Below are positions 1 through 64,000 of a stretch of DNA of 64,000 nucleotides, in pieces. The DNA is from Acetobacterium woodii DSM 1030 (GTDB lineage: Bacteria; Bacillota; Clostridia; Eubacteriales; Eubacteriaceae). The stretch lies in the NCBI RefSeq assembly GCF_000247605.1, contig NC_016894.1:248001-312000 (forward strand), given 5' to 3'. The position numbers were made by a program, and so were the translations under genes. How positions within the stretch are numbered: position 1 is the first letter of the stretch; the number at the start of each line of letters is the position of its first letter. The notes beneath the pieces were generated by a model, which searched no databases, was not told where the DNA came from, and worked only from the letters and a program-made list of their open reading frames with translations.

Positions 1-387
1 ATTTTTAATAAACTTTCTTTAGAAACAAAAATAATGATTGATAGTGGACTAATCAGCGTAGGGTTGGCACTGTTTAGCTTTTTAACCCAAAATCCGCTGA
101 CGTTTGCTTTAGGGGTTCTTTTTGGAGGCCTTTACAGTATTCTCAATTTTAAATTAATGCAATTAACTTTTGATAAAGCAATGAAAATGCCATCGGCGAG
201 GGCTCAAAAATATGTTCAGACCAGATATTTTTTGAGATACTTAATAACCGGTGTTGTTATATATGTGGCAATTATGAATCCCTGGGTAAATATCATTGGT
301 GTTCTACTTGGGTTAGTTGCCGTGAAAATTTCAGTATTATTCAATACTACACTACCAAAAAAAAACGCCTCAATAAATGAGGCGTGA
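1..387 (+). CDS. atpI: ATP synthase protein I (AtpI), 5' end outside window
   Basis: Small hydrophobic protein at the head of the ATP synthase operon. AtpI proteins assist assembly of the c ring and are not part of the finished enzyme. Several membrane helices are visible (a Gly-rich pair near the start and another pair after the basic stretch ARAQKYVQTR). The frame is open back to base 1, and the ATG at 34 has no Shine-Dalgarno sequence, so the true start probably lies upstream of the window. It lies 65 bp before atpB. The last codons and the stop lie in a 7-bp hairpin (365-385). Identification rests on position, size and hydrophobicity rather than on a catalytic motif. Confidence 0.8.
   Translation: MFNKLSLETKIMIDSGLISVGLALFSFLTQNPLTFALGVLFGGLYSILNFKLMQLTFDKAMKMPSARAQKYVQTRYFLRYLITGVVIYVAIMNPWVNIIGVLLGLVAVKISVLFNTTLPKKNASINEA
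365..385 (+). other. Small hairpin at the atpI stop codon
   Basis: A perfect 7-bp stem (365-371 with 379-385) and 7-nt loop covers the end of atpI. There is no T-run, so it is not a classical terminator. It may act as a processing or stability signal between atpI and atpB; that role is inference. Confidence 0.4.
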
Positions 388-452
388 AATCCAAAACACA
401 ATGGGTGATTTAAAAAAATTTAAATCAGCCTGGACAATGAGGTGAAAAAACA

Positions 453-1118
453 ATGGAAGGCCCAAAAATTTACGGGGAACTCTTCGGACTCCCAATTACA
501 CAAACACTAGTGAACACATGGATTATCATGGCTCTAATCTTGGTTGTGTGCTATATTTTGACAAAAAATATGCAAATAAAACGTCCTGGGAAGGCCCAAG
601 TCATTGCTGAAACCATTGTCACGGCTCTGGACGATTTAGTCGGACAAACGATGGGAAAAGATAAGATGAAGTTTGCACCATACATGCTTGCTTTAATTAT
701 GTTTCTTGCGTTTTCGAACACTGCAGGGATCTATGGTCTGAGATCTCCGACAGCCGATTTAAACTGTACAGTTGGCCTGGCTTTGATGACGTTTTTTTTG
801 ACGCAGTTCTTTGGTTTAAAATCAAAAGGACTGGGCGGCTATCTCAAGGGATTCTTTGAGCCAATGCCGTTTTTATTCCCCATCAATGTAATTGGGGAAT
901 TTGCTAATCCCGTTTCGCTATCTTTCCGACTTTTCGGGAACATGTTAGGCGGTGGAATCATTATGGCCCTTTTGTATTCAGCATTAGCAGGATTGATATT
1001 CTTTCCAGTGCTAATACCAGTTCCGTTCCACTTCTATTTTGATATCTTCTCAGGATTGTTACAGAGTTTTATCTTTACAATGCTAACCATGGTGTTTATT
1101 TCTGGGGCGATGGATTAA
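453..1118 (+). CDS. atpB: F1Fo ATP synthase subunit a
   Basis: Membrane stator subunit that carries ions to and from the c ring. The protein has 221 residues with five to six hydrophobic helices. The family signature SFRLFGNMLGG is present, with the essential stator arginine at R159, which releases the ion from the rotor carboxylate. The last helix (LLQSFIFTMLTMVF) is also typical. GAGGTG lies 9 bp before the ATG. It is followed after 24 bp by the c1 gene. The neighbouring Na+-type c subunits imply that Na+ is the coupling ion. Confidence 0.96.
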   Translation: MEGPKIYGELFGLPITQTLVNTWIIMALILVVCYILTKNMQIKRPGKAQVIAETIVTALDDLVGQTMGKDKMKFAPYMLALIMFLAFSNTAGIYGLRSPTADLNCTVGLALMTFFLTQFFGLKSKGLGGYLKGFFEPMPFLFPINVIGEFANPVSLSFRLFGNMLGGGIIMALLYSALAGLIFFPVLIPVPFHFYFDIFSGLLQSFIFTMLTMVFISGAMD

Positions 1119-1142
1119 TGAGAAAGAAAGGAGGGGAACAGT

Positions 1143-1691
1143 ATGATTGGTGATATGAATATCGTAGATTTCGTAATACAATTTCTGAGTCAGTTTGATC
1201 CGGTTGATGTTATTAAAGGATTTTCAGCGCTGGGGATAGGTCTTGCAATGGTTGCCGGGGTTGGACCTGGAATCGGACAGGGATTTGCGGCCGGAAAAGG
1301 TGCCGAAGCAGTTGGAAAAAATCCGACAAAATCTAACGATATTGTGATGATTATGCTTCTAGGAGCAGCAGTTGCAGAAACATCTGGGATTTTTTCGCTG
1401 GTAATTGCATTAATTCTATTATTTGCAAATCCGTTTATCAGTTCAACTGCAAGTGTCTGGATTTTATCGGCGTCAGCAATGGCAAGCGGCATTGCGATGA
1501 TTGCGGGAATCGGTCCTGGAACTGGTCAAGGCTACGCAGCTGGAAAAGGTGCCGAAGCAGTGGGAATTCGTCCCGAAATGAAGAGTGCGATTTTACGGGT
1601 TATGTTATTAGGACAGGCCGTTGCCCAGACAACCGGGATTTACGCATTGATTGTTGCTTTGATTTTAATGTATGCAAATCCGTTTTTATAA
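1143..1691 (+). CDS. atpE1: ATP synthase subunit c1, duplicated V-type-like rotor subunit
   Basis: Rotor subunit of 182 residues made of two fused c-type hairpins (about 25-97 and 105-182), each with a glycine-rich first helix (GPGIGQG, GPGTGQG) and a second helix. Hairpin one keeps the ion-binding glutamate (E79 in AAVAETSG). In hairpin two the equivalent position is glutamine (Q162 in QAVAQTTG), so four helices offer one binding site. This matches the V-type-like c1 of the A. woodii hybrid c ring, where c1 is a minor component beside the 8-kDa c subunits. The ribosome binding site AAAGGAGGGG precedes the ATG. A second ATG at codon 5 is possible but less well placed. Confidence 0.95.
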
Positions 1692-1718
1692 AAATGGCTT
1701 TGTATCAACAACGTTTAG

Positions 1719-1982
<264 letters not shown>

Positions 1983-2017
1983 AAACAGTAACGGATAGAT
2001 AATAAATTATCTGATAA

Positions 2018-2287
<270 letters not shown>

Positions 2288-2304
2288 ATTGAGGTGATTC
2301 ACAA

Positions 2305-2346
2305 ATGAAAAACTTGAATGCTTATAAATTAGAAAGGGGGATATAA
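2305..2346 (+). CDS. Possible 13-codon ORF before atpF
   Basis: A short frame, ATG to TAA, encoding MKNLNAYKLERGI. A good Shine-Dalgarno sequence (GAGGTG, 2291-2296) sits 8 bp before its ATG. Its stop codon ends 2 bp before the TTG start of atpF, and the atpF ribosome binding site (AAAGGGGG) lies inside its last codons. Ribosomes ending here would stop right at the atpF start, so it could act in translational coupling. It may instead be a relic of an earlier atpF start. No product is claimed. Confidence 0.4.
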   Translation: MKNLNAYKLERGI

Positions 2347-2348
2347 CA

Positions 2349-2858
2349 TTGATATTTGAATATGCAGGTTTAGTTGGTATTGACTTGAAACTCTTGCTGG
2401 CAACGATTGTTAACTTTATTATTTTCTTTTTATTACTGAAACATTTCTTTTACGAAAAAGTTAAAGATATCCTTGCTAAAAGACAAGATGATGTGACGGC
2501 TGAAATTGTCGGAGCTACTGAAAAAAATACGGCAGCGGCAAAGCTGAAACAAGAATATGAAGGATTATTGTCAGATATCCGAGCGAAAGAACGAGAAATC
2601 ATTCGAAATGCTACGGTAGAGGGACAATCTGAACGTCAGGAAATTATTGATAAGGCTCATAGCGACGCTAAATTAATTATCGAAAAAGCGATGGCTGAAA
2701 TCGAAGTTGAAAAACGTAAAGCAATGAATGAAGTTAAATCTAACATTGTAGATTTATCACTTTATGCAGCAGAAAAAATTATTGATGAGACGTTGGATCA
2801 GAAAAAACACGAAGCAATGATTTTAGACTTTATTGATAAGGTAGGGGATGCGCAATGA
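2349..2858 (+). CDS. atpF: F1Fo ATP synthase subunit b
   Basis: Peripheral stalk subunit of 169 residues. It has one N-terminal membrane helix (about residues 10-30, with FIIFFLLLKHFF) followed by a long charged helix rich in Glu, Lys and Ala that dimerises and binds delta. The start is TTG, chosen because AAAGGGGG lies 9 bp upstream and the protein then begins directly before the membrane helix. The stop overlaps the atpH start by 4 bp (ATGA). Confidence 0.95.
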   Translation: MIFEYAGLVGIDLKLLLATIVNFIIFFLLLKHFFYEKVKDILAKRQDDVTAEIVGATEKNTAAAKLKQEYEGLLSDIRAKEREIIRNATVEGQSERQEIIDKAHSDAKLIIEKAMAEIEVEKRKAMNEVKSNIVDLSLYAAEKIIDETLDQKKHEAMILDFIDKVGDAQ

Positions 2859-3397
2859 GTTTAGTTGCAAGTAAATACGCCCGTGCTTTATTTGATGTTG
2901 CGGTGGATAAAGATCAGCTTGATGAGATATTTTCTGATTTCAAAACAGCGACAGATTTATTTAGTTCAGAGAAAAAATTTATGGATTTAATGTTAACGCC
3001 GTCTTTGAATACCGGAGAAAAAAAAGGGATTTTAATGCGGTCTTTAGAGAGCCTTTCGAATCAATATGTCAAGAATTATTTAATGATCCTGATGGATAAA
3101 AACCGTTTTGAAGACATCTTTGATATTTATGAGGCCTTTAGAAAATTATGTAATGAACATAAAAATCTAGTTGAAGCCCGAGTATTAACCGTCATACCCC
3201 TGGATGAAACCCTGCGGATTGCTTTGGAAGAAAACCTGGCGAAACGTTTTAACAAAAAGGTGATTCTGGAAAATGAAATTGATAAATCGATCCTTGGCGG
3301 TGCCGTTGTTTATGTAGGGGATCAGATTATTGATGGGAGCATCAAAAATCAATTAAGTCAAATGAAAAAACAAGTGAACAATTTAAGACTACATTAA
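2855..3397 (+). CDS. atpH: F1Fo ATP synthase subunit delta
   Basis: Delta subunit (180 residues) that links the b stalk to the top of the F1 head. The N-terminal pattern SKYARALFDVA and the C-terminal ILGGAVVYVGDQIIDGSI are characteristic of the OSCP/delta family. It overlaps atpF by four bases, which suggests translational coupling, and ends 16 bp before atpA. Confidence 0.95.
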   Translation: MSLVASKYARALFDVAVDKDQLDEIFSDFKTATDLFSSEKKFMDLMLTPSLNTGEKKGILMRSLESLSNQYVKNYLMILMDKNRFEDIFDIYEAFRKLCNEHKNLVEARVLTVIPLDETLRIALEENLAKRFNKKVILENEIDKSILGGAVVYVGDQIIDGSIKNQLSQMKKQVNNLRLH

Positions 3398-3407
3398 AAA
3401 GAGGTGA

Positions 3408-4922
<1,515 letters not shown>

Positions 4923-4946
4923 ATTGTCAGCGGAGGTGATTTTCGA

Positions 4947-5855
4947 GTGGCAGAGAATGTACAAGATATAAAACGTCGGATAAAGAGTGTAAATAGTACA
5001 ATGCAAATCACCCATGCCATGGAATTGGTGGCATCGGCAAAGCTGCGAAAAAGTCGTGAGCTTGCTGAAGGTCGTCGACCTTATTTTGAGGCTATGATAG
5101 AAAGTATTGGGCGGATTGTCGAGAAAAGTGGAAACGCCCGCAATATTTTCATGGATCAGCGAGAAGTTAAAAAAACTGCTTATATTATCATTACCGGAGA
5201 TAAAGGTCTGGCTGGTGGATACAATGTAAATGTTGCAAAATTGGTTGAAGAACATATAACCGATAAAGAGAATGCTGTTTTATTTACAGTTGGATCACGG
5301 GGACGCGATCATTTTAGAAATCGTGAATACCATATTCAGGGTGAGTATCTCGGAATTTCGGAACGACCAAACTTTTTTAATGCCAAAGAAGTAACGGCTA
5401 TTGTTATGGAAGGGTTTAAAAATGGGGAGTATGACGAAGTTTATATTGCCTATACCAAGTTTGTTTCGACCATTACGCAGCATGCTCAAATGATGAAATT
5501 GTTGCCGCTTTCGGCCGAAGAGTTGATAACTTCAGGTAAAGTGAAAACAACTGAAGAAACGAAAGAAGAAAAATCAAAAATGTCGGATCGAGAACTAACA
5601 ATCATGACATATGAACCGGAACCGGAAGAACTTTTAAAGTATCTGATTCCGAATTTTGTCAGTAGTACCGTATATGGTTCAATGATTGAAAGTGCCGCCA
5701 GTGAACAAGGGGCTCGTCGAACAGCGATGGAATCGGCAACCACCAATGCCAATGAAATGATTGATGGGTTAACACTTCAATATAACCGTGTACGACAGGC
5801 GGCAATAACCCAGGAAATATCCGAAATTGTCGGTGGTGCGGAAGCATTAAACTAA
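4947..5855 (+). CDS. atpG: F1Fo ATP synthase subunit gamma
   Basis: Central rotor shaft, 302 residues. The N-terminal helix (DIKRRIKSVNSTMQITHAME) and C-terminal helix (ATTNANEMIDGLTLQYNRVR) form the coiled coil inside the alpha/beta ring; ITGDKGLAGGYN is the conserved central motif. The GTG start follows CGGAGGTG. It is slightly longer than many bacterial gamma subunits because of a charged stretch near residues 190-215 (TTEETKEEKSKMSDRE). Confidence 0.97.
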   Translation: MAENVQDIKRRIKSVNSTMQITHAMELVASAKLRKSRELAEGRRPYFEAMIESIGRIVEKSGNARNIFMDQREVKKTAYIIITGDKGLAGGYNVNVAKLVEEHITDKENAVLFTVGSRGRDHFRNREYHIQGEYLGISERPNFFNAKEVTAIVMEGFKNGEYDEVYIAYTKFVSTITQHAQMMKLLPLSAEELITSGKVKTTEETKEEKSKMSDRELTIMTYEPEPEELLKYLIPNFVSSTVYGSMIESAASEQGARRTAMESATTNANEMIDGLTLQYNRVRQAAITQEISEIVGGAEALN

Positions 5856-5863
5856 TAAAATAA

Positions 5864-7354
<1,491 letters not shown>

Positions 7355-7369
7355 TTGAGGTGAGTTTTA

Positions 7370-7771
7370 ATGGCTGAAACTTTCAGATTAAAAATCATTG
7401 CTCCTACTGGTGTTTTCTTCGACGATGATATTGAACGGGTTGTTATTCGCGGAATCGAAGGAGAACTTGCAATACTTGCCGAGCATACTCCGCTGACAAC
7501 CAATGTTGCCATTGGTACGTTTAATATTATTTTTGCGGATAAAAAGAAAAAAAATGGTACCCTTTTAGGGGGCATTGCTACCATTAATCCCAGAGAGACC
7601 ATTATTTTAACTGATGCGGCGGAATGGCCGGAAGAAATTGATATTAAACGAGCTCAGGAAGCCAAAGAACGGGCACTTAAGCGGATTCATGATGATAAAT
7701 TCGATACCGCTCGGGCACGGGCAGCACTGGAAAGAGCAATTGCTCGGATCAACTCAAAAGAAAATGTATAA
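7370..7771 (+). CDS. atpC: F1Fo ATP synthase subunit epsilon
   Basis: Regulatory and coupling subunit at the foot of gamma, 133 residues. The N-terminal beta sandwich (IIAPTGVFFDDDIERVVIRG, GELAILAEHTPL) and the C-terminal helical hairpin with an Ala/Arg-rich run (RARAALERAIARI) are both present. It starts 15 bp after atpD with a GAGGTG site and is the last gene before the operon terminator. Confidence 0.96.
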   Translation: MAETFRLKIIAPTGVFFDDDIERVVIRGIEGELAILAEHTPLTTNVAIGTFNIIFADKKKKNGTLLGGIATINPRETIILTDAAEWPEEIDIKRAQEAKERALKRIHDDKFDTARARAALERAIARINSKENV

Positions 7772-7780
7772 TTAAAAAAA

Positions 7781-7823
7781 AGAAAGTCAGGATGCTACTT
7801 AGAATCCTGGCTTTCTTTTTTTT
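7781..7823 (+). terminator. Rho-independent terminator of the atp operon
   Basis: A 13-bp stem (7781-7793 with 7804-7816, one G-U pair) with a 10-nt loop is followed by a run of T. It starts 9 bp after the atpC stop codon. Confidence 0.9.
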
Positions 7824-7857
7824 CTCCCGGGCAAGTGTTTTAAAGCAAGTTTTTCTG

Positions 7858-7866
7858 TGCTATAAT
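7858..7866 (+). promoter_or_regulatory. Extended -10 promoter for the nucleotide-sugar genes
   Basis: TGCTATAAT is a consensus -10 box with the extended TGn element, about 105 bp before the gene at 7971. No good -35 box is seen, as is common for extended -10 promoters. The same TGn-TATAAT form recurs at 27388, 43719 and 63716. Confidence 0.5.
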
Positions 7867-7970
7867 TTATGTTGAATAATAGGGACATTGTGTATCAACA
7901 AAGGAATGATAATCGTTTATAATGTAAAAGCAATAGAACGCGAACGACCAGATCAAACGGAGGATAAGGA

Positions 7971-9302
7971 ATGAATATTTGTATAATTGGATTAGGGATA
8001 TTAGGGATCACTTATGGTTCTATTTTATCTGACTCCGATGTTAATGTTATCTGTGTGGACACGGATGAAGAAACCATTAACATGTTGACAGAAGGTGAAT
8101 TACCGATCTATGAACCGGGATTAAAAGCGTTGGTTTCGGCGGCTGTCTCAACAGGAAGATTGTGCTTTAGTTCGAATATTCAAAAGGCAATTAAACAAAG
8201 TGAAGTTATTTTTGTTACTTGTAAAGTGCCGTCTAATGATGATGATTTTCCCGACCTACGATTTATGAAACCAATCATTCAAAGTATTGGCAATCATATT
8301 GAAACCCCGGTAACGGTGGTCATTAAATCAACTGTGCCACCGGGAACCTGTCAAATTGTCCGCAAAATTATCCAAAAAAGCTTGAAAGAACGGGAAGTTG
8401 AGATCCCCTTTGAAGTCGTCAGTAACCCGGATTTTGCCCGAAAAGGATCGATGATCAAGGATTGTCTGGTGCCGGAAATGGTGGTTATCGGGTCAGATTC
8501 GGCAACGGCGGTGGAACAGTTAAAAAAGGTTTATGATACCCTTCATGTTCAGGAAAAAAATTATGTAATCACCGATCCGCAAAGTGCCGAAATGATCAAA
8601 TATGGGGTGAATGCCTTTTTAGCGATAAAACTTTCGTTTATTAATGAAATGGCATTATTATGCGAAAATGCCAATGCTAATATCCTCGATGTCGCTAACG
8701 GAATGGGACGTGATGAACGAATTGGGGCGGGATATTTGGACGCCGGACCTGGTTATGGAGGCAGTGATTTACCTAAAGATTCCAAGGCTTTGGTGGAAAT
8801 TGCCAAAGTTTATGGAGAAGATTTTAAGGTTTTAAAGGGTGCGATTGATGCCAATGAAAAACAAAAAAATAAAATGGTCGAAAAAATTAAACGGGTAATG
8901 GGAAATCTGGAAGGAAAAACGATTGGGATTTTAGGCCTTTCTTATAAACCGGAAACCACTGACATGCGAGAGGCACCATCGATTAATATTGTTAAAAAAC
9001 TGGTTGCCGCCGGGGCGAAAGTGCAGATTTATTGTCCCGAAGGCAATCAGGAAGCCAAGTGGCGGTTTCATAACGAAAAAGATGAGATTATTTACAGTAA
9101 TGATGTTTATGAAGCAGCGCGAGATGCTGAAGCCATTGTACTGATTACCAGTTGGCGGGAATTTAAAGGGATGGATCATGAACGCATTCTGGCAACCATG
9201 AAAGATCGGTATTTTTTTGATTTCAGAAATTTGTTTGGGAATAAACCACCTAAAGGGTTTATTTATTCAGGCTTGGGAATTCCGGAAAGAGAGGTAGAAT
9301 AA
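7971..9302 (+). CDS. UDP-glucose/GDP-mannose dehydrogenase family protein with altered active site
   Basis: Member of the nucleotide-sugar dehydrogenase family (443 residues), which usually oxidises UDP-glucose to UDP-glucuronate with two NAD+. The N-terminal Rossmann motif GLGILG (7-12), the central helix region (EMIKYGVNAFLAIKLSFINE) and the C-terminal UDP-binding domain with GLSYKPETTDMREAPS are all present. The catalytic motif, normally GGSCFPKD or close to it, reads GGSDLPKD here, so the nucleophilic Cys is replaced by D266. The thioester chemistry of the second oxidation should then fail. It may make another product, be regulatory, or be inactive. AACGGAGG precedes the ATG, and galU follows 1 bp after the stop. 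Confidence 0.85.
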   Translation: MNICIIGLGILGITYGSILSDSDVNVICVDTDEETINMLTEGELPIYEPGLKALVSAAVSTGRLCFSSNIQKAIKQSEVIFVTCKVPSNDDDFPDLRFMKPIIQSIGNHIETPVTVVIKSTVPPGTCQIVRKIIQKSLKEREVEIPFEVVSNPDFARKGSMIKDCLVPEMVVIGSDSATAVEQLKKVYDTLHVQEKNYVITDPQSAEMIKYGVNAFLAIKLSFINEMALLCENANANILDVANGMGRDERIGAGYLDAGPGYGGSDLPKDSKALVEIAKVYGEDFKVLKGAIDANEKQKNKMVEKIKRVMGNLEGKTIGILGLSYKPETTDMREAPSINIVKKLVAAGAKVQIYCPEGNQEAKWRFHNEKDEIIYSNDVYEAARDAEAIVLITSWREFKGMDHERILATMKDRYFFDFRNLFGNKPPKGFIYSGLGIPEREVE

Positions 9303-9303
9303 G

Positions 9304-10173
9304 ATGAAAAAAGTACGCAAAGCAGTTATTCCGGCAGCAGGATTGGGGACACGGTTTTTACCTATTACTAAATCGGTTCCCAAGGAAATGCTGCCAATCG
9401 TTGATAAACCGACAATCCAATATATTATCGAAGAAATTGTCGCATCGGGAATTGAAGAAATCCTGATTATTAATGGACGCAATAAAGATAGTATGATTAA
9501 TCATTTTGACCAAGTACCGGAACTTGAAGCATTGTTACAAGCGGGTGGAAAAACAGCGGCTTTAGCTGAGGTGAGAGCGATTACCGAGATGGCAAAAATT
9601 TTCTCAGTGCGGCAAAAAGAAGCGAAAGGTTTAGGGCACGCAGTTCTTTGTGCAAAGGAATTTGTCGGCGATGAACCTTTTGCAGTGGTTCTGGGTGATG
9701 ATATTGTTTATAACAATGAAACGCCGGCACTTAAACAAATGGTAGAAGTTTATGAAAATTATGGTGCTTCAGTGATTGGGGTTCAGCAAGTAGCGGCTGA
9801 TCAGGTTAATAAGTATGGAATCGTTTCAGGAGTGGCCGTCAGTGAGCGGGTTTACCAGGTTGATGATCTGGTCGAAAAACCGGCCGTGGGAACCGCACCG
9901 TCAACAATGGCTATTTTAGGACGTTATATCATAACCCCGGGAATTTTTGATGTGCTCGAACAAACCGGAAAAGGTGCCGGTGGCGAAATACAGCTTACCG
10001 ATGGATTGAAAACGCTGGCAACAATGGAAAAGATGTATGCTTATGATTTTATTGGCAAACGTTATGATGTGGGGGATAAACTGGGTTTTTTACAGGCAAC
10101 TGTTGAATATGGTTTAAGAAATGAAAATTTGGGGGCAGACTTTAAAAAATATCTGGAAAGTTTGTTGAAATAA
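9304..10173 (+). CDS. galU: UTP-glucose-1-phosphate uridylyltransferase
   Basis: Makes UDP-glucose from UTP and glucose 1-phosphate. The N-terminal nucleotide-binding motif AAGLGTRFLP (11-20), followed by KSVPKEMLPIVDKP, is diagnostic for GalU/GtaB; VVLGDDIVY is the metal-binding aspartate region and VEKPAVGTAPS the sugar-binding loop. Length (289 residues) is normal. It begins one base after the preceding dehydrogenase, so the two are co-transcribed, and it supplies that enzyme's presumed substrate. Confidence 0.95.
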   Translation: MKKVRKAVIPAAGLGTRFLPITKSVPKEMLPIVDKPTIQYIIEEIVASGIEEILIINGRNKDSMINHFDQVPELEALLQAGGKTAALAEVRAITEMAKIFSVRQKEAKGLGHAVLCAKEFVGDEPFAVVLGDDIVYNNETPALKQMVEVYENYGASVIGVQQVAADQVNKYGIVSGVAVSERVYQVDDLVEKPAVGTAPSTMAILGRYIITPGIFDVLEQTGKGAGGEIQLTDGLKTLATMEKMYAYDFIGKRYDVGDKLGFLQATVEYGLRNENLGADFKKYLESLLK

Positions 10174-10263
10174 CCAAATAATAGGGTAGCACAACTAAGT
10201 ACATGCGCGTTTAACCATGGGATTATCGAAATTGCCGAAATAGGCGCAAAGAAAGGAATTACA

Positions 10264-11961
10264 ATGAACTATCAAGAATCATATCAAAACTGGCTGAATC
10301 AAAAGGATTTAGATATAGAGCTGCGTCAGGAATTGGAAGCGGTTACCGATGAAAAAGAAATCGAAGATCGTTTTTATATGGACCTGGAATTTGGTACTGG
10401 CGGTATGCGTGGAAAAATGGGGGCCGGCAGCAATCGGATGAATATCTATACGGTGGCAAAGGTTACTTATGGTTTAGGAAAATACCTGCTGAGACAAAAT
10501 ATGCAGAATTGGGAAAAAGGCGTTGTGATTGCTTATGATTCACGTCATAATTCCAGAAAATTTGCGGAAACGGCGGCATGTGTACTGGGAAAGATGGGGG
10601 TAGCGGCTTATTTGTTTGAAGAATTGCGGCCGACCCCGGAGCTTTCATTTGCGGTCAGAAATTTAAAAGCGGCGGCTGGAATTGTCATTACTGCCTCACA
10701 TAATCCCAAAGAATATAACGGCTATAAGGTTTATGGACCCGATGGCGGACAAATGGTAACAGCTTCAGCCGATGCTTTGATTGCGGAAATTGGAAGAATT
10801 GATGACATCTTCGATATTCCAATCATGCCGATGGTGGAAGGACTCAACCAGAAAATTATTCAAATGATCGGGATCAAGATGGATAATGCCTTTACCGATG
10901 CGGTCACAGCAATTTGTTATCCCCGTCCGAACAGTGACTTGAAAGTAGTTTATACCCCGCTTCATGGGGCGGGCAATAAGCCGGTACGCCGCGTCTTAGA
11001 GGAACTGGGGTATTCACAGGTGACAGTTGTGCCGGAACAGGAGCTCCCCGATGGTGATTTTACAACGACGCCTTATCCCAATCCGGAGGATCGTTCGGTA
11101 TTTACCTTGGCAATGAAACTGGCGGATGAAATCGGCGCTGATATTATTATTGGAACGGACCCCGATTGTGATCGGGTTGGTGTTGTGGGAAGAAACCATC
11201 GTGGTCAATATGAAGTTTTTACCGGAAATCAAACCGGGGCGTTATTAATTGATTATTATCTCAAAACACGAAAAGATTTGCCGGCCAATAAAGTGGTTAT
11301 TAAAACCATTGTAACCAGTGAATTAGGTGGAATTGTTGCTAAATCGTATGGGGCAACGGTGATTGATGTACTCACGGGGTTTAAATATATTGGTGAATGT
11401 ATGACCGATTTTGAAAAAACCGGTGATTATACCTTTGTTTTTGGTTATGAAGAAAGTTATGGTTATTTAGCGGGAAATTACGCACGTGACAAAGATGCCG
11501 TGATTGCCTCAGCGTTAGTGTGTGAGATGACGGACTATTATAAACAGCAGGGACTGACTCTGCATGAAGCGTTACAGTCCCTTTATCAAAAGTATGGTTA
11601 TTTTATCGAAGACGTGGTGGCATTGACGCTTGAAGGGATTGAAGGGAAAACAAAAATTGAAAAAATAATGGATACCTTCAGAAAAATCGACTTCCCGGGT
11701 TTCGCCGAAGCTAAGTTAGTTAAGTTTAATGATTATGAAACGAGTGTCAGCAATGATTTGACAACGGGTTTAACAACCAGTATTGAGTTACCAAAATCCA
11801 ATGTGTTAAAATTTGTTTTCGACGACCATTCGTGGTTTGCATTACGGCCTTCCGGGACCGAACCGAAGTTAAAAATGTATTTTTCAGTTACCGGAAAAAC
11901 GCAAGAAGAGGCTTTAGCCAAAAAAGAATTATTAAAAAAACAGGTGACGGCGTTAATCTAA
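10264..11961 (+). CDS. pgcA: Phosphoglucomutase / phosphomannomutase
   Basis: Alpha-D-phosphohexomutase of 565 residues that interconverts glucose 6-phosphate and glucose 1-phosphate. Visible motifs are the phosphoserine loop TASHNPKEYNG (active S145), the metal loop GTDPDCDRVG, the sugar loop GYEESYGY and the C-terminal phosphate loop RPSGTEPKLK. This size fits the PgcA-like Gram-positive group. It feeds glucose 1-phosphate to galU and rfbA. AAAGGA lies before the ATG. A near-perfect bidirectional terminator follows. Confidence 0.93.
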   Translation: MNYQESYQNWLNQKDLDIELRQELEAVTDEKEIEDRFYMDLEFGTGGMRGKMGAGSNRMNIYTVAKVTYGLGKYLLRQNMQNWEKGVVIAYDSRHNSRKFAETAACVLGKMGVAAYLFEELRPTPELSFAVRNLKAAAGIVITASHNPKEYNGYKVYGPDGGQMVTASADALIAEIGRIDDIFDIPIMPMVEGLNQKIIQMIGIKMDNAFTDAVTAICYPRPNSDLKVVYTPLHGAGNKPVRRVLEELGYSQVTVVPEQELPDGDFTTTPYPNPEDRSVFTLAMKLADEIGADIIIGTDPDCDRVGVVGRNHRGQYEVFTGNQTGALLIDYYLKTRKDLPANKVVIKTIVTSELGGIVAKSYGATVIDVLTGFKYIGECMTDFEKTGDYTFVFGYEESYGYLAGNYARDKDAVIASALVCEMTDYYKQQGLTLHEALQSLYQKYGYFIEDVVALTLEGIEGKTKIEKIMDTFRKIDFPGFAEAKLVKFNDYETSVSNDLTTGLTTSIELPKSNVLKFVFDDHSWFALRPSGTEPKLKMYFSVTGKTQEEALAKKELLKKQVTALI

Positions 11962-12003
11962 ATTTAAAAAATTAGCGGTTTAGTTAAAAGCTGTGGCGTT
12001 AAA

Positions 12004-12041
12004 AAAAGACATCATTTCGAATTTTCGAAATGATGTCTTTT
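12004..12041. terminator. Bidirectional terminator between convergent genes
   Basis: A perfect 18-bp inverted repeat (12004-12021 with 12024-12041) with A-rich and T-rich ends, placed between the phosphoglucomutase gene (+) and the LCP gene (-). It can serve transcripts from both sides. Confidence 0.9.
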
Positions 12042-12099
12042 AGGTTAATGGTTATTTACTATCGCCCCCGACCACTGAGGTCAGGATTAGTTGTGAGGT

Positions 12100-13656
12100 T
12101 TAAGGAGTGATAATATCATCAGTGCTCGTTGAACCGGTGTCACTTCCGGAACTTGAATCTGAAGAAGTATTGCCAGTTCCGGATGAGTCAGAACCCGAAG
12201 AACCAGAGCTTGATGAATCAGAACTTGATGAATCAGAACTTGATGAATCAGAACCGGATGAACCGGAACTCGATGAATCAGAACCCGAAGAACCGGAACT
12301 TGATGAATCAGAACTCGATGAACCGGAACTGGATGAGTCAGAACTTGATGAACCGGAACCGGATGAACTGGAATTAGATGAACCGGAACCCGAATAACTT
12401 GAATCAGAGCTACTCGAATCATAACTGGTATCGGTGGTAGGTTCGCTGTAAGATGACGATGAACCGCTCCCCGCAAAATTAGCAATGGTATCGCTGATTT
12501 CCTGGACTCGCTCAGATGGCACATATGGGGTATAGGTGCTGGAACTGGAACTGGAACTCGTGTTATTACTGGTCGTTGGACTGGACACATTCGTACGGTT
12601 TCCGGTACTGGCGGAGCTGTTAGTGGCGGAACTGCTTTCGCCTGAAGTTGTTGTGTCACTGCTTCCCGTCGTTGTGGTTGGTGCGGTAGTTGGTGTTTGG
12701 ACCGGGCCATAGATAAAAGCGTGAAGTGCAATCACATTATCGGCAAGGGTCGTGGGGACGACATAAGAGATACTGTTGATCATCGCTGTTTTAACATGGG
12801 CATCGACAGGCAGGCGGAATTCCAAAAATTGCTTGTCGGGAGAACCTAAAAATGCTTTAGCATAAGTTGTGATTTCATTAATTGTTAAGGTCGTTTTAAT
12901 ATAAGGATAAACCTTGCTCAATAAGTTGATGCCCGTTGGGATATCAATATTAAAAGCCTTTTTGGCAATTTGGCCAACAACTTCACGTTGTCGCTCGGTC
13001 CGATGGAAATCATCATCACTGTAACGATTTCGGGCATAAGCTAAAGCTTGCACACCGGTTAAGGTTTGAACACCAGTCGTTTGAAGATAAGGATCAGATT
13101 TTTTAACTTTATCATTGACATCGTCGATATACTTATTAGTCCAGTCCATAATATCTTCACTTTGGACATTCACTTCAACACCGCCCAAAGCATCGACAGT
13201 ATCGACCATCGCATCAAAATTGACAACGACATAATCTTTAATATTTAAATCGAAATTTTCATTTAATGTTTTAACTGCCAGCTCGGGTCCGCCATAAGCG
13301 TAAGAGGCGTTAATTTTATCCAGACTTTCATAGGTATTATCGGTGGCCGGAAGTTGGACTAACAAGTCCCGCATGACGGAAGTAACTTTAATATTACCAT
13401 TTCTGAAATCCATCGAGACAATCATAATCGTATCCGAACGATCGCCTTCAATATCACTACGTCCATCAACGCCAAAAACGGCAATATTAACGGTATCGAT
13501 ATCAAGATCATTATTAACTTTTAAATCAGCTTCGTCCATTTTCGGGGCTGCAACCATTTGATTAATCTGGCTAATGGTATTAAATCCGTAGACAAGTCCG
13601 GTGCCTATTAATGATACAATCAAAAATAGGATGACTAATATTAATTTTTTTTTCAT
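12100..13656 (-). CDS. LytR-CpsA-Psr (LCP) family glycopolymer ligase with serine-rich C-terminal tail
   Basis: LCP proteins transfer polyprenyl-linked glycopolymers onto peptidoglycan outside the membrane. The 518-residue protein has an N-terminal membrane anchor (about 4-24), then the LCP domain with AVFGVDGRSDIEGDRSDT, the arginine motif SVMRDLLVQL, the AYGGPELAVKT segment and YARNRYSDDDFHRTERQREV. The last 190 or so residues are Thr/Ser-rich and then almost pure Ser with Asp and Gly (SSDSSSSGSS-type repeats), an unusual tail for this family that may span the cell wall. The start at MKKKLILV was chosen because GAAAGGA lies just upstream. It faces away from the rhamnose genes. Confidence 0.92.
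   Translation of the reverse strand: MKKKLILVILFLIVSLIGTGLVYGFNTISQINQMVAAPKMDEADLKVNNDLDIDTVNIAVFGVDGRSDIEGDRSDTIMIVSMDFRNGNIKVTSVMRDLLVQLPATDNTYESLDKINASYAYGGPELAVKTLNENFDLNIKDYVVVNFDAMVDTVDALGGVEVNVQSEDIMDWTNKYIDDVNDKVKKSDPYLQTTGVQTLTGVQALAYARNRYSDDDFHRTERQREVVGQIAKKAFNIDIPTGINLLSKVYPYIKTTLTINEITTYAKAFLGSPDKQFLEFRLPVDAHVKTAMINSISYVVPTTLADNVIALHAFIYGPVQTPTTAPTTTTGSSDTTTSGESSSATNSSASTGNRTNVSSPTTSNNTSSSSSSSTYTPYVPSERVQEISDTIANFAGSGSSSSYSEPTTDTSYDSSSSDSSYSGSGSSNSSSSGSGSSSSDSSSSGSSSSDSSSSGSSGSDSSSSGSSGSDSSSSDSSSSDSSSSGSSGSDSSGTGNTSSDSSSGSDTGSTSTDDIITP
12180..12402 (-). repeat. Short tandem repeats coding the Ser/Asp/Gly tail
   Basis: Imperfect 15-base units of the type CTTGATGAATCAGAA (as read on the plus strand) recur many times within the LCP gene. 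They encode SSDSSSSGSS-like repeats. Repeats like these change copy number by slippage, so tail length may vary between strains. Long frames in the other reading frames here are side effects of the repeat. Confidence 0.85.
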
Positions 13657-13698
13657 AGAAAGTCCTTTCAATAACACGAGCTAAAATCATATCAACCC

Positions 13699-13707
13699 AT
13701 AATACCA
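13699..13707 (-). promoter_or_regulatory. Possible extended -10 promoter of the first LCP gene
   Basis: On the minus strand TGGTATTAT forms an extended -10 about 43 bp before the LCP start at 13656. The -35 region is poor. Confidence 0.35.
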
Positions 13708-13810
13708 TAAATATGCTTAAAAAAACATTGAATAATTTATTAATATTGTCAGAAAAGGTGTTTTTAAGGAGGCAGATTATCTTAAAAACCGGAAAGAATC
13801 TAGAAAAAAA

Positions 13811-13839
13811 TAGACTTTTATCCGGATTTAAAGTATAAT
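13811..13839 (+). promoter_or_regulatory. Promoter of the rhamnose/polysaccharide locus
   Basis: TAGACT (13811-13816), a 17-bp spacer and a perfect TATAAT (13834-13839) lie about 78 bp before the rfbD start. It is divergent from the LCP gene. No operator is obvious in the remaining leader. Confidence 0.6.
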
Positions 13840-13916
13840 GACAATGAATTTTTATGGTTTGATATTTGTAAAATAAGAACTAAAAACGATCCCAAGTCAA
13901 TGAAATAAGGTGAAGT

Positions 13917-14774
13917 ATGAAAGTTTTATTAACCGGCTCTAATGGTCAATTAGGGCGAGAATTAACGCGGCAACTTAAAGAAAAAAAGATAGTCCATGTT
14001 GGATATGACATTCCTGAGTTTGACATTACAAATAAAGTGGAAATTGCGAAGATTATTAATAAAGAAAAACCGACCGTTATTATCAATTGCGGGGCCTTGA
14101 CAAATGTCGATGGCTGTGAAACGCAGCGGGATCTGGCGATGAAGATCAACGCCGTTGGTCCAGAATATCTGGCCGAAATTGCCCGGGATCTGGATATTGT
14201 GTTGGTACAAATTTCCACTGATTATGTTTTTGATGGGAATGGGATTTGCGAAAACGGCAGTTTGCGACCTTATCTGGAAAGCGATCCGATCGATCCCAAA
14301 ACGGTTTACGGCGAAAGTAAAGCCGCGGGTGAAAAAGCGGTTTCAGAAATCACGCCGAAGTATTTTATTATCCGGACTGCCTGGTTGTATGGAGACGGTA
14401 ATAATTTTGTCAAAACGATGTTGGATCTGGCCTCGAAAAATCCAAAACTGACGGTCGTCAATGATCAAGTCGGTTCGCCAACCAGTACGGTGGATTTAGC
14501 GGAAGCAATCATTGATCTGATCCAGACAAATAATTACGGACTTTATCATGGCACCTGCGAAGGACAATGCAGTTGGTATGATTTTGCTGTGGAAATTTTT
14601 AGATTAGCCGGAATTGACATCCCGGTGGAACCCGTTACTTCAGAGCAATTTGTCCGACCGGCGCCGCGGCCTAAATATTCGGTGCTGGAAAATAAAGCTT
14701 TAAATGATTTAAACATCAACCGTTTCAGACCCTGGCAGGTTTCCCTGGCAGAGTATCTGGAAAATTTGAAATAA
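13917..14774 (+). CDS. rfbD: dTDP-4-dehydrorhamnose reductase
   Basis: Last step of dTDP-L-rhamnose synthesis, NAD(P)H-dependent reduction of the 4-keto group. The N-terminal motif TGSNGQLG binds the cofactor, STDYVFDG is a strongly conserved family segment, and YGESKAAGE contains the catalytic Tyr-x-x-x-Lys pair. The length of 285 residues is typical. AAGGTG precedes the ATG. First gene of a set D-A-C-B. Confidence 0.95.
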   Translation: MKVLLTGSNGQLGRELTRQLKEKKIVHVGYDIPEFDITNKVEIAKIINKEKPTVIINCGALTNVDGCETQRDLAMKINAVGPEYLAEIARDLDIVLVQISTDYVFDGNGICENGSLRPYLESDPIDPKTVYGESKAAGEKAVSEITPKYFIIRTAWLYGDGNNFVKTMLDLASKNPKLTVVNDQVGSPTSTVDLAEAIIDLIQTNNYGLYHGTCEGQCSWYDFAVEIFRLAGIDIPVEPVTSEQFVRPAPRPKYSVLENKALNDLNINRFRPWQVSLAEYLENLK

Positions 14775-14842
14775 AAAATGACCAATCCGAAAGAAATGCT
14801 GCTCAATTGCTTGGATATCAGGTTGCAAAAATAATTTGATAC

Positions 14843-14870
14843 CGGGGAACTGTTTTTGGACAGTACCCCG
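14843..14870 (+). other. Hairpin in the rfbD-rfbA gap
   Basis: An 11-bp stem with one mismatch (14843-14853 with 14860-14870) lies in the 186-bp gap between rfbD and rfbA. It has no T-run after it. It may modulate transcript stability or partial termination. Nothing else was recognised in the gap apart from the rfbA ribosome binding site. Confidence 0.4.
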
Positions 14871-14960
14871 AAGAATCGGAATTGTTTGCGGCAAACTGAG
14901 ATACCAAGCTGGCGGCACTTTTTGTTATGAGCGGATAATTTATTAGAAGAAGAGGTAATT

Positions 14961-15830
14961 ATGAAAGGTATTATATTAGCTGGCGGTTCGGGGACGCGAC
15001 TTTACCCGATTACCCGGGCAGTATCCAAACAATTACTGCCAATTTACGACAAACCAATGATTTACTACCCATTATCGACTTTAATGTTGGCGGGGATTAA
15101 AGATATTTTGATTATTTCCACCCCTCACGATTTGCCTATGTTTGAACGTCTTTTTGGTTCGGGTGAAGAATTGGGGTTGAATTTTTCTTACGCCGAACAA
15201 GCGGCACCAAACGGTCTGGCGGAAGCTTTTCTTATCGGTGAAAAGTTTATTGGCGATGATAATGTGGCGCTGGTATTAGGCGATAATATTTTTTATGGGC
15301 ATGGCTTTACCGAAACCATCAGAAAAGCAGCAGAACTGAAAACTGGAGCAGTGATTTTTGGTTATCCGGTGACCGATCCGGAACGTTATGGAGTGGTTGA
15401 GTTTGCCGAAGATGGAACGGTGCTTTCAATAGAAGAAAAACCAACCCAGCCAAAATCCAATTTTGCGGTGCCGGGACTTTATTTTTATGATCATTCGGTG
15501 GTCGAAATTGCCAAACAGATAAAACCGTCTGAACGCGGGGAATTGGAAATAACCACCGTTAATGAAACCTATTTAAAACAAGGCAACTTAAAGGTAGAGT
15601 TATTTGGCCGGGGGATGGCGTGGCTCGATACCGGAACTCACGACAGTTTGATTGAAGCATCAAATTTTGTTGAAACGATTCAAAAACGACAGGGACTTTA
15701 CGTTGCTTGTGTCGAAGAAATTGCTTATTTGCGCGATTTTATTAATAAGGAACAATTACTGCGGTTGGCAGAACCGTTAAAGAAAACCGCCTATGGACAA
15801 TATTTAATCCAGTGTGCAAAAGACAGATAG
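14961..15830 (+). CDS. rfbA: Glucose-1-phosphate thymidylyltransferase
   Basis: First step of dTDP-L-rhamnose synthesis, joining dTTP and glucose 1-phosphate. The signature [19 protein letters not shown] (6-24), the metal-binding [11 protein letters not shown] and [11 protein letters not shown] are all present. Length of 289 residues is standard for RmlA. AGAAGAGG lies before the ATG. The rfbC ribosome binding site overlaps its stop codon. Confidence 0.97.
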
Positions 15831-15838
15831 GAGATACG

Positions 15839-16405
15839 ATGGCAAAAATTAAGGTAATAAAAACAAAAATTGACGGATTGGTGATTATTGAACCATCTGT
15901 TTTTGGTGACCATCGTGGTTACTTTATGGAAACCTATAATGAAGAAGAATTTCACCAAGCCGGTTTGACAATGCGGTTTGTTCAGGATAATGAATCGAAA
16001 TCCAGTAAAGGTGTTTTGCGGGGACTACATTTTCAAACCAAATTTTCGCAAGGGAAACTGGTACGGGCAACAAAAGGTGAGGTTTACGATGTGGCGGTGG
16101 ACCTTCGCAACGGATCGCCTACTTATGGACAATGGGCAGGAGTGCTGTTAACCGAAGAAAATAAAACGATGTTTTATATTCCCGAAGGGTTTGCCCATGG
16201 GTTTATGGTTGTTTCGGAGGAAGCGGTGTTTAACTATAAGTGTACGAATCTTTACGCACCGGAATATGATGGCGGAATCCGCTGGAATGATCCGGAAGTT
16301 GGCATCGAATGGCCGCTTGATAAAATCGATGACGTATTACTCTCAGAAAAAGATGAAAAGCTACCTTTTTTAAATGAAATAAGCGATTCGTTAAGATTTG
16401 AATAG
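15839..16405 (+). CDS. rfbC: dTDP-4-dehydrorhamnose 3,5-epimerase
   Basis: Epimerises C3 and C5 of dTDP-4-keto-6-deoxyglucose. The cupin-fold protein shows the family segments FVQDNESKSSKGVLRGLHFQ (catalytic His in RGLHFQ) and IPEGFAHGF. The start at MAKIKVIK (188 residues) was preferred because TAGGAGA lies 8 bp upstream; the frame is open nine codons further but without such a site. Confidence 0.96.
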   Translation: MAKIKVIKTKIDGLVIIEPSVFGDHRGYFMETYNEEEFHQAGLTMRFVQDNESKSSKGVLRGLHFQTKFSQGKLVRATKGEVYDVAVDLRNGSPTYGQWAGVLLTEENKTMFYIPEGFAHGFMVVSEEAVFNYKCTNLYAPEYDGGIRWNDPEVGIEWPLDKIDDVLLSEKDEKLPFLNEISDSLRFE

Positions 16406-16422
16406 ATAGAAATGGAGTAAGT

Positions 16423-17526
16423 ATGAAAACAGTATTAGTTACCGGCGGGGCCGGATTTATTGGTTCAAACTTTGTCAAATATATGCTTAAGCAACACCCG
16501 GATGATAAAATCGTCAATTTAGATGTTTTAACGTATGCCGGAAACCTTGAAAATTTAAGTGATATCGAAGCCAATTCCAATTATGTTTTTGCCAAAGGCG
16601 ATATTGTTGATCGCCCCTTTGTCCAGGATCTTTTTGATACCTATGATTTTGATACCGTGGTTAATTTTGCTGCCGAATCGCATGTTGATCGCAGTATTGA
16701 AGATCCGGAAATTTTTATCCAAACCAATGTCATGGGTACGCTGGTTCTTTTAGATGAAGCCAAAAATCACTGGCAAACCGGAAAAGATGAAAATGGTTAT
16801 CCAACCTATCGAAAAGGCGTGCGCTACCACCAGGTATCCACCGATGAGGTGTATGGTGCCTTGGGTAAAACCGGGATGTTTAGCGAAACGACCCCAATTG
16901 CGCCTAACAGTCCTTATTCAGCGTCCAAAGCCAGTGCTGATTTATTAGTTCGTTCCTATGGTCAGACCTTCAAACTACCAATTACGATCAGTCGCTGTTC
17001 CAACAATTACGGGCCTTATCACTTCCCGGAAAAGTTGATTCCATTGATGATTTCCAATGTGATTGCGTTAAAAAGTCTGCCGGTTTATGGTGATGGTATG
17101 CAGATCAGAGACTGGCTTCATGTTAAAGATCATTGCAGCGGGATCGATACGATCCTTGAAAAAGGTGTTGAAGGAGAAGTTTACAACATTGGTGGGAACA
17201 ATGAGAAAGCCAATCTTGAAATTGTAAATTTGATTATTGAAGATGTTGGCAAGATGTTACGTTCGGGTAACTATCCGATTGATAATGATGGCTCAAAAAT
17301 TAGCAAGGAATTAATTACCTACGTTGAAGATCGGTTGGGACATGACCGCCGTTATGCCATTGATAATACAAAAATCACAACCCAATTGGGCTGGGAACCA
17401 TCCTACACCTTTGAACAGGGGATTGCCGAAACCATTGAATGGTATTTAAATAATCAGAGCTGGCTTGAACAGGTGAAATCCGGTGATTATCAACAATATT
17501 ATGAGAATATGTATTCAAAGAAGTAG
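16423..17526 (+). CDS. rfbB: dTDP-glucose 4,6-dehydratase
   Basis: Converts dTDP-glucose to dTDP-4-keto-6-deoxyglucose. The short-chain dehydrogenase motif TGGAGFIGSNF (7-17) binds NAD+, AAESHVDRSIEDP and VSTDEVYG give the family-specific acid/base residues, and SPYSASKASAD holds the catalytic Tyr and Lys. It has 367 residues, slightly longer than most RmlB, mainly because of a charged insertion (HWQTGKDENGYPTYRKG) near residue 120. Confidence 0.96.
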   Translation: MKTVLVTGGAGFIGSNFVKYMLKQHPDDKIVNLDVLTYAGNLENLSDIEANSNYVFAKGDIVDRPFVQDLFDTYDFDTVVNFAAESHVDRSIEDPEIFIQTNVMGTLVLLDEAKNHWQTGKDENGYPTYRKGVRYHQVSTDEVYGALGKTGMFSETTPIAPNSPYSASKASADLLVRSYGQTFKLPITISRCSNNYGPYHFPEKLIPLMISNVIALKSLPVYGDGMQIRDWLHVKDHCSGIDTILEKGVEGEVYNIGGNNEKANLEIVNLIIEDVGKMLRSGNYPIDNDGSKISKELITYVEDRLGHDRRYAIDNTKITTQLGWEPSYTFEQGIAETIEWYLNNQSWLEQVKSGDYQQYYENMYSKK

Positions 17527-17598
17527 CGAAATAAATGAAAAGCACTTTTTTGTGTTTGAGGTTAGCGACAAAAATCTGTACCGACAATAATTGTTTGT

Positions 17599-17645
17599 TT
17601 GCTGCCGAAGCGGACCGGTTAAGACCAGATCCGTTTCGGCAGCAA
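17599..17645 (+). other. Strong 16-bp hairpin between rfbB and the exporter genes
   Basis: Arms 17599-17614 and 17630-17645 pair over 16 bp with one G-U pair; the 15-nt loop contains a further 3-bp stem. No T-run follows. It lies between the sugar-supply genes and the exporter genes and could protect the upstream transcript or set relative expression. Confidence 0.5.
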
Positions 17646-17692
17646 TCGGATTAATCATTATCCGTGCGACAGTGCATTTTGTCCGCAGTCTT

Positions 17693-17714
17693 AAAGCACA
17701 TTTTTGTGCTTTTT
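17693..17714 (+). terminator. Terminator-like hairpin before the exporter genes
   Basis: An 8-bp stem (17693-17700 with 17705-17712) with a T loop runs into a short T-rich stretch. It sits 28 bp before the permease start, so it would act as a partial terminator or attenuator rather than a full stop, unless a promoter nearby was missed. Confidence 0.4.
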
Positions 17715-17741
17715 CATTTAGGAAGAAAAAGAGGTGTTAGT

Positions 17742-18551
17742 TTGTACTTATTTAAAGATTTAACGGATTATATCAGAGATTTGTATGTAAATCGGGAACT
17801 GATATCAAAATTTTCAAAAAATGATTTTAAGTCACGTTATGCCGGTTCGTTTTTAGGAATCCTATGGGCCTTTATTCAACCGACAGTTACTATTGCAGTA
17901 TATTTTGTTGTTTTTGGCTTGGGTTTGAAATCAAGTCCGGCCGGAGGGGTACCGTTTGTTTTATTTCTGATCACCGGAATTATTGTCTGGTTTTTCTTCT
18001 CGGAAGGACTGGTTAACGGCACCAATTGTTTTCGGGAATACAGCTATCTGGTTAAAAAGGTGACGTTTAATATCAAAATATTACCAACCGTAAAAATAAT
18101 ATCGTCTTTATATACGCATGCTTTCTTTATTGCTTTTGCAGTAGTTATGGTGTTGCTTTATGGATATTCGATAACGCCTTATTTTATACAGATTTTTTAT
18201 TATTTATTTTGTTTAATTGTTTTTTTAACCGGACTAACTTGGGTAACGGCTTCATTACAGCCTTTTTTTACAGATATTCTGCAATTTATCAATGTCGCAA
18301 TGCAGGTTTTATTTTGGGGAACTCCGATTTTAGTGCCAATAGAAACATATCCGGCAGGGTTATTAACGATTATGAAATTAAATCCGCTTTATTATATTGT
18401 GCAGGGATATCGTGAGTCCTTTTTCGGGCAAGGCTGGTTTTGGGAACATCCTGCGATGACGGCATATTTCTGGGGATTTACCTTTGTATTATTGCTAATC
18501 GGAATTGCCGTCTATCGAAGACTAAGACCACATTTTTCGGATGTCTTGTAA
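17742..18551 (+). CDS. wzm: Polysaccharide ABC transporter permease (Wzm/TagG type)
   Basis: Six-helix ABC-2 type permease that carries polyprenyl-linked glycan across the membrane. The N-terminal segment ending NDFKSRYAGSFLGILWAFIQP is typical of Wzm/RfbA/TagG, and the C-terminal half has LNPLYYIVQGYRESFFGQ. The start TTG at 17742 is chosen because GAGGTG lies 6 bp upstream and gives the usual short cytoplasmic N-terminus (269 residues). The frame is open further upstream but would overlap the hairpins. Partner of the ATPase that follows. Confidence 0.92.
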   Translation: MYLFKDLTDYIRDLYVNRELISKFSKNDFKSRYAGSFLGILWAFIQPTVTIAVYFVVFGLGLKSSPAGGVPFVLFLITGIIVWFFFSEGLVNGTNCFREYSYLVKKVTFNIKILPTVKIISSLYTHAFFIAFAVVMVLLYGYSITPYFIQIFYYLFCLIVFLTGLTWVTASLQPFFTDILQFINVAMQVLFWGTPILVPIETYPAGLLTIMKLNPLYYIVQGYRESFFGQGWFWEHPAMTAYFWGFTFVLLLIGIAVYRRLRPHFSDVL

Positions 18552-18584
18552 AAAAATGTTGATCGCAGATCAGTGGAGGAAATT

Positions 18585-19787
18585 ATGTCAGATGTGGCAG
18601 TAAAAATTGAGAATGTTACAAAAATATATCAGTTGTATAATCGGCCCATGGATCGCTTAAAAGAATCGATGAGCCTGTTTAGAAAAAAAGAATATCATCA
18701 TAAGTTTTACGCCTTGAATGATATCAATCTGGAGATAAAAAAAGGCGAATCAATCGGGATTGTTGGTAAAAATGGTTCCGGAAAGTCAACCTTGCTAAAA
18801 ATTATTTCCGGCGTGTTGACGCAAAGTCAAGGCGATGTTTGTGTTGACGGCAAGGTATCGGCGTTGCTGGAATTGGGAACCGGCTTTAATCCCGAATATA
18901 CGGGGATCGAAAACATTTATTCTAATGGTCTGATTATGGGTTACAATAAAGAAGAAATGGACGAACGGCTCGATGATATTGTTAACTTTGCCCAAATTGG
19001 AGAGTACATTAATCAGCCGGTTAAAACCTATTCCAGCGGGATGTTTGCCCGGCTGGCGTTTGCCACAGCCATTAATGTGGACCCGGAAATTTTGATTGTT
19101 GACGAGGTTTTGGCGGTTGGGGATGCAAAGTTTCAGATAAAATGTATTAACAAAATGGAAGAATTCAAGGCCTCGGGAAAAACCGTGCTGTTTGTTTCCC
19201 ATACGCTGGAACAGATCAAACGTTTTTGTACTAAAGGGGTTTGGATCGATCATGGTGAGATGCGGATGTTTGACGATGTAACCCACGTTATTGATATGTA
19301 CGAAAGCGAAATGCTCAAAGAATCAATGGAACAAAAAGCGCTGGAAGAGGAAGACCCGCTGGCTGTGAAAATAGAATTTGAAGCAAATTTGGGAAAAATA
19401 ACGGCAATGCGTTGCAATCAGGAAACGTTAAACACGTTTGATGATTTTATTGTGGATATTGAATATGAGCTATATGACGACTTAAAAAGTGAACCGCTGG
19501 TTGGAGTGGCCTTTTATACCATCGATCGACAATACATCTTTGGGCCTAATACCCATTTGGATGGAATGAAAATTCCTAAAACAAAAGGCCTTCATCAGGT
19601 CCGTTATGTGGTGCCCAAACTACCTTTATTGGGCGGAAAATACGAAGTGGACATTGGTCTTTTTGCCAATAACAGTATTGTTAATCTGGACTACGAAACC
19701 GGGGCTTTTGTGATATCAGTTAAAGCTGACTATTTTACCGAAGGTCTGGTTCATATGGAACATCACTGGGAAATAATAAAGAATTAA
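18585..19787 (+). CDS. wzt: Polysaccharide ABC transporter ATPase (Wzt type) with C-terminal domain
   Basis: ATPase of the glycan exporter, 400 residues. Walker A GKNGSGKST lies at 61-69, followed by the signature YSSGMFARLAFA and Walker B ILIVDEVLAVGD. Residues from about 250 form a C-terminal beta domain like that of Wzt proteins, which in O-antigen systems binds the modified chain end before export. The start at MSDVAVK follows GGAGG. Presence of this domain suggests that export depends on a chain-terminating modification; that is inference. Confidence 0.92.
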   Translation: MSDVAVKIENVTKIYQLYNRPMDRLKESMSLFRKKEYHHKFYALNDINLEIKKGESIGIVGKNGSGKSTLLKIISGVLTQSQGDVCVDGKVSALLELGTGFNPEYTGIENIYSNGLIMGYNKEEMDERLDDIVNFAQIGEYINQPVKTYSSGMFARLAFATAINVDPEILIVDEVLAVGDAKFQIKCINKMEEFKASGKTVLFVSHTLEQIKRFCTKGVWIDHGEMRMFDDVTHVIDMYESEMLKESMEQKALEEEDPLAVKIEFEANLGKITAMRCNQETLNTFDDFIVDIEYELYDDLKSEPLVGVAFYTIDRQYIFGPNTHLDGMKIPKTKGLHQVRYVVPKLPLLGGKYEVDIGLFANNSIVNLDYETGAFVISVKADYFTEGLVHMEHHWEIIKN

Positions 19788-19801
19788 GATAGAAAGGGTT
19801 A

Positions 19802-19854
19802 TTCAGATAATTGTAACTGGCGGCGGTTTTGGCTGAGAATTATAATTATCTGAA
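19802..19854 (+). other. Inverted repeat before the large glycosyltransferase
   Basis: Arms TTCAGATAATT (19802-19812) and AATTATCTGAA (19844-19854) are perfect over 11 bp and enclose 31 bases. It ends just before the ATG at 19858, so the hairpin would hold the translation start region. Confidence 0.45.
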
Positions 19855-19857
19855 CGG

Positions 19858-22077
19858 ATGATTAGGATGGGAAAAAAATTAACTGTTGAACAGGAAGAAA
19901 TTAAATATTTTATTGATAAGATTGTTAAAGATGAAGAAAATCGTTGTGCCACCGTTCAAGGCTGGGCTTTTAATACCAAAACAAAAGAACCGGTAGAGTT
20001 GTATTTATTAGGAAAAGAAGCGGCAGGAGTTCAATTTAAACGGGATTTTAGAATTGATGTCAATAATAAATATTCATTGCCCGATGATGCCAAAGTTGGT
20101 TTTATTATCGAATTTGATGAACGAACCTATGGCGAAAAGCTAAAACTTAAATTAAAAGATGGTAATAACGTTGCCATTACACCGATAAATCTGAAAAAAA
20201 ATTATGATTATTTAAAACGACCAAATTTGTTTAATGCCCGACGTCTGGCCGGAGTGACCACCCGAACCGTGGGATATTTTAGTCGGAATGGCTTAAAAAA
20301 TACGATTCGCAAAATAAAATTTGAACTGAAATATAAAAATCAGGAAAATTATGATTTTTGGATTGATGTCCACGAAGATTTTGACAAAAAAAAGATCAGC
20401 GAAGAAATAAATAAATTTACTTATAATCCTAAGGTTTCGATTGTGATGCCGGTATATAATGTAGAGGAACGATGGCTGCGAGCCTGTATTGATTCGGTTT
20501 TAAACCAGTATTATCAAAACTGGGAGCTCTGCATTGCCGATGATCATTCCAGCGATCCTCATATTAAACCGCTGCTGGAAGAATACCAACAGCTGGATAC
20601 ACGAATCAAGGTTGTTTATCGGACCGAAAACGGTCATATTTCCGAAGCTTCCAACTCAGCGCTGGCAATTGCGACCGGTGAATTTGTGGGACTTCTGGAT
20701 AATGATGATACCTTGGCAGAATTCGCTTTATATGAAGTGGTGAAATTGTTAAATGAATCGCCCGAAGCTGATCTGATTTATAGTGATGAAGATAAGTTAA
20801 GTGAAGATAACGTCCGCAGCCAACCATTTTTTAAAACCGATTGGGCTCCGGATATCTTGTTGGCGACCAATTATATCTGTCATTTTGGGGTCTACCGAAA
20901 AACGATTATAGACGAAATCGGCGGTTTTAGAAAAGGTTATGAAGGCGCTCAGGATTATGATCTGGTACTCCGCTTTACGGAAAAAACAGATAAAATATTT
21001 CATCTGCAGAAGATTTTATATCATTGGCGGATGATCAGTAATTCGACGGCCGTTAATCCCGATTCAAAAGGATATGCTTTTGAAGCGGGACTTAAGTCGC
21101 TGGAAGACGCACTGGAACGGCGAGGAATTAAAGGAACGGTTACGCATGGTGCTTTTCCCGGGGTTTATGATATTGAATATGAAATATACAATGATGGTTT
21201 AGTTTCGGTGATTATTCCGACTCGGGATAATGCCGTTGATTTAAAAGCCTGCATCGATTCGATTTTTGAAAAAACACTTTACCAGAAATTTGAAATAATC
21301 GTTGCGGATAATGGCAGCGAAAAAGAAGAGACCTTTAAACTGTTTGAATATTATCGCAAAAAATACCCGAACCAATTTAAGGTGATAAGGATTGATATTC
21401 CGTTTAACTTTTCCCAGATCAATAATTTGGCGGTAAAAGAAGCACAAGGCGAATATCTATTGTTCCTGAATAATGATATTACCGTGATCACCAAAGGTTG
21501 GATGAAACGGATGGTCAGCTTTGCCCAGCAGGATCATATTGGAGCCGTTGGCGCGAAACTTTATTATCCCGACAATACCATTCAGCATGCCGGTGTTCTG
21601 CTGGGAATGGGCGGCGTTGCCGGACATGGACATTGTGGATATCCGAGAGGTGATTATGGTTATTTTGGGAAACTGGTGACTAATAATAATTATTCATCGG
21701 TGACGGCAGCCTGTATGATGGTCAAACGAGCAGATTTTGATCTGGTTAATGGTTTTGAAGAAAAATTAACTGTTGCTTTTAATGATGTCGATTTCTGCCT
21801 TAAGTTATATGAAGCTGGAAAATTCAACGTCTGGTTGCATAATGTGGAATTATATCATTATGAATCGAAGTCCCGAGGGGCAGAAGATACTTATGCAAAA
21901 TATAAACGTTTTAGCAGCGAAATCAAATTTATGAAAGACCATTGGTTGAAGTATATCAAAGATGATCCTTATTATAATAAAAATCTGACTCGCGTAGATG
22001 GAAACTATGCAATTTGTGTTGATATTGTCGGTTATGTTAAAGGAAAATCGTTGGAAGATACCGAAAATAATATTTAA
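19858..22077 (+). CDS. Large glycosyltransferase with two GT2 domains
   Basis: Cytoplasmic protein of 739 residues with an N-terminal beta-rich region (about 10-120, containing VQGWAFNT), then two GT-A fold GT2 domains. The first starts near 192 (PKVSIVMPVYN) and carries LLDNDDTLAEF as its metal-binding motif. The second starts near 445 (LVSVIIPTRDN) and carries LFLNNDITVI. Two domains suggest a polymerase or an enzyme adding two different linkages, as in O-antigen systems next to Wzm/Wzt. Sugar donors cannot be read from sequence, though rhamnose is plausible here. An ATG three codons later is an alternative start. Confidence 0.88.
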   Translation: MIRMGKKLTVEQEEIKYFIDKIVKDEENRCATVQGWAFNTKTKEPVELYLLGKEAAGVQFKRDFRIDVNNKYSLPDDAKVGFIIEFDERTYGEKLKLKLKDGNNVAITPINLKKNYDYLKRPNLFNARRLAGVTTRTVGYFSRNGLKNTIRKIKFELKYKNQENYDFWIDVHEDFDKKKISEEINKFTYNPKVSIVMPVYNVEERWLRACIDSVLNQYYQNWELCIADDHSSDPHIKPLLEEYQQLDTRIKVVYRTENGHISEASNSALAIATGEFVGLLDNDDTLAEFALYEVVKLLNESPEADLIYSDEDKLSEDNVRSQPFFKTDWAPDILLATNYICHFGVYRKTIIDEIGGFRKGYEGAQDYDLVLRFTEKTDKIFHLQKILYHWRMISNSTAVNPDSKGYAFEAGLKSLEDALERRGIKGTVTHGAFPGVYDIEYEIYNDGLVSVIIPTRDNAVDLKACIDSIFEKTLYQKFEIIVADNGSEKEETFKLFEYYRKKYPNQFKVIRIDIPFNFSQINNLAVKEAQGEYLLFLNNDITVITKGWMKRMVSFAQQDHIGAVGAKLYYPDNTIQHAGVLLGMGGVAGHGHCGYPRGDYGYFGKLVTNNNYSSVTAACMMVKRADFDLVNGFEEKLTVAFNDVDFCLKLYEAGKFNVWLHNVELYHYESKSRGAEDTYAKYKRFSSEIKFMKDHWLKYIKDDPYYNKNLTRVDGNYAICVDIVGYVKGKSLEDTENNI

Positions 22078-22121
22078 CTGAAGAGGCAATAAAAAATAGG
22101 TGATAAAATGTAACGAAAAAA

Positions 22122-22150
22122 TTGACGATGTAAACTATTTGTGATATTAT
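22122..22150 (+). promoter_or_regulatory. Promoter of the amidase gene
   Basis: TTGACG (22122-22127), a 17-bp spacer and TATTAT (22145-22150) form the clearest sigma-A type promoter in the window. It gives the hydrolase gene at 22276 its own transcript with a leader of about 118 nt. Confidence 0.75.
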
Positions 22151-22195
22151 CGTTACAATTATAGGCGGCGACATTCGGTTGTAATAACGATGATC

Positions 22196-22243
22196 GGCAA
22201 TTGCGTAACTGGACACCAAGCTTATAGCAATTTCGTAATTACC
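22196..22243 (+). repeat. Hairpin with TAATTGC-type ends in the amidase leader
   Basis: GGCAATTGCG (22196-22205) pairs with CGTAATTACC (22234-22243) in 9 of 10 positions. The right end read in reverse, GGTAATTACGAAAT, resembles the ends of the elements at 35620 and 58648. It lies within the transcribed leader. It may be a diverged member of that family or an independent leader hairpin. Confidence 0.4.
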
Positions 22244-22275
22244 TTTAAGATATATTTAAAGAAAGGAGGCAAATT

Positions 22276-25107
22276 ATGGAAATAATTAGAAATAGAAAAA
22301 AGCAGATTGCGTTGGGAATTGTAATGACGCTTGTCTTATTGACGTTTTTTTCATATTTTAGCTTAGATGTCAAGGCGGCCAGTACGACCATTGTTGTTAA
22401 TCCTGGGCATTTGGATGGGGTTGATACGGGGGCTGTAAACAAAAGTAATGGTATTCGTGAGGTTGACCTTAATAATGCGTTGGCGATTAAGGTGGTATCA
22501 ACCTTGCGGCAAAATGGTTATAATGCGATGTTAAGCCATCCGGTCCCGGGAAATCCGGGGTTGCCAACCCTGCTTTCAGCACCGCCGGCATATTCGGCTT
22601 ATTCAACCACCATTTGTAATAAGGCGAATCAAATTGGTGCTGACTTATTGATCAGCATCCATCATAATTCTGGAGCGGCAACCGCCAGTGGTTATGAATT
22701 TTATTGGAGCAGTTATCATCCATCGGTTGATACGAATGGGATTTATCAAAAGCCTGGATTATGGAGTGATGGATCGTTGGCAGATTTAGATGCAACACCA
22801 CCAACGATCGCGTTAAAATCCAAAGAACTGGCGAATCTTTTAAATGACAATTTCAGCGAAAATTTAACCTATGTTCCCAGTCGCGATAAGATTATTGAAC
22901 GAGATGATGCAATCACAAGAAAAACCAGTATGCCATCGGTATTGATTGAAGCGGGTTATGTGTCAAATAATGCCGAAGTCGTGAAAATGGCAGATGACAA
23001 CAATCAACAACAGATGGCCAATCAGATTCTGGCAAGTATTAATGAACTTTTTGGGGCAAATACAGACCTGATGACGGCGACGAGTTTTACCGCCAGTGTT
23101 AATGGCGATAAAATTACCGCAACTGTAAATGGCGTTTCAGCTCCAAATGGCTTACAAGTGATTTACATTCCGGTATGGAGTGATGATGGCGGTCAGGATG
23201 ACTTGAAATGGTATCCGGCAACCAAACAAGGGGATGGCAGTTACAGCGCGACAATAGACGTTAAAGATCATGGTTATGAAAGTGGCAACTACCAATTACA
23301 TTGTTATGGGGTTGATTCTTACGGGAAGTATACCTTATTAGGCCATACCACTGTAAATGTCACCTCATCGGTGCAGGAAAAAATGACAGCAAGCAGTGTG
23401 ACCGGAACGGTTTCGGGAAATAAAATTACGGCAACCGTTAAAGGCATTTCAGCCCCGAACGGACTGACGGGAATTACGATTCCGGTTTGGAGCGAAACCG
23501 GCGGTCAAGACGATTTGAAGTGGTATTCGGCGACGAAACAAAGTGATGGCAGTTATCGGGTGACAATCGACATCAAGGATCATAATTATGATGGCGGACT
23601 TTATAACATCCATGCTTATGGAATAGACAACAATGGTAAAATGACATTTTTGGGTAACACGTCGGCGACGGTTAAAGTTGATACAATGACGGCAACGAGT
23701 GTAAGTGCCAGTGTCTCCGGAAATAAAATTACGGCAATGGTTAAAGGGATAACCGCACCGAATGGAATTACGGAAGTGATCATCCCAATCTGGAGCGAAA
23801 CCAACGGCCAGGATGATTTGAAATGGTACCCGGCGACCAAACAAAGCGATGGCAGCTATGCGGTGACAATTGATATCAGGGATCATAATAATGATGGCGG
23901 AACCTATAATATTCATGCTTATGGCAAAGATAATAATAATAAAATGACATTTGTCGGCAGCACCTCGGTGAACGTTCTGGTTGAACCAATGACTGCAACC
24001 AGTGTAACGGCCAGCGTCTCCGGAAATAAAATTACGACAGTCGTGAAAGGCATTAAGGCGCCAAATGGGCTTAAGTCAATTGCCGTCCCAATCTGGAGTG
24101 ATGTTAACGGTCAGGACGACTTAAAATGGTACACCGCGACCAAACAAAGCGATGGCAGTTATGCGGTGACAATTGATATTAAGGATCATAATTATTCAGG
24201 TGGGGTTTATAATATCCATGTTTATGGAACTGATGATAGTGGTAAGCAAACTTTCCTTGGGAATACCTCGGTTAGCGTAGCGACGACACCAATGTCGGCA
24301 ACCTCGGTAAAAGCTTCGGTGGCGGAAAATATGATTACCGTCGTTGTTAGTGGGATAACAGCTCCAAATGGGATTAAAAAGATTGAGATTCCAACCTGGA
24401 GTGATATCAACGGTCAAGATGATTTGATTTGGTATACTGCAACCGAGCAGAGTGATGGCAGCTATAAGGTCGTTATTGATGCCAAAAACCATCATGGCGA
24501 CAGTGGAACTTATTTGATTGATGCTTACGGTGTGGAGTCGGATGGACGATTCGTACCGCTGGGCAGTACTTCAGCAAGTGTCCGTTATGTGGAAACCCCA
24601 ATCATGGGAGAAACAACGGTGACAGCAGCCGAATTGGTAGCCTATTATAAAGCGTCAGGAAGTGTTTATCCGCAGATCTACAACGATTTAGGCGTGAATT
24701 TAGAGAAGTTTGTCGATCTTTACATTCAGGAATGTAAAGTGGAAGGTGTTCGTGCGGAAGTTGCTTTTGCACAGGCCATGCTTGAAACTGGGAATCTTCA
24801 ATTCGGCGGTGATGTAAAAGTGACACAATTCAATTTTGCCGGCTTAGGTGCCACCGGAGGCGTTCCGGGATTTGATTTCTCAGTCGTATATGGGAATAAC
24901 AGCACCGGACTTCAAACCGGAATTCGTGGTCATGTGCAGCATTTGAAATGTTATGCCTGTGATGAAGATTTGAAGCAAACCAATGTTGATCCGAGATGGA
25001 ACGATAAGATCCGATTGCGGGCGCTTTCGGTTGAAGAATTGGCAGGAACCTGGGCTGCCGATACCACATATGCAACTAAGATTAAAGCGATTATGAAGAA
25101 GTTTTGA
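22276..25107 (+). CDS. Secreted N-acetylmuramoyl-L-alanine amidase with five GBS-Bsp-like repeats and a glucosaminidase domain
   Basis: Cell-wall hydrolase of 943 residues. A signal peptide (about 1-35, cleavage near VKAAS) is followed by an Amidase_3 domain (about 38-255) with the zinc ligands H45, E62 and H129 and the late catalytic segment VLIEAGYVSN. Five repeats of about 101 residues (starting near 266, 370, 471, 572 and 673) share GQDDLKWY and YNIHAYG and resemble the GBS Bsp-like repeat. The C-terminus (about 780-943) is a glucosaminidase domain with E837 in AMLETGNLQF. It can thus cut both the peptide stem and the glycan strand. AAAGGAGG precedes the ATG. It has its own promoter and terminator inside the polysaccharide locus. 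Confidence 0.93.
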   Translation: MEIIRNRKKQIALGIVMTLVLLTFFSYFSLDVKAASTTIVVNPGHLDGVDTGAVNKSNGIREVDLNNALAIKVVSTLRQNGYNAMLSHPVPGNPGLPTLLSAPPAYSAYSTTICNKANQIGADLLISIHHNSGAATASGYEFYWSSYHPSVDTNGIYQKPGLWSDGSLADLDATPPTIALKSKELANLLNDNFSENLTYVPSRDKIIERDDAITRKTSMPSVLIEAGYVSNNAEVVKMADDNNQQQMANQILASINELFGANTDLMTATSFTASVNGDKITATVNGVSAPNGLQVIYIPVWSDDGGQDDLKWYPATKQGDGSYSATIDVKDHGYESGNYQLHCYGVDSYGKYTLLGHTTVNVTSSVQEKMTASSVTGTVSGNKITATVKGISAPNGLTGITIPVWSETGGQDDLKWYSATKQSDGSYRVTIDIKDHNYDGGLYNIHAYGIDNNGKMTFLGNTSATVKVDTMTATSVSASVSGNKITAMVKGITAPNGITEVIIPIWSETNGQDDLKWYPATKQSDGSYAVTIDIRDHNNDGGTYNIHAYGKDNNNKMTFVGSTSVNVLVEPMTATSVTASVSGNKITTVVKGIKAPNGLKSIAVPIWSDVNGQDDLKWYTATKQSDGSYAVTIDIKDHNYSGGVYNIHVYGTDDSGKQTFLGNTSVSVATTPMSATSVKASVAENMITVVVSGITAPNGIKKIEIPTWSDINGQDDLIWYTATEQSDGSYKVVIDAKNHHGDSGTYLIDAYGVESDGRFVPLGSTSASVRYVETPIMGETTVTAAELVAYYKASGSVYPQIYNDLGVNLEKFVDLYIQECKVEGVRAEVAFAQAMLETGNLQFGGDVKVTQFNFAGLGATGGVPGFDFSVVYGNNSTGLQTGIRGHVQHLKCYACDEDLKQTNVDPRWNDKIRLRALSVEELAGTWAADTTYATKIKAIMKKF
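23071..24585 (+). repeat. Five tandem repeats of about 303 bp within the amidase gene
   Basis: Each unit encodes one GBS-Bsp-like domain. Units 2 to 4 are the most alike at DNA level (for example the recurring GGAAATAAAATTACG), which suggests recent expansion or gene conversion. Not a CRISPR array: the units are long and keep an open frame. Confidence 0.85.
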
Positions 25108-25110
25108 CAA

Positions 25111-25143
25111 AAAGCAGGGTTGATTATTCAATCCTGCTTTTTT
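25111..25143 (+). terminator. Terminator of the amidase gene
   Basis: A 13-bp stem (25111-25123 with 25128-25140, one G-U pair) with a 4-nt loop and a following T-run starts 4 bp after the stop codon. Confidence 0.85.
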
Positions 25144-25224
25144 AATTTCTTTTCTTGACAGATTAAACAATTGAATGATAGGGTAAGCACAAGAATCGGT
25201 TGTTATGGGGGTCTAGTTAAACGA

Positions 25225-25245
25225 TAATGACTTAGACCGTCATTA
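25225..25245 (+). promoter_or_regulatory. 7-bp hairpin before the M23 peptidase gene
   Basis: TAATGAC (25225-25231) pairs with GTCATTA (25239-25245). A TATAAT follows at 25259-25264 without a clear -35 box and very close to the start codon at 25282. The hairpin could be an operator or a leader structure. The promoter is uncertain. Confidence 0.3.
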
Positions 25246-25281
25246 AACAAAAATAGTTTATAATAATTTCGAGAAGAGAGT

Positions 25282-27144
25282 ATGATGAAAATCAGGAAAA
25301 ATAAAAATTGGACGAAATGGCTACTGGGGTGTTGGATGACCGCTTTTATTTTGTCGCTTTCGATGGGAGCCGTTTTTGCCGACGAAACGGTAGTTGCCGA
25401 TATTCAGGAAGTTGATGTAAAAACTGAATCCGAAGAAATCCTTGAAATAGAAACGGCCGTTAAGGAAATTCAAGTGACCGTTTCACAAGACTTGCAGAAT
25501 CACGAAACTTATTTGGTGAGTACGGTTGGTTGCGCCGGGAAAACGACGATTAGGAAGGTGATGTTTCCCATCTGGACGGAAAGAAATGGTCAGGATGATT
25601 TGCACTGGTATGAAGGAATCAGAGACAGTGATGGGGAATACCGGATTACTGTAAACAATCAAAATCATGGCTTTGAAACCGGGATTTATAATATTCATAC
25701 TTATATCTATGGCGATTCCGGTCAAGTGTTAAAAACGTTGGTAAATACTTATATGCAGGAAGCGGAGCGCCCGATCATCAAGATTGGCGAAATCGAAAAT
25801 AATTGTTATAAAGTGAGTATCAGCGGGGTGAGTAATGCCCAGGGGGTGATCGGGGTCAGTTTTCCGACCTGGACTCAGTCCGGCGGGCAAAACGACTTGC
25901 GTTGGGAAAATGGCAATTATGTGGGGCATGATACTTGGGAAACAACCATTAACATTGACAACTATCAGCGTAGTTATGATACCTTTATAACCCATGCCTA
26001 TATAACCAATTGCGATCGTCAGCAAAAATTCATTGGTGAAACCGAGCAGTGCATCTTAAACCCGTTTGATCAAGAACCGCTTAAAATCTCATCCAAGCAG
26101 CAGACCGATAACTCCAAGTTTGTCGTTAATACCGAAAATTGTAAGGGTAAATCCGGGATTAAAAGTGTTTGGTTTGCCGTGTGGTCGGAGCGAAATGGCC
26201 AGGACGAGATAAGATGGTATCAAGGCACCCGTGATAACAATGGCGAATTTGTAATGAGCGATGATGTTGAAAATCACGGTTTTGAAACAGGCCCTTTTAT
26301 TATTCATGCTTACCTGCGGGGAAACAATGAAGAAAACATTGCTTTTGCGGATAATTTATTTAAGATGGAAAAAATGAACGCAACAATTGAATATGATCAT
26401 GCCGTGCTGAATAATACTTTTAAAATGCGGATTAGAAATGTCGGGGATCAAAACGGGGTGACCAGTATCGTTTTTCCAACGTGGAGCCGGACTAACGGCC
26501 AGGATGATATCCGTTGGGAACCCGCTACCTATATCGGCGGCCATACCTGGGAAGCGACGATTCATTTAAAGGATTATCAGATGATTGTCGATGATTTTAT
26601 TAGCCATGCCTACTTGACGGATAAAAATGGACACATGGTTTTCCTAACGGATTCAGTTAAACGTATTTTACAAAACACACAAACCATTTATGGTTATTTT
26701 GCTTATCCACTGGATAAAAACTACCGACCCAACGCTAATGATCCAACCGATTGGTTTGGACCCCGGTGGGGTGATATTCATGAAGGGGTAGATATTCCGG
26801 CGGATCGTTATGCCAGCTGTTTTGCGGTTGGTGATGGAATCGTTGAAAAAGCCGACTACTTTATGGGTTATGGCCGTTATATTAGAATCCGGACCACTGA
26901 TCGGTATGGTGAAAGTGTCTCGTTTTTTTATGGACATCTACAGGAAATAAATGTCAGCGTTGGTCAAACAGTCAGTAAAGGACAAAAAATTGGGTCTGTC
27001 GGTGGATCAGGTTACAATGCTCAAGGCAATTATAGTGATAATGCCTTTGGATCGCATCTGCATTTTGGAGCCATTGCAAATGCTGATGATGCCTGTGTTG
27101 ATCCGGAAATCTGGATTGATTTTCATAATCCCAACAGCAACTAA
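25282..27144 (+). CDS. Secreted M23 (LytM-type) endopeptidase with four GBS-Bsp-like repeats
   Basis: Cell-wall endopeptidase of 620 residues. The signal peptide ends near VFADE (about 33). Four repeats follow (about 62-160, 163-260, 264-362, 364-463), alternating between two subtypes, and share the GQDDLRW-type core with the amidase upstream. The C-terminal M23 domain (about 470-610) has the zinc motif HEGVD (H500, D504), H552, and SHLHFG (H592, H594). It should cleave peptide cross-links, complementing the amidase/glucosaminidase. Two adjacent ATG codons give possible starts. Shared repeats suggest that both enzymes bind the same wall polymer, perhaps the glycan made by this locus. Confidence 0.92.
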   Translation: MMKIRKNKNWTKWLLGCWMTAFILSLSMGAVFADETVVADIQEVDVKTESEEILEIETAVKEIQVTVSQDLQNHETYLVSTVGCAGKTTIRKVMFPIWTERNGQDDLHWYEGIRDSDGEYRITVNNQNHGFETGIYNIHTYIYGDSGQVLKTLVNTYMQEAERPIIKIGEIENNCYKVSISGVSNAQGVIGVSFPTWTQSGGQNDLRWENGNYVGHDTWETTINIDNYQRSYDTFITHAYITNCDRQQKFIGETEQCILNPFDQEPLKISSKQQTDNSKFVVNTENCKGKSGIKSVWFAVWSERNGQDEIRWYQGTRDNNGEFVMSDDVENHGFETGPFIIHAYLRGNNEENIAFADNLFKMEKMNATIEYDHAVLNNTFKMRIRNVGDQNGVTSIVFPTWSRTNGQDDIRWEPATYIGGHTWEATIHLKDYQMIVDDFISHAYLTDKNGHMVFLTDSVKRILQNTQTIYGYFAYPLDKNYRPNANDPTDWFGPRWGDIHEGVDIPADRYASCFAVGDGIVEKADYFMGYGRYIRIRTTDRYGESVSFFYGHLQEINVSVGQTVSKGQKIGSVGGSGYNAQGNYSDNAFGSHLHFGAIANADDACVDPEIWIDFHNPNSN

Positions 27145-27268
27145 TTTGTAATTAAACGGTAAATTTAAAAGGCTTGGGTATTTTGCTCGAAATAACCGCA
27201 ATAAATTTTGCATATAGAGGCGGATATCTGGACAAACTGCTGGTGACAGCGACGGACAAAACAAGCGG

Positions 27269-27304
27269 TTCACGGACGAGGAATTAAGTGTTATAATAAC
27301 TTAA
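27269..27304 (+). promoter_or_regulatory. Promoter with a palindrome across the -10 box
   Basis: TTCACG (27269-27274), a 17-bp spacer and TATAAT (27292-27297). The -10 lies inside an imperfect palindrome (27284-27304) with perfect outer arms TTAAGT and ACTTAA. A repressor binding here would block RNA polymerase; no regulator is identified. Confidence 0.5.
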
Positions 27305-27334
27305 TCGCAATTAAAAATGGGTATTGATGACAAT

Positions 27335-27366
27335 AGAGGTGGAACTCCGGTTCGGAGCCTCTTTTT
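27335..27366 (+). terminator. Hairpin with T-run before the GT2 gene
   Basis: An outer 5-bp stem (27335-27339 with 27358-27362) and inner 5-bp stem (27345-27349 with 27353-27357) are separated by a 5-nt bulge (TGGAA) and followed by a T-run. It lies about 30 nt after the promoter at 27269, so a short RNA of about 60 nt would end here. It may be an attenuator or the end of a small RNA. Confidence 0.5.
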
Positions 27367-27387
27367 GTTTAGCAAAATGGAATCCTG

Positions 27388-27396
27388 TGTTATAAT
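27388..27396 (+). promoter_or_regulatory. Extended -10 promoter of the GT2 gene at 27432
   Basis: TGTTATAAT, a consensus -10 with TGn extension, lies 35 bp before the ATG and after the terminator-like hairpin. It explains how the downstream genes are expressed even if the hairpin stops transcription. Confidence 0.55.
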
Positions 27397-27431
27397 GAAG
27401 CGACAATCTATTCGAATCAAAGGAAGGTCTT

Positions 27432-28415
27432 ATGAAGTGTGACATTTCGGTAATTATTCCGAACTACAATGGCGAAAATTATATTGCAAATTGTCTGGAC
27501 AGTATTTTGGTCCAAAGTTATTTGGCGTTTGGACAAATGGAAATCATTGTTGTGGATGATTGCTCCAGTGATAAAAGTGTCGAAATTATTAAAACATACG
27601 AAAATGTAATTCTAATTGAAAATGAAATAAATTCAGGGTTTGATAAGTCGGTTAATCAGGGTATCTTGACCAGCAGTGGTGAATTTTGTTTGTTATTGAA
27701 TAATGACGTTGTGATTGATCCGAATTTTGTAAAATACTTGTATCTACACATTAATGACAGCGACAGGTTTTTTTCAGTGAGTTCGAAAATGGTACGTTAT
27801 TATGAGCGGGATAAACTTGATGATGCCGGGGATTTTTATAATATTTTTGGTTGGGGATATAAACGCGGCGATGGAAAAGGTGTCGAAAACTATGATAAAC
27901 CAATGTCGATATTTAGCACGTGCGCGGGAGCGGGAATTTACCGCCGCGCTGTTTTTGATGAGATTGGCTTATTTGATGAGGCTTTTTTTGCGTATATGGA
28001 AGATATCGATATCTCCTATCGCGGACTGATTAATGGTTATAAAAATCGCTATGAACCCAAGGCGATTTGTTATCATATTGGGAGTGCAACGACGGCCGAA
28101 GGGCAAAAATACAGTCCCTTTAAAGTGCAGATTTCAGCGCGAAACAATATCTATGTGGCATATAAAAATATGCCCCTGATTCAGCTAGTGGTTAACAGTC
28201 CGTTTCTGCTGGTGGGGTTTTTGATTAAATATCTGCTTTTTTTAAAACGTGGTTATGGCAAGGATTATACGGCCGGAATTAAGGAAGGATTTAAAACTCT
28301 GGGAAAAGTCAAAAAAGTACCCTTTCAGTTTAAAAATCTGGGACATTATTTTTTAATCGAAGTGCATTTGGTGATCAACGTGATGCGGTTTATAATAAAT
28401 AAATTAGGAAAGTAA
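27432..28415 (+). CDS. Glycosyltransferase family 2 (rhamnosyltransferase-like)
   Basis: GT2 enzyme of 327 residues. The N-terminus (ISVIIPNYNGENYI) and the motif CLLLNNDVVIDP are characteristic, and AYMEDIDISYRG contains the catalytic acid. The C-terminal hydrophobic segment suggests membrane association. It belongs to the group that includes rhamnosyltransferases of the WbbL type; the donor sugar is not proven. AAAGGAAGG precedes the ATG. Confidence 0.9.
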   Translation: MKCDISVIIPNYNGENYIANCLDSILVQSYLAFGQMEIIVVDDCSSDKSVEIIKTYENVILIENEINSGFDKSVNQGILTSSGEFCLLLNNDVVIDPNFVKYLYLHINDSDRFFSVSSKMVRYYERDKLDDAGDFYNIFGWGYKRGDGKGVENYDKPMSIFSTCAGAGIYRRAVFDEIGLFDEAFFAYMEDIDISYRGLINGYKNRYEPKAICYHIGSATTAEGQKYSPFKVQISARNNIYVAYKNMPLIQLVVNSPFLLVGFLIKYLLFLKRGYGKDYTAGIKEGFKTLGKVKKVPFQFKNLGHYFLIEVHLVINVMRFIINKLGK

Positions 28416-28462
28416 ATACTTTCAACTTCGCCACTTCCATATTTAAAAAGGGTATGGTAAAA

Positions 28463-28468
28463 TATAAT
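28463..28468 (+). promoter_or_regulatory. Possible -10 box before the second GT2 gene
   Basis: TATAAT 39 bp before the ATG at 28507, without a clear -35 box. If used, transcription would begin near 28475. Confidence 0.3.
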
Positions 28469-28506
28469 GTCTTTTGAAAGATAAAATGGCTTCAGAAAGG
28501 CTGAAA

Positions 28507-29373
28507 ATGGATTTATCAATTATTATTGTTAATTATAAAACAGAAGAATTAACTTCCAACTGTATTGATTCAATCATTAAAAGTAATACCAAAGGGTTGG
28601 ATTATGAAATCATCCTGGTGGACAATGCTTCGAACGATGGCAGTATCGAAGCAATTGAAAAACGCTTTTCCGAAATCCGAATTATTAAAAACCCTGAAAA
28701 TGATGGGTTTGCCAAGGGAAATAACATCGGAATCGAAGCGTCCAGGGGCGATTATATTTTGCTGTTAAATTCAGACACCATTGTTGAACAAAATACGTTA
28801 AAAGGGGCGGTGGCATTTATTAAAGATCACCGTCATATCGGGGCATTGGGATGTAAAATACTGTTGCCGTCAGGGAAGTTGGACCCGGCCTGTAAAAGGA
28901 GTTTCCCAACCCCTTTAAACGGGCTTTATCACAGTCTCAACCTGGATACGGCCTTTCCTGATAGTACCCGCTTTGGGGCGTATAACCTAACCTATGTCAA
29001 TGAAAACAAAACGTGCTCGATCGATTGTATTATGGGTGCTTTTATGCTTGTTCCACGGGCGGTTATTGAGCAGGTGGGAATGCTCGATGAAGATTATTTT
29101 ATGTATGGGGAAGATATTGACTGGTGCTACCGGATTAAAGCGGCCGGGTTCCAGGTCATGTATTATCCGGAAATCCGAATTTTTCATCATAAAAAAGCCA
29201 GTGGTATTGGCAAGCGGAATCCGAAGGTGATCGCGGCTTTTTATGATTCGATGATAATTTTTTATAATAAGCATTATCAAAACAAATACAATAAACTAAC
29301 GCGATGGTGTGTCATCACCGGAACAACAGTGATGAAGAGGATGGCACTGGCAAAAAATAAACGTCGAAAATAA
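28507..29373 (+). CDS. Glycosyltransferase family 2
   Basis: GT2 enzyme of 288 residues from MDLSIIIVNYKTEEL. Motifs are ILLLNSDTIVEQ (metal site) and MYGEDIDWCYRI (catalytic acid region), followed by the FHHKKASG segment common to rhamnosyltransferase-like proteins. The ATG is preferred over a TTG eleven codons upstream because AGAAAGG lies 6 bp before it. It is a neighbour of the polyprenyl glycosylphosphotransferase and probably adds sugars to the same lipid-linked chain. Confidence 0.9.
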   Translation: MDLSIIIVNYKTEELTSNCIDSIIKSNTKGLDYEIILVDNASNDGSIEAIEKRFSEIRIIKNPENDGFAKGNNIGIEASRGDYILLLNSDTIVEQNTLKGAVAFIKDHRHIGALGCKILLPSGKLDPACKRSFPTPLNGLYHSLNLDTAFPDSTRFGAYNLTYVNENKTCSIDCIMGAFMLVPRAVIEQVGMLDEDYFMYGEDIDWCYRIKAAGFQVMYYPEIRIFHHKKASGIGKRNPKVIAAFYDSMIIFYNKHYQNKYNKLTRWCVITGTTVMKRMALAKNKRRK

Positions 29374-29397
29374 AAACCATGATGGAGGGAGACTAAA

Positions 29398-30795
29398 ATG
29401 ATAAAAAGTAATCAACGTTTTTTTAACTTTATTTTGGTATTGTTTGACATCATTATTGTCACCGCGGCATTGTTATTTGCCTGGTATATCCGGTTTGTTT
29501 CGCCCTTTTTTGATGATGGGGTGCGAACCATGAATCTGGGTTCATATATTGATTTATTAGGTCTGATCATTCCGCTTTACCTGCTCCTGTTTCTTTTCTT
29601 TGGGCTCTATCAACCCTACCGAAAACAGCGTTTTTTTAAAGAGTTTCGCGAAATTATTTTAGCCAATAGCTTTGGCATTGCAATTGTTATGTCGATTCTA
29701 TTTACTATGAAAAGCATTCATTTTTCGCGATATATGTTGGGAATTTTCTTTTTAACCTCAACCTTATTAATGATTTTAGAGCGGGGCTCAATCCGCAAAA
29801 TTCTCAGAATGGCCCGGGAACGGGGTTTTAATATTAAATATCTTATTATTGTCGGAGCGGGAAGTATTGGTCAGACATTTGCCGCAAAAATTGTGGGTGA
29901 TCGCCAATTGGGTTATAAGATTTCGGGATATGTTGATGACTACTATCATAAAGGCGACAAGGACGGCATTCCGGTTTTAGGAACGACCCGTGAAATGAAT
30001 GAAATCCTGGAGGAATATCAGGTTGATGAGGTGATCATTGCATTGCCTAATACCAGCTATAAACGAATTGACGAGGTGATTGATATCTGTGAGTATCAGG
30101 GCATCAAAACGCAGATTATCCCCGACTATTTTCATTTAATTCAGGGAACAAAACCTTATTTTGATGAGTTGGACGGGATTCCATTGATTAATACCCGCTA
30201 TATTCCGCTTGATCAACCGGTTAACAAATGGATTAAGCGCAGTCTGGACATTATGCTTTCGATTTTGATTCTGATTTTGGTATCGCCAATTATGTTGATT
30301 ACCGCAATTCTGGTTAAAATAACGTCACCGGGTCCGATTATCTACAAACAAATTCGCGTTGGTATGGGTCGGAAAGAATTTTGGATTTATAAATTCCGAT
30401 CGATGCGATGTGATACATCAATTGCTGGGGAAACTGGCTGGACAACTGAAAATGATCCCCGAAAAACGAAGTTTGGGGCGTTTATCCGCAAAACAAGTAT
30501 TGATGAATTGCCGCAGTTTATGAATGTCTTAAAAGGTGATATGAGTATTGTTGGGCCAAGGCCGGAACGGCCCCATTATGTGACGCAATTCCAACACGAA
30601 ATTCCCAAGTATATGATTAAACATCACGTGCGGCCGGGAATTACCGGCTGGGCGCAGGTAAAGGGCTGGCGGGGCGATACTTCAATTCATAAACGAATTG
30701 AGTGTGACATTGAATATATTGAAAAATGGACGTTGTGGTTTGATATTAAAGTATTTTTTATGACCTTTAAAGCAGTATTTGAAAGTGGCTATTAA
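29398..30795 (+). CDS. Polyprenyl glycosylphosphotransferase (WbaP/exopolysaccharide initiating enzyme)
   Basis: Integral membrane enzyme of 465 residues that starts chain synthesis by moving a sugar 1-phosphate onto undecaprenyl phosphate. Four to five N-terminal helices are followed by a nucleotide-binding-like middle domain ([18 protein letters not shown]), then a fifth membrane segment and the catalytic sugar transferase domain (from about 275) with [38 protein letters not shown] and [15 protein letters not shown]. This full-length form usually transfers hexose 1-phosphate. AGGGAG lies before the ATG. Confidence 0.94.
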
Positions 30796-30830
30796 AGCCC
30801 AGGGTATTTCTTAAAGCGAGGGTGGTGAGC

Positions 30831-32354
30831 ATGGAGCAAAGATTAAATAAAAAAAGCAAAAATTTTAAACCTTCAAACATCGGGAAGTTTATGCTTGTTA
30901 GGGTAAAAGAACGTTGGCTTTATGCAATCATTGGGGTATTTGTTTTTTTGGCGGCACTGTTTATTTTTGGTGGCTGGGAAGGCGAAGCGTTAATAATTTC
31001 AATCATGGTGTCATTTTTTAGTTTTGCTATTCTGCTATTTACCGGAAAACAGTTACACTGGGATGCATTGATAGTCATCATTTTTTTTGGGGTCATTTTT
31101 TGTTTGATCACCCCGATTTTAGATACGCCCGATGAAACGGCTCATTTAGCCCGGGCGATGTATGTCGCTGAAGGAAATTTTTTTGTCAGCAATGTTGAAT
31201 CAGAATTGACAATCAGTCAGGATTACGGCCGTTTGCATGAGCAAGCGCAAAAGACGATCCTGGAAAATGACTTAAATATTCATGACAGTAGTATCCATGC
31301 CGTTGAAAGTAACGGATTGAAAGCAACAAATGCCTATGCCTTTATATCTTACCTACCACAAGCGTTTGGGATTGGATTGGGGCGATTAGTCAATTTTAGT
31401 GTCCTCTGGTCGTTTTATCTGGGGAGAATAACCAATTTGCTTTTTTATACGGTGATGATTTCTTTGGCCATTAAGTTGACACCGGTTTTTAAACAGCTAT
31501 TTTTTGTGGTCGGAACGATACCAATGGGCGTGTATATTGCTGCTTCATATAATCAGGATTCTTTTGGAATCGGGATGATCCTGGTGACCATTGCATATTT
31601 CTTATATTTATCAAATAAGGAGGCTCATGCGATTCGGTTGATCAATATTGTTGTTTATATGGGCTTGTGTATGTTGATTACCTTATCAAAGTTTCCGTTT
31701 GTACTGCTTATTTTATTACCGGTCTTTATTTCCCCTGGGAAATTTGACAAACGCCGGACTTATCTGCTGGCCTATGCCGCGATTTTGATTACCGCTGTTT
31801 TTGCGGTCATCTGGATGAAGTCTTATTCGGCAATACCACATCCTTTTTTACCCGCTGGGGCTAATATGCAGGATCAAATAGAATTTTTATTCAGTTCGCC
31901 AATTGAAAATTTTCAGATATTAGGAAAAAATATTTTTGAAGGGCTGATAAACAATCTGATGTTATTTGATTTCGGATGGTTGTCTTATAGTTCCAATGGT
32001 CTGGGAATGTTGTATGTATTCTTTTTCGGAGCGATTTCGGTTTTTTACCCAAGAACCATGATGCAAAATAAACTGACGCGTCTGGGCAGTTTGGTGGTGC
32101 TTTTAGGTATTTATGTTGCGATTGAATTATCAATGTATTTAACATGGACGCCGGTTGGCCTGACAGTCATCAATGGGGTTCAAGGGCGCTATTTTATTGG
32201 ACTGCTGCCATTGGTACCATTAGTAGTGAATATTGGCCCCTCGTTTAGCCAGATCAATCCAATTCAGGCAAAACAATATCAGGAACTAATGACGATTATT
32301 CCGGTTTATTTTATCATGGCATCGTTAGCGCTGACGCTTAGCCAGTATTATTAA
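30831..32354 (+). CDS. Polytopic membrane protein, DUF2142-like, possible GT-C glycosyltransferase
   Basis: About 12 hydrophobic helices in 507 residues. The first large outside loop carries DTPDETAHLARAMY, the hallmark acidic segment of DUF2142 proteins, which resemble GT-C enzymes using polyprenyl-phosphate sugars. The last part shows NGVQGRYFIGLLPL. The start ATG at 30831 follows GCGAGGG. It starts a run of large membrane proteins in this locus. Enzyme activity is inferred from fold similarity and context. Confidence 0.75.
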   Translation: MEQRLNKKSKNFKPSNIGKFMLVRVKERWLYAIIGVFVFLAALFIFGGWEGEALIISIMVSFFSFAILLFTGKQLHWDALIVIIFFGVIFCLITPILDTPDETAHLARAMYVAEGNFFVSNVESELTISQDYGRLHEQAQKTILENDLNIHDSSIHAVESNGLKATNAYAFISYLPQAFGIGLGRLVNFSVLWSFYLGRITNLLFYTVMISLAIKLTPVFKQLFFVVGTIPMGVYIAASYNQDSFGIGMILVTIAYFLYLSNKEAHAIRLINIVVYMGLCMLITLSKFPFVLLILLPVFISPGKFDKRRTYLLAYAAILITAVFAVIWMKSYSAIPHPFLPAGANMQDQIEFLFSSPIENFQILGKNIFEGLINNLMLFDFGWLSYSSNGLGMLYVFFFGAISVFYPRTMMQNKLTRLGSLVVLLGIYVAIELSMYLTWTPVGLTVINGVQGRYFIGLLPLVPLVVNIGPSFSQINPIQAKQYQELMTIIPVYFIMASLALTLSQYY

Positions 32355-32437
32355 TTGAGTAAAGGCCGGCACAGCGACATTTTGATAAGTTTGATTGGCC
32401 GTTGAAGTTAATTTCGATAAAGGAAGTAGTAATATTT

Positions 32438-34594
32438 ATGCAAAACAACAAATGGATGAAAATAATGAGTTTAATGATAATAATCATTTTGCCTATTTTG
32501 ATGGAACTCTATTTTCTTATTATTGAAACGGTGATTTCCCCTAATGCCATTTTTAGCGTCGATTTTTATCAAAACTTTGGTTTGATAATCGGCTCGACGC
32601 GCTTCCTGGTGCTGTTTTTGGTTACAACGTTGATTGTTTTGGCACTTAATTATTTTGATCGAACAAAAATTTTTGATTATAGTTATCGTTATCGTTATCT
32701 GATTTGTGCGATTGTTTTGGTGGGATTGATATTATTTGAAATCCATGGTTCGTCAATACAATATTGGCAGGCTTTTTTTGATGGCTCGGAAAATTTCAAA
32801 CCGATTATTGGAATCAGTAGAAGTGTTCGTAGTGATGAATGGGCCGTTAATACTCCGATGATGATTTCGCAATACTTAAATCAGTCCGGTGCTTTTCCCT
32901 ATTTTAGTGATACGATTCGTGGCGCTTTGACGGATGTTTTTATTGTTTACGGTCAACCAGTCAAAAATATCGTTGAATTATTTAGACCTTTTCATTGGGG
33001 TTATTTATTATTATCACCTGCCAAAGGCCTTTCTTTTTTTTGGATGGGTCGAACGATAACATTATTTCTGGTTTCTTTTGAGTTTGCCATGATTTTGTCC
33101 CGAAAAAACAAAATTTTAGCATTGGCTTATGCGGTTCTGATGACTTGGTCACCAGTCGTGCAGTGGTGGTTTGCGGTTAATAATTTAGTTGAAATGCTGA
33201 TCTTTGGCCAACTGGCAATAATTATGGTGAAGTTATATCTAACAACCGCGAGTTATCGACTGCGCCTTTTATATGCGTTTGTTTTATTGATTTGTGCCGG
33301 CGGTTATGGGTTGGCTTTTTATCCGGCCTGGCAGGTACCACTCGCTTATGTGTTTTTGGCGTTATTGGTTGGAGTTGTCGTAGAAAATCGAAAAAAAGTG
33401 ACCTGGTCAAAAAAAGATACCTTAATTTTGATTGGCGTAATTTTAATTTTTTGCGCGGCGATGGGATATATTTTATCGCTATCTTATGATACAATTCTTT
33501 CGGTACTGGGGACCGTGTATCCGGGCAAACGTTTTGAAACTGGTGGCGGACAATTTTTTCGCTACTTTTTGTATCCCGGTAATTTATTTTTTCCGACATC
33601 CCGTGAACTGCCTTTTGGTAATGTTTGTGAACTTGCGGTATTTTTTGATTTTTTTCCAATGGGGATTTTATTAGCCCTATGGGTGTTATTAAAAGAAAAA
33701 AAACGCGATTGCTTGATTATTCTTTTCATCCTAAGTTATTTTGTGCTGTCGGGATTTTGTTTGATTCAATGGCCCGGTTGGTTAGCAAAAATTACGCTGC
33801 TTAGCTATACACAGCCATCACGGGTGTTTCTGGCAGTGGGATTATTAAATCTTTTAATGTTGATTCGGGCATTAACTTTAATTGAAACAGAATTTTCAAA
33901 AATGGTAAAATTAAGCATATCAATAATCGTGGCGCTGATCATGACAGCTTTGTCAATGGGCGTGTTTGAAGGGTACATCAATATTAAAATGGCTTTTATA
34001 GTAGCGCCTTTATTGGGTTTGTCGTTTTATCTTATTTTAAGCTGGAAAAAGGTCTATTTTCAAAAACTTTTCTTAGTTGTGTGTGTGGGAATTGTTTTTT
34101 TATCTGGATTTCTGGCTAATCCGGTTGTCAGTGGAACGGATGTCATATCCAGTCAGGAGATAATTAAAAAGATCAGTGAAGTGACGGCAAAAAGTAATCA
34201 ACTTTGGATTGTTGACTCAGAAGCGGCGGCGGGGTACCCGTTAATCAATATTCCGATTATGGCCGGCGCACCAACGATTAATTCGACCAATGTTTACCCG
34301 GATTTAGAGCGATGGCAATTACTTGATCCGGATGGATCAGATGAAGAAATATATAATCGTTATGCACATATCACCATTAATTTGATTGGTGATGTTGAAA
34401 AAACCAGTTTTGTATTGGATTCAGCGGATCTTTTCACGGTTAAATTAAACACTTCGGATTTGAAAGTTTTAGCGGTCGGTTATGTTTTGTCAAAACGAAA
34501 TTTGACCGAGTTGTCAAATGAGGAAGTAAAATTTATCCCATTGACAAGTGGTAATGGGTTTACAATATATGAATTAGAGTATCATGAAAGTTAA
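32438..34594 (+). CDS. Large polytopic membrane protein, GT-C-like, unknown function
   Basis: A 718-residue protein with roughly 14 hydrophobic helices and a C-terminal outside domain (about 590-718). A conserved-looking acidic loop (SVRSDEWAVNTPMM) follows the third helix, as seen in GT-C or YfhO-like glycan-modifying proteins. The ATG at 32438 follows AAGGAAG; the frame extends 12 codons upstream to a TTG without a good site. No family name is certain. Its position before two polyprenyl-phosphate glycosyltransferase genes suggests transfer of sugars outside the membrane. Confidence 0.6.
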   Translation: MQNNKWMKIMSLMIIIILPILMELYFLIIETVISPNAIFSVDFYQNFGLIIGSTRFLVLFLVTTLIVLALNYFDRTKIFDYSYRYRYLICAIVLVGLILFEIHGSSIQYWQAFFDGSENFKPIIGISRSVRSDEWAVNTPMMISQYLNQSGAFPYFSDTIRGALTDVFIVYGQPVKNIVELFRPFHWGYLLLSPAKGLSFFWMGRTITLFLVSFEFAMILSRKNKILALAYAVLMTWSPVVQWWFAVNNLVEMLIFGQLAIIMVKLYLTTASYRLRLLYAFVLLICAGGYGLAFYPAWQVPLAYVFLALLVGVVVENRKKVTWSKKDTLILIGVILIFCAAMGYILSLSYDTILSVLGTVYPGKRFETGGGQFFRYFLYPGNLFFPTSRELPFGNVCELAVFFDFFPMGILLALWVLLKEKKRDCLIILFILSYFVLSGFCLIQWPGWLAKITLLSYTQPSRVFLAVGLLNLLMLIRALTLIETEFSKMVKLSISIIVALIMTALSMGVFEGYINIKMAFIVAPLLGLSFYLILSWKKVYFQKLFLVVCVGIVFLSGFLANPVVSGTDVISSQEIIKKISEVTAKSNQLWIVDSEAAAGYPLINIPIMAGAPTINSTNVYPDLERWQLLDPDGSDEEIYNRYAHITINLIGDVEKTSFVLDSADLFTVKLNTSDLKVLAVGYVLSKRNLTELSNEEVKFIPLTSGNGFTIYELEYHES

Positions 34595-34607
34595 GAGGTA
34601 TTTCTTT

Positions 34608-35552
34608 ATGGAAGATATAAAAAAAACGGCAATACTCATTCCCTGTTATAATGAATCAAAAACGATTGAAAAAGTCATTAAGGATCATCAGGCAGTCATG
34701 CCACATGCTGAAATTTATGTCTATGATAATAATTCCAGTGATGGCACGGATGAAATCGCCCGTAATGCGGGCGCAATTGTGCGTTATGAGTATCGACAGG
34801 GGAAAGGCAATGTGGTCAGGTCGATGTTTAGAGACATTGATGCCGATTGTTACATTATGACCGACGGAGATGACACTTATCCGGCAGAGTTTGCCCTGGA
34901 ACTGGAAAAACAAATTTACAGCGAACGTGCCGATATGGTGATTGGCGATCGCTTATCTTCGACTTATTTTACTGAAAATAAGCGCCCGTTTCATAATATC
35001 GGAAACGTTCTGGTGCGAAAACTAATCAACGTTTTATTTAAAGCTGAAGTGAAAGATATCATGACCGGTTCCCGCGGGTTTACCAAAGCTTTTGTTAAGT
35101 CTTTTCCGGTAACATCAAAAGGATTTGAAATTGAAACGGAAATGACAATTTTTGCGTTGGACAATAATTTTAAAATTGTTGAGGTGCCAATTGATTATCG
35201 GGATCGTCCCGAAGGCAGTGAATCCAAACTCAATACCTATACCGACGGCTATAAAGTCCTAAGAACCATTGGAACACTTTTTAGAGATACCAAACCGTAT
35301 CTGTTTTTCTCGATTATTTCATTGATGTTGCTTTTAATTGGCGGGGCTTTTTTTGTACCAATTTTAATCAATTATTTTGAAACCGGAACCGTCGCTAAAT
35401 ATCCAACCTTGATTGTGATTACGGCTATGTGGATCATTGCGATCATCAGTTTTTTCAGTGGGGTCATCTTGCAAGTCTTGAAAAAACAGCATCGCCATAA
35501 TTTTGAGCGTTATTTAAACATGCTTAATGAAATTTGGCGTAAAGAGGGTTGA
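34608..35552 (+). CDS. GT2 polyprenyl-phosphate sugar synthase-like (DPM/GtrB type)
   Basis: GT2 enzyme of 314 residues with the N-terminus ILIPCYNESKTIEKV and the metal motif MTDGDDTYPAE, followed by two C-terminal membrane helices (about 232-255 and 265-290). This architecture is that of dolichol-phosphate-mannose synthase-like bacterial enzymes that load a sugar onto undecaprenyl phosphate. The ATG at 34608 was chosen because AGAGG lies 10 bp upstream; an ATG at 34584 overlaps the previous gene. Confidence 0.85.
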   Translation: MEDIKKTAILIPCYNESKTIEKVIKDHQAVMPHAEIYVYDNNSSDGTDEIARNAGAIVRYEYRQGKGNVVRSMFRDIDADCYIMTDGDDTYPAEFALELEKQIYSERADMVIGDRLSSTYFTENKRPFHNIGNVLVRKLINVLFKAEVKDIMTGSRGFTKAFVKSFPVTSKGFEIETEMTIFALDNNFKIVEVPIDYRDRPEGSESKLNTYTDGYKVLRTIGTLFRDTKPYLFFSIISLMLLLIGGAFFVPILINYFETGTVAKYPTLIVITAMWIIAIISFFSGVILQVLKKQHRHNFERYLNMLNEIWRKEG

Positions 35553-35619
35553 TATTGAATAATAATACATTGATAAAGACTGGATTTGAATCAATAACTA
35601 TAAATTGCAAAAGAGCTCG

Positions 35620-35653
35620 GTAATTGCAAAACGGCTGTGAGTTTTGCAATTAC
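35620..35653 (+). repeat. Short palindromic element with TAATTGC ends
   Basis: Perfect 13-bp inverted repeat (GTAATTGCAAAAC at 35620-35632, GTTTTGCAATTAC at 35641-35653) with an 8-nt loop. Its left end and loop (GTAATTGCAAAACGGCTGTG) closely match the left end of the 165-bp element at 58648. It ends 37 bp before the start of the next glycosyltransferase. Confidence 0.7.
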
Positions 35654-35689
35654 TTAATGATAAAATATATGATAAAAGGGGAAAAACGA

Positions 35690-36850
35690 TTGGAAGAAAG
35701 AGAAGTTGAGCTAACGATTTTAATGCCCTGTTTAAATGAAGCGGAAACATTAGAAATTTGTATAAAAAAAGCGATGTCCTTTTTAACGGACAATCATGTT
35801 GACGGAGAAGTACTGATTGCCGATAATGGCAGTACCGATGGCTCCCAGGAGATTGCCAGAAGAAATGGGGCCCGCGTTGTAGATATCGAACAAAAAGGGT
35901 ATGGGAGTGCTTTGCGAGGCGGCAGTGAAAAAGCCAGAGGTAAATATGTTGTGATGGGTGATGCCGACGACAGTTATAATTTTTTGAATCTGATGCCCTT
36001 TTTGGAAAAATTAAGAGCTGGTTATGAATTGGTCATGGGGAATCGCTTTAAAGGCGGGATTGAAAAAGGGGCGATGCCGCCGCTACATAAGTATTTAGGA
36101 AATCCGGTGTTATCATTTATCGGGCGGATTTTTTATCCCAGTGATATCAAGGATTTTCATTGTGGGTTGAGAGGTTACAACCGGGCGGCTATTCAGAGTC
36201 TGCAATTACAGACAACCGGAATGGAATATGCCAGCGAAATGGTGGTTCAGGCAACTTTACATAAACTGAAGATGATTGAGGTGCCAACAACGCTATCACC
36301 AGATGGCCGAACAAGACCACCGCATTTAAGAAGCTGGCGCGACGGCTGGCGACATCTGAAATTTTTAATGATGTACAGTCCCAATTGGACGTTTTTATAT
36401 CCCGGTCTGATCTTGTCAGTGATTGGTCTTCTGATAATGGTGATCATTGGGATCGGCCCGTCACGGATCGGAGCGGTTAATTTTGGGATCAACACGATGA
36501 TGTATGGAGCGACCAGTTTGTTGGTGGGGGTTAATATCAGCTTGTTTTCAATGTTTACCAAAGCGTATGCCCTAAGTTCCGGGTTTATTCCCAATAGTCC
36601 TAAAACCGTTAGTCTGCTGGAAAGATTCACGGTTGAAAAAGGGGTTGTCATTGGGGTTATTTTAACCATTTTGGGAATAATTGCGACGATTATTGCCTTT
36701 GTGATTTGGGGGAGTCATTCGTTTGGTAATCTCCAACCGGAATCCATTATGAAGATAACGATTCCCGCAACGACACTCATTGCCATCGGGATTGAATTGG
36801 TATTTGCGAGTTTCTTTTTGGGAATCCTCGAAATTGAGCGAAAAAAATAA
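35690..36850 (+). CDS. GT2 polyprenyl-phosphate sugar synthase-like protein with C-terminal membrane helices
   Basis: A 386-residue GT2 enzyme. The N-terminus LTILMPCLNEAETL, the loop KGYGSALRGG and the metal motif MGDADDSYNF are typical of enzymes that make polyprenyl-phosphate glucose or similar. Four membrane helices fill residues about 235-380. The TTG start follows AAAGGGG at 8 bp; in-frame ATG codons at 35657 and 35669 lack good sites. It pairs with the similar gene just upstream, so two different lipid-linked sugars may be made. Confidence 0.83.
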   Translation: MEEREVELTILMPCLNEAETLEICIKKAMSFLTDNHVDGEVLIADNGSTDGSQEIARRNGARVVDIEQKGYGSALRGGSEKARGKYVVMGDADDSYNFLNLMPFLEKLRAGYELVMGNRFKGGIEKGAMPPLHKYLGNPVLSFIGRIFYPSDIKDFHCGLRGYNRAAIQSLQLQTTGMEYASEMVVQATLHKLKMIEVPTTLSPDGRTRPPHLRSWRDGWRHLKFLMMYSPNWTFLYPGLILSVIGLLIMVIIGIGPSRIGAVNFGINTMMYGATSLLVGVNISLFSMFTKAYALSSGFIPNSPKTVSLLERFTVEKGVVIGVILTILGIIATIIAFVIWGSHSFGNLQPESIMKITIPATTLIAIGIELVFASFFLGILEIERKK

Positions 36851-36852
36851 CG

Positions 36853-36895
36853 AATAACAGACAAGCTAGAGAAACCATTTAGTTTGTCTGTTATT
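36853..36895 (+). other. 16-bp intercistronic hairpin
   Basis: Arms 36853-36868 and 36880-36895 pair over 16 bp with one G-U; the loop is 11 nt. No T-run follows the stem. It lies 2 bp after the preceding stop codon and may protect the upstream transcript or reduce read-through. Confidence 0.5.
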
Positions 36896-36935
36896 ATGTT
36901 CGGAAATGATCGAAAACAATAAGGAAGGTGAACCT

Positions 36936-38651
36936 GTGACAAGCACGATATCTGGATCTGAAAAAAACAAAATAAGCAGTTTTATAAATCGCCATCAATT
37001 GTTGATTTTTATGGTAGTCGTGATTATTTTAAAACAATTGTTGGTCATTGGATTACCGCTTTTTGCGCATGCCGGAGCGGGGCATGATGATCGATTAATG
37101 ATTAATATGGCCAATGCGTTGATTAATGGCGAATGGTTGGGTGATTATTCCGAAAAAACCCTGGTAAAAGGCCTTTTTTTTCCGCTGCTGCTGACGATTA
37201 ATCATATTCTGGGGATTCCTTATTCAATCGGAATACCGGGGTTTTATTCATTGGCCTGTGTTATTTTTATCTTCGGGATTAAACGGTTATTCCCAACGGA
37301 TTTTCCCTTGTATCTGATTTTTATGGCGTTGATCTTTAATCCGATTTCATTTGCCGATGAAACTTTTTTGCGGGTTTATCGAAATAGCGTGACGGCAGCA
37401 CAAGCTTTAATTGTAATTGGGTGCATGTTTGCCATTTATCTGAACCGTTTTGAAAAACCATGGATTCAATTATTGTGGGCTTTGGGGGCGGGGGTAGGAT
37501 TGGCTTCCTTATGGCATACCCGGGAAGATGGCATCTGGATCATTCCGTTGGTAATGGGAGTGATTGTGATTACCTGTTTGTCAATTTTCTTTAATAAAGA
37601 AGAGCAAAAATGGCAAAAGGCCAGAAGTATTCTGATTAGCTGGATACCAATCGGAATACTGATGTTAAGTGTCATGATTATTTCCGGTATTAATTATGCG
37701 CAATATGGGATATACACCACCAATGAGTTAAATAACAGCAACTTTACGCAGGCGATCAAGCTGATTTATGCGGTCAAACCTAATGAAGATATCAATCGGA
37801 CATCGGTGCCACGAAGCTCAGTGGAAAAAATATATGCGGTATCACCGACGCTTAACAGTATCCGCGATCAACTCGACGCCAGTTTGGACCGTTGGTCCTG
37901 GTATGAAAAAGACGCCAAAGTCAGACAGGTTGAAGACGGCTTTTTTTTCTGGGCGTTAAGGGAAGCGGTGGCGAATTCCGGTTATTATGAAAATGCCGGG
38001 AAAGCCAATGCTTTTTATCAAAAGGTGGCCGATGAATTGTCAGCTGGTTTTGAAAAAGGCGAATTGATGAAAAGACCGACCATGCCGTCGGCGCTGATGT
38101 CGCCTTGGCGTGATGCTTATTGGGAAGCGTTGCCGGCCGCTTTTTTTCGCACGATGGATTATGTCGTGGGGTATGAGGCCATCGAAACGACGATGACCGA
38201 CAGCATCGACGACGGTAAAAATGGAATTCAATTGTTTGAAGAAATTACAAAAAATCCGGCCTATCGCCAGGGCGAACGAATTCGACTACGAAACCAAATC
38301 AGGATAACGATTTTAAATGCCATAACAGTGATCTATCAGCTCACGGGAAGGCTTGTTTTTATGGTTTCCGTTTTAGCATATATAGGAATTTCGCTTGGCA
38401 CGCTTTTTAAAAAATGGCGCCAAAAATATCGGCTGTTAGACTGTTGGCTGGTTTTATCGGCGTTGATATTAAGTGCAATAGTAGTGGCAATTGGCGTTGC
38501 TTATACAGATATTTCAGCTTATGTGGCGGTTTCGTATTGGTATCTGGCCGGAGCTTATCCGTTAATTTGCGTATTTAATGTGATGGCGCTATATAAAATG
38601 ATGGAAATAATAATCGCCGTCGGATATAAAAAAAGAAAAACTAAAAGATAA
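36936..38651 (+). CDS. Polytopic membrane protein, GT-C-like, unknown function
   Basis: A 571-residue protein with a short cytoplasmic N-terminus, about 11 hydrophobic helices and a long hydrophilic loop (about 250-450). The first outside loop has HAGAGHDDRLMINMANALI followed by a GEWLGDY segment, an acidic pair in the place where GT-C glycosyltransferases keep their catalytic aspartates. The GTG start follows GGAAGGTG. It lies just before the SMR pair. Function is inferred from this and from context. Confidence 0.65.
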   Translation: MTSTISGSEKNKISSFINRHQLLIFMVVVIILKQLLVIGLPLFAHAGAGHDDRLMINMANALINGEWLGDYSEKTLVKGLFFPLLLTINHILGIPYSIGIPGFYSLACVIFIFGIKRLFPTDFPLYLIFMALIFNPISFADETFLRVYRNSVTAAQALIVIGCMFAIYLNRFEKPWIQLLWALGAGVGLASLWHTREDGIWIIPLVMGVIVITCLSIFFNKEEQKWQKARSILISWIPIGILMLSVMIISGINYAQYGIYTTNELNNSNFTQAIKLIYAVKPNEDINRTSVPRSSVEKIYAVSPTLNSIRDQLDASLDRWSWYEKDAKVRQVEDGFFFWALREAVANSGYYENAGKANAFYQKVADELSAGFEKGELMKRPTMPSALMSPWRDAYWEALPAAFFRTMDYVVGYEAIETTMTDSIDDGKNGIQLFEEITKNPAYRQGERIRLRNQIRITILNAITVIYQLTGRLVFMVSVLAYIGISLGTLFKKWRQKYRLLDCWLVLSALILSAIVVAIGVAYTDISAYVAVSYWYLAGAYPLICVFNVMALYKMMEIIIAVGYKKRKTKR

Positions 38652-38661
38652 TGAGGGTCTC

Positions 38662-39000
38662 ATGAAATTAAAAAACTATTTATTTCTACACGCCAGCTTA
38701 TTGCTCTATTCGGTTGGCGGAATCTTTGCCAAAATGGCCAGTTCAAAGGCATTTCTGTCCTTTGATTTTATTTTGTATTATGGATTATTTCTGTGTATTT
38801 TATTTCTGTATGCGATCCTTTGGCAACAAATTTTAAAGCGATTTCCGTTAACCGTTGCTTTTGCCAATAAAGCGATTACGATATTATGGGGAATTATCTG
38901 GGGATATCTGTTTTTTGGCGAAACATTGCGTTGGGGCATGTTGTTCGGATCAATAATAATTGTTTCAGGAATATATTTGGTGGTAAGTGATGACAAATAA
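38662..39000 (+). CDS. SMR/EamA-type small membrane protein, first of a pair
   Basis: Four-helix protein of 112 residues. GYLFFGETLRWGMLFGSIIIVSG is the typical fourth-helix region of small multidrug resistance-like proteins. It overlaps the next gene, which encodes a second such protein, an arrangement like ArnE-ArnF, which flips undecaprenyl-phosphate aminoarabinose. In this locus the pair may flip lipid-linked sugars made by the GT2 enzymes upstream. Confidence 0.75.
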   Translation: MKLKNYLFLHASLLLYSVGGIFAKMASSKAFLSFDFILYYGLFLCILFLYAILWQQILKRFPLTVAFANKAITILWGIIWGYLFFGETLRWGMLFGSIIIVSGIYLVVSDDK

Positions 39001-39340
39001 TGAATGGATTTATTATGTATTATATTTATTTTCGGTTTTAGTGGCTTCGCTTTCGCAAATTATTTTAAAAAAGAGTGCGATGATTCATTATGAAAATCGC
39101 TTAAAAGAGTATTTAAATCCGTATGTAATCGGCGCGTATTTTTTCTTTTTTGGGTCGTCGTTGATGACAACCTTATCTTATCGTGGGGTTCCGTTAACTT
39201 TAGGGCCGGTCTTAGAATCAACCGGATATATTTACGTGGGCATTTTGGGAATGCTGATTCTCAAGGAAAAATTGAGTCGTCGAAAAATTATTGGTAATTT
39301 ATTAATAATTGGGGGCATCTTAATTTATGCTTTTATTTAA
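38990..39340 (+). CDS. SMR/EamA-type small membrane protein, second of a pair
   Basis: Four-helix protein of 116 residues with a slightly longer cytoplasmic loop (SAMIHYENRLKEYLNPY) and the conserved GPVLESTGYIYVGILGML region found in the ArnF/EamA group. The ATG at 38990 (or the GTG directly before it) overlaps the preceding gene by 11 to 14 bp, which implies coupled translation and a heterodimer. Confidence 0.75.
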   Translation: MTNNEWIYYVLYLFSVLVASLSQIILKKSAMIHYENRLKEYLNPYVIGAYFFFFGSSLMTTLSYRGVPLTLGPVLESTGYIYVGILGMLILKEKLSRRKIIGNLLIIGGILIYAFI

Positions 39341-39425
39341 GCTTAAAAGAGTAAAATAGTTATCGTTGTTGAGTTTAATGGTCGAAAAAATACAGTTGAT
39401 TTTGAAAGGCGAGTGAATTACAGAC

Positions 39426-40793
39426 ATGGATATAAAAAAAGTGAACCATACGATTGACGTGCTGTTGACATCTAAAAAAACCAATCGCCTGCTTTTTTTA
39501 ATATTGCTGATGATAACGTTTGGTTATATGTTATTTTTGAATATAAAAACGCCTCTGATTGCCGACGACTTTGTTTATACCTTTATTTTTGGGACCTCAA
39601 CACCGGTGATGAGTATCGGCGATATTATTACCTCGCAGACATCTTATTATTTGACGTGGGGCGGTCGGGTGATTGCCGAAACGCTGACGCAGCTGTTTAT
39701 GTTTTTTGGGAAAAATGTCTTTAATGTGGCCAACAGTTTGTGTTATATTGTTTTTTGTCTAGCTGTTTATTTTTTAGCGGTAGGCCGGAAAATTCGGTTT
39801 GACTTATTATTGCTGACAACCATCTTGATCTGGTTTTTTATGCCGATGTTTGGACAAACGATCATGTGGTTAACGGGTTCTTGTAATTATTTATGGTGTG
39901 GCACGATTATTTTATTGGCACTATTGCCATTTCGCTTATATGAAGAAAAACAGACCCAAATATTAACCAGTATTTGGTTTGCAATAGCGATGATTCCTTT
40001 GTTTTTTATCAGTGGGATTACCAATGAAAACACGGCCGGAGCGATGATTTTAGTGATGTTGATGTTTGGTTTTGTTTATTATAAACGAAAGATAAACATC
40101 CCGGCGTTTGTTTATACGGGTCTTTTTTTCTCGCTTTGTGGTTTCTTTTGTATGATTTTTGCGCCGGGAAACAGTTTGCGGGTAGAAAACGAAGCAGCGG
40201 TGGCAGAAGTAACCATGATGATCGGTTCGAATCCGATCATTACCCGACTGGCATATTTTGCTTATAACTTGTACGCATTAATGCCGTTGGTGATTGTTGG
40301 GATAATAGCGTTTGTCTTATTAAAAAATAAAAAAGATCGCTCAAAACAAGTGAATTTTTGGATTTTTGTCATTGCTTCAGGAGCGGCCATGTTAGTTATG
40401 TTGTTGCCGCCTAAATTTCCGCCCCGGGCGATGTTTGGGTTAGCGGCATTTCTAATTATTGCCATCATATATGTATTTAGTCAGTTGCAGTTGACGCCCG
40501 ATCAGATTAGAAAATATATTATTATTCCAGGCTGCGGTATGCTGTTTTTTTATGTGATGGCTTTAGGGTATGTCGGCGTTGATGCAATGACGGTTAATAA
40601 GCAATATCTTAGCCGGGTTCAAACGATTCAGGAACATAAAAACGAAGAAGTGATAGCAGTGCCGGGAATTGTGCCGTTATCCAGTCATAATGGCATGTAT
40701 GGATTAAAAGATGTCCAGGTTGATCCCAACCATTGGGTAAACCGGGCGCTTGCTGATTATTTTGGCGTTTCTAATATCGTCCTGAAACCATGA
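39426..40793 (+). CDS. Polytopic membrane protein with ADD loop (DUF6056-like), unknown function
   Basis: A 455-residue protein with about 11 hydrophobic helices. After helix one comes TPLIADDFVYTFIFG and then LTWGGRVIAETL, a pattern I associate with DUF6056-like proteins. The acidic pair in the first outside loop recalls GT-C enzymes. The next gene encodes a distant paralogue. A possible role is extracytoplasmic sugar transfer; no direct evidence of activity is visible. Confidence 0.65.
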   Translation: MDIKKVNHTIDVLLTSKKTNRLLFLILLMITFGYMLFLNIKTPLIADDFVYTFIFGTSTPVMSIGDIITSQTSYYLTWGGRVIAETLTQLFMFFGKNVFNVANSLCYIVFCLAVYFLAVGRKIRFDLLLLTTILIWFFMPMFGQTIMWLTGSCNYLWCGTIILLALLPFRLYEEKQTQILTSIWFAIAMIPLFFISGITNENTAGAMILVMLMFGFVYYKRKINIPAFVYTGLFFSLCGFFCMIFAPGNSLRVENEAAVAEVTMMIGSNPIITRLAYFAYNLYALMPLVIVGIIAFVLLKNKKDRSKQVNFWIFVIASGAAMLVMLLPPKFPPRAMFGLAAFLIIAIIYVFSQLQLTPDQIRKYIIIPGCGMLFFYVMALGYVGVDAMTVNKQYLSRVQTIQEHKNEEVIAVPGIVPLSSHNGMYGLKDVQVDPNHWVNRALADYFGVSNIVLKP

Positions 40794-40811
40794 TCAAGAA
40801 GGGCGGACAAT

Positions 40812-42176
40812 TTGAACAGTTTTAAACAGAAGTTACAGCACATAATGGATTGGGAATATTTCCCAATCCTTGTTTTCACATTTTTGATCTTAATATTTCA
40901 TCTTTTTGTTCGTCCTTCTGGTGACGACATAATCTATGGCACCGTGTTTTATAAAGAACCGGTATTAACCTTTATTCAAGATGCCTATTTTAATTGGAGT
41001 TCCCGAATCATCATCATGCCGGTTGCGGCTTTTTTTGCCGGAAATTCGTTCTGGTTATTCGCCATTGCAAATATTTTAGTTTATTTTTTATTGGCAACGA
41101 TGATCTCCAAACTCTTTGTTTATGAGAATAAACTTCAAGCCAATTGGGTCATTGTTTTTCTTTTGGTTTGTGTTCCTTTTGTGACAATGATGACAACCGC
41201 TGGTTGGGTAGTAACGAATATTCATTATTTATGGCCGCTTACATTTAGTCTGGTGGCCTTGTATCCGATCAAAAAAATATATTTTAATGAAGTTTTTCGG
41301 GGTTATGAATACCTGTTATATTTGGTGGCAACGGTATTTGGAATGAATATGGAGATTGTCGCAGCGATATTAGTGACGCTTTATAGTGTTTTTGTCGTTT
41401 ATTTTGCCACTAAAAAAAAGTTTTCCTTATATCTGTTAATAGTGCTGTTAGTGTTGCTGGGAAATATCGTTTTCGTCTTTATTTGCCCGGGCAACGGCGT
41501 TCGGGAAATGCAGGAAATCATTGCTAATTATCCGGAATACGCGACCTTTGGAATCATCCAAAAACTGGCAGTGTCGGCAACATCTTTTGTGTTTAGCATT
41601 GATCAGAATTTTCTGTTGTTAATAACAACCGGATTGGCCTGGTTTTTTTCATGGCAAACATACAAAAAATGGCCGTTCCGATTAATTGGGATTAGCCCTT
41701 TTATTTTCTGTATAATGGTCAATACCGTTCGGGTAATTGTATTAAGCCCTAAATTTAATCATTTATTTTCTTTAGTAACGGGGAATACCATTCATGAATG
41801 GATTACATTTTCGGGAATAACGAATGGATATTTGGGATTTTTTCATTATTTAGGTTTAGTCTTAATGACCTTTTTTGTGATCGCTTTGATGCTGATGACA
41901 GTGCTGTTGTTTAAAGATTCCAATAAACTGGGGATTGCTATTCTGGCGGTTGGCGCATCAGTAATGTCACGGGTCGTGATGGGTTTTTCTCCTACCGTTT
42001 ATGTATCGGGAGCACGAACGTTTTTGTTTCAGTATATTGCGATGGTTATTTTTGGATTGATTATGTATCAGGAATTTAACCCATTGATGCGTGCTGAGAA
42101 CCAGCAGCGGCTCTTTTGGGTATTATGTTTTATGGGTGGCTGTGGCTACCTGGAGTCGTTTTTTAAATTGATATGA
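40812..42176 (+). CDS. Polytopic membrane protein, paralogue of the preceding gene
   Basis: A 454-residue protein of the same layout: helix one, then RPSGDDIIYGTVF and NWSSRIIIMPVAAFF, matching the ADD and WGGRVIAE segments of its neighbour. The start is TTG with AAGGGCGG upstream. It is the last gene of the polysaccharide locus before a bidirectional terminator. Two adjacent paralogues suggest different acceptor or donor specificity. Confidence 0.65.
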   Translation: MNSFKQKLQHIMDWEYFPILVFTFLILIFHLFVRPSGDDIIYGTVFYKEPVLTFIQDAYFNWSSRIIIMPVAAFFAGNSFWLFAIANILVYFLLATMISKLFVYENKLQANWVIVFLLVCVPFVTMMTTAGWVVTNIHYLWPLTFSLVALYPIKKIYFNEVFRGYEYLLYLVATVFGMNMEIVAAILVTLYSVFVVYFATKKKFSLYLLIVLLVLLGNIVFVFICPGNGVREMQEIIANYPEYATFGIIQKLAVSATSFVFSIDQNFLLLITTGLAWFFSWQTYKKWPFRLIGISPFIFCIMVNTVRVIVLSPKFNHLFSLVTGNTIHEWITFSGITNGYLGFFHYLGLVLMTFFVIALMLMTVLLFKDSNKLGIAILAVGASVMSRVVMGFSPTVYVSGARTFLFQYIAMVIFGLIMYQEFNPLMRAENQQRLFWVLCFMGGCGYLESFFKLI

Positions 42177-42188
42177 AAAACTAAAGTG

Positions 42189-42226
42189 AAAAAGTCATTT
42201 CTGAATTACTCAGAAATGACTTTTTT
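42189..42226. terminator. Bidirectional terminator between the locus and the second LCP gene
   Basis: A perfect 16-bp stem (42189-42204 with 42210-42225), 5-nt loop, A-rich on one side and T-rich on the other, sits between convergent genes. Confidence 0.92.
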
Positions 42227-42243
42227 AGATTTTAGCGAGATGT

Positions 42244-43476
42244 TTAATAAGATGAAGAACCATTAACGGAATCATCAATGTCATCACTTATTTGGGTGGC
42301 CTTGTTTGAAGGATTGTAAGCTGTTTCATAGATAAATTGATAAAGGGCTTTTATATTTTCCACTAAGGTATTGGGAATAACATAGGAGACACCGTCAATA
42401 TTATCGAGCGAAACGAATTTATCAGCCGGAAAACGACTTTGTTCAATATCTTTTGAAGGCATTAAGGCCAGATTAAGGGCATATTTGATCATTTCAGTTG
42501 TACTCAGGGAAGTTTTCACATAGGGTAAGGTGGCCATCAGCAAATTATATTGATCCTTCAAGTCAAGATCGAGCGCTTTTGATAAAACTTGTTCAAACAC
42601 TTCACGTTGTCGCAAGGTTCGATCAAAGTCGCCATCACCAACATAACGAACCCGACAATAGGCAAGGGCTTGAGAACCATCAACCAACTGAGAGCCGGTT
42701 TCTTCTAAATCAGGTGAACCGGTATTGACTTTTTCATTGACATCCATTAGATATTGGTTGACCCAATCGAGTTCATCTTCGGATTTGATATTAATGGTTA
42801 CACCACCAACCGCATTGACCATGGAGACCATGGCATTAAAATCGATCGTGATATAATCGGTTATCGTGGTATCAAAATTCTGATTAATGGTTTGAAGTGC
42901 TAAATTAGGTCCGCCATAGGCATAAGCGGCATTGAGTTTGTCGTATTTATATTTATCATTAATGTAAACATAGGTATCGCGCATTAGCGAAGTGATTTTT
43001 ACTTTGCTATGTTCATAGTCGGCCGTAGCAATCATGATGGTATCCGTCCGGTCGCCTTCAACATCATCTCGTCCGTCAACACCAAAAACAGCAACATTAA
43101 CAATTTTATGCTGGCTGGCAAAAGCTGCGGCTTCTTTATTGATACCGTATTGACTCAAATTTCCCTTGAGATCACTGGTTACATTACCAAGGAAAAAAGC
43201 ATTAGCGGCAAATGCAGTCGCAATGAGAAAAATGATAATGAGAAAGATCGTTCTCAAAAATTTGATGAGTCCATTTTTGAAACCTCTTTTTTTTCGGCGT
43301 ACAGCAGAGACATTGATTGGTTTTGTTTTCTCATAACGAGTTGTTTCGTTGCGGATGGATTTAGATGGAGTAACTTTTTTGTAGCGGTTGGTATTTTGTC
43401 TTAAATTTTCTTCAGATTCTCTTTTAGGTGAAGATTTTCGTCTATTTTCGATCACGTTTTTTTTTCGATTGCTCAA
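42244..43476 (-). CDS. LytR-CpsA-Psr (LCP) family glycopolymer ligase
   Basis: A 410-residue protein: basic cytoplasmic N-terminus of about 70 residues, one membrane helix (about 72-95), then the LCP domain with AVFGVDGRDDVEGDRTDT, SLMRDTYVYI, AYAYGGPNLALQT and CRVRYVGDGDFDRTLRQREV. It is clearly related to the first LCP gene in the window but lacks the serine-rich tail. The start is TTG, supported by GAGGTAAACAA directly before it. Together with the first LCP gene it encloses the glycan locus. Confidence 0.93.
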   Translation of the reverse strand: MSNRKKNVIENRRKSSPKRESEENLRQNTNRYKKVTPSKSIRNETTRYEKTKPINVSAVRRKKRGFKNGLIKFLRTIFLIIIFLIATAFAANAFFLGNVTSDLKGNLSQYGINKEAAAFASQHKIVNVAVFGVDGRDDVEGDRTDTIMIATADYEHSKVKITSLMRDTYVYINDKYKYDKLNAAYAYGGPNLALQTINQNFDTTITDYITIDFNAMVSMVNAVGGVTINIKSEDELDWVNQYLMDVNEKVNTGSPDLEETGSQLVDGSQALAYCRVRYVGDGDFDRTLRQREVFEQVLSKALDLDLKDQYNLLMATLPYVKTSLSTTEMIKYALNLALMPSKDIEQSRFPADKFVSLDNIDGVSYVIPNTLVENIKALYQFIYETAYNPSNKATQISDDIDDSVNGSSSY

Positions 43477-43628
43477 TTGTTTACCTCATTTGGAAATCAT
43501 TTATTTACAAAAAAATGTTTGTAAATTTATGGCAGAGATGTATGTTTAGGGTAATTTGCGGTTAGAAACAGACATCTTTAATTTGGAAATGAGTCCGAAA
43601 TACTTTGTTTTTAGACTACTAGTGGTTT

Positions 43629-43657
43629 ATTATATCATATTTGTAAAAGTTTGTAAA
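43629..43657 (-). promoter_or_regulatory. Promoter of the second LCP gene
   Basis: Minus-strand TTTACA (43657-43652), a 17-bp spacer and TGA-TATAAT (-10 at 43634-43629). It leaves a leader of about 145 nt before the LCP start at 43476, in which no known riboswitch was recognised. Confidence 0.65.
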
Positions 43658-43715
43658 AATATTATGAATAGAAAAAGCAGGTTGATCGTAAATCTTGTTA
43701 TACATTTCTGGAAAA

Positions 43716-43738
43716 CTTTGTTATAATAGATAACAAAG
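43716..43738 (+). promoter_or_regulatory. Extended -10 promoter overlapped by a perfect inverted repeat
   Basis: TGTTATAAT (43719-43727) lies within the inverted repeat CTTTGTTAT (43716-43724) and ATAACAAAG (43730-43738), 9 bp perfect with a 5-nt spacer. The form suggests a repressor operator over the -10 box of the coiled-coil gene pair. Confidence 0.55.
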
Positions 43739-43768
43739 ATTGATAGCGAATATAGGAGTGGGATTATT

Positions 43769-44341
43769 ATGACTAACGAACAAGAACTCAATGAAAAAAA
43801 TGAGTACTTTGAATATGTTGAATCACGCATTGGAAATTTAGAAAAACTGATCTTAAAAAAAGATGAAGAACTAAAATCGCTGATTCTTAAAACTGTCGGG
43901 GGAAGTGAAACTCAGTCGGCGAAAAGCTTGGATATAGTCCAAGATCGTTTAAAGAATAGTGGAAAAGTCGAACGTGTTTTTGAGGATTTAAAAGAAGAAG
44001 AAACGCGTTTCTTAAAAAGTGAAGGTGAGGAAGTGCCTAGCTATAAGGCTGAGGAACTTAATAATCAGCTTGCCAACATTGAAAAACGCGAGAAAATGGT
44101 GCAGGATATGTTGGATTCTTTGGGAACCGCTCTTGCTATTTTAAAAAAGCGACATGAAGAAGTGAATCGAAAAGAAGCGACGTTAAACAGAGAATATCAG
44201 AAACTTCAAGAAATCGAAGCACTTTATCAAAGTTCCGAAAGTTTGGACTCCTTAAGCACGTCTTTCGGACAGATTTCAATGGGTAAAGAAGATTCTCAGG
44301 TAAATCGAGAAGCGTCCTTTAGTCATAATGGCGAGGAGTGA
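43769..44341 (+). CDS. Predicted coiled-coil protein, unknown function
   Basis: A 190-residue hydrophilic protein rich in Glu, Lys and Leu, with heptad-like stretches at about 5-30 and 85-150 (for example NIEKREKMVQDMLDSLGTAL). No signal peptide or membrane helix is seen. TAGGAGTGG precedes the ATG. The next gene begins 4 bp after its stop and also ends in a coiled coil, so the products may interact. I do not recognise a family. Confidence 0.75.
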   Translation: MTNEQELNEKNEYFEYVESRIGNLEKLILKKDEELKSLILKTVGGSETQSAKSLDIVQDRLKNSGKVERVFEDLKEEETRFLKSEGEEVPSYKAEELNNQLANIEKREKMVQDMLDSLGTALAILKKRHEEVNRKEATLNREYQKLQEIEALYQSSESLDSLSTSFGQISMGKEDSQVNREASFSHNGEE

Positions 44342-44345
44342 TCTA

Positions 44346-45884
44346 ATGAAATTAAGTTTGGGTAAATGCTGGGGTTTATTAATTTTTGATATTATCGGTT
44401 TAGCGATTTCCGGGTATGCTTTTTTATTGGGATACCAGATAATTTTGACGCTCGCCAATGCCAATGCATATATTATTCTGATGGGATTTTTTGTCGGGAT
44501 AAAGGTGATCGTTTTATCTTTATATGACTTAAACAGAAACATGTTGCATAAAAATATTCCCTTTTGGGGTGGATTAATCACAATCATTGGAAATGGAATT
44601 ATTTTTGCGATATGCTTTTTTCTTTTGCCGAATGTTCCGGTGACCTTTTTTATTGGTTTGGCGATTTTGGATTTGCTAATTATTACCTTGTGTCACTTTT
44701 TGTGGTGGATCCTGATCGGAAAAGACTCGGATTATTACAAGGAAGAAAAAGCAAACAAAGTAGAAAACCGAAAAATGGCGCCTAAAGATGAAAAAAATGG
44801 ATCATCGAAAATCGAAAAAAAACCGGCTAAAAAAATAAAAAACGAAAAAAAAACATGGCTATCGCGAGAAGATGAAGAAGAATCCGAATACGATAGCATT
44901 TTCACCACGTTGCTGGAAAATGAAAAAAGAGGGCAACAACGTTATGTTGAGTCGCCCAAGGCTGATCAAACGAATCTTCTTGAAGAAAAACGCTATGAAA
45001 CCAGTGATTTTTTAAATGAAATTAAAGGGAATTTAAAAAAAGAATATAAACTGACAACCGAAAAAAATGAAAATAGAAGTCATCCGGAAAAAAAATCGGC
45101 AAACCTGAAAGCAGATTCGGTTTTGGATCGAAGCGCAGTTGAACCTACGGTCCGAAAAGCAACGCCGCCAAAAGAAATCGCGATTGATCGGATCAATCAA
45201 AATGTAAATGTCATCGATCCGGTTATAGCGGCGTCACAGCCATCTGAATTGGAAACGACAAGAGCGACAAAACCGCAAAGTAACGATGCTGTTTTTGAGG
45301 AGATGCCAATTATCAGAGAAAATAAACCGGAACTTCAGAAACGGGAACGTTTTAATTCGGGGATATCGGAGAAGCGTGCGGAGAATTTGGGAGATGAAGA
45401 AAACTTTCTTTCGATTGAACGTCGACTGGGTTATCTTTTTCAGGAAATTGAAAAGTCCATGAAGGAAACTTCTTATTTGCAAAGTGCCATCGGCGATTTT
45501 CAAAAAGAGGTGGAGAATTATCAACCAATTGCCGGGGATGAAAAAATTGTGGCAGCTGGAAACTTGATTCGAGAAAAATTGAAGATGATTATCGACAAAC
45601 AGTTTGTTGTCGATGAGGTTCTGGATGATTTGATTCGCTTATCAAATCTTATCAATAAACGCATTAACGATCTGGATATTATTGAAGAAGGCCTTAATAA
45701 ACGAAAAGTTGCTTTGGATCAAAAGGATTTATTATTAGTGGAAGCCCGGAATCGAAAACCGGTGGATGCTGAAATAGAAATTTTACCGGCGGAAGTAATG
45801 CTTGAAAATTTTGATTCGGAGTTTATTGTTGCTGAAGGTGATTACGAGTCGATTCGAAAATATTTAACCGAAAATCCCGAATAA
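44346..45884 (+). CDS. Membrane protein with four N-terminal helices and a coiled-coil C-terminus, unknown function
   Basis: A 512-residue protein. Residues about 5-135 hold four membrane helices with a short charged loop (SLYDLNRNMLHKN) between helices two and three, which resembles the membrane domain of WbaP- and CapD-like polysaccharide enzymes but with no enzymatic domain after it. A highly charged, probably disordered region follows (about 140-350), then a coiled coil (about 355-480). The ATG at 44346 follows GAGGAG. It is co-transcribed with the coiled-coil gene before it. A scaffold near glycan synthesis is one guess; function is unknown. Confidence 0.7.
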   Translation: MKLSLGKCWGLLIFDIIGLAISGYAFLLGYQIILTLANANAYIILMGFFVGIKVIVLSLYDLNRNMLHKNIPFWGGLITIIGNGIIFAICFFLLPNVPVTFFIGLAILDLLIITLCHFLWWILIGKDSDYYKEEKANKVENRKMAPKDEKNGSSKIEKKPAKKIKNEKKTWLSREDEEESEYDSIFTTLLENEKRGQQRYVESPKADQTNLLEEKRYETSDFLNEIKGNLKKEYKLTTEKNENRSHPEKKSANLKADSVLDRSAVEPTVRKATPPKEIAIDRINQNVNVIDPVIAASQPSELETTRATKPQSNDAVFEEMPIIRENKPELQKRERFNSGISEKRAENLGDEENFLSIERRLGYLFQEIEKSMKETSYLQSAIGDFQKEVENYQPIAGDEKIVAAGNLIREKLKMIIDKQFVVDEVLDDLIRLSNLINKRINDLDIIEEGLNKRKVALDQKDLLLVEARNRKPVDAEIEILPAEVMLENFDSEFIVAEGDYESIRKYLTENPE

Positions 45885-45921
45885 AAATCGAGTCAATTGC
45901 GGTTTAATAAAAAGCAGGTTA

Positions 45922-45970
45922 ACCCGATTGTGGACATTCAATTTGTACGTATTTGGTGTACACATCGGGT
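45922..45970 (+). other. Long hairpin downstream of the coiled-coil genes
   Basis: ACCCGAT (45922-45928) pairs with ATCGGGT (45964-45970), extended by GTG with CAC after a one-base bulge, enclosing about 28 nt. It is part of the 3' untranslated region before the terminator at 46001. Confidence 0.35.
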
Positions 45971-46000
45971 CTTAATAGCTTGGATTATTCGGGAAACATT

Positions 46001-46034
46001 AACCATCCTTTTGTTACGATTGATGGTTTTTTTT
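46001..46034 (+). terminator. Terminator after the coiled-coil genes
   Basis: AACCATC (46001-46007) pairs with GATGGTT (46022-46028); a run of T follows to 46034. The loop is 14 nt, so the stem is modest. Confidence 0.65.
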
Positions 46035-46035
46035 A

Positions 46036-46064
46036 TTGCGAATTTTCAATAAAAATGATATACT
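46036..46064 (+). promoter_or_regulatory. Promoter of the amino acid ABC transporter
   Basis: TTGCGA (46036-46041), a 17-bp spacer and TATACT (46059-46064), starting just after the T-run of the terminator. Start of transcription near 46071, about 65 bp before the ATG. Confidence 0.65.
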
Positions 46065-46134
46065 GCTATCTGGGTAAAAGTGGGTGTATTGGCTAAAGAT
46101 ACATTAAAACTTATTATGATTAGGAGGAAAAGAA

Positions 46135-46905
46135 ATGAAAAAAATTACAAAAATTGGGGTTCTGGTAATGTTAGTGGCAATAACTTTATCACTTGCTGCT
46201 TGTTCCAGCGGAACAAAAACAAGTAGTGATACAAAAAAATATGTAATCGCTACGGATACAACATTCAAACCATTTGAGTATGAAAACGATAAGGGCGAAC
46301 GGGTTGGGATTGACATGGATCTGTTAGCAGCCATTGCTAAAGATCAGGGGTTCGAATACGAACTAAAAGCAGTTGGATTTGACGCGGCATTAGGTGAAGT
46401 ATCAACTGGTCAGTCTGACGGAATGATTGCCGGAATGAGTATTACTGATGATCGTAAAAAAACATTTGATTTTTCGGACCCATACTTTGATTCTGGTGTC
46501 GTGATGGCCGTTTCAGCGTCAAATAATACCATTAAATCGTATGAAGATCTGCGCGGACAAAAAGTTGCTGTTAAAAATGGAACCGAAGGAGCGGCTTTTG
46601 CCGAATCAATTAAAGATCAATATGGTTTTACAACTGTTTCATTCCCAGATTCAGCAAATATGTATGAAGATGTAAAAGCCGGAAATTCCGTCGCTTTATT
46701 TGAAGATTACCCAGTTGTCGGGGATGCGATTGCAACGGGTGTGCCACTTAAAATGGTAACTGAAATGGAAAAAGGCAGTTCTTATGGTTTTGCTGTTAAA
46801 AAAGGCGAAAACGCTGAATTACTTGAAATGTTTAATGCTGGTTTAACAAACCTAAAAGCCAATGGCGAATACCAGAAAATTCTGGATACATACATCAAAA
46901 AATAA
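46135..46905 (+). CDS. Polar amino acid ABC transporter, substrate-binding lipoprotein
   Basis: A 256-residue binding protein of the bacterial extracellular solute-binding family 3. The signal peptide ends in a lipobox (LSLAAC, Cys near 23), so it is lipid-anchored. The family segments TDTTFKPFEYENDKGERVGI, GMSITDDRKKTFDFSDPY and VKNGTEGAAFA are present. The pattern favours glutamine or another polar amino acid but does not decide it. TAGGAGG precedes the ATG. A strong hairpin separates it from the permease gene, fitting higher expression of the binding protein. Confidence 0.92.
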   Translation: MKKITKIGVLVMLVAITLSLAACSSGTKTSSDTKKYVIATDTTFKPFEYENDKGERVGIDMDLLAAIAKDQGFEYELKAVGFDAALGEVSTGQSDGMIAGMSITDDRKKTFDFSDPYFDSGVVMAVSASNNTIKSYEDLRGQKVAVKNGTEGAAFAESIKDQYGFTTVSFPDSANMYEDVKAGNSVALFEDYPVVGDAIATGVPLKMVTEMEKGSSYGFAVKKGENAELLEMFNAGLTNLKANGEYQKILDTYIKK

Positions 46906-46940
46906 TCTGTTAGATAAAATTTAACGCGTTATTAATTTTA

Positions 46941-46980
46941 AAATCATCTGTTGGTGAATAAATTCACCGGCAGATGATTT
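46941..46980 (+). other. Intercistronic hairpin between binding protein and permease
   Basis: Arms 46941-46958 and 46963-46980 pair over 18 bp (two G-U pairs) with a 4-nt loop. No T-run follows. Structures like this commonly stabilise the upstream mRNA and lower expression of the downstream transporter genes. Confidence 0.7.
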
Positions 46981-47066
46981 CTCTAAGTTATCTAAAAGTG
47001 TTTACTTGCGGGCATTCATTTTGTGAGTAAAGACTATTGGACAACTGGACTCAGAAGGAGGTTAAC

Positions 47067-47732
47067 GTGAGTATAACACAAATAATTGTACAGTATTGGC
47101 CCCGGTTATTGGAAGGATTGGCGCTGACGGTTGAAATCACCATTATTTCGCTTTTTATAGCAGGTATATTAGGTCTGGTATTTGGGCTTTTATCGGTGTC
47201 GAAAAGTAAAATTCCAAGAGCAATCGCACTTGTTTATGTCGATATCGTTCGGGGAACACCGTTGTTGGTGCAGGCATTTTTTATTTACTTTGGCGTTCCG
47301 ACAGTCCTCGGAATTCAGTCAGATTCGTTTATTTCGGGGATTATTACCCTCAGTTTAAATGCCGGAGGATATTTGGCCGAAATATTCCGAGGGGGTATTG
47401 AATCGATTAGTAAAGGTCAGATGGAAGCCGCCCGAAGTTTGGGGTTGCCATATGGCATGGCGATGCGCAGTGTTATTTTACCGCAGGCGGTTCGGACGAT
47501 GACACCGGCTTTAATTAATCAATGTATTATCACTTTAAAAGACACATCTTTGCTTTCGGTTATTGGGGTAGCCGAATTAACGCAAACCGGACGGCTGATT
47601 ATCGCCAATAATTACGAATCGTTTAAGGTATGGGCGATTGTTGCGGTGATGTATTTTGTTATTATTATGATTTTATCAAAAATATCAAAACGAATTGAAA
47701 GGAAAATGTCTTATGGGAAAAGTGAAAATTAA
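47067..47732 (+). CDS. Polar amino acid ABC transporter permease
   Basis: HisM/GlnP-type permease of 221 residues with about five helices. The N-terminus [20 protein letters not shown] and the coupling loop [21 protein letters not shown] are characteristic. The GTG at 47067 follows AAGGAGG; the frame is open for ten further codons but without a site. The ATPase gene overlaps its end by 20 bp. Confidence 0.93.
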
Positions 47733-48441
47733 AAACCTCAAAAAGAATTTTGGCGATTTGGAAGTCTTAAAGGATATTAACCTGGAAGTTCGTGAACGCG
47801 AAGTAATTTGTATTATCGGTGCTTCGGGATCAGGAAAAAGTACCTTGTTACGATGCATTAATGCCTTAGAAGATGCCAGCAGCGGGACCATTGAGGTTGA
47901 TGGTAATGATATTACCAGAGCCGATGGGAATATTAATAAATATCGCCAGGATATTGGAATGGTATTTCAACAGTTTAATCTTTTTCCGCATATGACGGTG
48001 TTAAGAAACATCTCGTTTGCGCCGGTTGCGTTAAAGCTCAAAACCAAGGAGCAGGCGGAGGAAACAGCGTTAAATCTATTAAAACGGGTGGATCTTGCCG
48101 AGAAAGCAAATGTTTATCCAGAGCAGCTTTCCGGGGGACAACAGCAGCGGGTGGCAATTGCCCGAGCGTTGGCGATGAATCCGGATGTGATGCTTTTTGA
48201 CGAACCAACTTCGGCGCTGGACCCGGAAATGGTTGGCGAGGTGTTAAATGTTATGAAACAATTGGCCAAAGACGGCATGACGATGATTGTGGTGACCCAC
48301 GAAATGGGTTTTGCCAGAGAAGTGGCAGATCGGGTGATCTTTATTGATGAAGGTCTTATTGTCGAAGAAGGCCCGCCCAGTGAAATCTTTGGAAACCCTA
48401 AAAATCAGCGAACCATTAACTTTTTAAATATGGTTTTATAA
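47713..48441 (+). CDS. glnQ: Polar amino acid ABC transporter ATPase (GlnQ type)
   Basis: ATPase of 242 residues. Walker [10 protein letters not shown], the Q-loop region [15 protein letters not shown], signature [15 protein letters not shown] and Walker [16 protein letters not shown] are canonical for the polar amino acid uptake group. The ATG at 47713 (MGKVKIKNL) follows GAAAGGA at a normal distance and overlaps the permease gene, giving coupled translation. Confidence 0.94.
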
Positions 48442-48675
48442 ATAACCGAAGGTTATTCCAAACACAGCAGATTTAAATCAATCATAAAGCATAAAAAACC
48501 ATCTCACTTAACAAATTGATGTGACTGAAAATAAACCGGTTAATCATTGGCGCTAATAGCTGGTTGTTTTATCATCAAGATATCATTGTTGATGAGTTGG
48601 TTTTTTGTATTTTATGATATTAGCCCCTTAAATGAGGGTATAACGAAAATAAGGTAGACAGAAAGGGGAATTAAA

Positions 48676-49788
48676 ATGGCGATAAAACAAAAATTGGAGA
48701 AAGTATTTTTAGTGGTTAAAACAAAGGTAAGCGAAAATAAACTGAGAACCGGGGCGTTCTTTTGTATGTTATTGGTGCTAATTGGTTTTTTTATGCCGTT
48801 TGTCAGTGCCAAAGCTGAGGTTTCGGTCACCGGAATCATGAATAATACAATCTCGGTTGTCAGTCCCAACTATGATATTGTCAACTTTAATCTTGGTGAT
48901 TTCGTTCTACAAAAACCCATTGATGAGGTTAAAATATATGGGGTCGCATTGGGTGATGTTAAAATTTTTGATCAGTCGGTATTAACGATGCTTAGGAATC
49001 CGCTGCCAGATAAAGGATATCTTAATAATGTTAATGAAGTCTTGTCAAGTTCGGCGTTGGACTACCTGGTTGATCCCAAAGTTCAGGAGGTTATTGCAAC
49101 CCGTCTTAATAATGGTGACAATATTAATGCCATTCTTAAGGATCTCTGGAACGTTGTTCAAAGTGCCAGAAATATTGTTGGCAAGGCTAATGAGGTTACG
49201 GTTTCGGCACGGCAATCGATGGATCAGGTTAATCAAACAATGGCGACTATTGATGGTTATAAAGCCAGTGCAAATGGTTTGGTGTTAATATTGTTTTTAA
49301 TAATGATTGGGGTAATGGCCCTTATTTTATATAAACGTGCCAATCTGATCCTGCCAATTGTAATGTCAGGTTTATTGTCGGCGTTATTTATCATCTTAGG
49401 AATTATGACTACGGTAGTCAATAATAAAATTAATGTCCAACTTGCCAACATGGCAAGCCAGATTAATAATGAAATTGTTGAAATAATACGATCGATCCTA
49501 ACCGGTACCTTTGGCAATATTGGCGGTTTTATTGCTAATTATATTGGAGAACAGGCTAACTTTCTGTTAATGGCTTTTAACTTGCAATTAGAAGTCGGAT
49601 ATTGGGTCATTTTGCTGAGTTTGCTGGGATGTTTTGTCATTTTGATTATCGCCAAACGATACGAAAACAAAAATAGCCAAAGTGACAATCATTTGATTAC
49701 AGCAACAGAAGCTGTTGAAGACGAAGGCGTTGAGGGGAAAAAACCAGCAGCAAGCCTGGCGACTGAAAGCGTGATTTCGAATACTTGA
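48676..49788 (+). CDS. Membrane protein of unknown function
   Basis: A 370-residue protein with one N-terminal membrane helix (about 26-46), an outside region of about 150 residues with amphipathic helical parts (DQVNQTMATIDGYKASANG), then three further hydrophobic segments (about 203-222, 226-248, 306-330) and a charged cytoplasmic tail. AAAGGGG precedes the ATG. I do not recognise the family. It is monocistronic, with a perfect terminator after it. The genes around it give no clear hint. Confidence 0.65.
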   Translation: MAIKQKLEKVFLVVKTKVSENKLRTGAFFCMLLVLIGFFMPFVSAKAEVSVTGIMNNTISVVSPNYDIVNFNLGDFVLQKPIDEVKIYGVALGDVKIFDQSVLTMLRNPLPDKGYLNNVNEVLSSSALDYLVDPKVQEVIATRLNNGDNINAILKDLWNVVQSARNIVGKANEVTVSARQSMDQVNQTMATIDGYKASANGLVLILFLIMIGVMALILYKRANLILPIVMSGLLSALFIILGIMTTVVNNKINVQLANMASQINNEIVEIIRSILTGTFGNIGGFIANYIGEQANFLLMAFNLQLEVGYWVILLSLLGCFVILIIAKRYENKNSQSDNHLITATEAVEDEGVEGKKPAASLATESVISNT

Positions 49789-49835
49789 TGCGGACAAAAA
49801 GATGACGAAGAAAAATAGCGATTAAAAAGAAAATC

Positions 49836-49868
49836 AAAAAGAGAAAGTCGAAGTGACTTTCTCTTTTT
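49836..49868. terminator. Bidirectional terminator
   Basis: A perfect 14-bp stem (49836-49849 with 49855-49868) with a 5-nt loop, A-rich and T-rich at the ends, between a plus-strand gene and the convergent broken glycosyltransferase. Confidence 0.9.
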
Positions 49869-49879
49869 AATTGATGAAA

Positions 49880-51118
49880 TTATTTAATGAGTTGTGAAAT
49901 TTTAATGCTTTTGGTATGTTCAATCGGTTCCCAGATTTCAATTGGTTTGATAAAACATAAAACGTTGATGGGAATCCAGGAAGCCAGGTAAAACCAGAAC
50001 GAAAAAACAGAAACCCGATTAACTTGTTTAATTTTTTTGCCTTCCAGCCATAAGACCATGGCGGTAAAGACAACACTAAACAAGACGCCACCGATAGAAA
50101 AGAGAAAGGCAAAAGTTAAAGCATTGGACCATACGCTGGTCGTAATAAACAACATCCCCAGAATAATAAACGAGCAAATGGTATAAATGCAGGTTAATAC
50201 TTGCATAAAGGGAGCAACCAGAAACATCAGCATATCAAAAGCACAACGGTTTTTATTATTAATTAACGCGTCCAAGAGTAACGACGAATACTGGTTAAAA
50301 CACTGAATTGTACCAGTCGACCAGCGTTTTCGTTGCGACCAGGATTGGTCAAAAGTAATCGGATGCTCGTCATAGGTAATGGCTTCGGGGACCCAGGCAA
50401 CACGATATCCTTTAATAATACATTGGGTCGTAAATTCAATATCTTCGGTAAGACTAAAGGTTTGAAAACCTTCTTTCCGGATGACGTCAGCATGCATCAT
50501 AAAACCGGTGCCGTTTAAAGTTGCCGACCAGCCTAATTTATGACGGGCCAGATTCATGAAACGATTTAGAGTCCAGTAAAATACCGATTGACAGCCGGAA
50601 ATCCATGAATCAGCGGGATTCTTGCTGTCCCGATATCCTTGGGCGATCTTTTCGCCGGAAACAATGACATTATTCATTGAAGAGATAAAATGTTGATCGA
50701 CAACATTGTCAGCATCAAAAATGCAAAATGCATCATAAATATCATTGGTTGCAAAGGTATGGTCAAAGAATTGCGAAAGGGCCGCTCCTTTAGATTTTAC
50801 TTCAGCGGTACAGGTCATAATTTTGGCACCGTGTTCAAGGGCCACTTCTTTGGTGCGGTCGGTACAATTATTGGGAATGACATAAATGTCCATTAATTCG
50901 GCCGGGTAGTCCTGTTGATGAAGACTTTAAATGAGATTACCAATGACCGCCGCTTCATTTCTGGCGGCAATTACGACAGCAATCCGATTTTGCGGTGGTG
51001 AGACTACATAGCTGTTGTGCTTGGTATATCCAAATAGACCGATGATAAAATAATAGATACCATAAATAAAAAACGGGATGCCTAAAATAAATAACAGTGT
51101 AAAAATTTGTGAAACCAT
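49880..51118 (-). pseudogene. Membrane GT2 (cellulose/poly-GlcNAc synthase-like) interrupted by one in-frame stop
   Basis: The reading frame runs from ATG at 51118 through an N-terminal membrane helix and the start of a GT2 domain (IAVVIAARNEAAVIGNLI), then meets TAA at 50929-50927, and continues in the same frame as SLHQQDYPAELMDIYVIPNN. The rest is intact: DADN metal motif, LTEDIEFT, QRKRWSTG (the QxxRW motif) and three to four C-terminal helices. Intact length would be 412 codons. The lost codon was most likely GAA or CAA. Restart at the ATG 50893 is unlikely because no ribosome binding site precedes it and the donor-binding strand would be lost. Read-through or sequencing error are alternatives. 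Confidence 0.85.
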
Positions 51119-51455
51119 TTCTATTTAATTTCTCCTTCATATTAGGTTATACCAAGTAATTGTAAAGTGTCGAGAGCGCTACTACTGGGTTTGACAGTAT
51201 CGAATTAAAATTTATCAATAACGGCAAAAATGGGTGAAATTGTATAGAGTAGGGACAACAACTACCAGATATAGAATAAATGCTTTTTTATCATGAGACA
51301 ACCACCAGGAATGGTTATTCATGGTGGTTGTTTGAGTTCAAGTGCAACGCATTTAAGTGCTTTCATTCTAACATGAAATAGTGTATTTATCAAGGTTTGG
51401 CGGTATTTCATTAGAATGTTATTGCGACAATTTTAAGGTTATTCAAAGGTTTGTA
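51119..51455. other. Intergenic region with two hairpins
   Basis: This 337-bp gap holds a 10-bp stem (51298-51307 with 51322-51331) and a 15-bp stem with a 2-nt bulge (51364-51380 with 51404-51418). Neither has a T-run, so they are not standard terminators. It must also contain the promoter of the minus-strand glycosyltransferase, but no convincing -35/-10 pair was found. No coding frame is convincing. Confidence 0.5.
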
Positions 51456-51683
51456 TCATTGTTCATATGTTTCATAACTTTTGGAATGGTCTTTAATCAG
51501 TTTTGTTCGAGGCATTTCATTTTTATGCATATTGGAAAAATAGCTCCAAAGCATAATTAATCCGATTGGCCAAATTAGCAGACTCCAGATAACAAGCCAC
51601 CATGTTGAATGATAAAATGGCGTTGCCACAGAGTTATCATCAGTGATGTTTTCCGTTACGTGATTTAATTTTTCAGCAGACAT
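51456..51683 (-). CDS. Small single-pass membrane protein, unknown function
   Basis: A 75-residue protein with a hydrophilic N-terminus, one Trp-rich membrane helix (STWWLVIWSLLIWPIGLIML) and a charged C-terminus. The ATG at 51683 lies 8 bp after AGGAGG on the minus strand; a GTG two codons upstream is too close to that site. I do not recognise the family. The strong ribosome binding site supports real translation. Confidence 0.65.
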   Translation of the reverse strand: MSAEKLNHVTENITDDNSVATPFYHSTWWLVIWSLLIWPIGLIMLWSYFSNMHKNEMPRTKLIKDHSKSYETYEQ

Positions 51684-51850
51684 TGTCACTTCCTCCTTTA
51701 GTTCTTTTTCATTTATTACCCCTAAAACAGAATAAACAACAAAATTAAAAAAACTTAAGAATTGAATTGGTTCATTTTCAATTCATATTGAGTGGTTAAG
51801 ATGAGGAAGTAAAATAATTAGCACAAAATTTATCATGTCGGAGGAATAGT

Positions 51851-52729
51851 ATGAAAAAAGAAAACAAAAGAAAAATAATAATGATTGGTAGTGTGGTTGG
51901 TGTTTTGATGATTGTGGGAGGCGGATTGGGATATCAGGTTTGGGCCAACTCAATACAAAATAAATATACCGAGACGCAGGTTAAAGTGGCAGATATTGTT
52001 AATGACAATCGTTTTTCAGGGGTGATTAAAAGCCAGTCCCGTGAAGATGTTATGGCATCCAACGCACTGAAAATAAGGGAACTTTATGTGAGCAAAGGCG
52101 AACAAATCGGAACCGATACCGATCTTTACGAATCAGCCAATGGTGATGTTGTAACTTCAACCGTAGCCGGCGAAGTTGCCGATATTTATTATGAGGAAGA
52201 TGAAACCGTGCCGGCCGGGGCAAAAATTATGACGATTGCGGATTATAGCAATCTTCAAGTCAGCATTAAGGTGGATGAGTATCAATTGTCAAGTCTGGCG
52301 GTGGGGGCACCAGTTACCATCAATATTGACAGCATCGGACGTAGCGTTGGGGGAACCGTCAGCGAAATTAGCAGAGAAGCGACGAATGAAAACGGCGTCG
52401 CATATTTTACCGCAATTGTCGATTTTCAGGGCGATGCGCAAATTCGAATTGGGATGAATGCGGAAGTTATTGTCGTCAAGGAAAGTGCTGAAAACACCTT
52501 AACGGTACCGGTTGATGCGATTCAATTTGGGGCGGACAATGAAACTTACGTCATTACAAAAAAAGATGCTAAAAAAACAATAAACCAAGTGGTAACTACC
52601 GGGGTGACCGATGGGGCCAATATTCAAATAACCGAAGGGCTCACTGAGGGTCAAACGATTTTAATTCCGGTGCTGAAAGATACCACCACCACAACTTTTC
52701 AAAGACCTAAAACAGGTGGTGGTAACTAA
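51851..52729 (+). CDS. Efflux transporter periplasmic adaptor-like subunit (MacA/HlyD type)
   Basis: A 292-residue protein with an N-terminal membrane anchor (about 9-31), a short lipoyl-like region (VTSTVAGEVADIYYEEDETV) and a beta-barrel part (LQVSIKVDEYQLSSLAVGAP). It lacks a long coiled-coil hairpin, as expected for a Gram-positive adaptor. The gene overlaps the ATPase start by one base (TAATG). With the next two genes it forms a MacAB-type exporter that may handle peptides, antibiotics or a lipid-linked compound. Confidence 0.88.
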   Translation: MKKENKRKIIMIGSVVGVLMIVGGGLGYQVWANSIQNKYTETQVKVADIVNDNRFSGVIKSQSREDVMASNALKIRELYVSKGEQIGTDTDLYESANGDVVTSTVAGEVADIYYEEDETVPAGAKIMTIADYSNLQVSIKVDEYQLSSLAVGAPVTINIDSIGRSVGGTVSEISREATNENGVAYFTAIVDFQGDAQIRIGMNAEVIVVKESAENTLTVPVDAIQFGADNETYVITKKDAKKTINQVVTTGVTDGANIQITEGLTEGQTILIPVLKDTTTTTFQRPKTGGGN

Positions 52730-53418
52730 TGGCCGAAAAAATATTGGAAATGAAAAACCTGATCAAAACCTATCTCATGGGGGATGAGGAACAGGTGGTC
52801 TTAAAAGGAATTGATCTTGAACTTAACCGGGGCGATTTTCTTTCGATCCTGGGACCATCCGGATCGGGGAAATCTACCTTGATGAATATTATTGGATGTT
52901 TAGATGTGCCAACCAGTGGCAGTTATTATTTGTCTGGCGAATTGATTCGAGATTTACCGGAAGCCGAACTCTCTCATATCAGGAATCGCGAAATTGGCTT
53001 TATTTTTCAGCAATTTCAATTGCTGCCGCGGTTATCGGCGCAAAAAAATGTTGAACTGCCGCTTATTTATGCCGGAGTAGCCGAAAAAGAAAGGCAGGAA
53101 CGTAGTGCCCATATTCTGGAACGGGTCGGGCTGGCTCACAAAATGAAAAATCGCCCCAATCAGTTATCGGGTGGCCAGCAACAACGGGTTGCTATTGCCA
53201 GAGCGCTGGTGACTGAACCGACGATTCTTTTGGCAGATGAACCCACTGGCGCGCTCGACCAACAAACGGGACAGCAGATTATGACCCTTTTCAGAGAATT
53301 ATATGAAGAAGGAAAAACAATTGTGATGATTACCCATGACGCTGATGTCGCTAAAAATGGCAGTCGGATTGTCGGGATTGTTGATGGGAATCTTAGCGAG
53401 GGGGTATACAATGCTTAA
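52729..53418 (+). CDS. MacB-type ABC transporter ATPase
   Basis: ATPase of 229 residues with Walker A GPSGSGKST, FIFQQFQLLPRLSA, signature [15 protein letters not shown] and Walker B ILLADEPTGALD, the typical pattern of the LolD/MacB/FtsE group. It overlaps the adaptor by 1 bp and the permease by 8 bp, so the three proteins should be made together. Confidence 0.94.
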   Translation: MAEKILEMKNLIKTYLMGDEEQVVLKGIDLELNRGDFLSILGPSGSGKSTLMNIIGCLDVPTSGSYYLSGELIRDLPEAELSHIRNREIGFIFQQFQLLPRLSAQKNVELPLIYAGVAEKERQERSAHILERVGLAHKMKNRPNQLSGGQQQRVAIARALVTEPTILLADEPTGALDQQTGQQIMTLFRELYEEGKTIVMITHDADVAKNGSRIVGIVDGNLSEGVYNA

Positions 53419-54583
53419 GGAAAGTATTAAAATGGCAATAGAAAATATAGTCAGCAATAAAATGCGGTCTTTTCTTACCATGCTGGGTATTATTATCGGA
53501 GTTGGTTCGGTGATTGCCCTGATTACCATCGTTTCCGGAGCTACCAGTACCATCACCGATCAGGTTGCATCGATGGGGGCCAATACGGTAACCGTTCAAA
53601 TTAAGGGGACGCCATTAAAACCGGGACTGACGCAGGGCGATGTTAACAAGATCACGGAACTTCCAAACATCACCGGCGTGGCGCCAACTATTTCAGGAAT
53701 AACGACGGTCGCTTTTGATGGCAACAGCATGGATAAAATTACCCTACAGGGAAAAAATGATGTTTATTTTGAAAACACCGAAGATGTTATTTCGTCTGGG
53801 CGTATTATTAACCGTATTGATATCGAAAATAACAGTCGCGTGGCGCTGATTGGAAATGATATTGTTAAAGAACTTTATGTGGGGAAAAACCCGATTGGAC
53901 AGGAAATAAAAATCGGCGGCATTACTTATCATATCATTGGCATTTTACAAGAATCGGATAGCTTTGCTTCGGCTGGCACCAATAATTCCGTGATCATTCC
54001 TTATACCACAGCGATGGGGGTGGTCGGCGCAAAATATATTAACAGCATGACTGTCTACATTACGGATGAGTCGCTGGCAGATACCACGACCCGGCAAATC
54101 GAAGGGCTTTTAACAAAGTCGTTTAATGGCAATGAAGATGGTTATTCGATTGTCAATATGCAAAATATTCTGGAGACGATCGAAAGTATGACTAATATTC
54201 TCTCGATGATGTTAGGTGGAATTGCGTCCATTTCATTGGTAGTTGGTGGGATTGGGATTATGAATATGATGCTGGTTTCGGTGACCGAACGAACCAGTGA
54301 AATTGGATTGCGCAAAGCCCTGGGCGCAGAACCCAAGCAGATTCAACTCCAGTTTCTGATTGAGTCAGTGGTGTTGTGCCTGATTGGCGGGATCATTGGA
54401 TTTATAGTTGGTGTCAGTCTGGCCTGGATCGCCGCGCAACTGATTGGTATCAGTTTTGTTTTGACCACATCCACCGTTGTTTTAGCGATTGGTTTTTCAG
54501 CCTTTATCGGGGTTGTTTTTGGTTTTATGCCAGCTCGAAAAGCTTCGCGCCTCAATCCCATTGATGCCCTCAGAAGTATTTAA
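53411..54583 (+). CDS. MacB-type ABC transporter permease
   Basis: A 390-residue permease with one N-terminal helix (NKMRSFLTMLGIIIGVGSVI), a large outside MacB_PCD domain (about 45-250) and three C-terminal helices of the FtsX fold with the signature VTERTSEIGLRKALGA. The ATG at 53411 follows GAGGGGG and overlaps the ATPase gene. The frame is open further upstream inside the ATPase gene, which is not meaningful. Confidence 0.94.
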   Translation: MLKESIKMAIENIVSNKMRSFLTMLGIIIGVGSVIALITIVSGATSTITDQVASMGANTVTVQIKGTPLKPGLTQGDVNKITELPNITGVAPTISGITTVAFDGNSMDKITLQGKNDVYFENTEDVISSGRIINRIDIENNSRVALIGNDIVKELYVGKNPIGQEIKIGGITYHIIGILQESDSFASAGTNNSVIIPYTTAMGVVGAKYINSMTVYITDESLADTTTRQIEGLLTKSFNGNEDGYSIVNMQNILETIESMTNILSMMLGGIASISLVVGGIGIMNMMLVSVTERTSEIGLRKALGAEPKQIQLQFLIESVVLCLIGGIIGFIVGVSLAWIAAQLIGISFVLTTSTVVLAIGFSAFIGVVFGFMPARKASRLNPIDALRSI

Positions 54584-54682
54584 AAAGCAGCTGGTAACTA
54601 AATTATTTAGCGCAGACCGGGAACGAAGGCGACGATCCTTTTGCAATGGGTTATTTAGAGTAGAGAACGTGAGGAAAAAGAA

Positions 54683-55354
54683 ATGTTTTGTATTTTGATT
54701 TGCGAAGATGATAATCATATTCGGCGCCTGTTTCGGGATACGCTGGAAAAAGAAGGGTATTCAGTTTTTGAAGCGGCTGATGGAGACATGGCGCTGGCAG
54801 TATTGGAAACAAATCATATTGATTTGTTAATCACCGATGTGATGATGCCGCATCTCGATGGACATGCCTTGACCCGGACATTAAGAGAGGGAGGCTTTGA
54901 GCTTCCCATTCTGATGATCACGGCCAGAGATAGTATGGATGATAAAAAAACTGGTTTTAAAGCTGGGACGGATGATTATATGGTTAAACCTGTGGACATG
55001 GATGAAATGCTGCTTCGGGTTTTTGCTTTATTGCGGCGTTCAAGGATTGCCAATGAACAGCGGTTGGTGGTCGGCCAAACGGTATTGGACTATGAGGCAT
55101 TAAGCCTAAGCGTTGGTGAATCAACGATAACCCTGCCCCAAAAAGAATTCCTTTTGTTGTTTAAACTACTATCGGCACCAAATCGTATTTTTACACGGGT
55201 TCAAATAATGGATGAAATCTGGGGTTACGAAAGTGAAAGTGATCATCGCACCGTCGATGTTCATGTCAAACGATTAAGAGAAAAACTCGAAAATAATCGG
55301 GATTTTGAAATTATTACGGTTAAAGGCCTGGGTTATAAGAGCCGCGTTTTATAA
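54683..55354 (+). CDS. OmpR-family response regulator
   Basis: A 223-residue regulator. The receiver domain has the acidic pair E8-D9-D10, the phosphorylation site D52 (LLITDVMMP), the switch Thr in ILMITARD and Lys in MVKPVD. The C-terminal winged helix shows ESDHRTVDVHVKRLREKL. It lies 99 bp after the MacAB-type genes and just before a sensor kinase gene, so it likely controls the exporter. Confidence 0.95.
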   Translation: MFCILICEDDNHIRRLFRDTLEKEGYSVFEAADGDMALAVLETNHIDLLITDVMMPHLDGHALTRTLREGGFELPILMITARDSMDDKKTGFKAGTDDYMVKPVDMDEMLLRVFALLRRSRIANEQRLVVGQTVLDYEALSLSVGESTITLPQKEFLLLFKLLSAPNRIFTRVQIMDEIWGYESESDHRTVDVHVKRLREKLENNRDFEIITVKGLGYKSRVL

Positions 55355-55373
55355 AACAGAAAAAAGGAGTCAG

Positions 55374-56687
55374 ATGAAGAAGAAAATTTTGCATTCTATT
55401 TACACAAAATTTCTGGTTATATTTTTAGGGGCCCTTTTTTTTTCAGTAACGATCACTTTTGGCGTGATTTATTATACTCAGTTGGGCAATATTCTCAATC
55501 AAATCCGGATCGAACTGGTGAATCAGACCCAGGTGGTTCAGACTTTGAATCAGGAAAAGTTGAGTGATCAAAAAATCACGGAATTATTTAGTCAGGGCAT
55601 TGTGGTATCGCGGATTTATTCGAGTTTGGCTGAAGCTGAGGTAACGTTGTCAGAAGCAGAAATAGCGCAACTTGAAAAGGATGAAATTGTCTACCTGGAT
55701 GTGTATCAATCGCATAATTTACCCCTGGCACTAGGGAAACTAACGGATGGTTATGTTCTTAGTATGCCAAATCTGGAACGGAATCAAGTCGCCGGGTTTA
55801 TGAATCTTCAACGAACCACGATGCTGGTAACTTTATTAATCGGATCGGTGCTGATTATGATTGCCGTGGCGATGATTGTTAAACCAATTAAAGCAGTTTC
55901 GGAGGCGACAAAAAAGGTCGCTGAAGGCGATTTTGATTTGCGTCTGAAAGTGAAAGGAAAAGATGAGCTGGCGATGCTGGCCCGAAATTTTAATGTGATG
56001 ACGGAAGCGCTTTCGCGGAATGATTATATTCATCGCGATTTTGCCAGTAATGTGTCCCATGAGTTTAAAACACCCATTGCTTCCATTAAAGGTTTTGGGA
56101 AATTGTTAAAAGACCCGACGATTAGCGAAAGTCGGCGGCAGGAGTACATCGATATTATTGTTGATGAAAGTGATCGGCTGGGGAAGCTTTCGGCAAACGT
56201 GTTAAAACTTTCAGAATTGGAAAATGGCGTGTTGGGGTTAAAAAAAGATGCCTTTGCGTTAGATGAAACGATCCGGCGGGTGGTATTGCTACTTCAGGAA
56301 AAATGGGAGTTTAAAAATATCAATCTGGATATCCAACTGGATGAAGTTCTTTACAAAGGAGATCAGGAATTAATGGCGCAGGTGATGATTAATCTTTTTA
56401 CCAATGCCATTAATCATACCCCGGACAATGGTGAAATTGGAATCAAACTTGAGACGGTTGAAAAAGAAATCGTCATTCAAATCAGCGATAATGGCGATGG
56501 GATTGCGGTTGAAGATCAGGGCAAAATATTTGACCGCTTTTATAAAGCCGATCAATCTCGCAGCACTCCCGGAACCGGTTTGGGTCTTACCATATCACAA
56601 CGAATTATTAGTCTTCATGGAGGGACGGTGACAGTAACGAGTAAGTTGGGGGCAGGCAGCACCTTTTTTGTCAGATTACCGCAGTAA
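55374..56687 (+). CDS. Sensor histidine kinase
   Basis: A 437-residue membrane kinase. Two membrane helices (about 13-35 and 155-178) flank an outside sensor region of about 120 residues; a HAMP domain follows (VKPIKAVSEATKKVAEGDF). The HisKA motif SHEFKTPIASIKGF holds the phosphorylated His, and the ATP-binding part has NLFTNAINHTP, ISDNGDGI and GTGLGLTIS. The ATG at 55374 follows AAGGAG. It is the partner of the regulator upstream. Confidence 0.95.
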   Translation: MKKKILHSIYTKFLVIFLGALFFSVTITFGVIYYTQLGNILNQIRIELVNQTQVVQTLNQEKLSDQKITELFSQGIVVSRIYSSLAEAEVTLSEAEIAQLEKDEIVYLDVYQSHNLPLALGKLTDGYVLSMPNLERNQVAGFMNLQRTTMLVTLLIGSVLIMIAVAMIVKPIKAVSEATKKVAEGDFDLRLKVKGKDELAMLARNFNVMTEALSRNDYIHRDFASNVSHEFKTPIASIKGFGKLLKDPTISESRRQEYIDIIVDESDRLGKLSANVLKLSELENGVLGLKKDAFALDETIRRVVLLLQEKWEFKNINLDIQLDEVLYKGDQELMAQVMINLFTNAINHTPDNGEIGIKLETVEKEIVIQISDNGDGIAVEDQGKIFDRFYKADQSRSTPGTGLGLTISQRIISLHGGTVTVTSKLGAGSTFFVRLPQ

Positions 56688-56737
56688 AAAGCGCTATAAA
56701 TACCATCGATTAAAAATGGAAACCGATTTTATCGGAT

Positions 56738-56785
56738 CAAATCCCTCTGCCCAAAGCATTCCTTTGCTTTGGGCAGAGGGATTTG
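56738..56785 (+). other. Perfect 20-bp hairpin after the kinase gene
   Basis: Arms 56738-56757 and 56766-56785 are fully complementary with an 8-nt loop. Only a weak T-rich stretch follows, so it is a very stable 3' structure and probably, but not certainly, a terminator. Confidence 0.75.
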
Positions 56786-56927
56786 GCCGTTTATTTACGA
56801 AGTTGCGGTAAAATTTATCTGGTTTTAGCAAGGCGGGCGATTTTTTATTAAATTATATTGAAGTTGATGATATAATAATATATCATAAATTTGTGATTAA
56901 AATAAAAGGATGTTAAGGTTAGTGACA

Positions 56928-58634
56928 ATGTATGAGGTACTCTATAGTTTATATTCGGCTGGACTGATAATTTCAATCATCTGCATCATTGGAGTAGCGC
57001 TTCAAAAACCAACTGAAGAGCAAAAAATCATGCTGCTGATTACATTTTTTGCTTTTTTACTTTCGTTGGGATATTGGTTTAATGTTCAATCAAACGCTGT
57101 AGACGCTTCAATAATAGCCTATAAGCTGATGTATCTTGGTGGGAGCAGCCTTTATTTTTTATTCGTGTTATTTTTTGTTCGTTATTATAAAATAAAACCA
57201 CCGCTGTTGCTGTGGGTATTTTGGGGTATCCTTGGGATTGTTTTTGCGGTCGCCATCCTGACAATGGATCACCATCATTGGTTTTACCAAAGTTATTCTT
57301 TTGCTTACGAAGCCGGAGTGCCGATCCTGATTAAAGAATATGGAGCGCTTCATACGGTCTATATAATTATGGAAGCTGCCGTTAGTGTGGGACTGGTGAG
57401 CTTGGTTATTTATCAGAGCATTAAACGAAAAGACAAAGATTCATGGGAGCCGTTTTTATTGTTGATGGTGCCGTTAATTCCGACCCTGATTCATATCGGC
57501 GGCCGTTATTTACAAACACAAATTGACTTGGTATCAATTGGGATTTTGATGTCGGAGATGTTATTAATTATCCTCATTTATCGACTAAAAATTTATGATA
57601 TCAACGATACCGCCAAACAGTTGATCATCGATTCGATGGATGATGCAATTGTGGTAGTTGATCAGCATTATCTATATAAGGAAGCAAATGAACAAGCGAT
57701 CGTTTTGTTTCCGGAATTGGCGAAAGCAAAAAAAGATACGAAGCTGGCGGAGATATCGAACGATTTGGAGCAGACCCTTAAATCAGAAGATCCAAGTTTG
57801 TTTTATCGGGACTGCTGGATCTACGAACCGCGGATTAAAACCATTCACCGGAATAATCAGATCAGAGGTTATGTTATTTGGTATCTCGATGTAACCGAGT
57901 CGGAAAAACGTAAAGCGTTGATTCTCAATTACCAACAGGAGCTGGAAAAAGAAGTACAGGTAAAAACCGCACGGATCGAAGAAATTCAGGAACAGATTAT
58001 TGTCAGTTTTGCCAATATTATTGAAATGCGCGATACCATTACCGGCGAACATGCCCGGCGAACCAGTATTTATGCCGAAAAAGTTGCCACAGTTCTTTAC
58101 CAGAATGGCGATTATCCGGAAATCGTCGACCAACATTTTATCCGCTTACTCCGTTTAGCGGCACCGCTTCACGACGTTGGAAAAATTTTGATTCCCGACA
58201 ATATTTTAAACAAACCGGGAAAATTAACAGAAGATGAATGGGTGCTGATGAAAAAGCATGCTGAAAATGGTCAGGATATTTTAAAAAATGCCTTGTCTAA
58301 AATTCAAGATGTCGATTATTTGAAGATCGTCTGTGAGGTAGCGATGTATCATCATGAACGCTGGATTGGAACGGGTTATCCGGAAGCTTTATCGGGCGAA
58401 GCGATTCCGCTTAGTGCCAGAATCATGGCGATAGCCGATGTTTTTGATGCTTTGACATCGGAACGATCATATAAAGACGTCTACGATTATGATACAGCAT
58501 TTGAAATTATCAAAAAAGAACGGGGCCTTCATTTCGATCCGATTCTGGTGGATGCGTTTTTATCTATCCGCAAAGAGATCGAAGCGATCGCGATAAGCGA
58601 AACACAGGCAGAGCGTAAAGATGAGATAGTTTAA
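56928..58634 (+). CDS. Membrane HD-GYP domain protein (possible c-di-GMP phosphodiesterase) with 7TM sensor and PAS-like region
   Basis: A 568-residue protein. About seven N-terminal helices (1-225) resemble the 7TM sensor region of some histidine kinases; a PAS-like segment (about 230-320) and a short coiled coil (about 325-355) lead to the HD-GYP domain. Metal ligands are visible: H415-D416 in HDVGKILIPD, the later KKHAENG, YHHER and IADVFDAL. GYP is present, but the usual WDGTGYP reads WIGTGYP (I480) and the final RPYK reads RSYK. It may still be active. The ATG at 56928 has AAGG 9 bp upstream; an ATG six codons earlier lies right against its possible site. Confidence 0.88.
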   Translation: MYEVLYSLYSAGLIISIICIIGVALQKPTEEQKIMLLITFFAFLLSLGYWFNVQSNAVDASIIAYKLMYLGGSSLYFLFVLFFVRYYKIKPPLLLWVFWGILGIVFAVAILTMDHHHWFYQSYSFAYEAGVPILIKEYGALHTVYIIMEAAVSVGLVSLVIYQSIKRKDKDSWEPFLLLMVPLIPTLIHIGGRYLQTQIDLVSIGILMSEMLLIILIYRLKIYDINDTAKQLIIDSMDDAIVVVDQHYLYKEANEQAIVLFPELAKAKKDTKLAEISNDLEQTLKSEDPSLFYRDCWIYEPRIKTIHRNNQIRGYVIWYLDVTESEKRKALILNYQQELEKEVQVKTARIEEIQEQIIVSFANIIEMRDTITGEHARRTSIYAEKVATVLYQNGDYPEIVDQHFIRLLRLAAPLHDVGKILIPDNILNKPGKLTEDEWVLMKKHAENGQDILKNALSKIQDVDYLKIVCEVAMYHHERWIGTGYPEALSGEAIPLSARIMAIADVFDALTSERSYKDVYDYDTAFEIIKKERGLHFDPILVDAFLSIRKEIEAIAISETQAERKDEIV

Positions 58635-58647
58635 ACTTAAATACTAG

Positions 58648-58812
58648 GTAATTGCGAAAATGCCGTGAGCGTTGGGCCCAGTTTTGCACGAAACAATTTC
58701 TACACGTTACGGCGGACAGTTCGATGAACTGTTCGCCTACACGTTACAAAATTGTTTGTGAAAACTGCACCCAACGCAACCGTTGTTTGATGTTTTTTAA
58801 TTTCGCAATTAC
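58648..58812. repeat. 165-bp multi-helix palindromic element
   Basis: The ends GTAATTGCGAAA (58648-58659) and TTTCGCAATTAC (58801-58812) are perfect 12-bp inverted repeats. Inside are further paired arms in register: 58669-58676 with 58770-58777 (8 bp), 58680-58685 with 58761-58766 (6 bp), 58687-58698 with 58750-58760 (11 bp, one bulge) and 58711-58722 with 58726-58737 (12 bp, one G-U). The internal loop carries the direct repeat CTACACGTTAC on both sides (58700-58710, 58737-58747). No coding frame. It could be a miniature mobile element or a structured RNA. Confidence 0.85.
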
Positions 58813-58827
58813 TTATATCTTAAATAC

Positions 58828-58867
58828 AAAAAGGAGATCGCCGGATAATCCGGTCGATCTCCTTTTT
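58828..58867. terminator. Bidirectional terminator between HD-GYP and ABC exporter genes
   Basis: An 18-bp stem (58828-58845 with 58849-58867, one bulged base) with a 3-nt loop, A-rich and T-rich at the ends, between convergent genes. It is separate from the 165-bp element that ends 15 bp before it. Confidence 0.9.
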
Positions 58868-58901
58868 AGAAAGAGCAGTTTCATTGCCACGGTGGGATGC
58901 A

Positions 58902-60830
58902 TTAATTGAGGTTAGGAATTAAATCTTCTAAATCCTGGATTAACTCATTTTCCAGATCTTCTTCTTCAGCTTTTTCAAACTGAGAATTATAAAGTTTTGA
59001 GTAAAAACCGTCGGCGGCCAATAAGTTATCATGGTTACCTTGTTCAACGATATCGCCTTCATTCATAACCAGAATGAGATCGGCATTTTTGATCGTTGAT
59101 AAGCGATGGGCAATGACAAAGCTGGTTCGGCCTTCCATCAGATTGTCCATGGCTTTTTGAATCAGAACTTCGGTACGGGTATCGACAGAACTGGTGGCTT
59201 CATCCAAAATTAATACTTTGGGATCGGCCAGAATAGCCCTTGCGATGGTCAGTAGCTGTTTTTGCCCTTGCGATACATTGCTGGCTTCTTCATTTAAGAA
59301 CATGTTATAGCCGTCTGGCAGAGTGTGAACAAAATAGTCCACCTGGGCAGCAACGGCTGCTTTTTCGACTTCTTCATCGCTGGCATCTAAACGGCCATAA
59401 CGGATATTATCACGAATACTGGCGTTATAGAGCCAGGTATCCTGAAGAACCATACCAAAGAAACCACGCAGGTCGCCCCGACTGAAGTCTTTGATATTAT
59501 GACCATCAACTAAGATGGCACCGGATTCGACATCATAAAAACGCATTAACAGTTTGACAATGGTTGTTTTTCCGGCACCCGTTGGTCCAACAATGGCGAT
59601 CTTCTGTCCTTCTTTAATATGGGCGGAGAAGTCTTTAATAATGGTTTTACCAGGGGTGTAACCAAAGCTTACATGATCAAAGTCGACACGACCGGAAACT
59701 TTTGAAAGATCAAAAGCAGTGTTGCTTTCCTCAATCTCTTCAGGTTCATCAAGGAAGGTGAAGACCCGTTCGGCCGCCGCCGTTGTTTGTTGAAGGATGT
59801 TGGAAATGTTGGCGATTTGCATAATCGGCTGGTTGAACTGGCGCACATATTGGATAAAGGCCTGAATATCACCAACGCTGAGGCGACCGTTAACGGCCAG
59901 ATAACCACCCAGAATACAAACGGCCACATAACCAATATTTCCGATAAAGGTCATCATTGGCATCATTAATCCGGATAGGAATTGGGATTTCCAGGCCGAA
60001 CTGTAAAGGGTGTCGTTATAGTGATCAAAGGTGTCAAAAGAAGCCTGTTCACCATTAAAAGCCTTAACAACGTTATGACCGCTGTACATTTCTTCAACAT
60101 GACCATTAATGTGACCCAGGTAGGTTTGCTGTTCACTAAAATGAGGTTGGGACTTTTTAACAATCACGACCACAATGATAAACGAGGTTGGGACAATTAA
60201 AAGTGCCACGATGGTCATTTGCCAGCTGATTGAAAGCATCATCACCAGAATCCCAATAATCGTCGCGATAGAAGTGATAATTTGAGTAATACTTTGGTTT
60301 AAGGTTTGGTTAATGGTTTCAATATCATTCGTCAGAAATGACAACACTTCGCCATAACTGGTTTTATCAAAGTATTTAAACGGCAACCGGTTGATTTTAG
60401 CAAAAATATTACGTCGTAAATCATAGGTTACCTTCATTGATACACCGGTCATGATATAGCCCTGGATATAGGAAAAAATTGAGGAGATGACATAAAGTCC
60501 CAATAAGAAAAGGATAATTTGACCGATATAATTAAAGTCAATCCCTTGGCCATTATTGGCAATCATATTCATAATTCCTTCAAAAAGGGCGGTAGTTGCT
60601 TTTCCCAAAATCTTGGGGCCAACAATCATAAAAATGGTCGAGGCCACAGCAAAGATTAAGACAAAGAATAATCTTAGTTTATAAACGGATAGATACAGCG
60701 CCAGTTTTTTCAGGCTGCCTTTAAAATCCTTGGGTTTTTCACCGGGCATCATTCCGGCTGGGCCCCCTGGCCCCCGACCCATGCCGCCGGGTCGGCGTTT
60801 TGGTGTTTGGATATTTTTTTGATCGCTCAT
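58902..60830 (-). CDS. ABC exporter half-transporter with canonical ATPase
   Basis: A 642-residue type IV exporter half. A Pro/Gly-rich N-terminal stretch (RRPGGMGRGPGGPAGMMPGE) precedes six helices and the ATPase with Walker A GPTGAGKTT, signature VSQGQKQLLTIARA and Walker B VLILDEATSSVD, where the catalytic Glu is kept. It starts at an ATG overlapping the partner's stop by 4 bp, with GGAGGAA upstream. It forms a heterodimer with the preceding gene product. Likely substrates are drugs or lipids. Confidence 0.93.
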   Translation of the reverse strand: MSDQKNIQTPKRRPGGMGRGPGGPAGMMPGEKPKDFKGSLKKLALYLSVYKLRLFFVLIFAVASTIFMIVGPKILGKATTALFEGIMNMIANNGQGIDFNYIGQIILFLLGLYVISSIFSYIQGYIMTGVSMKVTYDLRRNIFAKINRLPFKYFDKTSYGEVLSFLTNDIETINQTLNQSITQIITSIATIIGILVMMLSISWQMTIVALLIVPTSFIIVVVIVKKSQPHFSEQQTYLGHINGHVEEMYSGHNVVKAFNGEQASFDTFDHYNDTLYSSAWKSQFLSGLMMPMMTFIGNIGYVAVCILGGYLAVNGRLSVGDIQAFIQYVRQFNQPIMQIANISNILQQTTAAAERVFTFLDEPEEIEESNTAFDLSKVSGRVDFDHVSFGYTPGKTIIKDFSAHIKEGQKIAIVGPTGAGKTTIVKLLMRFYDVESGAILVDGHNIKDFSRGDLRGFFGMVLQDTWLYNASIRDNIRYGRLDASDEEVEKAAVAAQVDYFVHTLPDGYNMFLNEEASNVSQGQKQLLTIARAILADPKVLILDEATSSVDTRTEVLIQKAMDNLMEGRTSFVIAHRLSTIKNADLILVMNEGDIVEQGNHDNLLAADGFYSKLYNSQFEKAEEEDLENELIQDLEDLIPNLN

Positions 60831-63061
60831 ATGTTTAGTTCCTCCTCTGATAGTTGTGAGGATGCAATTTCCTGGTAGGTAGAACAATTTTTTAATAATT
60901 CATGGTGAGTCCCTTTGCCAACCACCCGGCCATGTTCCAGAACAATGATCTGTTCGGCATGCATAATGGTGTTGATACGCTGGGCGACAATGAGAACGGT
61001 ACTGTTACCAGTGTATTCTTTTAAAGCACGTCGCAGTGCCACATCCGTTTTATAGTCAAGTGCTGAAAAACTATCGTCAAAAATGTAGATGTCCGGTTTT
61101 CGCACCAGCGCTCGGGCAATTGAAAGTCGTTGTTTTTGTCCGCCGGAGACGTTGCTGCCGCCTTGGGCAATCTCCCGTTCAAAACCTTCCGGGCTGCTGT
61201 TAATAAATTCGGTTGCCTGAGCAACTTGGGACGCTATCGCCAACGCTTCTTCACTGGCATCTTTATCTCCGTAACGTAAGTTGGAAGCAATCGTACCGGA
61301 AAAGAGGACGCCCTTTTGAGGGATATAACCAATTTTTTCACGTAGATCATGTTGGGTCACTTGGCGGATATCAATGCCGTCAACTAACACAGCACCGGAG
61401 GTGACATCAAAAAAACGGGGAATTAAATTGATCAGGGTTGATTTACCGGAACCGGTAGAACCGATAAAAGCCGTTGTTTCTCCGGGGTTGGCGCAAAAAC
61501 TGATATCATGAAGGACATCTTCATCAGCACCCTCATAACGGAAGGAAACATGATCAAATGACAAGGTTGTTTGATCATTTTGCGGTAATTTAAGCGGTGT
61601 TTTGGGATCGACAATGCTTGGTTTTACTGCTAATACTTCCTGGATACGATCACCGGAAACAGCGGCCCGGGGAATCATAATAAACATCATTGACATCATC
61701 AGGAAGGAGAAAATAATCTGCATTGTGTATTGCATGAAGGCCATCATATCACCAACTTGCATGGTTGATTCAGCGATGTGATGAGCACCGATCCAGACGA
61801 CCAGTAAGGTGACGGCATTCATAATGAACATCATCGTGGGCATCATAAAGACCATGACGCGGTTCACGAAAAGATTGTTGGCGGTGGTATCTTTATTGGC
61901 AACATCAAAACGATTTTCTTCAAATTTTTGATTGCCGAAGGCCCGAACCACCATTAAACCGGTTAGATTTTCGCGAGTCACCAGATTAAGGCGGTCGACA
62001 AGTTTTTGAATTAATTTAAATCGCGGCATGGCAATCGTGAAAACAGTGATGATGATCGCCAGAATCGCAATCACGGCAACAAGAATAATCCACCCCATCG
62101 ACGTGGTTCGTCGCAAAGCCATAATAATACCACCAATTGCTAGAATCGGTGAGTAGAGTAAAATTCGGATTGCCATAATCAAAAAGGTTTGAATCTGGGT
62201 GATATCATTGGTATTTCGGGTAATTAATGATGCCGTTGAAAACTTATCAAATTCCGTATTCGAAAAACATTGAACCTTCCTAAAAATATCTTTTCGCAAA
62301 CTTTGCGAGATTCCGGCAGCAATTCGGGCGGAGAAAAATCCGACTGCGATCGCAGCTAAGATACTGATTAAGGACAATAATAACATCATGACGCCAATCT
62401 TAATAATATAGCTGTTCTGAATGGCACCAATATCGACACCCAGTTCGGTGTAAAATTGTTTAGTGAATTGGACCGCTGTTTGAACCTGCATCGTTTCCGG
62501 CGTTTGGGCGGCCTGAATCCGAGCGTCATCAAAGGTTGAAGCTGGCAAACGGGTTAACATTGGCAGAAATTCATAAATTTTTGTAAAATCCAAATCGGTG
62601 GTACTTGTGGTCGAACTCGAATTGGCAGAATCGGTATTTAAAGACTGCATATAATTAATAAAAGTCCAGGTGGACTGGCCAAAAATAGGATCAAGGGTGT
62701 CAAATGTTTGTGAATCAGCAGTATTGAGAACATAAATATTTTGGTTTTCTATTTCCGGGAAACGTTTCAACGTCGTTTCATATTGAGGTGCTGAAACGTC
62801 GTTTGAAGTGACCAGCGTATAATTTTCGGAGACCGTGTTTTTTTGATCATCCGTCATAAAGGCGGTCATCAGTGTATAACCATCTTCACTGATCGCTTCT
62901 GGGGTTGCATGTTCAATACCATTTTGCTGAATACCAACATTAACAATATCCGACATATAATTTGGTAAATTCAAATCAGAGATGGCTTGGACAAAAAGCA
63001 ATATCAGTACAGCAAGAAGAACGATAAAATAGGGTTTGAGATAGCGTGCTAGTTTGATCAT
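60827..63061 (-). CDS. ABC exporter half-transporter with large outside loop and degenerate ATPase
   Basis: A 744-residue half-transporter. Between helices one and two there is an outside insertion of about 170 residues (about 45-215) rich in Ser, Thr and Asn, not present in the partner. The ATPase keeps Walker A GSTGSGKST and signature VSGGQKQRLSIARA, but Walker B reads IYIFDDSFSALD, with Asp in place of the catalytic Glu. This asymmetry is typical of heterodimeric exporters with one degenerate ATP site. AAAGGA precedes the ATG. It overlaps the MarR gene by 4 bp. Confidence 0.93.
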   Translation of the reverse strand: MIKLARYLKPYFIVLLAVLILLFVQAISDLNLPNYMSDIVNVGIQQNGIEHATPEAISEDGYTLMTAFMTDDQKNTVSENYTLVTSNDVSAPQYETTLKRFPEIENQNIYVLNTADSQTFDTLDPIFGQSTWTFINYMQSLNTDSANSSSTTSTTDLDFTKIYEFLPMLTRLPASTFDDARIQAAQTPETMQVQTAVQFTKQFYTELGVDIGAIQNSYIIKIGVMMLLLSLISILAAIAVGFFSARIAAGISQSLRKDIFRKVQCFSNTEFDKFSTASLITRNTNDITQIQTFLIMAIRILLYSPILAIGGIIMALRRTTSMGWIILVAVIAILAIIITVFTIAMPRFKLIQKLVDRLNLVTRENLTGLMVVRAFGNQKFEENRFDVANKDTTANNLFVNRVMVFMMPTMMFIMNAVTLLVVWIGAHHIAESTMQVGDMMAFMQYTMQIIFSFLMMSMMFIMIPRAAVSGDRIQEVLAVKPSIVDPKTPLKLPQNDQTTLSFDHVSFRYEGADEDVLHDISFCANPGETTAFIGSTGSGKSTLINLIPRFFDVTSGAVLVDGIDIRQVTQHDLREKIGYIPQKGVLFSGTIASNLRYGDKDASEEALAIASQVAQATEFINSSPEGFEREIAQGGSNVSGGQKQRLSIARALVRKPDIYIFDDSFSALDYKTDVALRRALKEYTGNSTVLIVAQRINTIMHAEQIIVLEHGRVVGKGTHHELLKNCSTYQEIASSQLSEEELNI

Positions 63062-63585
63062 GTAGTTTTCCTTTCTTTTTTGTGTTTTTTTTCTAAGTCA
63101 ATTTGGTCTTTGTCAATCTGATTAAAGGTGTTGGCTAATTTGTCTAATAAAGAAATCAGGGTCTGCGTATCATCTTCGCCTAAAATATCGGCGGCTTCTT
63201 CATAAATTTCAAAAAAAGAATGGGAAACGTCAGCTTCGACTTTTTTACCGGCGGCGGTTAGCGCAACGTAAACCAAACGGCGGTCTGAATGAGAAGCGGT
63301 TCGATAAACAAAACCGCGTTTTTCCAAGGTTGAAATTGTTTGGGAAACGCCGGGCATAGAAATGGAAGAAACACGGCTGATTTCAGAAATTTTAACCCCG
63401 GGAGCAAGTGGGGTATGGTTTAATTCAGTTTCCAGTTTTTGTTCTTCACGCAAATTTTTTAGCGTCGTTAGCATAAAAAATTCATGGGGTTTAAGGTTAT
63501 GGATAAAATTTTTATGAAAACGACCAATGCTGGATTTTTTTATTCGATGAAATGCTTGAAACAGTTCGTGTCCGTGATTATACAA
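63058..63585 (-). CDS. MarR-family transcriptional regulator
   Basis: A 175-residue winged-helix regulator. The recognition-helix region ISMPGVSQTISTLEKRGFV and the wing RTASHSDRRLVYVALTAAGKK are typical. The start is TTG, 7 bp after AAAGGAG. It is the first gene of the exporter operon and probably represses it through the palindromes just upstream until an inducer, perhaps an exported compound, binds. Confidence 0.92.
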   Translation of the reverse strand: MYNHGHELFQAFHRIKKSSIGRFHKNFIHNLKPHEFFMLTTLKNLREEQKLETELNHTPLAPGVKISEISRVSSISMPGVSQTISTLEKRGFVYRTASHSDRRLVYVALTAAGKKVEADVSHSFFEIYEEAADILGEDDTQTLISLLDKLANTFNQIDKDQIDLEKKHKKERKTT

Positions 63586-63603
63586 TTAAAATCTCCTTTC
63601 GCA

Positions 63604-63642
63604 AGTTAATAATTAACTAACATAATTGTTAATTTACTTAAC
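63604..63642 (-). promoter_or_regulatory. Probable MarR operators
   Basis: A perfect palindrome AGTTAATAATTAACT (63604-63618) and a second, shorter one with arms GTTAA (63628-63632) and TTAAC (63638-63642) lie directly upstream of the MarR gene, in its leader. AT-rich GTTAAT/ATTAAC dyads are common MarR-type sites. Binding is inferred. Confidence 0.55.
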
Positions 63643-63648
63643 TACTAT

Positions 63649-63676
63649 AGTATAATCAAAAATTAATTAGATGCAA
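63649..63676 (-). promoter_or_regulatory. Promoter of the MarR-exporter operon
   Basis: On the minus strand TATACT (63654-63649) with a weak -35 TTGCAT (63676-63671) at 16-bp spacing. Transcription would start just before the palindromes, so a bound regulator would block it. Confidence 0.4.
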
Positions 63677-63715
63677 GTAAAAAATTAAATGTAAACCAAC
63701 AGCAAGATATATTTA

Positions 63716-63724
63716 TGTTATAAT
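63716..63724 (+). promoter_or_regulatory. Extended -10 promoter of the azlC-like gene
   Basis: TGTTATAAT, consensus -10 with TGn, lies 50 bp before the ATG at 63774. It is divergent from the MarR operon promoter. Confidence 0.5.
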
Positions 63725-63773
63725 AGCTTCTGTAACTTAAGAGAAATTAAGAATGAGGAGTAAGCAAAACGAA

Positions 63774-64000
63774 ATGACAAAGACAAAAGAAACTTTTCAA
63801 TATGCATTTATTCAAACATTGCCAGTTTTATTTGGTTATGTTTTTATGGGGATTGCCTTTGGCATCCTTTTACAAAAAGCTGGGTATCATTTTATCTGGG
63901 CCTTTTTTATCAGTCTGATTATTTACGCCGGTTCAATGCAATTTGTATTAATTGGGTTGTTGGGTGGCGGAATGGGTTTTTTATCACTGATTATTTTAAC
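63774..64000 (+). CDS. azlC: AzlC-family branched-chain amino acid exporter subunit, 3' end outside window
   Basis: The first 75 codons are present. The translation (QTLPVLFGYVFMGIAFGILL, then IIYAGSMQFVLIGLL) matches the N-terminus of AzlC permeases, which with the small AzlD protein export branched-chain amino acids. The ATG at 63774 is used, with GAGGAG 13 bp upstream; an in-frame ATG at 63753 is the alternative. The gene continues beyond the window end. Confidence 0.85.
   Translation, partial: MTKTKETFQYAFIQTLPVLFGYVFMGIAFGILLQKAGYHFIWAFFISLIIYAGSMQFVLIGLLGGGMGFLSLIIL

Follow-up and report, generated by a model that had tools for sequence, protein, structure and literature searches.

A MITE of Acetobacterium woodii and a probable partner IS lie at a fixed distance before Shine-Dalgarno-like motifs

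Tn7-like and terminator-directed elements insert into safe harbours. The IS1182 family, one member of which is IS1272, has inverted ends and a single transposase ORF. The accessible part of PMC5678879 describes IS1272 as moving by replacement of inverted repeats. MITEs (non-autonomous mobile repeats) such as RUP, SPRITE, Correia and Nezha are short and non-coding, with inverted ends, a target duplication and a strong fold, and in some cases they have a partner IS with common ends, according to the portion of PMC3049150 available to us. IS elements found in REP sequences are directed to a recurrent motif outside genes, as far as the available text of PMC1525189 goes.

Here we analyse an element in a window of 64,000 nucleotides of A. 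woodii DSM 1030 (NC_016894.1, positions 248,001 to 312,000). The original prediction had seen a 165-bp structure of stacked inverted repeats and left two readings, a non-autonomous mobile repeat or a structured RNA. On sequence evidence, the element is a MITE and not an RNA at a conserved position: its ends are those of an IS, it has target duplications and empty sites, it is 171 bp long without a transposase, and its copies are many and dispersed.

The element and its family

The 165 bases at 58648-58812 do have perfect 12-bp ends (GTAATTGCGAAA), and as DNA the window copy folds at -44.3 kcal/mol (mean of 200 shuffles -20.5, s.d. 3.3, z -7.3), a value that none of the 200 shuffles reaches. 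The predicted structure is thus real, although its extent had to be widened. The target duplication and the other copies fix the true ends at 58645 and 58815, where the terminal repeats TAGGTAATTGCGAAA and TTTCGCAATTACTTA differ at one of 15 positions. The apical stem, the internal loop and the CTACACGTTAC on both sides of it are present as described. The left CTACACGTTAC, however, is private to the window copy and not a family trait: of the other 30 copies in an alignment of 31, 29 have CTACACKGTAC at its position and one has TTACACTGTAT. The apical stem of the window copy includes a G-T mismatch (G-U in a + strand RNA). As the original prediction had stated, the element holds no gene, its sole ORF being a mechanical 85-aa frame that runs out of the element, and it stands beside a terminator of which it is not part.

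The window copy lies between convergent genes (Table 1). Its target duplication is 11 bp with one mismatch, and the left duplication begins on the third base of the stop codon that closes the upstream HD-domain gene. Further upstream, at 53336-56687, the translations read as an ABC-type permease gene followed by a response regulator/sensor kinase pair.

Table 1. Features of the element and its derivatives in the window
Feature	Position	Strand	Basis
MITE copy, full element, 171 bp	58645..58815	+	full-length family-model match, 210.7 bits; duplication and ends
Left terminal inverted repeat TAGGTAATTGCGAAA	58645..58659	+	15/15 bases identical to right end of autonomous IS
Right terminal inverted repeat	58801..58815	-	reads TAAGTAATTGCGAAA on - strand, 1 mismatch
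Apical stem GGCGGACAGTTC-GAT-GAACTGTTCGCC	58711..58737	+	108 genome places at <=3 mismatches, control 0
Left target duplication AACTTAAATAC	58634..58644	.	1 mismatch to right copy
Right target duplication ATCTTAAATAC	58817..58827	.	1 base past element end
Two-way intrinsic terminator, convergent genes on either side	58828..58867	.	read by eye
GGAG of AAAAAGGAGATCG, Shine-Dalgarno look-alike	58833..58836	+	17 bases past element, in 5' arm of terminator
Internally deleted derivative, 40 bp	35617..35656	+	model E 0.0025
Decayed derivative, 52 bp	22194..22245	-	weak model match, E 0.62; context
Decayed longer copy, upstream of ORF at 14961	14771..14928	-	model E 0.00029

Derivatives occur elsewhere in the window. 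The 34-bp palindrome at 35620, whose likeness to the left end of the element had been pointed out, indeed belongs to the same family. It lies upstream of AAAAGGGG, which stands 19-21 bases past its end, outside the usual register, and also upstream of a putative gene start. The 52-bp derivative ends 30 bases before an ATG at 22276 that is preceded by GAAAGGAGG, an assignment to be read with the caution that matches to the element ends are no more frequent in the window than chance.

A search of host and genus, proposed as a check on the mobile reading, bore it out. In the host genome (a single contig of 4,044,777 bases) BLAST gave strong matches (40 of the 193 candidates scored), and the end motif GTAATTGCRAAA occurs 165 times, its reversed control 3 times. 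With a covariance model of 31 copies we obtained 144 host matches (148 candidates scored); because these may count both strands of one place, we use as counts the 108 apical stems and 103 distinct full-length copies, the strongest among the model matches listed, on which all copy statistics below rest. Host included, 16 of 19 genomes of the genus have matches by BLAST and 17 by the covariance model. All 66 apical-stem stretches in named genomes are labelled Acetobacterium, except one labelled Eubacteriaceae. Shorter forms with internal deletions, 52 to 134 bp long, also occur in the host; they have the ends of the full element, and several have duplications. In relatives there are forms of about 260 bp with extra hairpins, folding near -100 kcal/mol; in those we looked at (L105, L069, L072, L098, L112, L077, L073, L067) the same extra block sits on the right arm, or inverted on the left. 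Private changes among the 103 host copies are fewer in the core (94 in 109 sites) than in the ends (48 in 30; Fisher p 0.0007), a contrast to which we give no weight because the model that picked the copies rewards the core.

Two kinds of evidence speak for mobility. Target duplications flank 86 of the 103 host copies when one mismatch is allowed (two from 11 bp on) with a shift of at most 3 bases, and flanks mismatched as a control gave a mean of 0.55 and a maximum of 2 in 20 trials. The duplications are mostly of 11 bp (34 copies), 10 bp (29) or 12 bp (15), with seven of 9 bp and one of 13. Moreover, the insert is absent from the window site in all seven loci, from seven other genomes, that we took as orthologous from an upstream-gene homologue at 81-84% protein identity (L209-L215). 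Each of these loci has a terminator-like hairpin between the two genes, as read by eye. Downstream of the HD-domain gene in three of them (L209, L211 and L213, from G009, G010 and G018) a fragment beyond the terminator resembles one arm of the family, and looks like a decayed relative.

The partner IS

We found the partner IS through regions that have the end motifs without the apical stem. The host copy (G000:C1:1106821-1108497, 1677 bp) has the ends TAGGCGTTTGCGAAA and TAGGTAATTGCGAAA and the duplication GAACACCAGT. The MITE and the IS have only their ends in common. In the host genome we found no intact partner: a frameshift interrupts the transposase of the copy at 1106821, and the other copy, at about 1286540, is truncated. 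The transposase frame is open, at 485-486 codons, in copies of 1678-1761 bp from G003, G008, G013, G014 and G016. More widely, the transposase has matches in 10 of 67 genomes of the order and in five plasmid records, the best from Roseburia (68.5%) and Butyrivibrio (61.5%). A clear target duplication was not seen around the Roseburia IS, and a distant relative in G022 (48% identity), whose other end is near a contig edge, is uninformative on the target.

The transposase of one copy (L180) matches DUF772 (PF05598) at 47.9 bits, above the cut-off, and DDE_Tnp_1 (PF01609) at 17.3 bits, below the cut-off of 23; for relatives in G003, G008 and G016 the PF01609 cut-off is passed only when neighbouring pieces are added (24.5-26.1 bits). 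The NCBIfam model for IS1182 (NF033551) matches with E 2.6e-19, and since the score of 69.5 bits is under the curated cut-off of 270 we file the partner as IS1182-like only. No solved structure matches the transposase at E up to 10.

PF01609 transposases at large were rejected as partners: none of 30 fetched loci (2 from the host, 28 from the genus) is flanked by both ends at up to 3 mismatches. The weak PF01609 matches in G003, G008, G014 and G016, which are outside those 30 loci, are copies of the partner IS itself. The host also has two near-identical 1.88-kb copies of another IS (L061 and L062, at G000:C1:659609 and 3784051) with a 536-codon DDE transposase frame, around which the ends of the MITE were not found.

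Copy numbers of the IS and the MITE are uncoupled across genomes. Ten IS copies stand in G013, where the MITE has no match; in G001, G009, G010, G017 and G018 the MITE has many matches and the transposase none. In these five another transposase may act, or the partner may have been lost or may fall in an assembly gap.

Insertion sites

Neither the autonomous partner nor the position of the copies was part of the original prediction. A Shine-Dalgarno-like 4-mer (AAGG, AGGA, GGAG, GAGG, AGGG or GGGG) begins 13-18 bases past an end in 97 of the 103 host copies, and past both ends in two, compared with 10-16 copies at nine control distances. Two of the six copies that lack it have AAGGAG or GGAGG slightly outside the range. 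GGAG is present within flank bases 9-32 of 74 copies, in 63 of them at offset 15-17 (5-13 of 103 at six control distances), and GGAGG lies close to the element in 41 (controls 0-2). The register is that of the motif: the first GG past the duplication comes after 5 bases in 50 flanks and after 8 bases in 23, together 73 of the 85 scored, and these distances are the two GG positions of AGGAGG.

Most of these motifs precede genes. Behind the motif, 81 of the 99 flanks have a start codon that opens an ORF of 60 aa or longer, and 64 of these start codons stand 25-29 bases away from the element. The remaining 18 flanks come from as many copies, the window copy included. In two of the 18, 109479 and 32770, the motif at the opposite end does have a gene behind it, so that a gene start follows in 81 of the 97 motif-bearing copies and 16, again with the window copy, are gene-free. 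Copy 109479 had been considered as a gene-free terminator site like that of the window copy, and was dropped for the real start of a gene beyond its opposite end. In a few of the 16 an ATG is present at the right place, with no ORF by our rule (689914, where the fetched stretch ends soon past the motif, and 445514). By a rough ORF rule, the neighbouring genes are co-directional for 71 of the 103 copies, divergent for 22 and convergent for 2; a further 5 copies are inside an ORF and 3 are unresolved. Because insertion is at a fixed distance before Shine-Dalgarno sequences, genes are usually left unbroken.

The window copy is instructive here. Its look-alike motif stands in a terminator: AAAAAGGAG is the foot of the terminator stem, no gene follows it, and no ORF of at least 60 aa starts behind AAAAAGGAGATCG. 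A gene therefore seems not to be needed for targeting, and the cue seems to be a DNA motif rather than translation. Part of the genic share is due to selection, which acts against harmful insertions and so also favours leaders.

The IS has the same address. Among fetched IS loci, 20 rows have readable ends (9 of them from G013), and in 18 of these the motif stands at the fixed distance. The two exceptions are a truncated copy and a tandem-array copy whose neighbour at that side is another IS copy. The Butyrivibrio relative fits as well, its left end being followed by TTGGAGGG and an ATG. In all 18 rows the motif is at the transposase-5' end (two-sided binomial p 8e-6 if insertions are independent), and therefore the IS points away from the gene that it precedes. 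The MITE is found in both orientations relative to the motif (43 to 31 of 74). In the MITE the two end types set no orientation rule: among 23 copies with mixed ends, the 20 that are informative divide 11 to 9. Only the IS obeys such a rule. As MITE copies are unoriented, the orientation signal would lie deeper in the IS than its first 15 bases, or selection would account for it.

Tandem copies one duplication apart are found in G013 (three IS) and on Butyrivibrio pCY360 (two IS), and the host MITE pair 53902/54083 is also tandem, with an imperfect spacer. In the G013 array (L184/L201/L203, G013:C1 ~1018694-1023965) the three IS stand head to tail with the same 11-bp duplication between them and the motif at the outer left end. 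Such arrays fit a target that survives insertion.

Proposed mechanism, alternatives and known systems

We think it very probable that an IS1182-like DDE transposase acts in trans to move the MITE, and that this enzyme recognizes its target by the Shine-Dalgarno motif in DNA. The transposase would bind the ends TAGGYRWTTGCRAAA common to the MITE and the IS and would make a cut in the target, staggered by about 10-11 bp, at such a position that the duplicated segment of 10-11 bp ends four bases before AGGAGG. With the cut at this point the insertion would fall between promoter and ribosome-binding site, the ribosome-binding site and start codon would stay intact, and a stable 171-nt hairpin would be left in the 5' leader. 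What we infer here is the reading of the motif by the transposase itself, the movement of the MITE by the IS1182-like enzyme and any effect of insertion on expression.

The inner hairpin bears on the rival readings. For its alignment, 165 matches in relatives were reduced to 73 rows (weak, opposite-strand, cut or partial rows, eight 260-bp forms and repeated sequences were dropped), one host copy was added, four short or divergent rows were removed to leave 70, and two identical cores and two with an extra block to leave 66. In a consensus structure on these 66 cores, ends removed, 98.0% of cells pair. Thirteen pairs are changed on both sides, giving 77 doubly changed cells versus 16.3 on shuffling (0 of 500 as high) and 3-7 on sliding, numbers that come from related sequences, many of them from loci found through the apical stem, and from a structure drawn from the same alignment. 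Repair between the arms of a palindrome can also copy changes from arm to arm; as the G-T mismatch is kept in most copies, together with bulges (by eye), such copying is probably not the whole story. Within the genome, covariation is nil apart from two pairs, as expected of young copies. We conclude that the inner hairpin is under structural constraint, which may act on DNA in transposition or on RNA in leaders. Of the two outcomes by which an RNA was to be recognized, the comparison shows compensatory changes across species and no conservation of position.

A structured RNA, cis-regulator or sRNA, held in place by selection would account for these paired changes and for the leader position of most copies. 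We nevertheless regard it as very unlikely: the element is missing from all seven orthologous loci, it has target duplications, it lies in either orientation to the genes (30 same and 41 opposite at co-directional sites), the window copy stands between convergent genes, and no Rfam family matches at its gathering score (the best overlapping matches reach 19.7 of 38 bits needed and 18.7 of 97). Insertion anywhere AT-rich, with selection sparing the copies in leaders, would make the closeness to Shine-Dalgarno sequences a matter of survivorship. The largely intergenic placement, with few copies inside ORFs, agrees with this. We judge it improbable, though somewhat less so than the RNA, since selection alone would not readily set a single-base register such as that of the first GG, some motif flanks are gene-free, and the IS keeps the same register in one orientation. 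The slightest chance goes to a REP/BIME-like repeat moved by a RAYT (Y1) transposase. GTAG with a palindrome is a feature of REPs, and on the - strand the core has GTAG before an imperfect palindrome; Y1_Tnp matches occur in 18 of 19 genus genomes, with one in the host. Against it, none of 30 fetched Y1_Tnp loci has a copy in its flanks up to 1.5 kb (E up to 1), and duplications with inverted ends match a DDE-type IS instead. The single host Y1 transposase gene (L252, G000:C1:3135876-3136205, ~225 aa) is presumably RAYT-like.

Under targeting by an IS1182-like transposase, a wider possibility arises, which we put forward tentatively and with some doubt. The motif in double-stranded DNA may be the transposase's fixed, oriented address, and the MITE may install a covarying leader at dozens of genes, forming a mobile 5'-leader regulon in Acetobacterium with stability, temperature or RNase as candidate responses. 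Given the constrained hairpin, inserted copies may have a role as RNA. In A. bakii, cold induction of acetogenesis genes has been tied to long, folded 5' leaders, and the accessible part of that work shows no link from the leaders to a dispersed repeat (PMC6239172). The family is a concrete candidate source of structured 5' leaders in the genus.

If the mechanism holds, addressing ribosome-binding sites would be a new way for a transposon to reach a safe harbour, one by which the element enters the most useful non-coding spot without damage and leaves the target usable; this last property would explain the tandem arrays. In acetogens it might also become a tool by which cargo is placed ahead of genes. 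Among the matches listed, a literature search that covered subscription papers poorly gave no report of this Acetobacterium repeat or of an IS or MITE directed to Shine-Dalgarno sequences (the available part of PMC3196728 included), which is weak evidence of novelty because most subscription papers lie outside it.

How, then, does this family compare with described ones? The element is like RUP, SPRITE, Correia and Nezha in all the traits listed at the outset, and differs from them, so far as the available account describes those MITEs, in its fixed-register insertion before Shine-Dalgarno motifs and in an inner hairpin with paired changes across species. The partner is like the IS1182 family in its DUF772, its weak DDE_Tnp_1 match, its one transposase ORF and its inverted ends; unlike that family it has a 10-11 bp duplication and Shine-Dalgarno-directed, oriented insertion, and it falls short of the family score. 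With the IS elements of REP sequences it shares a recurrent motif outside genes as its address, although the target here is the ribosome-binding motif itself, a difference drawn from the part of PMC1525189 at hand. Its safe-harbour insertion recalls Tn7-like and terminator-directed elements, unlike which it uses many sites, a six-base motif and, in the IS, a single transposase ORF. In kind the family is thus ordinary, a MITE and its IS; what is unusual is its address, the ribosome-binding motif at a fixed register.
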